Shown: piece by piece, positions 1 to 64,000 of the stretch
Layout of the letters: each line of letters begins with the position of its first letter
How positions within the stretch are numbered: the stretch's first letter is position 1
Source of the DNA: Citrus sinensis
Lineage: Eukaryota; Streptophyta; Magnoliopsida; Sapindales; Rutaceae
Reading direction: 5' to 3'
DNA: 64,000 nucleotides
Assembly: GCF_022201045.2 (NCBI RefSeq)
Contig: NC_068563.1
Span: forward strand, 28,679,001 to 28,743,000
Program-made: the position numbers and the translations under genes
The notes under the pieces: generated by a model
Told to the model about the DNA's origin: nothing
The model's database searches: none
The model's input: the letters and a program-made list of their open reading frames with translations, nothing else

Positions 1-455
1 TAATACAAAATTAAAAAAAAATCAAATTTAGATTCAAAATTAACTTTTTCAATGGTGGCATGGGCACTTTATAAATGTGGACTATTCCTTTTACAACACA
101 ATAGTTAAATAGGAGCAAATCAAAAGTAAATATTAAATTAGATTAGATTAGATATTAAAATTGTGATTCGTTGTGGGCAATTATAACATCTAAAAATAAA
201 TAAAAAAATAGATTTAAGTTTAAAATATTTAAAGAATATTAAAATTAAAAAAAATGTTTGGCTAATAGAATCTACTCGGTCTTTTTAATGTCCTAAATTT
301 TATTTAGGACTTTAATTAGTTAATTAGGCCTAAAAGTTTAATAATATAAATATTTTGATATTTTTTATTTTTACCAATATTTATAATTTTATTATTTAAA
401 TTTTATTATTTATTTACTAGTAATTTTAAAAAATTAAAATAAAATTAAAAATTAA
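1..455. other. AT-rich intergenic DNA
   Basis: No coding or RNA gene is visible. The stretch is very AT-rich with short A and T runs. Its right part may be the interior of the transposon whose end lies at about 456-645. Confidence 0.5.
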
Positions 456-645
456 AATGGGGAAATGGGTAGGGGATGGGGATTCCACCTCATCCCTGTC
501 CCCTCCTCGAATAAAAAATTGGATAAAAAAATTTCTCCATCCCCTCCCCGAATAAGAAATTGGGTATGAATTATCCCCATACCCTCCCCGAATGGAGTAA
601 ATCCCTGAGGGTACCCATCCCTGTGGGGATTTTTGCCATCCCTAG
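456..645 (-). mobile_element. End of a probable hAT-type non-autonomous element
   Basis: On the minus strand this segment starts with TAGGGATGGCAAAAATCCCC and continues through several G/C-rich runs of the form 'ggggagggtatggggat'. Ends of the form TAGGG(A/G)TGG are common in plant hAT MITEs. No matching opposite end is seen before the window starts, so the element is cut by the window edge or has lost that end. The hAT assignment is inference from the terminus only. Confidence 0.4.
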
Positions 646-1908
646 TTGTTACTTAATTGAATGTCTTCGATTAGCCCTTATTATTATGAATAAGTAGCTG
701 TAAATTTCAATATTACTGGTTGTGATTTGAAAGTTGATCTTTTATTATAATAAAATATCAATAATATTTTTATTATTTTTTAAAAAAAATATTTAAAAAT
801 CATAATTACCATGTATTATAAATTATTATTCTATAATTATAATTTCTTTTACCACAACTACTGTAATTTAAAAATTATAACACCTCTGCTTAATCTCGTG
901 CATCTCGATCTAGTCGTCTCGTAATACCAAAACGGTATCTCAATCTACTCTAAATTATGGGCTTGGAGTTACTTGTCCAAACCCTAGTAAATGGGCTTAT
1001 AGAAAACAGGGAACTCAGCCGGCCCGAGTAAGGAGTCATGATCCCCGAAGAAACGGGCTCTTAGCCACCACCATCTAACCAATTGGAAAAATAACTTACA
1101 TCAACTCGCATGAATCAGAAATCAGGATCATTTCATCAAAACATAAGGAGTTCACCGATTCTACAATTGACACCAGAGCTGATTCATCATCGTCTCATAA
1201 TACTCACAAACCATTGATTAAGTTAAACAGTGTTAGCGGCAAATGGAATCTTAATGATGCCTGCTTCTGATCATTATCCAATCCAGAACCACAGATAGAG
1301 AGCTCTACAAATGCGAGAGGTTGCAAATACTGCCAATTTACTTACAAATTGGAGACCCATATTAATCACCGAACTTACCTCGACACTCTAATTAAAATTA
1401 ACCACGCTATTTACTTACCTCGACACTCTTTAACTAAAATTAACCATGCTATTTAAAGCCAAACAACTTAAAACTGTTTTACAGTAATTGCAAAAATCAC
1501 ACTAACTTCTCTAGCTAAAACTGTATTAAGAAAATGCAGCTCTAGGTTACAGCAAACGTATGGTCCGCAATCAATCAAAATACAACTAAATGACCAATTA
1601 ATTTGAGTAGCGGTTATTAACAGTTATAGGGATAAAATATTGATGAATTCCAAGTATAATCATTGTCATTGGCCTACAACTTTCTATGTATCCAAACAGC
1701 ACATCAAATAGTTTAATAAATAAAATCCAGAACCACGGAACAATCCTTCAAAGAAAACAGTTCTATATTGCCTCAAATATAAAGATAAGATTTAACTTGA
1801 TAGAATTACAAAGCAGCAACCTAATAACAAACTACTAAGAGCCCCATCTACCAGATCAAGATCTAGAGTCAAGATCTATTAACATTTAATTCCAGAACCC
1901 TAAGACAA
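646..1908. other. Intergenic DNA and H4 3' flank with a small tandem duplication
   Basis: No open gene is seen. At about 1375-1456 a segment of roughly 40 bases containing 'ttacctcgacactct' and 'aaaattaaccacgctattt' is repeated twice in a row with few differences. The part at about 880-1080 is less AT-rich and could be old retroelement debris, but nothing there could be named. Confidence 0.4.
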
Positions 1909-2519
<611 letters not shown>

Positions 2520-3180
2520 TGAAAGCGCGCGCGTTGTGCTTTCTTGGATTTCATAGTTCGAAGTCTATTACGCTTGTGGAATGATGGTCGTTCGCTTGAT
2601 TTCCTCTACGGCTAGGAGATATGAGCCGTAGATACGTTCATCGACGGTTGAGATATGCTTGTGACATTTTATTTGGCGGGTTTCAAAGAGAGGCAAATGT
2701 TGAAAGTTTTCCAATTTTTCAGTTGGAAATTTTGAAAATGTATGAAACGAAAATTTCGTGAAAGATTGGAGGCGTGCGGAAGCCAATATTAAATTTAAAG
2801 TTTTAATTTAAATATCACCAATATCATCACGAATTAGTTATTTTAAATCTCACCATCCACCTTATTCCTAAAAAAAAAAAAATTTCTCACCATTCACGCT
2901 AATTTGAAGAGATTAAATAGTTTAAGGTAATTTTTTTTTTTGATAAGTAGTTAAGGTAACTTTGATAATTCATAATTTTGATCGTTAGAAAAAATGCCAT
3001 TTTAATTTATAAAATATGCTAAGTATTATGGCGTCTAATACTATTATCATTTATCAGCTAGTGTGTATATATATATTACCCAATTTAATCTTTTGACAAA
3101 ATTTCCTCTCTTTAGAGCTGGCTTATAAAAGAAAAAAAAAAATTGCCATTTTAATGATAAGCAATTATAACTCTTTTGTG
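2520..3180. other. Intergenic DNA upstream of H4
   Basis: No gene or element was recognised. The sequence becomes increasingly AT-rich with A and T runs. Confidence 0.4.
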
Positions 3181-3182
3181 CC

Positions 3183-3640
3183 AATAAGCCTTTGGCCCAG
3201 CGATAAACCCCTACCCTCACAGTTAAGGAGGATTGTAAGGGTATGAGTTCGAGTTCTCATGAACTTAAAACTCTCTCAATTAAACATTATGTATGATTGT
3301 GTGAAATTTACTAGCAAGTCTTTCTCTCTTACGAAATGTGAGTGGAGTAGACTGTGAAGGTTTATTTGTCTGGGCATCTATTTCATAGATTTAATGTAAC
3401 AATGAAAATCTCAGTTATGTATTTGATTGTAAATATCAGTGTAATATCTGCTATAATAGTAGTGGAGTATACTATGAGGTTTACTTGTCTGGACATGTAC
3501 TTCATTTATTTAATGTAATAATGAAAATCTCAGTTATATATATTTGATTGTAAATATCAGTGTAATGTCTGTTATAATAACAGTTGTAAATATTTGTGCA
3601 ATACAGTAATCTGATGTATAATCAGTATTCCAAAAAACAA
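3183..3640 (+). mobile_element. tRNA-derived SINE with a duplicated body
   Basis: A box A-like word (TTGGCCCAGCGAT, about 3192) and a box B-like word (GAGTTCGAGTTCTC, about 3245) stand in the order and spacing of a pol III internal promoter. They are followed by an AT-rich body and an A-rich tail ('ccaaaaaacaaaag'). The body at about 3342-3460 is repeated at about 3461-3585 (roughly 120 bases, about 85-90% alike). The word CTTACGAAATGTGA.TGGAGTAG and the terminal TTGTAAATAT...CTGATGTA recur on the minus strand at 26646-26931, so both are members of one SINE family. Exact ends and target duplication were not fixed. Confidence 0.65.
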
Positions 3641-3742
3641 AAGCTCTTTTATACCTTCATCCTCGCGAAACCACATAGTATCTTTCGTCGACACAACAAA
3701 GGCTTTCTAAATTTACTTCAAACCAATTTTGTATTCATTTTA

Positions 3743-4504
3743 GAGAAATTATCAGCTATATATCATTAAATGACACTCGTATCAAACGTGCTATAATATT
3801 TTTTAAGTGTATCACTCGTATATCCTAAGTTGACAAAACACTTATGCCGTCCACCAATCAGTTAACTTCCGTTAGAAAGTTAACAGAATTGTGGTAAATT
3901 GACTATTTCGCCGTTGAAACTCAAAATAAGATAAAAATATAAATTTACTCAAAAAATTAACATAAAATTTTAATACACAATTTTTTTTGTTATTAACAAT
4001 ACATTTTTTATTCAAAAAATATGAATTATTAATGATACATATTATTAACAATTATCCATAAACAAATATTCATATTACACCATAAAAATTATTAACAACA
4101 TATCATTTATAATTATATATATATTATACCATACAAAATTCCAATTGGAGCTTGGAAGAGTAGATCTTCAAAAATTTAGGTAAAATTTTGGAGGAGTAGA
4201 TTCAGTTGTAAAGTAACTTTTTTAAAGTAATTATTAACGATTATCTAATAAATGAGATGACATGTCATGTTTATTAATATATATCATATGACATGTCAGT
4301 TTTTACTAGGTAAATGAGATGACGTTTTTTTTAAAAAAAAGACTAGATTACCCTTATGATGTCAGCACTTGCAAACAAAAGTTAACGGATTGATGGACAG
4401 CAGAAGTGTTTTGTCAATTTAAGGTATACGAGTGATACACTTGAACAGTATTGTAGCACGTTTGATACGGGTGTCATTTAAGGATATATGGCTAATAATT
4501 TCCC
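3743..4504. mobile_element. MULE-type MITE with long inverted repeats
   Basis: The first about 115 bases (starting GAGAAATTATCAGCTATATA) recur inverted at the right end (starting GGGAAATTATTAGCCATATA) with roughly 85% identity. Flanks are 'ttcatttta' (3734-3742) and 'tttatttta' (4505-4513), an 8/9 match that fits the 9-bp target duplication of Mutator-like elements. The interior is AT-rich and has no coding potential. Confidence 0.8.
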
Positions 4505-4654
4505 TTTATTTTATTTGCAGCTTTATAGCAAGGGAAAAGGCAATTGGTTGGATCCAAATTAAAACAAGCCTAACCTTCTAAAGCCCATCCAACTACTACT
4601 AGTCGGCTATCACCTGAATACGTGATCTCCACATAATCCAAGCTTTAAAATTTT

Positions 4655-5793
4655 GAGAAATTTACAAAAATAATCATAAAATTTTTTAATTTTTTTAATT
4701 TAGCCCCCAAACTCTTTCCTATCATAACTAATCAAATTACTAATTTTTTGGAGCAAATAGTCCTCATCACTTTAAACAAATGTCATTCTTGCAATCTACT
4801 CACACTTTCAACACTCTCAACAAATCACCAAGCCTTATTACTCTCGACAAATTACCAGATCATATCAAACAAGCATGATATAACTGAAGACATAATTATC
4901 AATTGAGAATTGAGAAGTTTCTTGAAGTTAGTGTATGTTCTTGCACAATATGAACATTTTATGTAAAGATTAGTGTTTAGATTCAAAATTGATATGATTT
5001 TGTTGTAAATATTGTTATTTTTCATTCATAAAACAATGTAATTTGTTAAAGTGCCTTGTTTGAGTAGAAAATAAAAAAAAAATGAAAATGCTAGAAATTC
5101 AAAGTAAAAATGAAACACATATTTAACGAGATAAGTTAATTTTGTGAGACAGGAAGTCGGACAAGTGTCTATCTCACATAAACACAGAGCTGATTATGTG
5201 CGACAGGGCTCCTATCGAGCGCCTGCGTGTGATACATGCAATGGTCGAGCCTTTCATTCTTTCATCGATCACCAAATTTACTCTCCATCGCACTTGGTAT
5301 ACGTAAAACAATGCACACAACTCAACAAACCCCCCATCACACCTTCATTATACAAAAACTAAACATCAATTATGTAAGAGGAATTTCGTCAAACACCTAA
5401 TATGAAATAGTTATAACTCATTATTTTAGCTAAATTTTGTTTTATTATATCAGTCCAATAACCTATAATCATTTAGAATCCCAATCAAATTCACGCAAAT
5501 CATTAAAAAATGTTGAAGTTTGGTTACCTAGGGTTTGAACTCTTTTCAATTTTTTGGATTTGTTTCCGATCCATATAGATTATAGTGGATTTAGTTAGAT
5601 TTTAGTTCACCGTTGCCATTCCCTGTTCAAGAGCAAAGTTTTGAGTGTGGATGGAGATAGTTTAGGGTGTGGAAATGTGGAGGGTAATTTGGGGCAAGTT
5701 TTTTTTTTTGTTGGCTACTTATGATATGGAAAATTTTGAGGGGTTAAATTCAAAAAAAGAAAAAATTTTAAGATTAATTTTGTAAATTTTCCC
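4655..5793. mobile_element. Non-autonomous TIR element, 1.1 kb
   Basis: The left end (GAGAAATTTACAAAAATAAT) and the inverted right end (GGGAAAATTTACAAAATTAA) match over about 70 bases, including a shared pyrimidine/purine tract and 'gaatttaaccc'. Identical 8-bp flanks AAAATTTT lie at 4647-4654 and 5794-5801, although the word is palindromic and low in complexity. The interior includes a less AT-rich stretch (about 5150-5340) with a 72-codon open frame that resembles no family known to me. The superfamily is uncertain (MULE or hAT). Confidence 0.65.
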
Positions 5794-5801
5794 AAAATTT
5801 T

Positions 5802-6210
5802 CACTTTTCAGTGCTCATCATAGCCTGCAAGAATAATCTTAAAATGAAATATGATTAATTAAAAAGTGGGGGTGATGAGATAAAGTGAGAGATGAAATAC
5901 CATTATTTTGCACAATCTTTGATTGGCCAAGAGCCCAAAAAGTGCCCTCATAAAGCAGAGTTCTGTTAACAAAACCTCAAAATGGGCTACGCATGTTCGA
6001 TGGACCTTTGTTATTAATGGGGTGGACCATTCTCAAGTTCATGGGCATTGACTTCTTTTGTTCCAACTTCCAATTTTCAAGATATTTTGTTAAATGAAGG
6101 GTAGTGAGAGTTGACAACTTGACATGAGACTTTGATTATTCTCCCCCAAATTTATCGATGCTTTCACTTTGACATCACTCTGGGCAAAAATTTCTCCAAA
6201 TACGTAATTT
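5802..6210. other. Upstream region of the DUF247 gene
   Basis: Non-coding. No clear TATA box was identified with confidence. Confidence 0.4.
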
Positions 6211-7554
6211 ATGGCAGAAATGGGTCGCACTCCCGTAGAAGCAGAAGCCACCAGTCATGTCATAAGAATTTGGGAAGTAAACAAGGAACGTTTGGAATCG
6301 ATGCACAAGAAAATCCAGGAGCCACCAAGATTGTTAAGCAAGTCGGCGGGTAAGAAATCTTGCTGCATTTTCAGAGTCCCGCAGAGCTTTGTTGAAGTCC
6401 ATGGTAAGTCCTATGAACCTCATATCGTCTCTATTGGCCCATATCATCATGGTGAAGATCATGTTAAAATGATTCAAGAGCACAAATGGAGATATCTCGG
6501 CAACCTGCTCAATAGATTAAAAAATGCTAAAGGTTTGGGATTGGAAGACTTTTTGAAAGCTGTAGAACCACTGGAAATGAAGGCAAGAGAATGTTATTCA
6601 GAAACTATTCATCTTGACACCGATGAATTTGTCGAGTTGTTGGTTCTTGATGGCATTTTTCTCATTGAATTGTTTCGATTAGTAGCGGGATTGGTAGCAG
6701 TTGAGGCCAATGATCCTTTGATCTCCGTGACATGGATCTTATCATCCTTTTACAAAGACTTCCTTCGACTTGAGAATCAAATACCATACTTCGTTCTTGA
6801 ATGCTTGTTTGATTTATCAAAACTTCCTGGAGAGGAATCTGGGCACACTTTGGCTACTCTTGCTTTGGGATTCTTCAACAACACTATGCTGAGGCCTTAT
6901 GATGATATTGCAAACTACAAATATCACGAAGGCGTACATTTACTTGACCTGGTCCGCTCAAGCTTTATTCCATCCGATCTGGCAGAGCCAAGGAGGGATG
7001 TCATTCCGGTAACTCATACAATCCTTCCCATATCCAAGCTTCTCTACGCGGGAATCAATTTCAATGCAGCGCCCGCAGATAGCTTCTTGGCCGTAAAATT
7101 CAGGAACGGTGCGTTTGAAATGCCCAGCATCACGATTGATGATTTCATGACCTGTTTTCTGGTTAATAGCGTGGCATATGAACAGTGCCACTCGAGCTGC
7201 TCCAAGCACTTCAGTGTCTATGCTAGTTTGTTAGGTTCTCTGGTGAACACATCTACAGATGTTGAACATCTCTGCGATCGAAACATTATAACGAATTATC
7301 TGGGCAAACCTGCAGAAGTTGAGCGTTTCATCTATAATCTGGAGAAGGACGTGGCGTTTGATGTGGATAGGTGCTATTTGTCATCTTTGTTCAAAGATGT
7401 GCACGATTATTATTGCTATAGTTGGCGCGTCCAGTGGGCAGCCTTCAAGTATAGTTACCGCGCTCGCCTGCAATGCGGTGCAGTGATTTTATTGTTTCTC
7501 ACTGTGGCACAAACCTTCTTCACCATTTACTCTGCTGTTCGTCCTCAAAATTAA
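6211..7554 (+). CDS. DUF247 (UPF0481) family protein
   Basis: Intronless 447-residue plant DUF247 protein. Family hallmarks are visible: FRVPQSF (54-60), then EPHIVSIGPYHHG (69-81), a following HKWRYL, the segment RLENQIPYFVLECLFDLSKL near the middle, and a C-terminal hydrophobic segment at about 423-442 (VILLFLTVAQTFFTIYSAV) that predicts a single membrane anchor near the end. The length matches typical members (400-550 residues). The start is the first ATG of the frame, and MAEMG... precedes the conserved region by about 50 residues, as usual. Biochemical function is unknown for most members; grass DUF247 genes at the S and Z loci act in self-incompatibility, which should not be transferred to this copy. 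Other frames over this gene are shadows. Confidence 0.93.
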   Translation: MAEMGRTPVEAEATSHVIRIWEVNKERLESMHKKIQEPPRLLSKSAGKKSCCIFRVPQSFVEVHGKSYEPHIVSIGPYHHGEDHVKMIQEHKWRYLGNLLNRLKNAKGLGLEDFLKAVEPLEMKARECYSETIHLDTDEFVELLVLDGIFLIELFRLVAGLVAVEANDPLISVTWILSSFYKDFLRLENQIPYFVLECLFDLSKLPGEESGHTLATLALGFFNNTMLRPYDDIANYKYHEGVHLLDLVRSSFIPSDLAEPRRDVIPVTHTILPISKLLYAGINFNAAPADSFLAVKFRNGAFEMPSITIDDFMTCFLVNSVAYEQCHSSCSKHFSVYASLLGSLVNTSTDVEHLCDRNIITNYLGKPAEVERFIYNLEKDVAFDVDRCYLSSLFKDVHDYYCYSWRVQWAAFKYSYRARLQCGAVILLFLTVAQTFFTIYSAVRPQN

Positions 7555-8189
7555 CAACTTTGACGACCTTGGTTCTGCCTGCCTGCAATTTCTTTCTTGT
7601 ACTAATAATTAAGCTTAATAAAACTATTAAGAAAAGTCTATTATTTGTGAGATTTATTAAAAGGAAAATTACAAAAGCAAGGAGAGTGATCTCATGGAAT
7701 GTGACTCTTTCTCATAAAACATAAATCCGCCACCAGAACCTCAAAATATAGGAAAAACTTACAGCATTGTCGCTCTTGTAATCTGAGTAGTATTAGAAAT
7801 CAGAAAGCAATGGTAGAGCACAATGATAGCAACTCCTATAGCAAAACTGAATAATTCCAGATGGAAACATAAAGAATGTATATAGATTTTATTGATTTAC
7901 TAAGAACAAAATTTGGGACAAATAGGGGCATTGCAGTACTGAAAAAACATATGTTAACTATATAATGGTTGTGAAAGCCAAAAATTGAAGTAAATCCATA
8001 ACATTAAAAGCAACATTCTTCTCAGTGTTTATTTGCATGGCATGCTCGGTGAAAATGAAAAGAGGCAAGGGCAAGCACCAACCCAAACACAGGACTTGTG
8101 TTTCTAATTCTAAAGCACTCCCACATTAGGTGGAAAGAATCCAAGACTCAAGTGTTCACCCTGTATCGATATAATTCTTGCTGTTTTTA
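7555..8189. other. Intergenic: 3' ends of two convergent genes
   Basis: The stretch lies between the stop of the plus-strand DUF247 gene and the stop of the minus-strand UXS gene, so it holds both 3' untranslated regions. 'aataaa' occurs at about 7617, in place for polyadenylation of the DUF247 transcript. Nothing else is recognised. Confidence 0.5.
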
Positions 8190-11100
8190 TTAATTCCTTT
8201 TGGGAACTCCAAGCCTTGATCGGAAATCCTCTTCCATAAGAGGAAGTCCATCCCGCAACTTGACTTTCGGCTCCCATCCAAGCAATTCCTTTGCTTTTGA
8301 GATGTCAGGTTTTCTTTGTCGTGGATCATCAGGAGTGTTCTCAACCATCTTTATCTCAATCCCAGGATTGATAAGCTACAAAGTAAACAAGTAAATAAAA
8401 GAAAATAGGTAAACTGATAGGAATTCCAGAGAAACAAGATATAATCAAAGCAAAGCAATGACAACAATGGAACTAACCTCCTTCACTGTCTCAGCAAGCT
8501 CAAGCATTGTAAATTCACCTGCAACCATAGAAGAACAGACCTAAGTCAGTGTTTGACCAATAATGTTTATATTGTGAAGGCATAACTTAATCCAAGCACC
8601 AAAATGTTTTCAATGCTTATCATAGTATGCAAGATAACCTGGGTTTCCAATGTTGACTGGGCCAGTGTTCTCTCCTTCCATGAGGCGAATAAGGCCATCC
8701 ACCTAAAATATTGGAAGCAGCTTATTTGTGCTCAAACATTTCAATGCATGAAAATGAGATTTTTAAATATTCATACCATATCAGAGACATAACAGAAACT
8801 GCGAGTTTGTGTTCCAGGCTTTTGGACAGTCAAAGGTTCACCTCTGTAAAGTGCAAAAAGAAGTTTCAGCTAATCTAAGACAAGATTGGTGTGTCATCCA
8901 CGGATTAGCACAATCACTTACCGTAGTGCCTGAGCAATGAAATTGCTGACCACACGCCCATCATCAATATTCATGCGTGGTCCATAAGTGTTAAAGATTC
9001 TAGCAATGCGGATTTCTACCACAAAGATAAAAGAAATTATCAATATAATAGAATTATTGACATAGAAAACTTTGTTCAGAGTAGAGAAAGAAAGCAATTA
9101 CGTATCCCATGCTGTCTATGATAATCAAACATCAAAGTCTCAGCCACACGCTTTCCCTCATCATAGCAGCTACGAACCCCTATTTTACAAAAGAAGACGT
9201 GTTAGTACTGATCTTGTCAAGAGGTTGCTTAAATCTTTAATTATATAGACTACACTTTAATAAACCATTAACCAAGTACTAAAGCAGAGGAAAGGTGTTG
9301 ATGTTTCAAAAACAATTTCTTTATGGATCTTACATATGAATACAAGTATTTATCATATTTGATCAACCAAAATGTAGAAGACACATTTTCAATTGGGAGA
9401 ACTTACCAATTGGATTGACATTACCCCAATAGGTCTCAGGTTGAGGGTGAATAAGAGGATCACCATAAACCTCTGAAGTTGATGTGAGTAAAATCCTGTT
9501 GGACCATATGATAATCAATTAAACCAACTGAAGGCAGTAATATCTATGTATATATATACACAAATGGCGATTAGAACCTCGCTCCAACTCGCTTAGCAAG
9601 TCCTAGCATGTTTAGGGTGCCAATCACATTTGTCTTAATTGTCTGTGGAAACACCATAAGCATACCAGTGAGAAACTGTCTCGAGATTCACTATGTGAAT
9701 TACAAATATCAAAAAAAAAAATGCATCGAAAATAGTCTGGCTGCAGCTATTTTTTATTCCTTAATTGATGGACTAAATGTTGCCAAATAATGGTCATACA
9801 TCAGTTTAATGGTCATTTTGTATTTTCCAGAATAAATGTCATATCCACAAGGTAGATAATTTCACACTTTGATCATTAAACGGCTGATATTAGGATTTTT
9901 TGATGAAGAACTTAGTTACCATTTCTTGTTCAGACTATAATGAGATTTTGGGTGTTATGCTACGGCAATTGTGAAATGAACCAGTAAATGGCCAAGGCCT
10001 TTTGGAATGAAAAGATGGAGGTGAAGGCGTAGACCATTCCATTGATTATGTCAGTTTCCTTTGTAAAGAAGGTCTGGAATTGAATCCTCCTAAACCTAGA
10101 TGGGCAATTGAAGGTGGGGGGAGGTGATTTCCTGGGCAGGCCTCATCCTGACAGTATTGAAAGGCAGAAAAGACGGAGTGGTGCAAGAAATGATTTAACG
10201 AGTTCACTGATCACCTTAGAGGCATACAAACAGATAAACATATGAAAGCAATTTGTTGACTGACAAGGACTACAACAAGTGGCAAGCATGTTAACAGATC
10301 GTTCACACAGTAAATAAGAAAATCAATGTACACACCTTTACAGGATTATACTTGTAGAAAATCGGAGAAGCAGGGCATGCAAGGTGGTAAATCTGATCAA
10401 CCTCGATCAACAATGGCTCTGTCACATCTATGAAGTAACAAAAAACAAAAGATACATTCAAGCTATCTGAATAATTAACATAATAATAAAGGACATATAA
10501 TCATCTGAAAATTGAAACAATCTATCTCACTTTTCCTAGAATGGGCAGGCATCTGCCTCAACATTCAAACAGATGACATTGCAATATATTTTATTTCTTT
10601 ATCCATTAATCACGCAATCTGACATATCGACCTAGCTATATGTGAATGATTACGTCATGAAGTGTTTGATTAAATGCTATATGTACAGTAGCCAAATGGG
10701 TTTATTAAATTGCAACACTTTATGTTATTTATCCTTACTTGACCAAAGAGAGCAGAGGGTGCTAGCCAGATTGTATTTCAAGACTGACTTAAATTGTTAC
10801 CTCCATGGAGTACCATAACAAGGGAAAAGATGACATCAGAGCTAGTTCATGCTACAACTAAAGACTGTATATAACTAAAAACCATAACAAGGAAAAAAAT
10901 GACATCAGAGCTAGTTCATGCTACAACTAAAGACTGTATATAACTAAAAACCATGAATTAGCATAACAGACTAAAAATTAAGAACATACCATGACGAATG
11001 AGCTCAAATCTTGGGTGACCAATCCATTTCTTAAGATTGTCCTTCGAGCCAGTGAAGTAGTTATCAGCGACAATCACCTGAGTGAGAAACACAAATTGTC

Positions 11101-12485
11101 AACATACTAGTATTTTATTACCCTGTTAGTCGTGAAGGCAGCAGCCAAGTCTTTGTTGATGAGACAATGTATACAGTCCCTTGCCTATTTGTACAGTGCC
11201 AGTCATAAACAGAAGCATCCAATTGCTTTTAATTATTTAATTTATAAAAAGAAAAAAAGAGACGTAATAGAAAACATGCTAACCTCGTTTTTCTCATTTT
11301 CCATCAATTTGTCAACAAGGTGAGAACCAATGAATCCAGCTCCTCCAGTCACCAAAATTCTCATATTTGACTGCCATCGCCACAAAAAATATTATTCAAG
11401 AGAACATTGATAAAAACACAACTAAAATGACAACCAAGAAGACATGAAGATAATCATTCAACAGTTGATTCTAGAAAACAAAATTTATTTTACAAGCAAG
11501 TTTTTATTCCAAACATGCAACAATACGTCTCTGAGTAAGCACACAAACTCATAGCAATCAAAACAATAAAACAAGGGAGCCAGAATCCAGCTAAAATTTC
11601 AAGGAGCTAGATCATAATAAGATGGACTGCATATCTTCCGATCACAGATCCATCCGACATTCCAACTCATTACTTCTGTAAGATGATATCTAGATGTTGC
11701 TGGAAATAATAACAGGATTTGTCTTCTCAACCCTTATTGGAAAGAAGTTCTACACTTCTATTAATTTATTTATATACCAACTACCAGCATTTAAACATAA
11801 CATTGGTTAATTTAAGAACAACTTAAGAACAATTTTCCATAGAAGTGCCCCAAACAAGTTCTCAGCTTCCATCTCTTTCAAGTGCATGATAGAATAATTA
11901 CAGAACCTTAACTGGGTTTATTGGCCTTATGTAATACTGTGCACCATAAATCAGAGTAATGCTGAATCCATCAAGCAATAACTGCTAATGCTTACTTCCA
12001 CCTCAACAAATTAAATTTCCTCAACTTTGTGAAACACATTAGGTTCAACCATAGAACTGGACCACAACACCTGACCGCTGCTCCACTGTGGTTACTCCAA
12101 AATCATATATTCTTACACCATAAAAGCATCAATCACCAAACCGATCAGATGCCATTAACAATGAAGTTCTTTGTATTAATAATTTAATACTTTCAATGTC
12201 TTAATAGATATCCCAAAAATAATTTGTCAGTGATCAGCAAAATCATTCCAATAAAAGAGAAAATGTAATCAAGGGGAACCCACAAACAGTGGCTAATATC
12301 CAGTAGCATACACATCAATATCAAATATAAAAGAACAACAAAATTATATAATAATGATCATATTAATGTTGCTCCGAAATTATAAAAGAAGATGCAATCT
12401 TTACCTGAAAGAATTTGGAGAATCTCAATGGAGATGGCAATGGTGGCGGCTTAGTAGTTGTTTGATTCTCTCCATCATTAGCCAT
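8190..12485 (-). CDS. UXS: UDP-glucuronic acid decarboxylase (UDP-xylose synthase), cytosolic type
   Basis: Twelve coding exons on the minus strand: 12405-12485, 11284-11370, 10990-11077, 10336-10427, 9578-9642, 9407-9495, 9102-9179, 8922-9015, 8777-8843, 8639-8702, 8478-8518, 8190-8375. They join in phase to 1032 bases, 343 residues. All introns have GT..AG borders. The enzyme converts UDP-glucuronate to UDP-xylose, the xylosyl donor for xylan and xyloglucan, using bound NAD+. Visible signatures: Rossmann motif TGGAGFIGS (35-43), [10 protein letters not shown] (142-151), catalytic YDEGK (Y173, K177) and the C-terminal [20 protein letters not shown]. It begins [15 protein letters not shown] with no signal anchor, as in the soluble UXS3/5/6 class, unlike Golgi UXS1/2/4, which carry an N-terminal membrane segment. 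Length is near that of UXS3. Confidence 0.95.
10812..10949. repeat. 69-bp tandem duplication inside a UXS intron
   Basis: Two adjacent copies (10812-10880 and 10881-10949) share 'gacatcagagctagttcatg' and 'ctacaactaaagactgtata' and differ only near 'aagg(g)aaaa'. The duplication lies in the intron between exons 3 and 4 and leaves both splice sites untouched. It is probably recent. Confidence 0.85.
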
Positions 12486-12682
12486 TGTTCAGATCTCAAT
12501 TATCAAATTCAATACCTATCAATATTTTCAAACACACCCACATCAATTTTTCCTCACAGATTCATAAACAGGATCCAAATTTAACATAAGAAAGCACAAA
12601 TGAGAGAACGTTCGTTTCTGAGGAAAAAAGACCTGAACTCAGTCGCTGTTTTGATCCACAAAAGCTCAAGATCAGAGACTCC

Positions 12683-12692
12683 TTATTTATAG
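12683..12692 (-). promoter_or_regulatory. Candidate TATA box of the UXS gene
   Basis: On the minus strand CTATAAATAA lies about 200 bases upstream of the UXS start codon. Its context fits a core promoter, with a transcription start expected near 12655. Confidence 0.5.
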
Positions 12693-12699
12693 AATCAAA

Positions 12700-13829
12700 A
12701 ACTGTCCTTAAAAATCGAAACTTCTTTCACCAAATGGCAAATTTAAAAAGAAAAAGAAAAACCAATAGATAAATTAACAAACTTGGAGCCTTCAATATTA
12801 CGAAAAGTTATGGACTTTCATGATAGCTGCTCGATAACCATAATAAAAACAGATTATATATACCATACGAAACGTTAAATAAAAATTATTTCGAAAAAAC
12901 AAAAACACATAAAAACTCTACTGTTAGTGTTACCTATTTTGCCGCGGTGTTGGGAGTGAGTGTTTTGGGGAGTCCGAGGAAGTAATGTGATTAGTGAACC
13001 GATAATTCAGGAACGTTAAGAGTTTAATCAGAAAATTATTAGTGCGTAAAATTGAAGAAGGCTAATTAAAAAAACAAATTGAACTTTGGTTCTTTTGTCT
13101 TTCCATAAAGACAGAATTGGATGCTTCGTGTTCCTGCTACGTAAGTTGTCTTCCCGAACTCTTTGTGGCATCTAGTCTGGTGCCACGTGTGCCAAAAGCC
13201 GGTGTGTGATGTCACCAATTTGCCACTCGAATTTGTATCAATGAATTAAATTAGTTAATTACTATTTTATAATCCGGACGTAAACACAAATGCAAATTAT
13301 GCTTTTGCTAATTTGGTCTATTAAAGGCTTTAAATATTTGAAGAAAATATTTCTCTATTAAACGCTTATAAAGACCTCCGCTTACCAAGACTCATTTTCC
13401 ATACTTAGAAAATTTAGATTACTTACTTCTAAATATTTATATGACAATTTTCTTTTAAATTTTCTTACATCCGTTTCGACACTAGAATAAGTGAGTAGAA
13501 AAAAGAGTTAAATCTACTTTTTAATGTAAAAATGAAAATCTTCCCGGTTAAACTTATGGTTTTTTTGTTTCTGCAAATCAATTTAAAGATGGATGCAAGA
13601 GCTTTTAATTATTTTCATTATCATACGGGCTCACCAAAATGAATTTATTAGTACTAAGCATTAAAAAGTAGGAGTGGACAAAAAAATCATTGCCCACTAA
13701 AAGACTAAGCTTAACCGATGGTTCGGTTCAATTTAATTATAAAAATTAAAAAAAAAATTACATCAAATCGAACTAATCATTTTCTGCCGCCTTTACTTTA
13801 TTAAGAAGTCTTTCCACAGTTTATGTGAG
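12700..13829. other. Intergenic DNA upstream of UXS
   Basis: No gene is seen. A G-box (CACGTG) sits at 13184-13189 within a GC-richer patch (about 13130-13230), roughly 700 bases upstream of the UXS start. The last nine bases, 'ttatgtgag' at 13821-13829, are the left target duplication of the large element that follows. Confidence 0.45.
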
Positions 13830-14139
13830 GAGTCAACCTACCATGCAGCGCTGTATCTCATACAGCGCATGCATGCAACCGGTACAACCGGTTTTTAACC
13901 GGATAATATAATGAAAATTATATTTTTATTTATTTTTAATGTGAAAAAATTATGAAAAAATTTGGAAAAAAAGGATAAAATTGTTATTAAATGAGAAAAA
14001 AGATTGTAATAATTTTAAATTTAAAAATAGTACAAAAAATATAAAAAAATATAAACATGTCACAAAATAGTTACATTCCTACTTATTTTGTCACATTCCA
14101 ATATTTAAAATACATATTTCAAGTTTACTTTTCAAATTC

Positions 14140-16880
14140 TTATTTTTCGTGGTTATTTATCTAAATTTTGGTACGTTGTTTCAACTCGTTTTCCCACTAG
14201 TTTTTGGTTCCATACATCCACTCTTTTCATTAACTTCCAGCTTTTTAGGTCTATATTTCAAGTTATTTTTATATCTCTGTAATGTATTAAACTTTATCTA
14301 GTTTTTGGTAACTTATTCCGATTTATTTTTCTACCACTTTTTTGTTCTATATTGCTACTATTTTTATTGAATTTCAATATTTTGGGTAAATATATCAAGT
14401 TCAGTTTTTAGATCCTTACTTCTTATTTGAATTTATTAAATTCTTGGTAAATTATTTCAACTTTTGAGTTAATTTCTTCAACTCTTGTTCCTACCACTTT
14501 TTAGTTCTATATTCCTACTCTTTTTATTGAATTCCAAAATTTTGTTTGGATATTTCAAGTTCAATTTCTAGATCCCTATTTTCCGTTGGAAATTATCAAA
14601 TTCTTGGTCAGTTGTTTCAACTCATTTTTCCATCAGTTATTAGTTTTATATTTCCAATTCTTTCATTAAATTTCCAGTTTTCAGGTTGATATTTCAAGTT
14701 TATTTTTTAATCTCAATATTCTATTAGACTTTATCCAGTTATTGCTAAGTGGTTCCAACTTATTTTTTCACTACTTTTGGTTCAATATTCCTACTATTTT
14801 TATTGAATTCCAATATTTTGGGTAAATGTATCAAATTTGCTTTTTAGATCCCTACTTCGCGTTTAAATTTATCAAATTATTGTTAAGTTATTTCAATTTT
14901 TGGGTTAAGTTCTTCCACTCTTATTTTCAGCACTTTTTAGTTCTATATTCTAACTATTTTCATTGAATTCTAACATTTTGCTTCGATATTTCAGGTCATT
15001 TTCTAGATCTCGACTACTTGTTAAACATTATCAGATTCTTGTTAAGTTCTTCAAACTTTTAGGTTATGCTCTTCAACTCTTGTTTCCACCATTTTTTGAT
15101 TCTATATTTCTACTCTTTTTACTGAATTCTAATATTTTTTGTGAATGTTTCGAGTTTATTTTTTGATCCCTGCTTGTTGTTGGATTTATCAGATTTTTGG
15201 TAATTCTTTCCGAGTTTTAGGTTAAGCTCTTTAACTATTTTTTTCCAGCACTTTTTGGTTTTATATTCCTACTCTTTTCATTGAATTCTAATATTTTACA
15301 TAGATGTTTCAAGTTCATTTTTTAAATCTCTATTTATTGTTGAGGTTTATCAAGTTATTGGTAAGTACTTACAACTTTTGGGTTAAGCTCTTCAATTTTT
15401 ATTTCTACCATTTTTTGGTATTAAATTTCTATTCTTTTTATTGAATTCCAATATTTTAGGTAAATATATCAAGTTCATTTTTTAGGTCTCTACTTTCCAT
15501 TAAAATTTATCAATTTGTTTTGTAAGTTCTTCCAACCTTTGGGTTAACCTCTTCAACTTTTATTCCCATCAAATTTTGGTTTGATATTTCTACTCTTTTT
15601 ATTGAATTCCAACATATGGGTGAATGTTTCAAGTTTATTTTTTAGATCTCTACTTTTTATTGAAATTTATCAAACTCTTGTTAAGTCGTTCCAACTTCTG
15701 GGTTATGCTTTTCCACTCTTTTTTCACAATTTATTGGTTCTATGTTCCTATTCTTTTTATTGAATTCCAACATTTGGGTAAATATATAAAGTTCTGTTTC
15801 CAAACCATGCTTTCCATTAAAATTTATCAAATTCTTTGTAAGTTGTTCCAACTTTTGGGTCAATGTTTTCAACTTATTTTCTTACCAAAATTTGGTCCTA
15901 TATTCCTACTCTTTTTTATTGAATTCCAATATTTGAGTAAATGTTTCAAACTTATTTTTTAATTCTCTACTTTTCATTAGAATTTATTAAATTCTTGTCA
16001 AGTTGTTTCAATTTATGTGTTAAGCACTTCCACTCATTTTCCTCAATATATTGGTTTTATATTCCTACTCTTTAATTGAATTTCAATATTTTATGTGGAT
16101 GGTTCAAATTTATTTTTCAGATCCCTATTCACTATTGGAATTTATCAGATTATTGGTAGATACTTACAACTTTTGGGTTAAGTTTTTCAACTATTATTAC
16201 CATCACGATTTGGTTATATATTCCTCCTTTTTTTCATACTAAATTCCAATATTCTGAGTTAATATTTCAAGTTCGTTTTTAAGATCTCTACTTCTCATTG
16301 GAATTCATCAAATTCTTTGTAAGTTATTTCAACTATTGTGTTAACCTCTTCAATTCTTTTTTCCACGATACTATATTTCTACTTTTTTTATTAAATTCCA
16401 ACATTTAGGTGAATGTTTCAAGTTCAACTTTCGGATCTCTACTTTTCATTGGAATTTATCAAACTCTTATCAAGTTATTCCAACTTTTAAATTCTGCTCT
16501 TCCATTCATTTTTCCACCATTTTTTGGTTCTATATTCCCACTCTTTATATTGAATTACAATATTTTAATTAGATGTTTCAAGTTTATTTTTTGTATTCCT
16601 AGTTTCTTTTAATCAATTTCAACTTTATTTTCAAGATTTTTTGGTTACATATTCTTACTCTTTTAAGTGTATTCTAATATTTTGGCTAATGATCCAAGTT
16701 TACTTCATAAATTCATGCTTTCCGTTATAATTTTTCAACTTTTTAGTAAATTATTCTCAATTCTAGGTTAAGTTATTCCTACTCTTTTACACCTTACAAT
16801 GGTTTTATGTTCATATTATTTTCATTATATTCCAACACTATAGATACATGTTCCATGTCCTTTTTTCAACTAATAATAAT
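14140..16880. repeat. Tandem array of about 17 diverged units, period about 159 bp
   Basis: Each unit carries, in order, variants of 'ttttggttctatattcctac', 'tttttattgaattccaatat', 'tcaagttcattttttagatc', 'aatttatcaaattcttggta' and 'gggttaagctcttcaact'. The 'ggttctatattcctac' landmark recurs near 14340, 14499, 14637, 14775, 14935, 15093, 15252, 15410, 15572, 15730, 15889, 16049, 16207, 16364, 16521, 16636 and 16799. Spacing is mostly 157-160, with two short units. Units are about 70-80% alike, so the array is old. The period is 53 codons. Some units read openly on the minus strand (for example 15681-15872, rich in K, E, L and N), but others are frame-shifted, so a coding origin is unproven. 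Short open frames on either strand here are by-products of the repeat. Confidence 0.9.
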
Positions 16881-17179
16881 ATTACTTTTTTAAAATAACA
16901 ACAATATCAATAAGGCCAATTATATATAACCCCTTATTATTTTAACAAATATCAATTTACTATACAATACTGAAATTTTTTTATTGCAACCCTTTATCAT
17001 TTTCAACGTTTTGGGTCCTTAATTTAAGTCCTTTTTTTTAATCTTCGTTACTTCATGAGTTCTTCTAAACTTGAATTTATATATACTTAAGCTTTTAATC
17101 TTTATACATATTTATTATCATTTAATCATTTTAATTAATAGTATTTTGTTATATTTAAAAAAAATTATGCATTTATTTC

Positions 17180-19710
17180 CATCTTTCTCTTTACTTCTCA
17201 AACTAAATGCTTTAATTTTTCATAACTTCAACTGTAAATAAATAAATAACAATTGAGAATGATTGCAATTGTAAATGAAATTATCATGCCCTATTAAGTT
17301 ATCCAGTGCACTAAAAAATTAACCAAATCAAAATTTTCATCCATTTGTATATAATAATTTTTTACAAGCTTTTGGGAAAATAATTTTTTTATCAATTCGT
17401 TTAAAATTGTTGTCATTCTATTTATTTTCAAATAATTAATTTCTTTGACTTCAACCAAAATTCATTTTAACAGCTTTGCACGCAATTGTTATACTCCTCA
17501 AACATTTTATTTTTCAAATTGTTATGATCAAATAAATTATATATTTATTATACGATTATTCCATGAACCATGAAAATTAATATGTTATATCAAAGTTTTA
17601 AAGGTTGGCAAAAATGTTTTGTTTGTACTTGAAAGAGAAAAAAAGATTAAAAAATCTTTATTAATTATTTTGAGAGATTATTTTAATCAATTAATTTGAT
17701 TATCCATACTTGACCTTTTGACCTCTACACAAACGTTTGTTCATTTATCATTTCTCATTTTGCTATGAAAAATTTATAATTTGAAAAATAAAATTCTATT
17801 TCAAATAAAAAATGTCTAAATTCAAGTTTTAGATCATGATAATTTTAAATAAAAAATTAGAAAATTCTAATTCTTTTGAATCATTGTTCTCCATTTTAAT
17901 TATTTACGTTTAAAATAACCTTATAAATTTATTTTCATCTTTCTCTTTACTTTTAAAAGAATTTCCTTAATTTGTTATAACTTAAACAATAATACCATAT
18001 AAGGATGCAACCAATTGCTATGCTTCTCAAAAAACATTATTTTTTAAAAAGTTAAGGCAAACGTAAGTTATAACTTACAAAATATTTTAAATTAATAAAA
18101 TTGATGCTAATTTATTTGTATTAAAACATCATTTTTTTTTCTATCATTTCAACTTGATTAGATTTCTTTTTCTTGAACTTAATTTTGTATATACTTACTT
18201 TTGATGTTTCGATATGTTACACGAAAGTATACTTTTTTATCTTAAAAATAAATTATATTAAGTCAAGTTTTCAATTACATAATCAGTTCTTCAATTTTTC
18301 TGACTTGACTAAAATCATTTTTAAAAGTTTTTTACAGCTTAATTTGGTACTAAGAAAATATAACACTTTAACAACAACATTTATTGGTATGAATTTGGCA
18401 TGTCTTGATTGGAATGGCAGGTATTCTTGATTTGTTGCCATTCCTTTACAAATAAAATAATAAATGCCCTATTAATTGTTTGCGATGCACTAAAAATTTA
18501 AGTATACTAAAATTTTCATTCATTTAAACAGATGTAATAAGACAATTAGAATTTTTCACAAGCTTGTGACTAAATAACTTCATAAAATTAAATCAATTTA
18601 CAGCACAACTTCCACAAACTAAACTCCAGCTGCTGCTCATTTTAAATTTCAAGTGTCTACACATAAAAAAGAAAAAAATATGACATTAGAAAACACAATG
18701 CAACCATAAAATAAATAACAATATTTAGAATTTCAAATGCATGATCCAAATTCTTAGCTAGGATCAAATAAATTTGATTTTCAATAGAAAATTTCAGACT
18801 TTAATCTAAAATAAACACAAAAATATATTTTCATTAACATATATTTTTAAGGGATTTATTAACAGCAATATTCAAAATATAAAAATTACTCTCTACTTGC
18901 ATAATTATTCGATGCAACTTTTATGTCTACTTTCATTATTCAATGCAACTTTTATGTCTACTTTCATTTAACGACCAAGTGATCTTTGGAATAAAGAGAA
19001 AGATAACAATACATCAACAATTAGCAAGATCAAATGGTCTTTTATTCTTAAATTTATTGGCATTTATTTGCAAATAAAATTATAATGTCCTATTAATTTA
19101 TCCGATGTACTTAAAAATTAACGAAATAAAAATTCCCAATATACAAATGACAACATCTATCACTAAAGCAATTTGTGACAATAGTGAACTGACGTGAGGG
19201 CCACTAAAAAGTTGGAATTGCAGAAGGAAACGAGCCTAAAACCACTTCTGCTAAGAATTCTTTTTACAAGTTTGCGAGAAAATAGCTATTTACTAATTTT
19301 TAACATCAATAGAACTAATACAAAATTAAATCAATTTATAGCTTCCAAAAGCTAAACTTCAGATGCGACTAATTTGAGATTTTGATTTCATGGATCTCTG
19401 CATACAAGGGAAAAAAACAAATGATATTAGAAAAAAAGGCCCCAAAAAATATATATATTCAAATTTCAAATGCATGATCTAAATTCTTAGGCAGGATTAG
19501 ATATATATTGTTTTCAACAGAAAATTTGAAACTTAAATATAAAATAAACACAAAACTACATTCTAATTATAACATATTTTTTTGATGAATTTTTTAACAA
19601 CAATATTTAGAATATAAAAAATATTCTCAACTGGCGTACTCATTCTTTAAAACTTTTATGTCTACTTTCATTTAACGACAAATTGATCTCAGCGATAAAG
19701 ATAGAAGAGA
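17180..19710. repeat. Old, diverged large direct repeats
   Basis: A block around 18436-18960 recurs around 19058-19680. Landmarks are 'cctattaatt' with 'gatgcactaaaaatt' variants, then 'aatttcaaatgcatgatc', 'aaattctta', 'aaaataaacacaaaa' and 'cttttatgtctactttcatt'. The first landmark also appears near 17291, and 'catctttctctttact' appears at about 17179 and 17937. Copies are separated by about 620-1170 bases and are clearly diverged. No coding sequence is seen. Confidence 0.65.
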
Positions 19711-20584
19711 ATACATCGAAATAAATAAGAATAAATTTTAGTACAAATTCATGATTGCATGAATAATATACATCATGAAATAGCATCCTAATGAAAAGAT
19801 AAAAAAACGCAAAAGAAACTAAGCACCTAAAAAGAACTGACAAAAATTGTAAGCATATAGATTCATTCGTGAGTAAAACTAAGCACCTAAAAATAACTGG
19901 CAAAAATTTATCAGCAAATAGATTTATTCTTATAAGTAAAATACAGTCTAAATCTAAACCTTGTTTATTTTGGATGTATTTTACTATTTGTTTACTCGTT
20001 TATAATAGTTTCCACAACTTTTATAATTTATTTTGGACATAATTTATTACATCCAAACACATTGTTCAGGTAACCAGAGCACTAATAAATCACTAGATTA
20101 CTAATTACCATTGCATTTGAAAGAGTAGGAATATCTCTATTAATTTTATAGACTAATTTTAAATTTATCAATCAGGGAATAATGTAACTGCAAGTTTCCA
20201 TGTGCACATAGCCCACTCGCGTCTAACCAAATCTATCTCTCCTTGGTGTAACTCTTTGTTCCATAAAATTATAAAGTGAGGAATATATTAATTAGGCAGT
20301 TTCAAAATATAAAATAACTATTTCATAATAAATGACACTACATTTTCCAAAATAGAGACAACCAAAAAGCATTTAGCTACATCATTCATATGACATCCAA
20401 TACCTATCCATCATACACTCAAAAATGAAAAAAACTGAGGCCTAAAGTTTAGATTACTACCTCTTAATAAAAAAAAAAATAACAGCGTGCTTGGATACTA
20501 CCTTGCAAAATTGTACCTGCATATTACTAAAGAAAAAAAAAAGATGAAGTATAGACATAAGAAAAAAGAACTAAAGAAGATTCA

Positions 20585-21150
20585 AAACAGCATCCGAACA
20601 GCACCTGGAACTTTTCAGGTGCACTTTTAGCAGCAAAATTACAGCAAAACAGCATCTAAAATTTTCAAGTGTAGTTTCAATTACAAAAACAGTAGTAGAA
20701 CAACCCTTGAAAAGTTCAAGGTGTTGTTTTTGCCATATAACAACAGCTAAACAACACTAGAAACTTTCAGGTACTGTTTTTCTTTATAAACAGTAGTAAA
20801 ATATCACCTACAAACTTCCAGGTGTCGTTTTTCTACATAAACAGCAGCTAAACTGCACCTGAAAGTTTCCAGGTGCTGTTTTCCTGCATAAACCACAGTA
20901 AAACAGTACCCAAAAACTTCTAGGTCAAGTTTTTACTGCATAACAGTAGTTAAACAACACTCGGAAGTCAAACAACAATTAAGCAACACTAATACTTTCA
21001 GGAGCTTTGTTTCTACATAAAAAGCAGCAAAAACAACACCTAGAAGTTCCAAATGCTATTTTTACTATATAACAGCTGCTAAGCAGCGCCTGAAAACTTT
21101 AAGGTGCTGTGTTTCTACAAAAAAAGCAGTAAAAACAGCACCTGCATAAC
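20585..21150. repeat. Hairpin-forming tandem array, period about 51 bp
   Basis: About eleven copies of a unit shaped 'aacagcacctgaaa' - 'tttcaggtgctgtttt' - 'ctacataaacagcagcta'. CACCTG and CAGGTG face each other across about ten bases in many copies, so each unit can fold into a short stem, and the flanking AACAGC/GCTGTT extends it. Units run about 48-52 bases, and one (about 20950) is partly deleted. The array lies inside the 12-kb element. Confidence 0.85.
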
Positions 21151-22690
21151 AGAAATCAACCCATTGATAAAATTTTTTGCTCCACTTAATTCAGCATCAA
21201 AAACTTATATAATTGAATCAATCTTATGCGAACTTCAGCAAACATCATATGTGCATGAACACATTATTCCAATTCCAAACATAATCCAACTCTAAATCTA
21301 TGAGATCAAATCCAAAACACACAATCTCTAATCAATCACACAATTACAATCGCAAAAACATATTTTTTCTTAAAATTAATCTTATAATAAAAATATTTTA
21401 TTGATTTAGTGAAAAAAAAAATAAACAGAACATGCTTACCGTAGAGAGCTGCAAGCCTGCTATGCTGACATAAAGCCAGAAGGAAACAAAGACAGTCATT
21501 GTGCTTTTCATTTGTCTGCTCTGCAAACTAGCCCCGTTACAAAAGTGCCAAAAAGAGAAGAAAAGAAAGTTTAATTACAATAGAATTGTAATGAAACGTG
21601 TTTATAATAATAGAAGTGTCAAGTTTTACAGCATTTGTAGGCCATAACAGCTTTAATAGTTAAAAATAAAAAGCAAGTAGTTCTTAAAACATAACATGCA
21701 GAGATCTTGTCATAACATCAAAATTCCCAAGAAAAAGAAAATGTACCAATCAGACGTCCCCAATATTTTTTACTGCTTGTCCATTCTTGTCACTTTTCAT
21801 GTAATAATCACCATTCTCCTAGTAAATGTCCAAGATAAACTATAATTCTAAATTTGAAAATCGCTGAGAAGTAGGAAAAGGGAATTAATTCGAAAGTGCT
21901 ACCTCAAGAATATGCACCAACAATCTCTAATAATCAGTTGAGCAAGATCAAGTAGTTTAAAATGATGTGGTGAATCTGACTATGATAAAGGGGGGAAAAA
22001 TGCTGAAATTCAAAGATTTCTCGAATTTGGAACTGCATAATACCCAAATTCTTGTTCAAAAAAAAAAGTGCAAGAAATGAAGAGCATCCAAAAGAACCAA
22101 CCAAACCACTTGCTTCGTCGGCACCCCTCCAAAATACGTGGACATTTTGCAATAAACTAAAGGAAAAAGACCCCCAAAAACTTTCAATGCCAGTGAAGAT
22201 TATAAGTCCTTTATATATTGCAGAATTGGAGACTTCTAAGTAAAAAAAATCACAAAGAATCACATGAAGCTTTTGTCTCAATACAATATGTAAAAGATCA
22301 AAGCAAAAAGACATGCAACTCCATTGAAAGGCTTATTTATTTTTTAATAACAAAACTAAAGAATCCATTAAAATTGATCTTAAAAATCAGCAGCTAATTG
22401 GTGCCAATAAAAACGAAGCAGCAATAATCTAATATCTAGTCACGTAATTATATATATTGACAGTAAGAAGAAAAATATCATCACTCACTACCGAAACAGT
22501 ACTTAAAAACCTAACTCAAAATCATAAAATTAACCAAAAAAAATTAAATTTCTAAACATGCAAGCAACCTAAAATATCCAACAATAGCTATAAAATATAA
22601 AAAATGCCAAAACATAAGGTAATAAATTAAAAATCAAAATTAAAGCGAAACTTTAGCACAATACGGTAGTGTGCATAAATATACAGTGAA
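21151..22690. other. Interior of the 12-kb element, possible exon remnants on the minus strand
   Basis: No complete gene is seen. On the minus strand a segment ending at about 21441 is bounded by TTTGCAG upstream (about 21530) and GTAAGCATG downstream, and reads QMKSTMTVFVSFWLYVSIAG in one frame, so it looks like an internal exon. A second segment (about 21735-21825) reads ENGDYYMKSDKNGQAVKNIG before a stop. Neither was recognised. They could be pieces of a host gene carried by the transposon, or chance. Confidence 0.3.
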
Positions 22691-22698
22691 ATTTTCAG

Positions 22699-22962
22699 AG
22701 TGCTAAAGTTGTTAGCCAACCAGATTAGAATGAAGTGGCAACAACAGCGACAGCAAAGAAAGAAGGAAGCAGCAGCTCACATTTATGCCAAAAGATCCGA
22801 GTGCTAAAGTTGTCAGCCAACTAGATCAGAAGGAAGTAGCAGTGGCAGCGGCTGCCAAGAAAGAAGGGAGCGGCAGCAGCAAAGGTTTTGTGCAGCGGCA
22901 GCGAAAAAATTGATTGTTAGGTAGAAACTAAAAATTAGGGTTCGAGGGTGGGGCTATTTATA
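22699..22962 (-). promoter_or_regulatory. Promoter-like segment with a 101-bp duplicated GC-rich leader
   Basis: On the minus strand TATAAATAG (within 22954-22962) is followed about 30 bases later by AACCCTAATTTTTAG, a layout typical of plant transcription starts. The leader then contains two copies (starting at 22699 and 22800, offset 101) of a segment with CTTTAGCACT, TTGGCTGACAAC and a (GCTGCC)-rich stretch. It would transcribe leftwards through the rest of the element. Transcription is inferred from motifs only. Confidence 0.4.
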
Positions 22963-23321
22963 TTTTTTATTTTTTAATGAAAAACTGGTTTTGTTTTATA
23001 TTTTTTAATATAAACTTTAACTTATAAATATGATTTACTTAAATTGAAAAAATTTAATATGCATAAATAGATTTTGCCAAAAACTTTAATATGCAAAACA
23101 AATTTCTTAAAGCATATCTATAGACTACAGATTATATACACATTTTAATAATAAATGTCTACTATTGATAACAAGTATCTCAGTTGAGTTCATTTTAATC
23201 TATTTAAATATTGGCCAACAAAGTAATAATGGTTACTAACAACATAAAAAAATACACTTTATTATAAATCATTAATTTTATACTACTAAATTCAATCGAT
23301 AAAAAATTAGCATTACATTTA

Positions 23322-24976
23322 TGATGCGTTTACTTCATGGAATGGAAATTGGATGGAATGGGAATGAGTTGGGAATGAAAATGGGTCGAGAATAAGAATA
23401 GACTGGAATATGAATGAGAAATGAGAATGAGATTCTAATATTTACTTAGCTAAAATAAATGAGAATGTAAATGTGCTGGAATGTCACTGATCTGTTTATT
23501 TGGCAAAATAAATGGGAATAAGAAATGAGAATGAGAATCAATTTACCAAAATACCCATAATATTAAATAATGTAATTTTCATTAACTAAATACAATATAA
23601 CCTCTATAAATTAATAATGTCAGGACCATAGAAATTTATTAATTTAGAGAGATATTAATTAATCTATAAATTAATAAATTATTAATTTATAGAGTGTGTT
23701 CACAGTACAAAGAACTAACATTTAATTAATTGAAAATTCATTGTATTTTACAAATATAATCAATAGAATTTAAATAAATTCATCAAATAAATAATGTATA
23801 CTTGATTAAATAAATTTATGAATTTTACTAAATGTATTCAATGAACTAAACTAAATGTTAGTTATTAAATTGTTTGAATTAAAACTAATCTAATGTACCT
23901 ATCTACTTGATTAACTAAATTCATGTATTTACATAAATTTATCTAAATGTATTCAATGAACTAAACTAAATGTTAGTTATTAAATTGCATTAATTGAATT
24001 TGAACTAATTCATCTAATGTACCTATCTACTTGATTAACTAAATTCATGTATTTACATAAATTTATCTAAGTGTATTCAATGAACTAAAATAAATGTAAT
24101 TTCATTAAATTGTATCAATTGAATTTGACTACTTATCTACGTAATTAAAGAGTATTCATGTATTTACATAATTTAGCTAAGTCATAAATCCAATGAACTA
24201 AATTAGAAATTAAATGTATTTAATGAATTAAGTTAAAATTATTGTCTATATAAACAAACACAAAGTATTCTTTTATTTCATAGTAACTTGTTAACTTGTT
24301 AAAAATTAAAGATGAGATTCAACTAGATTTAAACTTCAAGAAAAAACAAGTTACAATAGACTCATATTTTAATAAATTGACATAGTCAGTTACATTTGTA
24401 ATTTCACAGTATTTATAATTTCTACAATTATTAATTTATGATATAAATGTGACCATAGAGTTATATAGGAGTTCTCAAAAAAATTATCTTATTAATTTAT
24501 CGAAATTATTAATTTAGCTTCAGGGCCTAAGTCGGGACTGCAAAAAATTATTATATTAATAATTTATCGAGTATTAATTTATAGAGTATTAATTTATAGA
24601 GGTTATACTGTATTTGTATAAATATTATTATAAAAATGATATTAATTAAAAAAATAAAATTAATAATAATAAATGTTAATAATGATAATATTAATAAAAA
24701 TAATAATAACAATAATTAATAATAAAGTTAATAAAATTTAATAATAATAATGACAAAATTTAATAATAATAATAATAATAATGACATTTAAAATAATAAA
24801 ATTAATTGTGCTTTGAACGAGGATAATTTGGAAAATATAAAAAAATTATAGGGATACAAAATTATGTGGGACCCACATATTTTATTTTTATTCTCAAATT
24901 ACATTTTACTAAGTAAATATGAGTTTCATTCACATTCCTTCATTCTCATTTCCTAAATACTCAAGTAAACACACCA
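23322..24976. mobile_element. PIF/Harbinger-like non-autonomous element
   Basis: Ends are TGATGCGTTTACTT (left) and inverted TGGTGTGTTTACTT (right), 12 of 14 alike, flanked on both sides by TTA (23319-23321 and 24977-24979). That is the TWA target duplication of PIF/Harbinger. Subterminal regions are rich in 'gggaatgagaatgag' words on the left and their complement on the right. Without the element inserted inside it, it would be about 630 bases long. The interior at about 24620-24790 is (AAT)-rich. Confidence 0.65.
23593..24610. mobile_element. Emigrant/pogo-like (Tc1/mariner) MITE nested in the PIF-like element
   Basis: Both ends read CARTATAACCTCTATAAATT when viewed inward (left from 23593, right inverted from 24610), with TA on each side (23591-23592, 24611-24612). 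Arabidopsis Emigrant MITEs, mobilised by the pogo-like Lemi1, begin with a very similar CAGTA.AACCTCTATAAATT and also insert into TA. Repeated 'attaatttatagag' words near both ends are also typical. No transposase frame remains. Confidence 0.75.
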
Positions 24977-25833
24977 TTAATGTATAGACATGTCTATTAT
25001 AAGTATTTAAGAAAATATTATCATTTGAAAATAGTGAATCAATATAACCATCAAAATAATGCAGTATAAAAGAATAAATTAATTTCACATAGGTTTGTAT
25101 GAATTAATTTGCATAAGAGATTGAGATACATTAAATCTGCCTATATATATCATATAATAATATTGGCCAATAGCAATAAATTAATAATAAAAAAACAATA
25201 ATATTTGATTGATAATTATAATGTTTGGTATAATTAACAAGATAATTAATTAAAAAAAAACAAGATACTTTTTTGATAATTATCCAAAAGTTAGACAAAA
25301 ATTATTCTCATATTAGTGGGTAGAGGTTTGAATCACTTTATATGTATTATCGGATTGATTTCTTTCAATTATTTGAAAATAAATTTGATTAATTAGTGAT
25401 CTAAATATTTAGATTGCATTGACCTATACAAAATTAATAAAATATTATGATAAATTTTTATGCAAAAAATTACTAAATTTATAAATGTATTAAAATATTT
25501 AATAATTTACAATTATATTTATTTATTTATTTATATTTCAATAATATTTGCAGTAGTAATGTCACATATTTTGAGGAAAAAAAATATAAGTTTCATTTTT
25601 TAAATATATTTTCATGTAAAGTTGAGGGAGTATTTGGTAGTTTTATAATTTAATTGATAACCTTGTTATATACTTAAAATAACGGTAGCTGTATGATATT
25701 TACCTTTAATTTTTTCACCCTAATCGATTACAATAAGAGATAACCGGTGGCCGATTATAAAATTAATTAAAAAAATAATAAAAATTGGCTGTACCAGATA
25801 CAGCGATGTATTGCAGGCCGACCCTTATGTGAC

Positions 25834-26114
25834 ATAATTTTCATGCATAACACGTGATATAGTCATAAGTCAAAACCGAAGATAATAATTTTCCATCTAA
25901 GAAACCAAAGTTGCGTATATATTGTAGTGCTGGTTAATAATCGGTTGCTTAAAATTGAGGCCACCGCCAACAGCTGCCACGCATTTTTGCAAGAGGTTGG
26001 TGACTGTTTGGTAGAAGCATCATAGGATCACCGATCACGATTCGGATACTTTTCGTAGTTCTTCAGAATATTTATTAGAAATATATAGATAAAAATCTAA
26101 AACTATCTCAAAAA
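25834..26114. other. Intergenic DNA between the large element and tRNA-His
   Basis: No gene or repeat was recognised. Confidence 0.4.
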
Positions 26115-26186
26115 GTGGCTGTAGTTTAGTGGTAAGAATTCCACGTTGTGGCCGTGGAGACCTGGGCTCGAATCCCAGCAGCCACA
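26115..26186 (+). tRNA. tRNA-His (GUG)
   Basis: A 72-base sequence that folds as a complete cloverleaf: acceptor GTGGCTG/CAGCCAC with discriminator A, anticodon stem CCACG/CGTGG around the loop TTGTGGC, and T arm with GGGCTCGAATCCC. The anticodon GTG (26148-26150) decodes histidine. There is no intron. The extra 5' G of mature tRNA-His is added after transcription. Internal box A and box B are intact, so the gene looks functional. Confidence 0.96.
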
Positions 26187-26247
26187 TATAAATTATTAAT
26201 TTTTAGCATTTTATTAGTTTTTAGATGCTAAAAATTAGTTTTACAAA

Positions 26248-26645
26248 GCTTGTTGAATTTCCATATTTTTTTTAATTATGTTATACACATATTAATTGAA
26301 TAAAGCATACTATTAAAAGCATATATTTACATTTTAATTATGATTTCACTCAAATTTATATCGTTTGAAGGATTTTCTCACTTAAAAAGTTCCTTGATCC
26401 CCTCTTAAATTTGTATGGTTTCTATAATCAAACTTTGCATGCAATAACCCAATGCACTTAAACTTAAAACAATCTGATTCTTGAATTCCTCCTCATCAAC
26501 TTTTTTGATTTTATCCACAAGTTCTTGTAAATGTTGAAGGTATGTGTTTATTATAATTTTCGCCCTATTTTCATCTGAATCAAGAATTTCATTTGGGACG
26601 CTTGTTGAATTTTCATATTTTTTTTAATTATGTTATACACATATT
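26248..26645. repeat. 46-bp direct repeats bracketing a displaced exon fragment
   Basis: The 46-base words at 26248-26293 and 26600-26645 (starting gcttgttgaattt, ending ttatgttatacacatatt) differ at one position. Between them lies sequence related to the 3' end of the FUSC gene. The right copy is joined directly to the SINE at 26646-26931, the left copy to ordinary flanking DNA. Confidence 0.9.
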
Positions 26646-29423
26646 GTTACTGATATTACATCAGATATTACAATTACAATATTTACAATCGTACTAAACA
26701 ACTGGGACCACCGCCATACATTAACTCACTGAAGTACTTGCCCAAATACTTTAAACCCTTTATAATATTCGAGTGGTGCCTACTCCAATCACATTTCGTA
26801 AGAGAGTGACTATCTCCACCCAATTAGTTGATAATTGAGGGAGAACTGAAACTAACATTCATAATGCTCTTATGGAGGTTCGAACCATTGCACTCAACAT
26901 TGTAAGTATAAAACTTCTCCCATTTGACCAAAGTCCCATTGCTGAATTTCCACATTCAATATCACGAAATACGTTAATTTTTTTCCTTTCAAGCTCCTTT
27001 TCCAAAATTGCTAGCGACTTGATCGTAGTGATGTCATCATTAAAACATTTTATTGAGGAGCAAGCCATTTCCTTCACAAGCTTAACGTCACCATCTAGCT
27101 TTTGTACATCCTCCTTCCAAGAAGCCTTATCAATTTTCTGTGACTCTTGTTCGAGGAAGCCAATCGAATAAGAACAAAAATGCAAGAGATGTACCATCTT
27201 TACTAAGGAGACCAAGAGCTTACTATAGCAGGCACTATGAAAAGGCAAAAAACCGAAGTTGGGTTCCACATCAGCTTCACCAATGAGTGTCCCTAGCTCA
27301 TTGACATGCATTTTTAGTCTCTTTTGCTTATGTAGCAAGCTGGCTTGGCTCGCTCGAAGAGTCATCGAGCTAATGCAATCATGCAATGTCCCAAGACTCT
27401 TTGAGAGTTGAGATTTAGCTAGAGTTGAAGCCCTTGTGGATTGAAACAGAAGTTCTCCAATGATTGTACAAGTTAAACCAATGAAGGTTTCAACAATTCT
27501 TGCTATAGCAAATTCTTCAGGAGGGCCCAAGCTTTTTCTTCCTAGTATCAACACAGCCCCAATGACAGCAGAAATTCCTCCACCTTGGCCATACATGCGG
27601 CCGTGCCGAAGGAAACTGGTAAAAATGAACCAAGGAAAAAGAAAAAGGAACCTTATGGGCAATAATTTTTCAAAGAGAAAGCAACCAAGCACTCCATAGA
27701 CGGTTCCTAACACTGTGCCTTGTGCTTTAACATTAGCAACTTTTGAAAGTTGCCTCTCTTGCCGTGGCAAAACTGATGGCGACGGAGAGTCCTGACCAAA
27801 TTCCGTTGGGCTTGCTAAAAAGCAACCCAAATAGCACAGCTAGGCCCAATGAGAATGAGCATTTGAATGCTGGCATTAACCTCTTGCTTTTAACTTTACA
27901 GACCCAGCTGGTCCAAGCTTCTTTGAAAGAGAGCACGTGTTCTTCGCATGACTTGTTCGATCCATCTGTTTTGGGCATGGGACAATTGAGGAGTTTCATG
28001 CAAAATAAGAAGAAAAAGAAAGGTAAATTTTGGCTGATTGTGGGGATGGTTCGAAAATTCTTCAAGGAACATTCTTCGTTGGACTCAGGAACACTCATTG
28101 AATTACAAAGAATTTGATAGGATTTAACTTTTTTAATGGTGAGGCAAGTGAGCTCTTCTAGTACTCTGGGCAAACCATCAAATGTTTGCATAGGAAATGA
28201 AGTCGCACTGGTTACTCTGCCATTTCCATCCCTCTTAATGGTATCTCTAGATATTGAAATTTCTTCACCGGCTTCACGTAATTTGATCTCAAGAATTTGA
28301 ATGGAATTTCCCATTTCATGCTTTCCTGTCAAGATCAATTATTGAGTTAGCTCCCTGCCTCCCTCCTCTAAAAGCTCACATAATGATATTTATTTCAAAA
28401 TCACTCTCAAGTGCACATATCCAAAATTTTATGAAATACGTACGGATATTAAGACAAAACAAAAAAACCAAATCCAATAAATTATCGATTTTACAGCTGC
28501 CTATTAGTATACATTAGAAAATTTGCTTTTTTTTTTTTTTATAAAATTCCAAAATCCACGCCCGATGAGAAGCACTATTAAATTTTAATCTTATGTAATT
28601 GAAAACTGCTTACTTGGTAGCGTTTGATGTTTTGGATATGTTTAGTCCCTGATTTAGTCAACGACTTAGCTAGAGAAATGGATGCAAGTGCTGTTGATTT
28701 GTCTTCAGCACATAATGCCTTCACATATAGCCTCGGCCTCTCCGAAGCATTATCAGCAAGTTGCTTGTAGTTCCATTTCACCTGCAATATAAAAATTTTT
28801 AATAATCCAATAAGAATTATACTTCTTAAATGCTTTGGACAGCTCTAATGAGGAGAGGATCATGCCACGTGATTAATTACCTCATAACAAGCAAGCCTCG
28901 GATAGGGCAGAAACAAGGCAAGAACACAAGCCAAGACTCCAATGGCCGTGCTAGCAGCAACACGCACAGGAAGCATAACAGCGCCGCTATGCTCGCCATT
29001 AACAAAACCCATAACGTACGTTAAAACAATCTGCCCCAACGCTATACGCTTTGCCACCAAGTGAGTTCCCTCGGGCAATGCCACAAAGAATGCAGCAATA
29101 GCCACAGCAAGAGCCGTGGTGCCAGTCGTGAGCCGGGCCGGTCCTATCAACCACATGGTCAAAAGAGCCGGTCCAATGCTCTGAACAGTCGCGTATAGCG
29201 CCAGCCAGCAGCCATGCAACGTGTCACCGAGCGTTGCATCTGTTACAATGAGAATTACAGTCACGTAGGAAAATGCTGGGAACGTTACTTGGCCCCGGAG
29301 AGAGGACGGTCCGTAAAAGGTGATCGAGCCAACTATGGTGCATGCCGTCCGGTATGCGGAGGCAAGGCACGTGAGCCACATGGCTCGGGCTTGATTGGTT
29401 TTGTCTTCGTTTATGGCTGCCAT
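26330..29423 (-). pseudogene. Broken FUSC-family membrane protein gene (tandem paralogue)
   Basis: Related throughout to the intact gene at 33556-36685. Exon 1 is 28881-29423 (MAAINEDKTNQARAMWLTCL...), exon 2 is 28614-28781, exactly as long as its partner (168 bases), and exon 3 starts at 28325 with ESMKWE. Exon 3 has at least two frameshifts relative to the intact copy: two extra bases near 28228, giving a stop in the original frame, and one extra T near 27740 (gcaactttTgaa against gcaactttgaa). A SINE at 26646-26931 then interrupts it, separating the last roughly 85 codons (about 26330-26599). Exons 1 and 2 and their splice sites remain intact, so transcription is possible, but a full-length product is not. 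High similarity suggests the duplication is moderately recent. Confidence 0.9.
26646..26931 (-). mobile_element. tRNA-derived SINE inserted in the FUSC pseudogene
   Basis: Read on the minus strand: a perfect box A (TGGTCAAATGG, 26920-26930), a box B (GGTTCGAACCT, 26876-26886) about 34 bases further on, then an AT-rich body ending GTAATATCTGATGTAATATC. The body shares CTCTTACGAAATGTGA.TGGA and the terminal TGTAAATAT..TGTAATATCTG with the SINE at 3183-3640. The FUSC exon homology stops on one side at about 26600 and resumes at about 26932, so the SINE lies within the former exon 3. Confidence 0.75.
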
Positions 29424-30630
29424 TAATTATAAAATGTTGAATAAAGGACTAGCTGTATATTGCCAGTGAGCTGGTAGAATTAGAGACTAAGAAATAAAGA
29501 TCTAAATAATTGTGACATGTCATATGTACTGTGATTCTTTGCTGTGACTTGAGGGTTTTTATAAAGGGATGGATTGAGAAATTCGAAGAGGAATCTGTAA
29601 AACGCACATGGAACAAGCAGATTTTGGGGTCGCTTTCAAATTTCAAGTGTACTTTTCATGTGCTATTTTTATTTTTTAACAATTTTTAGCTTGATTTAGG
29701 TTATATATATTGTGGAGCTTACTACGTTATTATATTATATCTTAGTTCAAAAAGGAGCCAACTTATCAAAATTAAATTACTCCAATTTGTATTTTCAATT
29801 TTTTGATTTGGTCTAAGCTAGTTTTGAAAAACTTTTGCGTCCATGGATTTGCAGCTCTTCATTCACGATATCTTTGGGCTCAAAATAGTAAATACCCTAG
29901 CTTTTCAATGAGCAAAGAATCCAATATATATATGTATTCTCTTGAATTAAAATTCACGAGAATCCATATATTATTACATTTCTAATTAGTCATTAAATAA
30001 TATTTACTTCTATGTTGATTAATATGTCTGCTAGATATGTTTTTAGGCACAAGAGGATCTATCTTATACCGTTTTACAGTCTTCAGAAAAGACGATCTTA
30101 ATATTTACACGTGATCTTGAATCTAAAATTTGTGTTATAATAATTCTACTATTAAGGAAACAAAACATGTGTTTGTTGACCTTACTGAAACGGATTGTTT
30201 TCTTGTTTTCTACCATTATTAACAATTTTCCTCTTCCGTATTTGATCTAACTAAACGTGGGCTAATTAAAGTTGGTGCATGTCTAGCTTCAAATCTGCAT
30301 GATATTTGGGGAAAATTTTGAAATTTTTTTGTTTGAAAAATTAAAATTAAGTGAAGAAGGCTTAATTATGATCATATACCGTCGGTTTACTTATCTCTAA
30401 TGTGATATAGACAATTTGCCAATGCTAATGAAGAAAAATCAAAGAAAATATTCTCATAACCACTAGGTAAACTCGAAACCGCCACCTTCAAAGAAATTAA
30501 ATAAATATTTTATTAATCGTTTTGACTTATTTGTTTGGTGGTTATTTTTATTTTTATTAATCTCATGTCATTCTTGATTAAAAAAAATTATTACTTCATT
30601 GATGTTAATTGTCTTTGTTCCTTCTCTCGT

Positions 30631-30634
<4 letters not shown>
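29424..30634. other. Intergenic DNA upstream of the FUSC pseudogene
   Basis: AT-rich, with no gene or recognised element. Confidence 0.4.

Positions 30635-30688
<54 letters not shown>
30635..30688. repeat. (AT)27 microsatellite
   Basis: Fifty-four bases of uninterrupted AT dinucleotides, likely to vary in length between individuals. Confidence 0.97.
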
Positions 30689-30690
<2 letters not shown>

Positions 30691-31390
30691 TTTTATATCG
30701 AATTCTAATTGTTAAAAATGAAAAATTGTTACAAGGCGATGATATAAAAATCCTCTTCATTAACTCTAGTACTTATCAAGATGATTTGCTTGCTAACAAG
30801 AAGATCCTTTTCAATTTTAATACAAGATATATTATTCAATTAACTTGACTAACACGTGATATAAATTGTTTGCTACCGTCAAACAAGTTTAACAAACTAT
30901 GGAGCCATGGGCAGACACAATTAAGGAGACCCTCATAGGCTATTAATTTTTTTTTTTAAATGTACTCCAAATTTCTAAAAGAATTAAATAAAAAAAGTTT
31001 GAACACATTTTTCATGTAACAAAAGACTTATGTTTTAATGGTAAGAGTGTTATTGGATGATTTTAAAGTCCTGATTCAAATCTCAATAGCCACGCTATGT
31101 TTTAAAAAATATTTTGTGAAAACTACTTAGAAAAATGATACTTTCATGTATTTAAAATAAATAGATTATTACTATTATTATTTAAAATTTAAAATAAAGT
31201 AGTGAAATTTGAGTTTATAAGAGTTAAAATGTATTCGTGTGAACATTTAAAAAAAAACTTAAATTAAATTAAATTTTTTTTAACTAAATCCCTTCTAATT
31301 TAAGTGCCCGGGTCCGCCAACGCATGGAGCTGATCAAATTTTGTACACCAAATGCAATAATTGATGTTCGAGCCGATTCTGACTCAATTA
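30689..31390. other. Intergenic DNA, possible SINE head
   Basis: At about 31027-31095, 'atggtaagagtg' and, about 40 bases later, 'gattcaaatctc' resemble weak pol III boxes A and B, so a degenerate tRNA-derived SINE head may lie here. No other feature is seen. Confidence 0.3.
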
Positions 31391-32373
31391 TAGGGGTAGG
31401 CAAAATATCTGATCCAATCCGAACCGATTCGAAAAATATCAGGTTCGGATCAGATCGAGTTGTTGATATAACTCGATCAGATGTATTCTTGCTAACTTGA
31501 TCGGATCATGATCGGATCAGATGAAACCCGATCCGATCCAAAAAACTGATCGGGTTGCCAAAGAAAAAAAAAGAAATTAAAGGTAAAAAAACAAAACCTA
31601 AACCCAAAGACTAAAGAGTACATGCACACGAAGAACACTCAAAGCTAAAGACAAAATCACATTTTAGCCAAAGCCAAGAGCATTCATCATTTGCATCAAA
31701 ACGGGAAAAAAAAAATCATCTTCGGTTCACTCTAACAGCCATAACCACATCTTTCCTCCCTTCCTCAACTTCTCAATCTCATCTTAAGAACACTCTTCAC
31801 GATTTCATGCACACAACCACGCACACATATCGAAAAAGCAAGGGGTAGCTGGATCGATTTTACCCGCAGTCACTGCCGACGCTAATTGCTCCGCGAGGAC
31901 CGCAAATGGATCTGCTGCTACCAGATCTGTTGCTATCAGATCTGCTGCTACCAAATCTGCTGCTCCACGCTGCCAATCCTCCACCATCACCTGATCCAAT
32001 CCAAGATCTATTCAACCCGGTAATTGCAAGGCTGCAACCCGAGTTTCCCTTTCCTCTTTTGAAGCTCTGTTGGTATAATAGTACTATACCAGATTATTCG
32101 CCATTTAACAGTAATAAATTATATATTACATGTGAAATTGTTAATTTGTAACTATATATTGTTAAATGTTAATAATTTTTTTTTTTATAAATCCGAACCG
32201 AATTTAACTTGATTTATTGACACGATCCGATCCGATCCGATCTAAATATACATCGGATCAGATCGGGTTATAAGTTCGGGTTGTATTTGGATGAATTTGT
32301 GTTCAACCCGATCAATCTGAAATCCGATCTGGTTGATCTGAATCTGACCCAAACCTGTATTTGCCCACCCCTA
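31391..32373. mobile_element. hAT-type non-autonomous element, 983 bp
   Basis: The left end TAGGGGTAGGCAAAATAT and the inverted right end TAGGGGTGGGCAAATACA are followed on both sides by repeated 'gatcggatcagat' words. Flanks 'ctcaatta' (31383-31390) and 'atcgatta' (32374-32381) agree at 6 of 8, a decayed 8-bp hAT target duplication. The GC-richer centre (about 31850-32040) holds about three and a half short repeats of 'gatctgctgctacca' which on the minus strand read as AADLVA-like hexapeptides. This may be a captured host fragment, but it was not recognised. Confidence 0.75.
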
Positions 32374-32465
32374 ATCGATTACTCAATTTTAATTTCTTCT
32401 CCAAGTGATCTGCCAAATCAATGTGTAATCCAACTTGATAAAATTTTGAATATAAGATTCATCAA

Positions 32466-32547
32466 GTGGGCGTGCCGGAGTGGTTATCGGGCATGACTAG
32501 AAATCATGTGGGCTTTGCCCGCGCAGGTTCGAATCCTGCCGCTCACG
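32466..32547 (+). tRNA. tRNA-Ser (AGA)
   Basis: An 82-base class II tRNA: acceptor GTGGGCG/CGCTCAC with one G-T pair and discriminator G, anticodon stem CATGA/TCATG around CTAGAAA with anticodon AGA (32499-32501), long variable arm TGGGCTTTGCCCG, and T loop GGTTCGAATCC. This is the standard plant tRNA-Ser(AGA) form, with no intron. It lies 92 bases beyond the hAT element. Confidence 0.96.
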
Positions 32548-33555
32548 ATTCTTCCATTTTTTTTTGAATTGTATGAATAATAATCTGTTTTCAAAAATAA
32601 ATAAAGAAGACATTATTATCGAAACCCCATGTCTAGCTAGCTAGTAATAATGAATTGCTCAATGTGTGTGTATGCATATATACACTCACACGCTACAAGT
32701 AATATGCTAATAGCATTTTAGGATTAATAATGAGGAACTTTAACACTAGATATTTTAATTATGGTTGTGTTTGTTTTTTAGGTCTGCAATTTGAGTAGAT
32801 TTAAGATATAGTTATAGTTTGGGTAGGTTTCGGAAAAAAAATGTCTAATAACAATGTTTTTTTTTTCAACATTTGAATAGAAAAAATATTAAAAACTAAT
32901 AGTTTGAGATAAATATCATTTTAAGTAGGCAAATATTTGTTGTCCTTGACAATTTAGAAATTTAACAAGTTAATAGTTTGATAGCATTAAAAAAATAACA
33001 CTATTATTGTGTCTTAATTTAATTTTGTAATAAAATATGTCATAATTGTAATTATGACATCAACTTACATCGTAAAGTCAACACTATTGTTTTAATTTTA
33101 ATGCGTCACAGTGAATATGATCTGATTTGTTTTAATTAATGTTACTATGTGAATAAAAATTTAAAGCAATTGAAAAAATTAACTTCAAGTTTAATGCAAA
33201 AATATTAAGTTTATATAATATAGGAAATATATGTATTGTTAAGCATATTTTTGAGATTTGAAATTAAAAATGTTCACTTAAATTTCAACCTTCAAACAAA
33301 AATAAATTTTGTTTACTTTTTATATTTAGGTAAAATTGTCTAATAAGTGATAAATTAAGAAAATAAACAATTCAAAATAAATAAATATCAGGAAAAAAAA
33401 AGTTAAATTCAAATTTCGTACTAAAAAACAAACATCACTGAGTATCATTTCTCTAGTTACATCGATCGCCATGATATAATTAGAATTACGATACTTAATT
33501 CATTTATAAAATTTTATATCAACTTAATTACTGTATATCTTCATACAACTTTAAT
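32548..33555. other. Intergenic DNA downstream of the FUSC gene
   Basis: Very AT-rich. No gene or element was recognised. It must contain the FUSC 3' untranslated region. Confidence 0.4.
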
Positions 33556-36500
33556 CTAGTTGTACAAAGCGTTTATTTTACATGAGATTTCGAGCAAATT
33601 TACGTTGCTTGAAGGATTCTCCCACTGAACCAGTTCCTTGATTCCCTCTTCAATCAGTTTAGTTTCTCTTATCAGGCCTTGTATGCAATACCCTAGGGCA
33701 CTTAAACTTAAAACAACTTGGCTCCTGAGCTCCTTCTCACCTTCAGTAGCCTTGATTTTGTCAACAAGTTCTTTTGCATGTTGTAGATATGAACATATAA
33801 GTTTTCCCATCGCAGCTTCATCTAAATCAGAAATCCCATTAGGATTTTTTGATTTTCCCAATTCAAGATCATAAGATATGTTGTTCTTTTCAAGCTCCTT
33901 TTCAATTGTCGCTAGTGATTTTATCGTTGTCACATCTTCAAAGCATTTGATAGAGGGGCCTACTTTTTCCTTGAGAAGTTCAAGGTCACTGTCCAGCTCA
34001 TGAACTTCATTTTTCCAAGAAGTAGCAATTCTTTGTGAATCTTGCTCAAGGAAGCCCACTGAGTGAGCAGCAAAAAGCAACAAATCCACCATCTTTGTCA
34101 AAGTCCCCAAGAGCTTACTATAGCAAGCAATATGAAAAGGAAAGAACCAAAAGTTGGGTTCCACCTCTGCTTCACCAATGAATTTCGCTAGCTCAGTGAC
34201 TTGCATTTTCAGTCTCTTTTGGTTCTCAAGCAAGCTGGCTTGGCTTGATTGGAGACTCATTGAGCCAATGCAATCGTGCAACGTGGCGAGGCTTTTCGAG
34301 AGTTGAACTTTAGCCAGAGTTGAGGCTCTGGTGGGTTGAAACAGAAGGTCTATCATGATCGAACAAGATAATCCAATGAAGGTTTCAACAATTCTTGCAA
34401 TGGCAAATTCACTTGGGGGGCCAAAATTTTTTCTCCCCAGTATCAATACTGCTCCAATGACAGCAGAAATTCCTCCAGCTTGGCCATACATGCGGCTACG
34501 CCTTAAGAAAGCGGTGAAAATGAACCAAGGAATAAGAGACAGGAACCTTATGGGCAAGAATCTTTCAAAGAGAAAGCAACCAAGTACTCCATACACGGTA
34601 CCTAAAACTGTCCCTTGTGCTTTAATATTAGCAACTTTGAATGTTGCCTCCCTTGCCGCTGCAAAACTTATGGCTACGGGGAGTCCTGACCAAATCCCAT
34701 TGGGCTTACTATAAAGCAACCCAAATAGCACAGCTAGGCCCAGTGAAAGTGAGCATTTAAATGCCGGCACGAGCCTCTTGCTTTTAACCTTCATGGACCA
34801 ATTGCTCCAAACCTCTTTGAAAGAGAATCCATTGCTTGATCCTTCATATTCCTTAACAGTATCATCTTTTAGACAATTTGTACTTTGGTTCGGTGATGAT
34901 TTCCATTGAAGGAGCTTCATGCAAAACAAGAAGAAATAAGAGGATAACTCTTGGGTGGTTGTTGGGATATTTTGAAGTGTTTGAAGGAACTTCATTATAT
35001 CTTCAGCATTTGATTCCGGAACAGTCAATGAATCACAGCTTTGAGCTTGTTTTATGGTCAGAGAAATATGCTCATCTAGTTTCTTTACACATTCTTTTAG
35101 CTCTCCATCAAGAATCTGTACAGGAAATGAAGTGACACTTGTTACAGCCATTTGCATCCCTTTTAAAGGTATCTCTAGATCTTGCAATTTCTCTCCTGGC
35201 TTCATGTAATAGGATCTCAAGAATTTCAATGGAAGCCTCTCCCACTTCATGCTTTCCTGTTCACATGCAGCCAAAGACAATTAATAAATTTATTTTTAGC
35301 CTAATCAACATCATGGGAAAATCTTATACAGCGCAAAAATTGCATGCTTACTTGGTAGCGCTTGATGTTCTGGATAAATTTGGTTCCTCCAATGGTCAAT
35401 AACTTGGCTTGAGAAATGGATGCAAGCGCTGATGTGTTGTCTTCTGCACAGAACGCCTTCACATAGAGCTTCAGCCTCTCGGAAGAATTTTCAGAAAGTA
35501 GCTTACAGTTCTTTTTCACCTGCAATATATGTAAAAATTATTATTTAATCGGTTACTAGCATTGCTATATTGGGTTTAATTACATCACTAACATAAAGAG
35601 TAATGGCCCCATATTTAATTGGATTGGCTGTACGGATTTCCAATTTCTTGGATTACTATTGTACCCATCACAAAAGATAATGGGCTCAGTACTAATCTCT
35701 ATACTTTAAAGAATCACGATTTTGAGGTTTTTTCTCTTAAAAATAAGAAGAAAAATATAATTATATGATTGATGGTTAATTGATATAAATGAGAAAAAAA
35801 TAAAATAAAATAGGCATATGCAACCAACTAAAGAAAAATGTATATTTTTGTTTTCATGAACTCTATTGGCCCTCTATTCAATTTTTAAATGCACATCCGA
35901 GATAATTAAAAGCTTAAGAGAGCACAAACTAAATCAAGATGATTCCAACTGTTATTGAAGAGATGGTGCAAAAACAATGTATATGTACATGTGTGTGTGT
36001 ATCATATTTCTGCCACACATTTTAGGACACGTAATTGTTTCATTTATCATACCCATATAAATGCACCAAATGGAATTAGCCAGATAATTCTTCTTGATAA
36101 TGACTAGATATCATAGCATGTTTGAATGTAATTAAGTACCTGGCGACAAGCAAGCCTTGGATAGGGCAACAACAAGGCAAGAACACAAGCAAAGACTCCA
36201 ACCGCAGTGCTTGCAGCCACATGCAGAGGATGCATAACAGCTTCAGTGCGTTCGCCATTAACAAAACCTATAACATATGTTATGACAATCTGTCCCAATG
36301 CTATACGCTTTGCTTTCATGTGAGTTCCCTCAGGCAGCGCCACCACGTAAGCAGCAAGGGCCACTGCAAGAGCGGTGGTGGTACTAGTGAACCGGGCCGG
36401 ACCGATCAGCTTCAGGCTCAAAATGGCCGGCCCCACGGTTTGGACAGTGGCGTAGAGCGCCATCCAGCAGCCATGCAACGTGTCTCCTAACGTTGCGTCT

Positions 36501-36685
36501 GTGACGATGAGGATTACTGTCACGTAGGAGAATGCTGGGAACGCTACTTGTTGCAGCAGAGAAGCAGGTCCGTAAAGGGTGATCAAGCCGACTATCGTGC
36601 ATGCGAGGGCAGTCCGGTACCCGGAGGCGAGGCACGAGAGCCATATGGCTCTTGCTCGATTGGAATATTTATTATTGGATGGCAT
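33556..36685 (-). CDS. FUSC-family (aromatic acid exporter/fusaric acid resistance-like) membrane protein
   Basis: Three exons on the minus strand, 36140-36685, 35352-35519 and 33556-35256, join in phase to 804 residues. The start is the ATG at 36685 (MPSNNKYSNRARAIW). An upstream in-frame TTG is not a plausible plant start. The protein has two hydrophobic blocks. The N-terminal one (about 15-180) includes ACTIVGLITLYGPASLL, VAFPAFSYVTVILIVTDATL and ALGQIVITYVIGF. The second (about 385-530) includes SLGLAVLFGLLYSKPNGIWS, LGTVYGVLGCFLFERFLPIR and GGISAVIGAVLILGR. Cytosolic stretches lie between and after them. This two-block layout is that of FUSC/AaeB-like proteins, which in bacteria export aromatic acids. 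The plant substrate is not known to me. A damaged tandem copy lies 7.3 kb downstream in the same orientation. Confidence 0.88.
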
Positions 36686-38998
36686 TGCAGGCAAATGAAG
36701 ATATGAGATGATAAATGTAGTTGGGGTTGTGTTATGGCAAGAGTCTCAAAATATTTTGAGAATTTATGGGGTGATATGTGTGAGAGCTCATATGGGGGGT
36801 TTTTCTAATATACAAAGGGAGGAAATTTCGGTAGAAGAATTTGGAGCCACATGGAAGCACGATTCGGGCCCATGTGTGGTTAATGAGCGTGACGTAGTTT
36901 CTAGTTAGAAGTGGGCGATGATGAAATTATTGTTTTGTGGGTGAAATTATACTTATAATTATAATTATGGGAGTGCAAGTACTTGTCGAGTTGGTGACGG
37001 CTTATGAGCTTGTTTTGAGCCAAATGTATGACTTTATGCAGCAATTATCTTGATTTAAAATGTTCAATTTGTTTCCAAAAGAAAGTCGCACCAACCCACC
37101 ATGGGCAGACAGATTTTAAGATTTAGATTTAGATGCATGGGGATCGGATTCATGCTTCATTGCTAGCCAATTAATGACTTTATTCATTAAGATAAGCCTG
37201 TTTAACTGCTTTATGATTTCTTACTGGATTGTTGTCGCCGCCTATAAGTGATAGTTAATTAAAATATAAAGATTTGTAGCAAAGGGCTAGCTTTTTCCCT
37301 TTTGTCTTTGAACTCTTCGAAGATCACATCTTAACCATTTTCAAAGCTCTTGTCAAACTATAAAGAAATGCAAGTGTGATGAACAGGGGTTTATTTTGCA
37401 CCATGTCTTTAAGCTATCAAAAACCCCGATAACTAGGTATAATTTAGAACCGTGGTAGTCGAATATATAGTCATTATTTTGGCATTAAGATAAAGAAAAT
37501 TGCAAAGTTTACCATAAATAGTTCAATTAACTCAAATTCAAATTTATATTTTATACAGTATAAACTTATGCATTTACGAATTTTAATACATTAAGATTAT
37601 ATTATGATTTTGTATTTTAATTTATTTATCTTGACTACCAGTTTCTTTTGGTGGTTTTTAAAATAGACCACCAAAATAGATGCATATATACATGACATTA
37701 TTTTATCGAGTTCTTGCGCGGGAAGACATTCAAGCACATGGAAACATTGAGGTATATATTAATCAACTTTAAATTATTTATTTAGCAAGTGGACTCTCTA
37801 CCGCAGAGCTAGCAAAATGAGTAAATCTTAACTTCAAAGAAATGGGATCCGTTGCCTTAGAATGATCCTCATTAATTTTAAATATGTAAAATCTGATCCT
37901 AAATTAAACCTTGATTTGACTGTTTGACGAAAGTCATTAGATTAAATTCAGAAGATGATCCTGCCATGTCACTGAAATTAATTTCAATACTTGCGCTTAG
38001 ACTATATCATTATCTTCAATATTTAGGATACTGTTTAGTTTAACTCTTTAGCCAGGGCTGCGAAGCCAAGTCTTGTATATACAGTGTATGTATAAACTTA
38101 TAAATAATTCATTATATTTTCTCTCTTTCCAATTCTGTCTCTGAAAATGGAAAGTGACTCAAATTTTGCTTACAATTTCAAGAAAATAACAAATGTTGAA
38201 AGCAACAAAGCAATTAAAATAATGATAATATTGAATTCTAATGAAGTTTAAGTGGGGTTCCTTTGATTTCCACTAGCTTATTTCATGTCCTAAGTGTACA
38301 AACTTGTGATGCTTGAGAAGGATCAAGGGTCAAGTGGGGCACGCTTGATCCTCTTCAAAATTTTAATAATGCAGCAAGTTAGTTAAAGCAAAAATTGCTG
38401 GTCCTCAAACCACTATTTCTTACCCATTACAAAATGCTATATTGCTAACAAAAGCTAGTTAAAGTCTCTTTTCAGATTTCTCATAATTTCTTTGTGGTTT
38501 TTTTTTTTCATTTGCTTACGTAGTTGTTCAATTTGTGTACAAGCATACCTAATAACTTTTTAGGTGAGAATATCCATATTTTATAAAATTCGGATTTTAT
38601 CTGGTTATGAATAGCTATGAAACAACAAAAATATTGAACTAAAGACGACTCCAAGCACAAGCTCATAAGTATTATTCCAAATTATTCAATTTCTATATAT
38701 TTGAAATGGAAAAGAGCATACATACTTTCACACTAACTCAACATTCCTCAACACTTACTTTATGTTTGCTGACATCAAAAGAAAAAAGGAAAAAAGAAGA
38801 AGAAAATTTTCCTGGAAAATTGTAGCAGCCTCTTTCTGTAGCCGTATATGGTGGAATCCTATGAAGAAAGTGGTATGGGCATGTCTGTTCACCACATTGA
38901 AAAATCTTTCTCCACGTACTTTGTGTTTAATTTATTTTTATATTTATTACTTAAGATATTTAATTAAAGATGGCTTTTGAGTAATGTTAAGGATCTCA
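36686..38998. other. Intergenic DNA upstream of the intact FUSC gene
   Basis: Contains the FUSC promoter region. No other gene or named element was recognised, and small open frames here look like chance. Confidence 0.4.
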
Positions 38999-39024
38999 AT
39001 ATATATATATATATATATATATAT
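38999..39024. repeat. (AT)13 microsatellite
   Basis: Twenty-six bases of AT dinucleotides. Confidence 0.9.
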
Positions 39025-40426
39025 TGAGTCTCAACTGATATGTCGACGTTAAGACTATCATCATCCGTTTAAGATCAACTTTTGAAGACAGACATTCCTA
39101 CTGCCGAAAGTAATCTAATGGTATCAAAAGAGATCATCCTTGAATCTGCTTTTCATTTTTTGAATTTAAAAAATGGATGCAAGATAACATTGTATATATA
39201 TATATTCCTGAAGAACATAGATTCGAATAACACAAACTTATTCTCCAACAAGCATTTCAGATTACAGGCGCGCGATTCTCCAATAACTATTTTACAAACA
39301 CACACATTATCAAATCTTAAAATGTAAAATTTAATTTCTGACTTTCACTTTGTACAGCAGCGATTGAAGATCCCCTAACCTTTCGTTTTATTATTCAAAG
39401 TTTAGTCTTTCTCCGATGTAGACAACGGCACTTTTATAAAACGCAATCTAGCAATGACCAAAAAAAAAAAAAAAATTATGATCTCTACTGTATTGCAGTG
39501 ACACTTGCATTGAAGTTTATAAATTTTTATTGTTATTAATCAATCACCGGCAAGTAGTTTAAGTTTGTAATTTACGATAATGCAACTGAGAATTACTATT
39601 CAAACATATTCTAAGTTTTCAAAGATTTGTAACATATCTAATTAGAAAATTTAGAGATACATTATCCAAGGCTCTCAGTCAATTAAACAACATTATCTTT
39701 CATTAGGAAGTGTACTTTTAAAGTAAGGGTACACTTAAAAAAAATAGAACATTGTTTGATACAATACCCTCACTTCAACACTTGAACTCTTTGTTGATTA
39801 CCTAAAAAATATTTTAGCACCCCTAAATTTTTCGTTGCTGATACAGTATATTTTTGTATACTGTATACGAAAATCATAAATTGGAAGTTAGGAGTGAAAA
39901 TATGAGAATTTGGGACAAAAAAAGAACTAAATTTTAAGAGTATAAGAGAAAATTTGAGATTTGGTTGTACCAAACAGCTCTGTTGTGTGAAGTAACAGGA
40001 AAATTTCGGATGGTAAAAGAAATGTAGGGAAGTGGAAGATGACTCGTAGAAAATTTGGGAAATTTTTTTTATGCATGCTGCGCTGGAGCCTGGAGCAAAT
40101 CAAAACCAAAATATATGGGACAAGAATGAGAATGTGATAACCTATCGAAACCCTTTGGTCGCCCACGTCAGAGTCAGTCGGATCTGTTCCGAATCCCAAA
40201 GGCCGTCGTTAAGCATTGCCGCATAATTAAAAAAAAAAAAAAGGAAGGAAAAAAAAGGGCACTTGCATTTTTATTACAGTCATCGTTTCACTCTCATCGA
40301 CGGCATCGAGTGCGACAAATTAAAAAGAAAATGAATGGCAACTGCGAATTAAGTGCACAAGCCATAAAGTCATCTTCAACTTTAAGCGCACGGACTTTAC
40401 TAATGGGGTCGCCACTTGAATATTCT
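39025..40426. other. Intergenic DNA
   Basis: No gene was recognised. The stretch includes poly-A runs at about 39460 and 40230. Minus-strand open frames at 39770-40199 resemble nothing known to me. The last eight bases (40419-40426) are the target duplication of the next element. Confidence 0.4.
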
Positions 40427-41115
40427 TAGGGGTGGGCACGGTTCGGTTCGGTTCAAAATTAAGTAGAACCGATTTAAATCGGTTATTTTATAAAAAGAAC
40501 CGAATAAGAACCGAATTCAAAAAGAACCGAACTCAAACGGTTCTTTTCGGATCAGTTCGGTTCGGTTCGGTTTTTTCGGTTTTGGGCCTATTGGGCCTAT
40601 TTTTAATTTTTAATTTTTTAGCCCATTGGGCCTCATGAATGTAATAATTTTTTTCAACAATTAATTTATCCTAATTTTATTACAAATATTAACAATAAAT
40701 ACAAAGTATTCAAAACACATTTTATCACTAATATCTTACTAACTATTAATAAGATACTCCCAAAATATGAAATATTAAAATTTCAAAATACATAACCAAA
40801 CTCCAATACTCCATCTATATAAACATAATCATAATGTTATAAAGAGAAATAACACATGTTTGATTTGAATAAAATCATGTTTGATTTGAATAAAATTATT
40901 AACACATGTTTGATTTGAATAAAATCAAAAAATAATTCGGTTTTTCGGTTCAGTTTTTCGGTTCAGCTAAGTGAACCGAATACCGAACCGACATTTCGGT
41001 TTTTTTTACAAACGGTATATTCGGTTTTTTAAAAAAATAAAAACCGAACCGAATTAGAAAAAATCGTTGGTTCGGTTCGGTTTTTTTAACACTACGGTTT
41101 TTTTGCCCACCCCTA
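40427..41115. mobile_element. hAT-type MITE with perfect 8-bp target duplication
   Basis: TAGGGGTGGGCA at the left end and its exact inverse TGCCCACCCCTA at the right end, with AATATTCT repeated perfectly outside (40419-40426 and 41116-41123). Subterminal zones are dense in 'ttcggttcggtt' and its complement, which gives a strong inverted structure. The interior is AT-rich and non-coding, with a short near-repeat ('catgtttgatttgaataaaa' three times around 40855-40925). TAGGGGTGGGCA ends with 8-bp duplications are characteristic of a widespread plant hAT MITE group. Confidence 0.93.
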
Positions 41116-41123
41116 AATATTCT

Positions 41124-42591
41124 CATTCTAATCACTCGACCACATGATTTTCATTTGCTTACGTACTTATATTACACCTATGAATGTACGATCTGTTTGA
41201 AATATTATACTTTTAATATTTGACACTATCTCCGACGGTACGGACTCTATATTTTTTGTCATATAATTTGCATAAATACTGTTTTAATCCATATATTTTT
41301 GGAGCTTATTATTTTACACGATGATGTATGAAATATGACTCTTCCACATCCGTTTAATAAAAATTCAATGGTTGTGTGAATATAAAGTAATAAAATTATA
41401 TTATTTCTTTAACTGTTAGATTTTTATTAAATGGTTACGAAACTGTCATGTTTCTTACATCATCATGTAAGATAATTAGAGCCATATTTTTATTTTATTG
41501 CTTGTTTAGTTATAATATTTTAAAAAATATTTCAAAATGTCCCTGCAATTAAATATGTTACATTTTTATCATTTTTTCTACTTTTACAATAAAACCCTTC
41601 TAATAATATTCTTGACATTAATTAATTTATCTATAAAAAAATTAATCGGAAAATGAACAAATAATTATTTATTAACAAATTAACTAATAAATATCACTAT
41701 GAAAGAACTAGTATTTTTTCTACTTGTGCAATAATCTTACTTATAATTATTTATAAATTAATTAATATTGGCCAACTTAAAGTAATATTTAAACTCCTTA
41801 CAATAATCTTACTAATAATTATTTTATAAAAAAAATTATTTTACCAAGTTAATATTGAAATAAAATAATAATATATAAACTTTATATAAATTTTTATGTT
41901 ACTTTTAAGTTAATTTAATATTTTTTTTTTCTTTTCATTTATATCCCAAGAATATTGTTACAAAAGAAAAAGAAAAAATAAAAGTGCATTATAGTTAGTA
42001 GTAAGAGATATTTTAAGGGTTTTTTTTTTCAATTTAAGAATCAAATGAATATTTAAATCAAAATATAAAGAATAAATAAACATTTACCCTATAATTTTTA
42101 TAGAAGGAAAATACAAACGTTGGGAGGGATATGCAATGAATATTTTAAGACGAATCACCAAACAAGTTGTACACACCATTACCGTCCTGCCATGTCCATG
42201 TGTACATTTATCATGGAAATCTCCCAAACAAATTGGCCGCCACATTGACTCATCTACAGTTATTATATAAATCACTGGCCGGTTTAAATTACCCCCAGTG
42301 CACATCAAATTTTCATCACAGCCAACGAGCTTTATGACGTGCTTGTGTACACAACTAAATATACTGTCTTGTGTCTTAGACATACAAAAGTTGACACATT
42401 ATTTTAACTACTAGTAAACTATTACATGAATTTTGCTGACTGTACTTGCACACCCACACCTCAAAAGCAAGGGGTAATTTATTCCCACACAGATTCGCAG
42501 ATTCTAACTACGGGTAAAAACATCCAAGCTCACAACCTTGGAGAAGAATAGAGCATTCAAGGTAGATGGAGATGATAAGTCCTCATTCAAG
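41124..42591. other. Intergenic DNA and 3' flank of the SEC14-like gene
   Basis: AT-rich, with no gene or element recognised. Confidence 0.4.
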
Positions 42592-45500
42592 CTAAAAGGG
42601 TCGGCTGTCAGGATCACTCAATCCTGCAATAAGGGCTATAAACACCCACAGCATTAGGATGCCTATAACTGCAACTCTCAAAACCTGATCGCAGTTACCG
42701 TTCATGTTGATGTCAGTCTGATGTGACGGATACGATGAAGGCAAATCCTCATCATCGCTAACATCTGAATAAGGCTGCATAACATTGGTCTCTTTTGCAA
42801 GTGGTGGTAGAGCATCATGATTGCTAATCTTCAAACATCTCATGCAAGTGCAATTTCCACCAAGATATGAAGGGAGAGTTTGAAGGCACTCGGAGAGAAC
42901 CTTGCGGAACATTTCTCCTTCAATTTTGACCTTCTTCCGAGTGGTAGGTTTTAAAATCTGAAGAACCATAGATACTGGTAAATATGAGAGAGGGAGGGAG
43001 AACATTTAACTAGAGCCTTAAGTCCGAAATGTAATGAAAATATCAAATCCTAATCAGATAATAAGCTTACTTGAATAAAAGTCTGAGTAATAACTCGAAG
43101 CACCGGAGGAAGACGTATAACCAACAAGCAGCCAAGGTGGTTAGGAAAATGATCTTGAAGTATAGATGAACAAGACCTCAATACTTGCATTGGAATCCTA
43201 AAGGGAGTTAACCCTTCACAATCAACCAAGACCGTAATTCGAGTATTTGCAGCATCAACCAGATGCAGAGCTCCATGCTCTACCTGAGAAACTGCAGTTG
43301 TAATTTGTATAAAACATTGTTTGATGTTACAACATCAAATGGAAAAGTGAAAATTAAGGCTGAATATAATAACAGAAAAGAGAGATGTTTGAGACTAAAT
43401 AGTTCACATGCAGATTGAAAACTTGTCTACACACATCGGCAATGATTGCCTTAATTTGAGTTCCTCATCTAGCAGCAGAGAACAGCATAATAGTTAATTT
43501 AAGTTGTTCATCACACTAGGTTTAAATAAAATAATAATAATAACTTGTTCATCAATCACACTATCATATTGATGATGCCTTTAATATTTTTTTCTTTCAT
43601 TAAACATAGTTAGCTGAATTATGTAGTACTATCTATCTCTGAGAAAATCCAAATCCGCATAATGCATGCATAAGGGGAAAATTTGCAAAAGATCCAAAAT
43701 TATCAAAGAAGAAACATACTGATAGCCTGAGCAAAACGAGGTCTGTCACGAGATGGCAAAACACAGCAACCTAGCCCAAGCCGAACTATTAGGCATGGTC
43801 GGTGCTGCATGTCAACTCCATGCCAGAAGACTACATCTGACCACTCCTCAAGTTCTTCTTCTGAAAGAATACGGTAGGTCTCTCTCCAGCGTATTGTCTT
43901 TTTTATTGATGCTACCAAGCTTGAAATGTCGCCATTTGAGGCACTATAAAATCTATGGAGCATATCTTCATTTATTCTGCATAAACACTACTACGTCATG
44001 CTCTCTGCAAATAGAGAAGCTAAGAAATTTGAAGATACATTTATTGTCTATTAAAACAGTAAAACGGTAGTGCTGGATTATGTCTTGAACATGAACTATG
44101 ACAAAATGACAGCTGAAAACTGAATCTTCTTATGTTTATAATTTTCAGGGAAAACTAAAGAGTCAATGGAATAACAATACATTATCGTTTAATAGAATTC
44201 TGTACACACACACGTAGCAAAGGTTCAAATTGGAAAGCAGAAGAGAGTCAAGTTGGTGATGACTCAGTAATTCTAGCAACAAAAATTCCACGCATGACTA
44301 AGTGGAAAAAATAAGATGTTGCAACAGGGGGGTGTTAGATGATTTTAATAAGATCTTAAAGAATGTGTATTTCATGATACATGCAAATCAACAACTGACC
44401 TTTCTGTTAAACTAATCCCCTGACTTTCCAGTTCATTACGGAGTTGTATCAACCAATTTTCAGATGTGAGACTCGGAGAAACCTCATCAGAAACCCTGCA
44501 TGTCACATGAAAGCAATAAATAGCTACTAAAAGCAATCAGAGTAGGATATAACTTAAAATTCAATCGAGTAGGAAATAACTTAAAATTCCTCATCAAAGT
44601 AGTAACAAGACTATCACCGAGGAGAATCGCAGCCCCGCACATTCTTACAGTGCTGCTACTCACAAATATGTGCCACATACCATCTTCCAGAAATCTAATT
44701 ATACCCTCTTCCAGCAATCTAATTCTTGTTAATAACTTTACAACATCCCTTTGCCTTCCAAATCAAGACCAATTGGTTAAGAGAGTGTATCTATTCTAAA
44801 ACTCCATCAAGCTTAATTCTAATTATGCAGTTCCAGTTAATCAAGTCAGCATTGTCAATGTACACAAGACTTGAGTTAAAAATTGATGTCAAATAATTGT
44901 ACTCAATCAAAAATTAAGGTGTCATTTTCTACACAACTACATAATAAGTCAAATGCCAATATAAAAAAATATCAATAATATACTCCTAGTTGTAGCAACC
45001 TTGCATCCAGCTGAGAATTCACAAGTGATGGCTCCGAATTTATCTCAGAATGTTCATGAGAATCACTATTACCATCCGAATCATCACTGCACACCGATTG
45101 TTCCGAAAACGCTTCAGCAACTGAAAGGAGCAATAAAGGCCTTGACAACATCTGTAACCATGAAATATGGCAAGCATTACATGTTATATGGGACAAAAGG
45201 GTAAGATAACAGGGCTTGCTGCTTGATATTTAACCATAGTGCCAGAGATACAAGGCCAAGCGCATACATATACAAAGGTGTTATGTAAATGCAACTGACA
45301 AAAGCAAGAACTAGTAGGGCTGAGAATCAGTTTATAATCAGGTGTCAAGGCAAAAATTTAGCATGCAACTGCATCTTATAACCATGTTCTCATCAGGTGA
45401 ATTATAAGCATGTTGAGAAATTACAAAGGACACAAAACAATAAAGATATTGGAACTAAATTTCAGCAGTCTACAGAGCAGCAGGTGATGTCATATATATT

Positions 45501-45881
45501 TGCAATGAAGAATTGGAATTGAACATTCAGAAATTTGTGAGTACCAACCTGCATTCCTCTAATCAAACCCTTGAAAGGAGCCCATCTGTTGATGAACTTA
45601 AAAGGCGGATAGCAAACAACTTGCAAAGCCTGAATGCCACGCCATATACACGGACACTTAACCTTTGAAACCCTTCGCACAGTTTCTAATGCAGCAACTT
45701 TGAGTAAAAATAGTGCCACATCACCAGCTGCACCGCCACCAACAATCTTACCACGGCTTAGTAAAGCTGCCTGCCGATGATTACCCTGTGGAAATGCTTT
45801 TTTCGAACCCTTCTTCTCAGCAACTACAATGGCTGATTCAGCGTTCCTACTCGAACCCGGAACAAGGGATGGGTCTCCCAT
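42592..45881 (-). CDS. SEC14-like (CRAL-TRIO domain) protein with a C-terminal membrane segment
   Basis: Six minus-strand exons, 45549-45881, 45000-45151, 44400-44495, 43720-43976, 43071-43291 and 42592-42957, join in phase to 474 residues with GT..AG introns. Order of parts: a conserved N-terminal block (FLLKVAALETVRRVSKVKCP ...), an acidic serine-rich linker (SDDSDGNSDSHEHSE), a CRAL-TRIO N-like helical region (MLHRFYSASNGDISSLVASI), and a CRAL-TRIO lipid-binding core (ITVLVDCEGLTPFRIP, LQDHFPNHLGCLLVIRLPPV, FRKVLSECLQTLPSYLGGNC). After a second acidic linker comes a hydrophobic segment of about 22 residues (VLRVAVIGILMLWVFIALIA) close to the C-terminus, suggesting tail anchoring. Family members transfer or present phosphoinositides and other lipids. 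The lipid bound here and the membrane used are unknown. It resembles plant proteins annotated as Sec14p-like phosphatidylinositol transfer family. Confidence 0.88.
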
Positions 45882-46589
45882 TAAAGATAACTAATAATGC
45901 TCTGAATTCACATTCACCGCTTACTACTACGCTCATAAAACACAAGCTTTATAGCAGTTCAAAATCCCATTAATAAATATCTTACAAGCATGAACTGCAG
46001 AAAAAACCACAGAACAAATATTAAAAAGCCTCTACTTACAAGGTAAAATTATACTGACCATAAGATTCTAATAAATGGGATCCTTCAAAAATCGAAACTT
46101 TTAGCTTTCCACATAAAAATGAAATCTTTCAACAATTAAGTTTAATACGGCATCGTTTATACTGAACAAAAGCAGTGGACTAACCATCATTTTGAGAGAA
46201 AATACGAAAGCTCAGCTGAAATTTTTTCCTGAAAAAACAGAACAAAACGCAAAACGTGCGCTGGATCCGAACGTCGAGGAGAGACGTTAAGAGAATCAAA
46301 ATCATTCAAAAGTGGCGAAACTGGCGGGGTAACTGTTGGATCGTTTTGGGGAAAGAAACTGTGGAATCAAGTGATCTGTCAGTTTGGTTTCATCGCGTTC
46401 TGTTTGAGCCATCGCATTCGAGAATAAGAAAGAAAGAGGAGGCATTGCGAGACCCAGCACGTGAACTTCGATCACAAGTCAAATCTCAAAAGCATCGACA
46501 GCTCGCCTGATTGACTTAATACGTGTTCGGTTCTTATAACTCAAAAGTCAAAACAGTCTATGGATTGTTTATTGTATACAATTTTTTGG
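45882..46589. other. Upstream region of the SEC14-like gene
   Basis: Probably holds a 5' untranslated region and promoter. The GC-richer patch at 46240-46500 fits a leader or promoter. The small plus-strand open frame there was not recognised. Confidence 0.4.
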
Positions 46590-46726
46590 GGAAACTTGAG
46601 GTGCAATTGTAGTACCATGTTATAGTAGTATTCAGCCGTTGAGTGTCAGTAGACTCTATTAATTTAAGTGTATTCAATGGCTAGATGTAATTATAGTACG
46701 GTACCTCAGTTGCACAGTAGTCTGAT
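46590..46726. mobile_element. Short palindromic MITE
   Basis: The left half (GAGGTGCAATTGTAGTACCA...CAGCCGTTGAGTGTC) matches the inverse of the right half (...GTACCGTACTATAATTACAT..AGCCATTGAATACAC) at roughly 70%, around a centre near 46655. The whole segment can fold as one long hairpin. No clear target duplication was fixed. Confidence 0.45.
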
Positions 46727-48026
46727 CTTATTTTTTAACTTACTACTAACAAAAATTAAAACAGTCACAAAATCAACGATTGACATTTTTCTAATATATT
46801 ATATAATAAGATCCCCTAAGTTACATACATGTAACTTAGCATTAGCTTATATAATATATTTAACCACTCCAACGAGGTGTTTTTTTTTTTTTTTCCTTTC
46901 TTTCTATTTTTTAAATTCTTTCTGGTAATAATTAAAAACAAAATTTACAATTAGACGGATAGCAAAGAAGAGAATTCATCAACGGCAGATGTCCGCCAGC
47001 AGCCTCATTAAAATATGAATGTACGTGTAGCTTTACACTTCAAACGGGGGGGTTTCACTTTTCAGTTAGATATCCTTTAATAGTTTAAAAATTACATAAA
47101 TATTCTAAGGTGTATTAATATTATTGCGTCTTTAAATTTTATATTTTTCTTAGAAAAACGTGTGTGTATAGATTTTTTTTCCTATAATGTTCTATTTTTC
47201 ACTATCGTCCATAGATATTTTCAAAATGCGTGCAATCTAGATGACTTAATTACTCTTTTTTGAGCAAGATATACATGCTGAACAGGTGTTAGAAGTTGAA
47301 AATATCATGAATTACAAAATGCAATGTATATCTTCAAAATGAATTCAATTTATATTGTTTAATTACTTTTCAAAGTCATGTAATATATAGAATGTGATGG
47401 AATGATAACACTACACAAACCTACTTGATTACATGACTTACATAAACAGTCACGAAGGTTGTGTAAGTCATGTAATCGTATAGATTATGAAAATTACATA
47501 GGTTAGGTTAGTCGTGTAGTAAGTCATATATTTATTTATACAAAAAATAATAATATTTTTATTTTTATTTTGCCGATAGATATGGTTGTGATTTGCATGC
47601 CTATTTTTCTTCAATGATCAATGGTTTAAACAAAATAATGAATATTGGTTCAAAGTTTCTAAGACTAGAGGAATAATAATACCACAACCAATAATGGACG
47701 CTGAATTTGTGGAGAACGTATCTCGAAATATTAATGTTGACTCTTCAAAATGTAAATTTATAATAAAATTTTAAGCTTAAGATATTTGATCATACGCCAT
47801 CTATTGCAATTAAAACTAATGAAAACGTAGAGTTGAAAACTTTGTTTTTCCACTATGAAGTCATATGTTACATGGCTGAATACATGGCCAAATGATAATG
47901 ACATAAAGAATCAACCCATTGTATTTTCACTCTTTGCAATTGAAAAAAAAAACATCGTTAAATACTTTTTTTTTGTCATTATGTTGTGAGAGATCCAAAG
48001 TAACATAAATCATATAATAAAAATCA
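46727..48026. other. Intergenic AT-rich DNA
   Basis: Apart from the hairpin at 47427-47477, no gene or named element was recognised. Confidence 0.4.
47427..47477. repeat. Perfect 16-bp inverted repeat
   Basis: GATTACATGACTTACA (47427-47442) and its exact complement TGTAAGTCATGTAATC (47462-47477) are separated by 19 bases. Related 'gtcatgtaat' words lie nearby (about 47375). It may be part of a decayed MITE. Confidence 0.8.
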
Positions 48027-48043
48027 CTTAATATATGTACTTT

Positions 48044-48407
48044 TTTATTTTTTATTAAAAGGGGCTCATCAAGACGAGCTAGGCAGGAACAAGACGGGGT
48101 TGACAAACCCCAAACATATATTGCGAAATAATAGAATAAATACTCACAGGTGGGCTAGAGAATAAAAGTAAACTATGCGGTACTAAGTGAGCCATATTAG
48201 TCATGAAATCTGCAGCTGAGCTTGCTTCACGGTAAATATGAGAGATAAAAATCTGTCAATTCCTGCTTAAAAAATCACGAACTGCCACCACTAAAGCATA
48301 AAAAACATTAGGCACAACCACCTGCTGAGAGATCATCTGAGTTACACAGAGGCTGTCTACTTCCACCAAGAGGTGTCTAATGCCAACATTCTAGGCAAGG
48401 GATAATC
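48044..48407 (-). mobile_element. 5'-truncated LINE carrying an RNase H-like tail
   Basis: The minus strand reads LLVEVDSLCVTQMISQQVVV, then a stop where a Trp is expected, then QIFISHIYREASSAADFMTN and MAHL. This is the C-terminal RNase H (RVT_3) domain of plant L1-type LINEs, with the catalytic-type Asp in EVDS and the HIxREAN-like AAD motif visible. A T run at 48041-48060 is the poly-A tail on the other strand. CTTAATATATGTACTTT flanks it exactly at 48027-48043 and 48408-48424, a 17-bp target duplication. The copy is severely truncated and inactive. Confidence 0.93.
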
Positions 48408-48424
48408 CTTAATATATGTACTTT

Positions 48425-48530
48425 AATTAATTACTAATGAGCGAGAAAGACGAGAAGATCGGTTGGAGAGTGGACAGACAACGATCGCCTTCACTCCATT
48501 GCATTTGCATCAACACGTACGAAACTGAGC
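48425..48530 (+). pseudogene. Relic exon of a glyoxalase-fold gene
   Basis: About 48450-48515 reads LESGQTTIAFTPLHLHQH in one frame. It matches exon 2 of the gene at 49177-49743 (WGELESGQTTKAFTRLHQHE) at the DNA level (shared 'ggagagtggacagac'). No other exon was found around it, so it is a leftover of a tandem copy. The relic is in some positions closer to the family pattern (IAFTPLH) than the longer gene downstream. Confidence 0.75.
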
Positions 48531-49176
48531 TAACTGGTTAACATTGAGCGATAGCCAGTTGATATTTGCTTTTACTTATTCTGACGTTCGTTCATGCTGC
48601 CTGCCTACAGTGTATATGAAAATAATTATGTTTCTAATATTATTTATTTATAATATATGTACTTCTTAACTGCAACATTTATTAATTTCTTCTTGGTAAT
48701 TAATGAATGAATGCGTATCGTGGAGAATGTTGCCCATGTATGATTAATGTATCTAATTGAATGTTAATTAGCTTGTGGACCAAACTCAGCTATTCTGAAC
48801 TCGGTTCTTGATTTTGTCACAGCCGATTTGATACAAATTTATGAACATCTTTTCCTCGCTTGATATGCGTCTAACTAATTGATTATTAATTTGTTGATGA
48901 CTTGAATTTAACTGGGTTTTATTATAGCTGCATGCAGCGACGACGCAAGGTTAGACCAAGCGAATTTCATCACTGACGCTGCCTGCCAGGTGACAGCATC
49001 AGAGTTGTTTAGAGCTTGCATGAAGCCCACGTAGATAATCAGACACCACGTGTAAACTGATGTCATATCTGTTCAAACAAAACAAACTCATCCTCGATAT
49101 AAGCCTGAGATCGAAGTTGACCGATTATTACCAAGTGGAGAAGCAGAACAGGATCGAAGAAAATAACAAGAGTAAA
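48531..49176. other. Intergenic DNA upstream of the glyoxalase-like gene
   Basis: No feature is recognised apart from the upstream region of the next gene. GC content rises after about 48940. Confidence 0.4.
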
Positions 49177-49743
49177 ATGGCAGCATCAAATCTATGTCCA
49201 GTGTTTGCCTACACAGTTATCTATGTCACGGACGTGGCCAAATCTGTAGCTTTCTACGCCAAAGCCTTTGATTACACTGTACGCACCTTAGATCATTCTC
49301 ACAGGTGCATATATTTAATCATTCAAAACATTATTATTATATCGGTTAATTAATTGATTGATTAATGAGATTGTGTGTGCTTCGGTTCCGACTGACAGAT
49401 GGGGAGAGCTGGAGAGTGGACAGACGACGAAAGCGTTCACGCGATTGCACCAGCACGAGACCGATGAATTGACCGGTTCGGTTCAGACTCCATCCAGCCC
49501 TCAAAGACAGCCGATCGAGGTTTGTTTTGCTTATGCAGACGTTGATGCTGCCTACAAGGTGCGTCTGGGGATTATCTGAATCTCATATACATCTCTTGTA
49601 CATGCTGTGTGTGTTATTACAATAATTAATGCTACACTTGTTAAATTCAGAGGGCAGTGGAGAACGGTGCGGTGCCGGTGAGCGAGCCGGAGGATAAAGA
49701 ATGGGGAGCTACGTACAAGCATCGAAATAAGGGGAATGGATGA
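49177..49743 (+). pseudogene. Shortened glyoxalase/bleomycin-resistance-fold (VOC) protein gene
   Basis: Three exons, 49177-49304, 49399-49558 and 49651-49743, join in phase to 126 residues: MAASNLCPVFAYTVIYVTDV, a helix AKSVAFYAKAFDYTVRTLDH, then WGELESGQTTKAF and PIEVCFAYADVDAAYKRAVE and AVPVSEPEDKEWG. This is the start of a plant VOC-superfamily protein. Family members normally continue after WG with about 20 more residues forming the last strands (a 'GY.RDIDG..V' pattern). Here the frame ends TYKHRNKGNG. DNA just after WG (ctacgtacaagcatcgaaat) still resembles that coding pattern in another frame, so a deletion of about ten bases probably caused a frameshift. Splice sites are intact and it may still be expressed as a shortened protein. 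The substrate is unknown. Confidence 0.7.
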
Positions 49744-50300
49744 ATGCCATATCGTGAAAATAAATCATAATGAAGGATGTAATTAATGTTGTTCTTTCTT
49801 GACGACATTTTTATAATAACTAATGGTTAAAGAAAAGCAGTACCCATAAATTTTCTTCATTAAGCTTGTGTTTAAGTAGTCTGTTCCATTAATTTTGATG
49901 GTTTCATCATGTTCATGCGGAAATTAATAGTCGAGTCCATTTTTGCTTTTTAGTGTGTGCGCTCGTGTTTGTATGATGGGTTAACATAGAATTTGTAATT
50001 GTCTTTGAGGAAAGGTTGTGTTTGATTAAAGGTTTTTTTTCCCCATTTATTTAAATGAGAGTATTTGATTAAAGTTGAAAGTTGTTAAGAGTGACGCCAG
50101 AATATTAACTAAACTGAAGAGAAGCAGTTGTACTTGCTTAACTTTTAACTAATTAAATTATGTAGTAGTTCGGTATTTTACACAGTAAATGTACTTATTT
50201 GCAGCGGTCAGTAAGAAAAATGATAGTTCACATCACTGAAACGTCACTGCCATGATAATGTTGACATCAATAAAAAAAAAAAATATATATATATATATAT
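49744..50300. other. 3' flank of the glyoxalase-like gene
   Basis: No gene is seen. The stretch ends in an A run and an AT microsatellite (about 50271-50300) that abuts the next transposon. Confidence 0.4.
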
Positions 50301-50301
50301 A

Positions 50302-52651
50302 GGGTAATTTTTTGGATACCTCCCCTGAAGTTTGTCCTTGCTACACTTGAAGAGAATGTATGCATATATTGACATATAGCACCCCTGAACGTTTATAAGG
50401 GTTGGGATACCGTTTGGTAGTTAAGGATAGTAACGTAATTATAAATTTTAAATTTTAAAATAGTAAAAAAGGCCGTGAACTGATTAAAAAAAATCATTGT
50501 GCATCACAGTGACCGACTGAACCTTGCATATTTTCACTCATTTATCTCACTCTTTGATGTCCGTGTAAGGCACACATAATCAATATTAAATTTAAAAAAA
50601 TTTAAAGAATCTTCACTTATGTTGAACTTCTCCCTTATTTTCTCACAATTTATTGTTTTTATTAAATGGGATAATTTTTTTTGCTTCATGACCCAAATTA
50701 CATGCTGCCAATAAAAGACAACTCTACACTGCATATTTCTTGTAAACCTTAAGAAAAATTTGGAACTAATAATTTTGGGTATTGTTTTATCATTGAAGTA
50801 AATTATTTCATTTTCTTAGGAATCACTCACTAGCACGATCATAAACACCTCCAATTTATTATGAATTTATATATTTGGGTTATGTTATTCCACAAGTGGT
50901 TTAGGAGGTTTCAACAAATTATTTATAATCATAATAATAATAATAATAATAATAATAATATAATTATTTTTAAGTACAAATGTTTGTATTTTTTAAAATA
51001 TGTATTTCACTATATACAAGTGTATTAGTTAATTGAACAAATAATAATAAAAATACTAATATACTATATTATATATATATAGCAAATTTACATCTTAAAA
51101 TTTATGAGCTTTTGCACTGCGGAATGTCGTATTATATTATCAATATATTTGAAGTATAATGTTGAAAAGAAGTATCTTTTTCTTTAATAAGACAATGATT
51201 TAATAATTGTTGAATTTTTTAAGACAAATTATTGGGTTGAAATAACAATAAAGACATAAATACACTTTGATAAACTATAATCAAGATTTCATTAACTGAA
51301 AATAAAATAAAACTCACCCGCCCTTTTCTGTTTCTCCCATATCTCTTAATCTTTTTCAGCCTTGTTTTATTTTTTTTCAGCAGTTTCTTGCCCCGAACAA
51401 AATCAAATGCTTTCTGGGTTAAAGTGTCAAAAATAAAAATGATTGATAAAGTAACATTGGACTTCACGATGAGGCAATGTGAAGGGAAAAAAAAGAATTT
51501 TTTTTAATTTTATTTCTACAGTTTCTCTGATAATGGTGGTTGCCATTTCTGAAGAGAACCCAAGGACAAGGTCAAGGCATCCCCTTTTGCCTTCTGAAAA
51601 AACAATGCTCATAATGTTCCTATTGTTAATGGTACAAGGAAACCTAAAGGAAGATTTGTCTCTTCAAGATATTTGTCACCTTCTCCTTCTTCATCTTCAT
51701 CTTTAACAACAGCAACAACAACAGCAAAAAGTCAGAGTCAGAGCCAGAGATTTTCTTCTCTACTTGTGTCTCGTTCAATAAATTCATCGAATTTACCAGC
51801 TTTGGGGACTAAAAGATCACAATCTGTTGATAGAAGGAGGCAGGTGATTGGTTCTAGTCCAAGGGCTATTACCCTAGTTTCAAGCTCTAAGCAAGCAATT
51901 CAAGTCAAGAGCTTTCAACAATAACAAGGATGCTTATTACTTCAACTAGGAGCCTATCCGTTTCGTTTCAAGGTGAGACCTTTTCACTTCCTATTAGTAA
52001 GACTAAAGCTAAGGCAACTCCTGAGACAAGAAGAGGGACTCCAGTGAGAGATCAGCCTTGGCCGGGGAGGACCCAGCAAGGAAATCCTATTTGTCAAGGA
52101 TGTTGGATTCTAGTGTTGAGGGTAAGAAGTTCGTTGGGTATGGATATGGGGCGGGGCGATGGCTGAGTCGTGGTACCAATATTTTATTGAAAATGAGAGT
52201 AGATTGAGCTTGGATTTAAATAATGCTAAGCAAAATAAAGATGGCAATTTGTTGATGAATGAGATTGTGATCTTGTAACTTCTGATGACACTGATAGTGT
52301 TTCATCTGGTATCACCAACACTTCCGGGGTACCAGAATCTGGTGGTGCTGTTGCTTCGCGAATGAAAAAAATACATATTCACTGTTATTATGCATTTGAC
52401 GCCAAAAAACAACAGACGGTCTGCAACTCTGCAGCATTGCTACAAGTATTGTCAAGTCTGCAACTCTGCATTGCTACAAGTACTGTCAGTTGTTGTGCTG
52501 TGGAATGAAGGGTATTATTGTACTTTCATCAACAGAGCAAACGGCATCCTAACGATTATATACGTCCAGGGGTGCTATATGTCAATATATGCATACATTC
52601 TCTCTAAGTGTAATAAGGACAAACCTCAGGGGAGGTATCCAAAAATTACCC
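50302..52651. mobile_element. Pack-type TIR element (MULE-like) carrying a gene fragment
   Basis: The left end (GGGTAATTTTTTGGATACCT, then cccctgaagtttgtcctt, cacttgaagagaatgtatgc, acatatagcacccctg) recurs inverted at the right end with about 85-90% identity over roughly 120 bases. Flanks 'tatatatata' (50292-50301) and 'tatatgtata' (52652-52661) agree at 9 of 10, although this is simple AT sequence. The interior carries part of a QWRF-family gene (51533-52370) and, next to the right TIR, a tandem repeat of about 35 bases ('ctgcaactctgca..ttgctacaagta', about 52420-52490). The MULE assignment rests on end type and duplication length. Confidence 0.8.
51533..52370 (+). pseudogene. Decayed 5' fragment of a QWRF-motif (AUGMIN8/SCO3-like) gene inside the transposon
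   Basis: Pieces in different frames follow the order of a QWRF protein N-terminus: MVVAISEENPRTRSRHPLLP at 51533, then KPKGRFVSS-like, LSPSPSSSSS, ALGTKRSQSVDRRR, MLITSTRSLSVSFQGETFSL PISKTKA (from 51930), RRGTPVRDQPWPGRTQQGN, and near 52290 DDTDSVSSGITN. The family (DUF566) encodes microtubule-associated augmin subunits. The QWRF motif region itself is absent. At least three frame changes and several stops separate the pieces. No introns are evident, which fits the single long first exon of this family as well as a captured fragment. Recognition is from remembered family patterns. Confidence 0.75.
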
Positions 52652-52661
52652 TATATGTATA

Positions 52662-53482
52662 TACTTTTCCACTTTTGATGGTGTTCGAATATCACAGTAA
52701 GTAGTGGCTAACAACTTAACCCTTAGATTAAGCTTGGATTATTTATTTGAAAATCCGCTTGATTTTTTATTAGCCGATCAGTGCATTAACTTCAACGCTC
52801 CTCCATAGTACAACTCTTAACACTCCTTAATGTACTTATTGTTTTGGTTGTATCTTTTGGTCTTGATCATATTCATCTGGCGAAGAAGCTTTTATTGCAT
52901 GGAAGTAATTGGATCAGCAGAGACGTTTGAATTCGATGAGAACGCCCCCTCGAACTAGAACGAAGGAAGAGTTGAAAGAAGCATATATATGAAAAAATAT
53001 CATGAGGCAAAAGCAGAAAGGAGCACGACGGCTACTACTTCAAGACCAAGCGTAACAACAATAGCACATTAAAGAGGAGTGTAAGAATTAATGAGTAAAA
53101 AATCAGACAAAAATATCTAAAAGAAAACATCTAATGCTTGTGGGCTCGGTAAGATTCAAAAGCAGCAAAGATCACGGTGGAATCCTTTTGAAATCAAACC
53201 ACAAGCCATTCTGAGTAGAGCAATCTTCAGACGAACTTAGAGAACGACAGAACATTTGTGATTAAAACTAACCAAAGAACGCTTTTGAATACATGGATGT
53301 TCCCAGTCGTTACAGTGACTTGACCATGCAGAGAAAACGAGAGAGATGGTTGAGAGAACTTCAAAATGCCAGTCTACACAAGACCAAGTACCCACAGAAC
53401 CCAGTTCCCCCCACACAATTAAATCAAGACATTTCCCGTACAAACACATAGGTAGAGAAAAAAAAGAGTGCCTGCAGTTGGT
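52662..53482. other. Intergenic DNA and UBC 3' flank
   Basis: No gene is recognised. The part near 53250-53480 should be the 3' untranslated region of the E2 gene. Confidence 0.4.
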
Positions 53483-56400
53483 TTACAACATTTCTTGTGA
53501 TCTTCTCACACAGCGGCCTACTTTCTTCTTGAAGTCATCTCTCCTGTCTCTCCATTCTTTCTGCAATAAAGATGAAACACGCACTTCAGAAAAGTATGTA
53601 ACAGATTATCTTTTACGAGAGCCATCCATGACCTGATAATGAATGAAATGTGAACCATGCAGGAGGGACACAATAAATGAAAGTTGTTGATATGCTGGAA
53701 CCACCAACCCCCTAATGTCAAATAATCATTAAGATGAGTTGTACTGCATGCTTCAAGAAAAGAATTCATAGATTTAGGACAGCATTGAGAACAGGTTATG
53801 TTTGGACAACCTACATTATGTGGTTTCGGGTCACATGACTAGGCAAGGATGTTTGGAATGTTGGGAGGAGGCATAACTGAAAACAGTTCATATGAACCAA
53901 AAACTCATTGCAATGATGTTAAATGGATGAGAACTGACAATTAATCAGCATCAAACCATGCACATGAGAGAAGAAATTTCCAAAATTGGTTTGTTTTGAT
54001 CATTGAGGACCATATACTACAAGACTCAAAATTAATGACCAACCAATTCCTTCATATGAAAGTACTCAGCTAGCAGGACCGAGTTCGTCAGCCTTCCACC
54101 TTGTAGCACTTACATCTTAGTTGGAAGCAAACATATACGACTTAGATAAGATTACATCAAGAATTGAAAGTTGCAACAACAAAAAATGAAATTCAGCCTA
54201 GGTCTCAATTTTCAAACAATTCAGAGACCCTACAAGTAAGTCAGACTAGAATGAATACAAATTTGCACATTGACAAATTTCAAAGTTGACTTGATTTGTC
54301 AACCTCATAATTAAAATCTGCCCAGTTATCCAACTCAAAGTTAATGCTCTTACATATGGACCACCAAACTAGTTTGGTTCACTGTTATGATGTCAATTCA
54401 AAGTTTATATGAGGAAAGTTTTGAATAAAATTTCAGGCAATAAATAAGTAAATAATAGAAACAAAGCTGCTGATGCAAGAAAATTAGGAAAATAGTAATT
54501 AAAAAGGAAACGTAACATTGCCAAAATTGAAATACAAATTTAAGGCACCCAAAGATAACTTACTGCAGCTTCGACATTTGCAGGAGATTCATCATTAGGA
54601 CTGGAAAGCATTGATATGATACTCAAAACGATACTTTCAACCTATCACATTTAAACAGTCACATGATGTAAATACGTTATCATGTCCAAAACTAATGTAT
54701 AATAGAAGTAAAACAAAATGGTCGAACAATGATGCTTAATACTTCCCACTGCATATTAGCAGGTGGATACAAACATAAACCTACTATTGGACAGATTAAA
54801 GGAAATTACTGCAAAAGAACGTTGATCAAATCAAGGTGCCATCAACAGACAAAGTTCAAGTTGGCACACTTGAAAAAAAGACACATAAAAAAGAGATCTG
54901 CAATAAAATTATAAAATGGAATTTAGTTTAACTTAAAAGATTTACAATCAACAGACCTGTTCATTAATAAAGAAAATTGAAAAAGCTCAATTAACTATCC
55001 CCAGACATTCAAACACTTTCCCACTAGGGCAAATCTCTCTAACATGTAAAACAACAAACTTTTACCTCATTCTACTTCAGATAATTGAGGTATTTTTGTT
55101 AAGTTTAATCATCTTCTATCTTAATCAGTAAAACCATATGTTGAATCCTTTCCAGCAAATTTGAGAATTTAACCTACCAGCTACAATCTTCGGAAAAGAG
55201 TTAAAAATGCTATCTGCCACACATTTGTAACATTTAAATATGCATATAGAACTGATAAAAGCCACAAAGACAGAATCCTAACTATAGGCATTGATGGAGA
55301 ACAAGTTAACATCTAGAAGACATACAGTATGAACAGGCATCCAGCGCTCACTTGCAAGCTCATATCCATTAGGGTCGTCACCTGGAGGATGAAGGATTGA
55401 TATGCAGACACGCCCATCCGGATAGACTGTAGCACAGGAAGCAAGCAAAGTCATTTTGACAGAATGATCTATATGTTGAAAGAAAGTTGGAGTATATAAT
55501 AGTAAACAGCAACTGACCATTAGGATGCCAAATCTCTGTTGTAAACTTCACTGTAGGTGGGCTATTAGGGTAGTTTGATGGAAAGCTCATAATGGCATTG
55601 AAAAATCCCCCCTCACTGTAATAAAAAAGATTTAAAACACATGACAATTCATCCCTTTAAGCAATTAAGGAAAGCCAAGAAAAACAGCTTATTCACCTAG
55701 ATAATGTGATTACAAATACGTAAACCACATACATCACCACATGCAGAGAAACAAAATCATACACACTGCTCAATTCAAAGAACACAAAAATATGGTACAA
55801 ACCAACATCTCAAATACGTTCTATAGCTGCAACCCAACAAGACCATTCAAACCAAACATTAAATGCATTCAAGAATATGATGTTGGACAGCATCCTGAAA
55901 TCACAAGAGAGAAACACATGCATGCCTCCATAGCCTCTGCACAAAACCGATAAATATGGTGACTTTTACAACCAGTAAAACAAGGAGGCAGAGGTGAACC
56001 AATTTGAAAAAGAATTCACTTTAACAGTAGAGAATAATACATTTAACAAAAATTTGTTACTGCTTTCAAGTTATCAAAATTAAACCAAAATACCCAATCT
56101 AATATCACAGCCAAGCCAAGCAGTGATCTCTAGTATCAACCATATCTAAAACCCAGCAACTACTACAGCAGATCATCAGCAAGCAACAGTTTCCTAAAAG
56201 CAATTAAATAACCCAATTTCAAAATACTAAACAAACTATTAGAAACCACACTATTCTAGAAAGCACCGATACCAACAACTTTTTAAAGGTATACCAAAAT
56301 CCGGCTAAATTCAGAATTCAGGTGATAACAATAGATAAAACCCAATACAATCCCGGCAGCACATCAACAAATATCCCAAGTACCCAAAACCCAGGTAAAT

Positions 56401-56833
56401 TAATAAAATAAACCAAAAACATAATCCGATGGGTTGATCTAATCTCAGCAAATAGAATCATTAAAATTTAAACAAAACCCAAATCCCAAAAGCTTTAAAA
56501 CAAAGACAATAAAAATAGAATCACAAGAATTAAACCAAATTAACTATTAAAAAAAAAAACACATACTAAAGAGTATCAGGTGGTCCAATAATTGTAACAC
56601 TCCATTCAAAGATATTTGTCTCATCCACCAACCCGGCAGAAAACCCAGCAACAGGGTTCTTACAAAGATCTGCATATCAAACAAACCGATCATCAAAATC
56701 AACAAACAAATAAAAATAGACACTCATCAAACTAACATGTAATACATGAATTTTGATGGGGAAAAAAACGCTTTTTCCGATGGATACCTTTTAGTTGTTT
56801 TTGCAAGAGGAGACTTGCCTGAGATGCCGCCAT
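53483..56833 (-). CDS. UBC7: Ubiquitin-conjugating enzyme E2, UBC7/UBE2G2 class
   Basis: Six minus-strand exons, 56788-56833, 56567-56669, 55518-55615, 55326-55426, 54564-54641 and 53483-53560, join in phase to 504 bases, 167 residues (usual length 166-167). The UBC fold is complete: [20 protein letters not shown] at the first helix, the HPN motif (80-82), catalytic Cys90 in DGRVCISIL, and the class-specific acidic insertion [17 protein letters not shown] (95-111) found in Ube2g2/Ubc7 and Ube2r but not in most E2s. The enzyme receives ubiquitin from E1 and works with ER-membrane RING ligases in ER-associated degradation, building mainly Lys48 chains. That role comes from the family. The paralogues UBC7, UBC13 and UBC14 of Arabidopsis cannot be told apart here. 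Confidence 0.95.
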
Positions 56834-56923
56834 GATTTTAGTAGAGAGAGAGAGCTGGAATTGGCTCTACCTCTACAGATATTTGAGAGAGAAACTGAGA
56901 ATTAAAACCGACAGTTTTGTGGC

Positions 56924-56982
56924 ATTTTTATAGATTGATTTAGAGAAGGTTCTTTCGGATTGTTGAATGCGGCCCTCACGTG
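56924..56982 (-). promoter_or_regulatory. UBC core promoter: TATA box and G-box
   Basis: On the minus strand CTATAAAAAT lies at 56924-56933, about 90 bases upstream of the start codon, and a G-box CACGTG at 56977-56982. A pyrimidine-rich CT leader (about 56848-56860, seen as gagagagaga on plus) follows. Confidence 0.55.
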
Positions 56983-57282
56983 AGAGTTTCGATTCTATGC
57001 GAGCAGTTTTGTTTCAAGTTGTGCGTTGGCGCGTATTAGGGTGCCACGTAAGCGAAACTGATCTGGCGAACGGCCAAGTGGACAGATTCATTGTACTTTA
57101 TCATTCAGTGGTTGATACCGTACTGTGAGTTTTGCTGGTTTGGGTTCATCTTGTTCGGTTTGCGGGGTCCACGGCAAGGGAAAGTAAAGTTGTGATTGGT
57201 TTTGTAGATTATAATTGCTAAAGGTGAATGAAAAGTTGCAAGGAAACGTAAGACCCAATTTTGTTTTTGTAGGAAAAAGAAT
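56983..57282. other. Upstream region of the E2 gene
   Basis: GC-richer than its surroundings. No gene is seen. Confidence 0.4.
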
Positions 57283-57291
57283 TAATAAATA

Positions 57292-58187
57292 ATGAGAAAA
57301 TATCCGCCGTCCACTAATTTTTTACATTTTTTTTAAAAATACATAATTTTTTTATTTTTTAGCTGAAATCTACCTAAAGTTACATTTTTTTTTACTTTTA
57401 CACTTCCGTTTAGAATCCGTTAAGAAAACTAACGAAAACTTAAAAAAATAACCATTTTACCCCCAAAACGAAAATTACAATTTCATCTTAAAAACATCAA
57501 AAATAATAAGATTTAATGATGAATATCATTATTGGTACTTTAATGAAGTACAAAAAAAATCTTAATTACTAGAGATTATAACTCAATTAATAATAAAACT
57601 CTACTTATCTTAAATTCAATTGAAGATTTGTGAGATTGGCTATTTTTAATACTACTGTTATAATTTAGCATTCTAATTACAGACATATTTAAAAAAAAAA
57701 CCTGCATTTGATGGTTGTGGAATTAATTTATTTATTGACCGATGGGAAGTACAAAAAAAATCTTAATTACTAGAGATTATAACTCAATTAATAATAAAAC
57801 TGTACTTATCTTAAATTCAATTGATGATTTGTGAGATTGGTTATTTTTAATACTACTGTTATAATTTAGCATTCTAATTACAGACATATTTAAAAAAAAA
57901 AACCTGCATTTGATGGTTGTGGAATTAATTTATTTATTGACCGATGGGAAAAATAATTATGTTTAATCTAATTATTTTTTGTAATTTTTAAGGTGAAATT
58001 GTAATTTTCGTTTTGGGGGTAAAATGGTCTTTTTTTAAGTTTCCGTTAGTTTTCTTAACGGATTCCAAACGGAAGTGGAAAAGTAAAAAAAAAATGTAAC
58101 TTTAGGTGGATTCCAGCCAAAAAATGAAGGAATTGTATATTTTTGAAAAAGGTGTAAAAAATAGGTGGACGGTAGATATTTTTTCAT
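57292..58187. mobile_element. MULE-type MITE with about 200-bp inverted repeats
   Basis: The left arm (ATGAGAAAATATCCGCCGTC, later 'ccgttaagaaaactaacg', 'cattttacccccaaaacg') recurs inverted at the right end over about 200 bases with roughly 85% identity. Flanks 'taataaata' (57283-57291) and 'aaataaata' (58188-58196) agree at 8 of 9. The centre is a two-copy tandem duplication. There is no coding sequence. Confidence 0.8.
57546..57948. repeat. Recent 201-bp tandem duplication inside the MITE
   Basis: Copies at 57546-57746 and 57747-57948 both start 'aagtacaaaaaaaatcttaa' and end 'ttatttattgaccgatggg'. They differ at only about three positions plus one A in a homopolymer. They are far more alike than the two arms of the MITE, so the duplication postdates the insertion. 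Confidence 0.93.
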
Positions 58188-58196
58188 AAATAAATA

Positions 58197-61100
58197 AGAG
58201 GGAAAGTAATTAAACAACTATTTTGTTGAGCTTGTCAGACAAATATTTTTAGGTAGTGTTTAGTTTGGAGGAGAGGAAATGAATTTAAATTTTATTTTTA
58301 TTATTTAGTTGGACAAAATATATAGAAATTTAATTTTTATTAAAATTTAATATTTATTATAATGTAGAATTTAAATTTCTTTTATGTTGAAACTAAAATT
58401 TTCAAAATCACCCTTCAATTTTTTTAACTTATTTAATGTCATTAATAATTGTTATTTTATTAATTTAATATTATAAATAATTATATATTAATTAAATTTA
58501 ATAAATAATTTAAGAAACTTAACAAAATAAATAAACTTATTTATTCATTTATTTAATATAAAAATATAAAAATATAAATTAATTGTCATCGGACCTCCGC
58601 CGGATATCACCGGAAACATTTAAATGCTTAGTGGCAAACCAACCACACCTTATCACTGCTGTCGCTGAGAACCATCGCTCCGCCAACCACACATCACGCC
58701 GCAAAAGCAGTATAAAAATAGTTTTGACGGGGGAAGAGAGCTTTCCCCCAAGTCTTTTCCCATTTTTTCCCCCTTTTTCTTTAATATGAGTGGTCGTTTT
58801 CTTGCAGTTTGGCCTTTTAAAAAAAAAAAATTGTTGTTTATTTGTGTTTTGTTGTTAAAATTGTGTTGTACAATTGAACACTATGCCACTTTCTTTTTTG
58901 ATTGGAAATGAGTTTTACATGCAGTAGCTGAGGTGGGTAAACCAAGACTATCCCTAAAATCCCTTTAGCACTTCATTAAGACTTAATGTATAAATTCATT
59001 CGGTCTCCTTTCAGTTATTAGAGATTTTATAGTGTTTATATTTGTATAGATTCTGTTGTTAGGCATCGCTTAATTTAGGCTTGAATCTTAGGTTTTATCC
59101 TATGTAATGTACTTAAACCTGATGTGATCTTATATTTATGCCCTAATGATGTTGTATTATAGGTTATTATTGGTCCTTTGAATGAAAGACATAACTTCCC
59201 TATTAAAATTAAAAAAAAAAAACATGTTAATTTGAATAAATGTAATTACATTAAGCTGAACAATGTTATGTACGTCAAGTTAAATATCAACAGGACAACA
59301 ACTGCATTATTATAATGAGTTTGACATGTCATTGTTAATGGATTTGTTAGGATGATTTATGAAACTCCATTGAGTAGTTAATTCAGCCACTTTTCGCCTA
59401 AAATGAATACAAAACATGGTTATAAAGATAAGTTTTGATTATTTTTGTGGGAAATAATAATTTTATTGATAAAAGATTAAATTAAAAAAATAAATTGTAA
59501 CATCTCCACTTTTAACATACCTGACGTAAGTTATTTGATTAAAAACAAAAAAGGGTAAAACACACATCATCAAATAGGAAAGTCACAAAAAGATAAATGA
59601 CAAATGGCATAAATTATTTGAGCAAATGACAAATGTTCCCTAGTAAACTTTCTTTCGTTTCTTCCCAGATGATAATCAATATTCTAATCCAATTTGCTTT
59701 GAAGGAGCTCACATCTACATCAATCATGAACCAGCCATGGGCACACAGCTTGCATTATGAATGCCACCTGTGACTTTTTTTTATAACCTGACTATTTATC
59801 TCAGTCCATTTACAAAAATCATGCATGTATCAGCTGTATCATAGCATAAGTAGTGACATCAAAATTTTCAAATATTTAAAGTTGTTGGCAAATCAAACAT
59901 CTGGTTTTATCGTAGAGGCAGCCCCAATAAATGGCGATAAGATCAGTTCACATCAATTTTAGGTGAACAGAAATACAAAGTTACGTATAATGTGACTTTC
60001 ATTAACATATGAACTGCACATAATAACTCTAATATTATTTAATTAGATGCATGTCTTGAATTATTGGATGCAACTCATAAATTAAAAAAAATGTTTGGTA
60101 TAGAGAAGCATGAAAGAAAGACGAGAGAAATAATGAAGGAAGAAGTAGAGAGAGAGTAAGTGGGTAGAAAAAGAGAGAGCAAAATTCTCTCATCTTTCTC
60201 TCGTGCTTCTCTCTCTCTAGCACTACTCGTAAATTAAATGTAAGTTTCGCATAATGTAATTTAGCCTCACTCATGATATCTCATACAAGGCATTAGCCGA
60301 CCGGTGCTTCATGGGGCCTGTGTTAATTAGGGTTCATACATAACATGATTGCCTATGTGAGCCAGCTGACAATCAATCGAGAAATTATTCGAAGAGTAAT
60401 GATTGTGATTGATTAAGGATCTTTTAACAGAAAATGAAGAACGAAACAAAACGTAAACGCTGCTTTCATGAAACTTTTTTTCAAAGGACCTTCAATTTGA
60501 TTGGACTTGACACACACACGCAAGCTTTTTCTGATAACCTCGGGGAAACTTTTTAAAAAAAAATCGCTCATCTTGGAATTTAAAAATATTTTTGAAAATA
60601 TCACTCACGATTACAATTTTCACGTACTTAAATGTTTAAATCGAGAAATCACGAGTAGCCCAAAGGTAGGTTCCATTAGAAGTTTAGAACTGAGCCATTG
60701 GCCCATAACAGATTTGACCCATTACTCCGTCAAAGTCTCGGGATAAGGCTTGCCCAAAGCCCAACCTGAGATTATCCATCTCAGTGAACTGATACCCAAT
60801 AAAACTAATTTTATTGGAGGATTATTCCTTCAAATCTATTTTTTTTTTTCCCAATTTCACAACTAACTCCTTATTTGTATTTCTCATTGTACATATGAAC
60901 GAGATACTCTTTCAATAAATTCAGGAGCAACTATTAATGATTCTCACATATTTAATTAGAATTCTCAAAACATGACTGGAATTACCACTCATTGTTCTTT
61001 AATTGTAAAATGTAAATCCTCTCTCTATTTCGTCATTAATAAACTTTCCATTTTACCATAAAATCTCTCTTTTATGACATTAAAATTTATCATTGCTCCC

Positions 61101-63054
61101 GAATGGATCAATCTCCTATTAGTTTAAAGGGGTGCCATGCTAATAACTCTACTCTCTCCCAGTTTTAATGAAACCCTTGCTTGCATCTTTTGAAGAAATA
61201 AAATTTTATGTTTAGTAACACCAATTGATTCTTTCAAATGTGCTTCGATGTAATTAAACTGATAAGTATTCTTCTAATGAACAACATTCATATCTCATGT
61301 CTTGTAAGATTCATTTATTAAATGAGAAAATATAACATATTGTAAAATTTTCATCTAATGAATGATTAACACCTCCTTAAAATATCTAATATATTTGTTT
61401 ATTTAATTCAATTCGATTCAAATTAAATAAGTTTGGATTTGAAAAGATTGTTTTGTTAAGTAAATTTGATTCAATTCGTTAAGTAAACAAATTGAATATG
61501 GGCTTGAGGTCGTTAATTTGTTTATTCGTTTATAATTCGTTTGTATTTTATATGATGTTAATTTTTTTATTTTCCTTTTTTTCCCGTTTTGCTTGATTCT
61601 TGTTTATTAATTATTATTTTTGTATATTCAATTGATGTGTTATTAATTAAACATAAACGATTAAACAAATTATAAACGAATCCAAATTGGATTCAATTTG
61701 TTTAATCTTGTACAAATTAAATGATATATTTGTTTAATAGATGAATCGAATTTCAATCCATCGAATTTTGATCCAATTTGTTTATTCGTTTCGCTACCCT
61801 CAATTAAAGATTAGCCGAAGTTAAATTAGATTAATTGTAGATTAGTTATGTACTGCATTGATTAAGAAATGTGTATAAATAGGGTGACAACTGTTCATTT
61901 CATAAAATACTGAAAGTTCAGAACATTACAAACATTTTCTCTCGATGTCTCAGCTGCCAAACAGCAGCTCTGTTCCAACTTCGAAGTCTTTTCCACATGC
62001 ATTGACACAGAGATGGGGCTTTCCTATAGCAGCAATTATGGTGCGTTTGGAGTATTATTCAGTAAAATATTAATTACTATTACTTGAAAAATATGTTGAT
62101 ATAATTTTTTATTTATATTATAAATAAATTATTATATATTTAATAATTTTATTAAAATTATTATTGAAATTTTATATTTATTATACATTATTAATTTATA
62201 TTTTATAATTATAATTTTTTTTTTCATAAGAGTACTCTAATCCCAAGGAGAGCGCCGAAACGGAAAAAGTGTACTGTATACAAAGCAAACCTTTCACGTG
62301 AAAGGCACTGCAAAATAATGAAACAAAAAAAGAAAAGGTCGGGGAATTTTTCGAGAAAACAAGCTAAAGAGAGATTGGATTATTATTTGATCTTTACAGA
62401 TTTGCACGGCATTTGCATCGCTCGCTGTTTTTGGCCCTCTCTTATCTGTAACTCTGCATTTCTCCTGTCACCCCTCTCTTTTCCCTACCGATGTAAATTT
62501 AAATAATTACACTACAATATCATTCAAATTACTGTTCCGTTTTCGGCCCCAATACTGACATATTTTTTTTCAAAGCCACTAAAATGGAAATGGTTTGCTC
62601 CCGTTAATTTAAAATTCGACTTTTGGCCTCTCCACTTTTTCAAATTCCATTTCCATCTTATAAAGTCTAGAATCTATTAGAACTTTAGATGCATAAATTC
62701 ATGTTAGGACTTTAAATACATAAATTTATGGAGACTAGTTTTAAAATATACTCACACTAATAATAATGAAGAAAAATAATTTCTATTTTACTTTTTCATG
62801 AAAAAAGAAAATATACCACACATCAAACTCATTACATTCCCATTCCAAATTGAATTGGAACTTACAAAACACACCACAACGTACAGACTGATGACACCCA
62901 ACATGACACAAGCTCACATTGATCATTTTTAATTTCTCTTTTTAGTTACGAGATTAATTAAAAAGCAAGATACTGCTAATTGACGAAAACAAACACAACA
63001 ATCCTAAGCACTGTGAAGCTTGATGCTCCAGCTTATTATTATTCTCATGCTTCT
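58197..63054. other. Long intergenic region with retroelement and MITE debris
   Basis: No gene was recognised in this stretch of nearly 5 kb. Items seen: a segment at about 58920-59222 that ends 'aatgaaagacataacttccc' and a poly-A run, like the 3' end of a plus-strand LINE or processed transcript; an inverted repeat at 60103-60228; and, at about 62042-62257, an AT-rich segment with loosely matching inverted ends (gcgtttggagtatt / inverse of aatcccaaggagagcgc) that may be another MITE. Confidence 0.4.
60103..60228. repeat. Purine/pyrimidine inverted repeat
   Basis: AGAGAAGCATGAAAGAAAGA-CGAGAGA on the left matches the inverse of TCTCTCATCTTTCTCTCGTG-CTTCTCT on the right at about 24 of 27 positions. 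The intervening DNA is also purine-rich, so it can form a stem with a loop of about 70 bases. Confidence 0.6.
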
Positions 63055-63801
63055 CTAGTGACAGAAAATAACTTTTAGCTCACGTGGCGAGGAGCAGTCA
63101 TGCATGAGCGAAGGGCTGTCATGGGCATAAGTCATCGTGGCTGGACAAGCGTGCTTGAAGAACTCCGAAAAGCTCGAAGCCCGGCATGTCTGCGGACTGT
63201 TGTAATGGTTCCTACAACACAGCTCGTCCGTACCAAACGCCTCACACCCACTCTTACATGCCACCACGCGGCCGTGACCCGGCGGTGACCTCACCTGCAG
63301 GTTCTGAGGACACGTGGCTAGCAGGTCAGCGCGACAACCCACTACCGGACAGACGCCCTTGCCCTCGTGCGGGGTGACAGTCATGGGGACGTTGAAGCCG
63401 TCGACTAGAGAGACGCCGTAGGAGGAGAGGTCGTTGTGGCCGTGGTGGAGGCTGAACTGGGCCAGGGTGGCTGGAGTCGCCCCGCCGAGTCCGTTGCATT
63501 CCAAGCGGTGGCCGCAGTCGCCCGTGACGCAGGAGAATTTGCCGTGGGCGTAGGTGCAGCCGGTTCTGGCCCAGATCCGGCCCGACCAGTGCTGGGCCGG
63601 AGCGGGGAAGGAGCGGTGGGTGAGGCTATGGAGATAGAAGCCGCCACGTTCGAGGACTGGGTGGCCGGCGTTGGGCTGGATGGCCGGCCAGACGGGGAAG
63701 GGGCAGTTGTTGACTAGGGTCAGTATGAAGCTTGCTTTGGCGTAGGAGCTGAGGAGAAGAAGGATAGTTGCTGAAATGAAAATGGGCGAAGTTGAGGCCA
63801 T
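63055..63801 (-). CDS. Thaumatin-like protein (PR-5 family)
   Basis: Intronless, 248 residues, starting at the ATG at 63801 (MASTSPIFISATILLLLSSY); an upstream in-frame TTG is rejected as a start. Residues 1 to about 23 form a signal peptide ending AKA, so the protein is secreted. The mature part has the thaumatin start FILTLVNNCPFPVWPAIQPN, the core WSGRIWARTGC and the family signature GKFSCVTGDCGHRLEC, and I count all 16 cysteines of the eight conserved disulfides, the last in the C-terminal VIFCH. Length and cysteine count fit an apoplastic large-type thaumatin-like protein, without the basic C-terminal extension of vacuolar osmotins. Members bind glucans or act in defence and ripening. 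Its specific role is not shown by sequence. The coding region is much more GC-rich than its surroundings. Confidence 0.95.
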   Translation of the reverse strand: MASTSPIFISATILLLLSSYAKASFILTLVNNCPFPVWPAIQPNAGHPVLERGGFYLHSLTHRSFPAPAQHWSGRIWARTGCTYAHGKFSCVTGDCGHRLECNGLGGATPATLAQFSLHHGHNDLSSYGVSLVDGFNVPMTVTPHEGKGVCPVVGCRADLLATCPQNLQVRSPPGHGRVVACKSGCEAFGTDELCCRNHYNSPQTCRASSFSEFFKHACPATMTYAHDSPSLMHDCSSPRELKVIFCH

Positions 63802-63871
63802 TTTCGTTTTAAGAAAAACTAAAAACAACAAAAACAGGTGTTGTGAGAAGAGGAGTAGCGTTTCCCTTCTA

Positions 63872-63878
63872 CTTATAG
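63872..63878 (-). promoter_or_regulatory. TATA-like box of the thaumatin-like gene
   Basis: CTATAAG on the minus strand, about 75 bases upstream of the start codon, with a leader of about 40-50 A-rich bases. Confidence 0.5.
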
Positions 63879-64000
63879 GGAAGTGAGGAAGTATGGGTAC
63901 GTTGTTTTCGTTTTTCTGCAGCGCATTTGATTTTCTAGGGGCTGAAATTACTCAATTACCACCCTTTTTTTTTTTAAACATTTGAAAAATGCTGTTTCTT
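63879..64000. other. Upstream flank of the thaumatin-like gene
   Basis: No further feature was recognised before the window ends. Confidence 0.4.

Follow-up and report, generated by a model that had tools for sequence, protein, structure and literature searches.

The 12-kb element described here is very probably a very large non-autonomous MULE of the FAR1/Jittery type, moved in trans by a transposase of the kind that its partner-type relatives carry. It lies in the window, that is, the whole 64-kb stretch of DNA that was analysed (C8:28679001-28743000), and the genome searched with it comprised 299.7 Mb in 11 contigs. In the proposed mechanism, a relative elsewhere in the genome, with a matching terminal inverted repeat (TIR) and a left-arm array of units of ~160 bp, would make a FAR1-type (Jittery-like) MULE transposase. 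This partner transposase would recognise the ends of the non-coding 12-kb element and would then move it, leaving a 9-bp target-site duplication (TSD). The features of the element are collected in Table 1.

Table 1. Features of the element and of its borders, in positions of the window
Feature	Position	Strand	Remarks
Whole element	13830-25824	+	11,995 bp; near-full-length copies at C1, C5, C7
Left TSD, ttatgtgag	13821-13829		8/9 vs 25825-25833
Left TIR (5' type), GAGTCAACCTACCATGCAGCGCTGTATCTCATACAGC	13830-13866	+	28/37 vs right TIR; 33/37 vs C5 partner TIR
Left-arm array, 19 units of ~160 bp, one strand, T-rich	14073-16868	+	TRF and profile search; reversed controls 0 units
Patchwork segment with 51/102-bp array	20325-21364		relatives at C3:35.97 Mb and C8:9.18 Mb; 74-88% by piece
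51/102-bp tandem array	20710-20961		inside the 20325-21364 patchwork
Gene-like fragment	21421-22598	-	relatives L042 (C8:3.054 Mb; upstream and exon-like part) and L043 (C7:28.467 Mb)
124-bp tandem repeat, 2.6 copies	23824-24139		tandem-repeat detection
Right TIR (3' type), GGGTCGGCCTGCAATACATCGCTGTATCTGGTACAGC as minus-strand reading	25788-25824	-	210-bp end: 34 genome places, 9 at 95-100% including its own
Right TSD, ttatgtgac	25825-25833		8/9 vs left TSD

An earlier reading made from the sequence alone had proposed a unit of 11,995 bp with paired 37-bp inverted ends and a target duplication. All of this was recovered: the ends match at 28/37 positions, the differences being 6 transitions and 3 transversions, and the duplication ttatgtgag/ttatgtgac agrees at 8/9. 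The element lacks the long and similar TIRs of the TIR-MULEs (100-200 bp, ~95%); the match is 28/37 in the first 37 bp and the similarity is lost within 60. The tandem arrays of ~160-bp and 51/102-bp units were confirmed and a 124-bp array was added. Nevertheless, to call the element built from tandem arrays was an overstatement, as the three arrays make up ~28% of the unit by coordinates. The older large duplications proposed by the same reading are real and appear as internal duplications of ~78% identity, seen as cross-matches between copies.

Beyond the right end of the element, a tRNA-His gene (window 26115-26186) starts ~290 bases past the border and a tRNA-Ser gene lies at 32466-32547. 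Other inverted ends with 8/9 flanks were found at window 3743-4504, 4655-5792, 57294-58185 and 50302-52652, three of which start with GAGAAA; judged by these ends, the four stretches are candidate small MULE-type elements.

Regarding the coding capacity, no transposase is visible in the element, as had been claimed. The longest frames have 132 and 119 aa, and a Pfam scan of 10 of the 22 listed frames, including the four longest, gave no family at the cut-off. Judged by length only, no frame exceeded 136 aa in the C1 9.6-kb, C9 9.3-kb and C3 16.4-kb (right half) stretches, and none exceeded 171 aa in the C2 9.2-kb copy. The gene-like fragment is similar to pieces of L042 and L043 (81-86% by piece, 76-81% in longer alignments), and a 114-aa frame of L042 overlaps the end of the part shared with the window. 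It has the look of a captured host-gene piece, with promoter and first exon, lying on the minus strand. The segment previously described as promoter-like falls in DNA that is homologous to gene-like loci elsewhere. Frames of L042 are reminiscent of COR27/COR28, but two L042 frames had no Pfam match and one of them had no PDB match either, and we do not claim the COR27/COR28 name for the fragment. Sequences similar to the 51-bp array region occur at other repeated loci (C3:35.97 Mb, C8:9.18 Mb).

The element belongs to a family whose copies share both ends. With the left 200 bp we obtained 40 scored matches among 108 first-look candidates, at 94-97% identity besides the self match; their first aligned base falls between query positions 6 and 10, and position 10 is where the element itself starts. 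The right 210 bp were found at 34 genome places, nine of them (its own included) at 95-100%, and for either end the best matches start only a few bases away from the border of the element. Furthermore, a degenerate 34-base TIR pattern, searched with a tolerance of 3 mismatches, gave 75 forward and 75 reverse matches against 0 and 0 for the control. Together with the 28/37 match of the window copy, this is the kind of TIR expected in the MULE superfamily. At least 40 facing pairs closer than 25 kb could be formed from 80 of 97 typed ends, leaving 17 ends unpaired; the typed ends are 96 from two end lists and one from a fetched copy, many single ends being left out. Exactly 6,344 bp was the length of 23 pairs, one measured 6,413 bp, 8 fell at 9.1-10.7 kb and 8 at 11.9-19.4 kb. 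The 40 pairs therefore span 6.3-19.4 kb, unlike MITEs, which are short and usually below 1 kb. Of the 6,344-bp copies, two were compared and share 99.97% identity across 6,349 bases. The longer pairs contain extra DNA, which in the C3 16.4-kb copy, for example, amounts to ~4 kb.

Near-full-length copies of the window element were found on three other contigs. The C1 copy (11,938 bp) covers 11,995 of the 11,995 bp, the C5 copy (12,042 bp) covers 11,924 and the C7 copy (12,245 bp) covers 11,984, all of them at 0.020-0.025 substitutions per site. The C1 and C5 copies are about 97% identical to the window copy and both have a TSD of 9/9. Another six fetched copies, some of them fetched in part, covered 2,899-10,879 bp at 0.024-0.044 substitutions per site. 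Since near-full-length copies exist elsewhere, the interior moves as a single unit and nothing large is private to the window copy. Thus the copies with the same ends that the sequence-only reading had proposed to look for exist in number, with ends paired at fixed distances, and the element family that it had suggested has been confirmed as a large one, non-coding as far as scanned.

Some members of the family show unusual arrangements. For the C7 copy (C7:9372889-9385133), identity to the window copy is 90.8% over the left 2-2.7 kb and 98.5-98.8% over the remainder, as though its left arm came by exchange from a different lineage. On C5, related 3' ends at 25237387, 25253688, 25269989 and 25286290 are spaced by exactly 16,301 bp (region C5:25237387-25311791); by this spacing, the series is evidently a MULE piece amplified within a long tandem repeat. 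On the same contig, left and right ends (L031-L032, L023-L024) stand at C5:23671957 and C5:23841051, at the inner edges of a 169-kb stretch, and TCTCTTATG, shifted by one base, lies beside both of them. This inside-out arrangement is due to rearrangement, assembly or chance. A presumed element with two left-type ends at C3:39412907-39420524 proved to be an ordinary copy of 6,344 bp with an inverted piece of 1,274 bp directly beside it. In this region (C3:39407828-39420524) the inverted left piece is 100% identical to the adjoining copy's own left arm, which suggests that transposition was aberrant here or that a rearrangement occurred recently.

Target-site duplications were examined in 20 pairs whose flanks were fetched, and 15 of them have the perfect 9-bp TSD that is typical of MULEs. 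From the remaining five, two fit with the tip 2-3 bases off (8/9 by script, 9/9 by eye) and three were unmatched, and the best value among 380 mispaired flank controls was 7/9. Further TSDs of 9/9 flank the C1 11,938-bp, C5 12,042-bp, C1 9,588-bp and C8 6,344-bp copies; the TSD of the C2 9,245-bp copy is 8/9 by eye, and no matching TSD was seen for the C3 16,411-bp and C9 9,255-bp copies. In the 12-kb lineage, 3 of 8 pairs are without a matching TSD (C7 with 5/9 by eye, C3:34.53 with 3/9, C3:33.52 with 4/9), and the pair at C8:14.946 reaches 8/9 only after a tip shift of 2 bases. Overall, TSDs of 8/9 or 9/9 flank non-coding copies that measure 9-13.5 kb; in the 12-kb class the copies with such TSDs measure 12-13.5 kb, and in pairs above that length, which reach 19.4 kb, later inserts may account for the excess.

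An empty site was also found. The joined flanks of the C5 copy (254 bases) match C5:28058163-28058416 over their full length (1-254) at 99%, and this is an uninterrupted paralogous empty site with a single TSD. A further 20 places on C5 span the same junction at 76-81%. For the window copy, the joined flanks matched only its own two halves in the genome search. Therefore, the search for an unoccupied site with one TSD copy, which the sequence-only reading had advised, succeeded for the C5 sister copy and yielded none for the window copy.

Transposase frames are found in relatives with a matching TIR and, where the upstream part was read, the array. At C5:27419380, 160 bp into the right flank of the C5 copy, there is a TIR that matches the left TIR of the window element at 33/37. 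Behind it come, in order, an array of the same type and an uninterrupted frame of 859 aa with a FAR1 domain (PF03101) at 93-184 (E 2.8e-15) and a MULE domain (PF10551) at 305-399 (E 1.1e-29). The FAR1 domain is N-terminal to the MULE domain, as in transposases of the Jittery/FAR1 type. Stop-free 859-aa frames were also found at C3:18.68 Mb and C9:2.09 Mb; the three frames are 99-100% identical. Both additional loci have a related TIR (2 mismatches in 34), and the distance from TIR to frame is ~6.27 kb there and likewise at C5. The fourth locus, C3:34547932, starts 3 bases downstream of where the C3 16.4-kb copy ends on its 3' side. Its TIR differs from the 37-base pattern at 3 positions, its array counts 10 units, and its transposase, 69% identical, is split over two frames. 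Beyond this locus, the next relatives of the 859-aa protein reach at most 47% identity.

According to these matches, we infer that a transposase of the 859-aa type acts on the ends of the window element, and the relative at C5 is the probable autonomous partner. The 3' end of the C5 partner was not found within 15.1 kb and, apart from the left arm, its interior and that of the window element are unlike. Because of these two points the partner is called probable. The partner has a second gene on the minus strand, which we guess to be an ULP1-type protein; three of its frames gave no Pfam family and a fourth gave a weak HMG_box (E 0.0059), below the cut-off. Another candidate for the autonomous element was the one at C2:20250869, with transposase-like frames from 14.2 kb. 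It was rejected, since the last family homology is at 11.6 kb and frames beyond it probably belong to a separate element. Two long non-coding copies (C5:27407179-27419380 and C3:34531518-34547932) end ~160 bp and 3 bp from a partner-type left TIR. This nearness to the TIRs of transposase loci seems closer than chance, and is perhaps due to targeting or local insertion.

The left-arm array is shared by all the elements tested. By profile search the window element and the C1 12-kb copy have 19 units each, a 6.3-kb copy has 15, three 9-kb copies have 15, 19 and 18, and the highest counts belong to a C2 element (23) and the C5 partner (32). In all eight of these elements the array is in the left arm and on the plus strand only, and reversed sequences gave 0 units. 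The unit consensus of the C5 partner equals that of the other seven elements at 136 of 152 positions, and the window and partner arrays align with 810 bits (69.7% over 2,106), against a maximum of 38.3 bits for 20 dinucleotide shuffles and 30.1 for the reversed sequence. When the whole 64-kb window was scanned, all 19 units fell inside the element. Among six other fetched stretches, five had 0 units, the CitMule-like locus included, and the sixth is the fourth transposase locus, C3:34547932.

As the array keeps its place and strand in the partner and in the non-coding copies, it looks like an old feature of the lineage, common to the transposase-bearing relatives, and not like cargo. We infer that it works as a cis-acting arm (transposase binding, promoter or chromatin) and is not ballast. 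A bolder idea, which we put forward tentatively and hold to be somewhat less probable than its negation, is that of an array-armed MULE lineage. In such a lineage the one-sided and strand-fixed array of 15-32 units would be a functional cis-module that predates the split between transposase-bearing and non-coding elements, and it might permit the movement of unusually long DNA.

Other origins of the 12-kb block have to be weighed against transposition by this type of transposase. In the 64-kb window, 753 pairs of inverted 37-mers reach 28/37 at a spacing of 0.5-20 kb and 9 of them also have flanks of at least 8/9 (overlapping registers being counted separately), so in such AT-rich DNA the TIR pair alone is not decisive and the evidence from the genome decides. 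Two unrelated repeats facing each other by chance, with chance flanking repeats, could produce a pair like this one; the whole-length copies with TSDs of 9/9, the clean empty site and the end pairs at fixed distances rule out such a pairing, to which we give practically no weight. The block could also have spread by segmental duplication or recombination instead of transposition. The left arm of the C7 copy (90.8% against 98.5-98.8% in the body) looks recombined, related 3' ends are part of the 16.3-kb tandem array on C5, and some copies are without matching TSDs, all of which would suit this explanation. However, the site-specific TSDs and the exact empty site speak against it, and it is contradicted for the copies with 9/9 TSDs, which makes it very improbable as an account of the family.

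A closer rival is that the element is a non-autonomous MULE moved by a different transposase, for example a CitMule/Jittery-like one or that of another MULE frame. Transposases can act across related ends, and the genome holds many MULE domains (899 first-look candidates, 150 of them scored). Nevertheless, among the MULE loci whose ends were inspected, a minority, the matching TIR and the array occur only with the 859-aa clade. CitMule itself was rejected as the partner, because the CitMule-like locus has a different 5' end, beginning with CAACACCGATATTC, unlike GAGTCAACC, and 0 array units. We therefore consider a different transposase unlikely and maintain the reading of a non-autonomous FAR1/Jittery-type MULE moved by the partner-type transposase.

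The family appears to have been recently active. It offers both a conserved array and a matched transposase frame that is uninterrupted, which makes it testable what lets long elements move. Furthermore, should it prove to be one of sweet orange's hyperactive MULEs, it would also bear on bud-sport mutations.

Regarding the known systems, a literature search by family name or description gave no match at the level of titles and abstract openings, with supplements outside its scope. The names CiMULE1 and CiMULE2 are applied to sweet orange MULEs of this kind; the search did not find them. In the accessible text on sweet orange, 31 of 40 spontaneous structural variants are insertions of three MULEs, possibly hyperactive (PMC9832951). 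These are also Citrus MULEs, and the one size given there, 5,086 bp, differs from that of the 6,344-bp subfamily, a comparison by size alone. CitMule of clementine is described, in the part of the source available, with a FAR1 and MULE transposase, short degenerate TIRs, a 9-bp TSD and a length of 6.9 kb (PMC4334395). The present family is similar in being a Citrus MULE with short degenerate TIRs and a 9-bp TSD whose relatives have a FAR1 and MULE transposase. At C3:6.790 Mb, TTGTTGAAA stands ~840 bp ahead of a frame of 737 aa that contains a MULE domain, and the same TSD is given for CitMule_1 of clementine (chromosome 3, 6,785,326; PMC4334395), so this locus is, by its one visible TSD copy, the likely CitMule_1 counterpart. 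Unlike our element, this putative CitMule_1 locus begins with CAACACCG, is coding and has 0 array units; the termini thus differ, as judged on the 5' end of the CitMule-like locus.

Among the Pack-MULEs of Jiang et al. 2004, as far as the available part of the account goes, none is longer than 7 kb and most measure 1-2 kb (PMC6431247). The window element resembles them in having no transposase in the frames scanned and in its probable movement in trans, and the gene-like fragment between its MULE ends may likewise be foreign; in contrast, the family reaches 9-13.5 kb with a conserved array, and the source gene of the fragment is only putative. Grapevine has Jittery-like MULE families of comparable size (11.9 and 14.4 kb), Jitvine-1 and Jitvine-2, which have transposase frames; the source table gives no TIR for them, and their description in the section consulted does not mention arrays (PMC2528002). 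The citrus element is non-coding and array-bearing, and is set apart from Jitvine by description and not by sequence. Rehavkus, which in the portion of the source available is MULE-related, with a minisatellite 'in Cterm', a 9-bp TSD and a PHD finger, and occurs in arthropods and annelids (PMC6446971), also combines a minisatellite with a 9-bp TSD, but differs in the host groups, the PHD finger and the place of the minisatellite. The unusual features of the citrus element are its size, its conserved one-sided array and its ends without long similar TIRs; otherwise it works like a Pack-MULE or a non-autonomous MULE.
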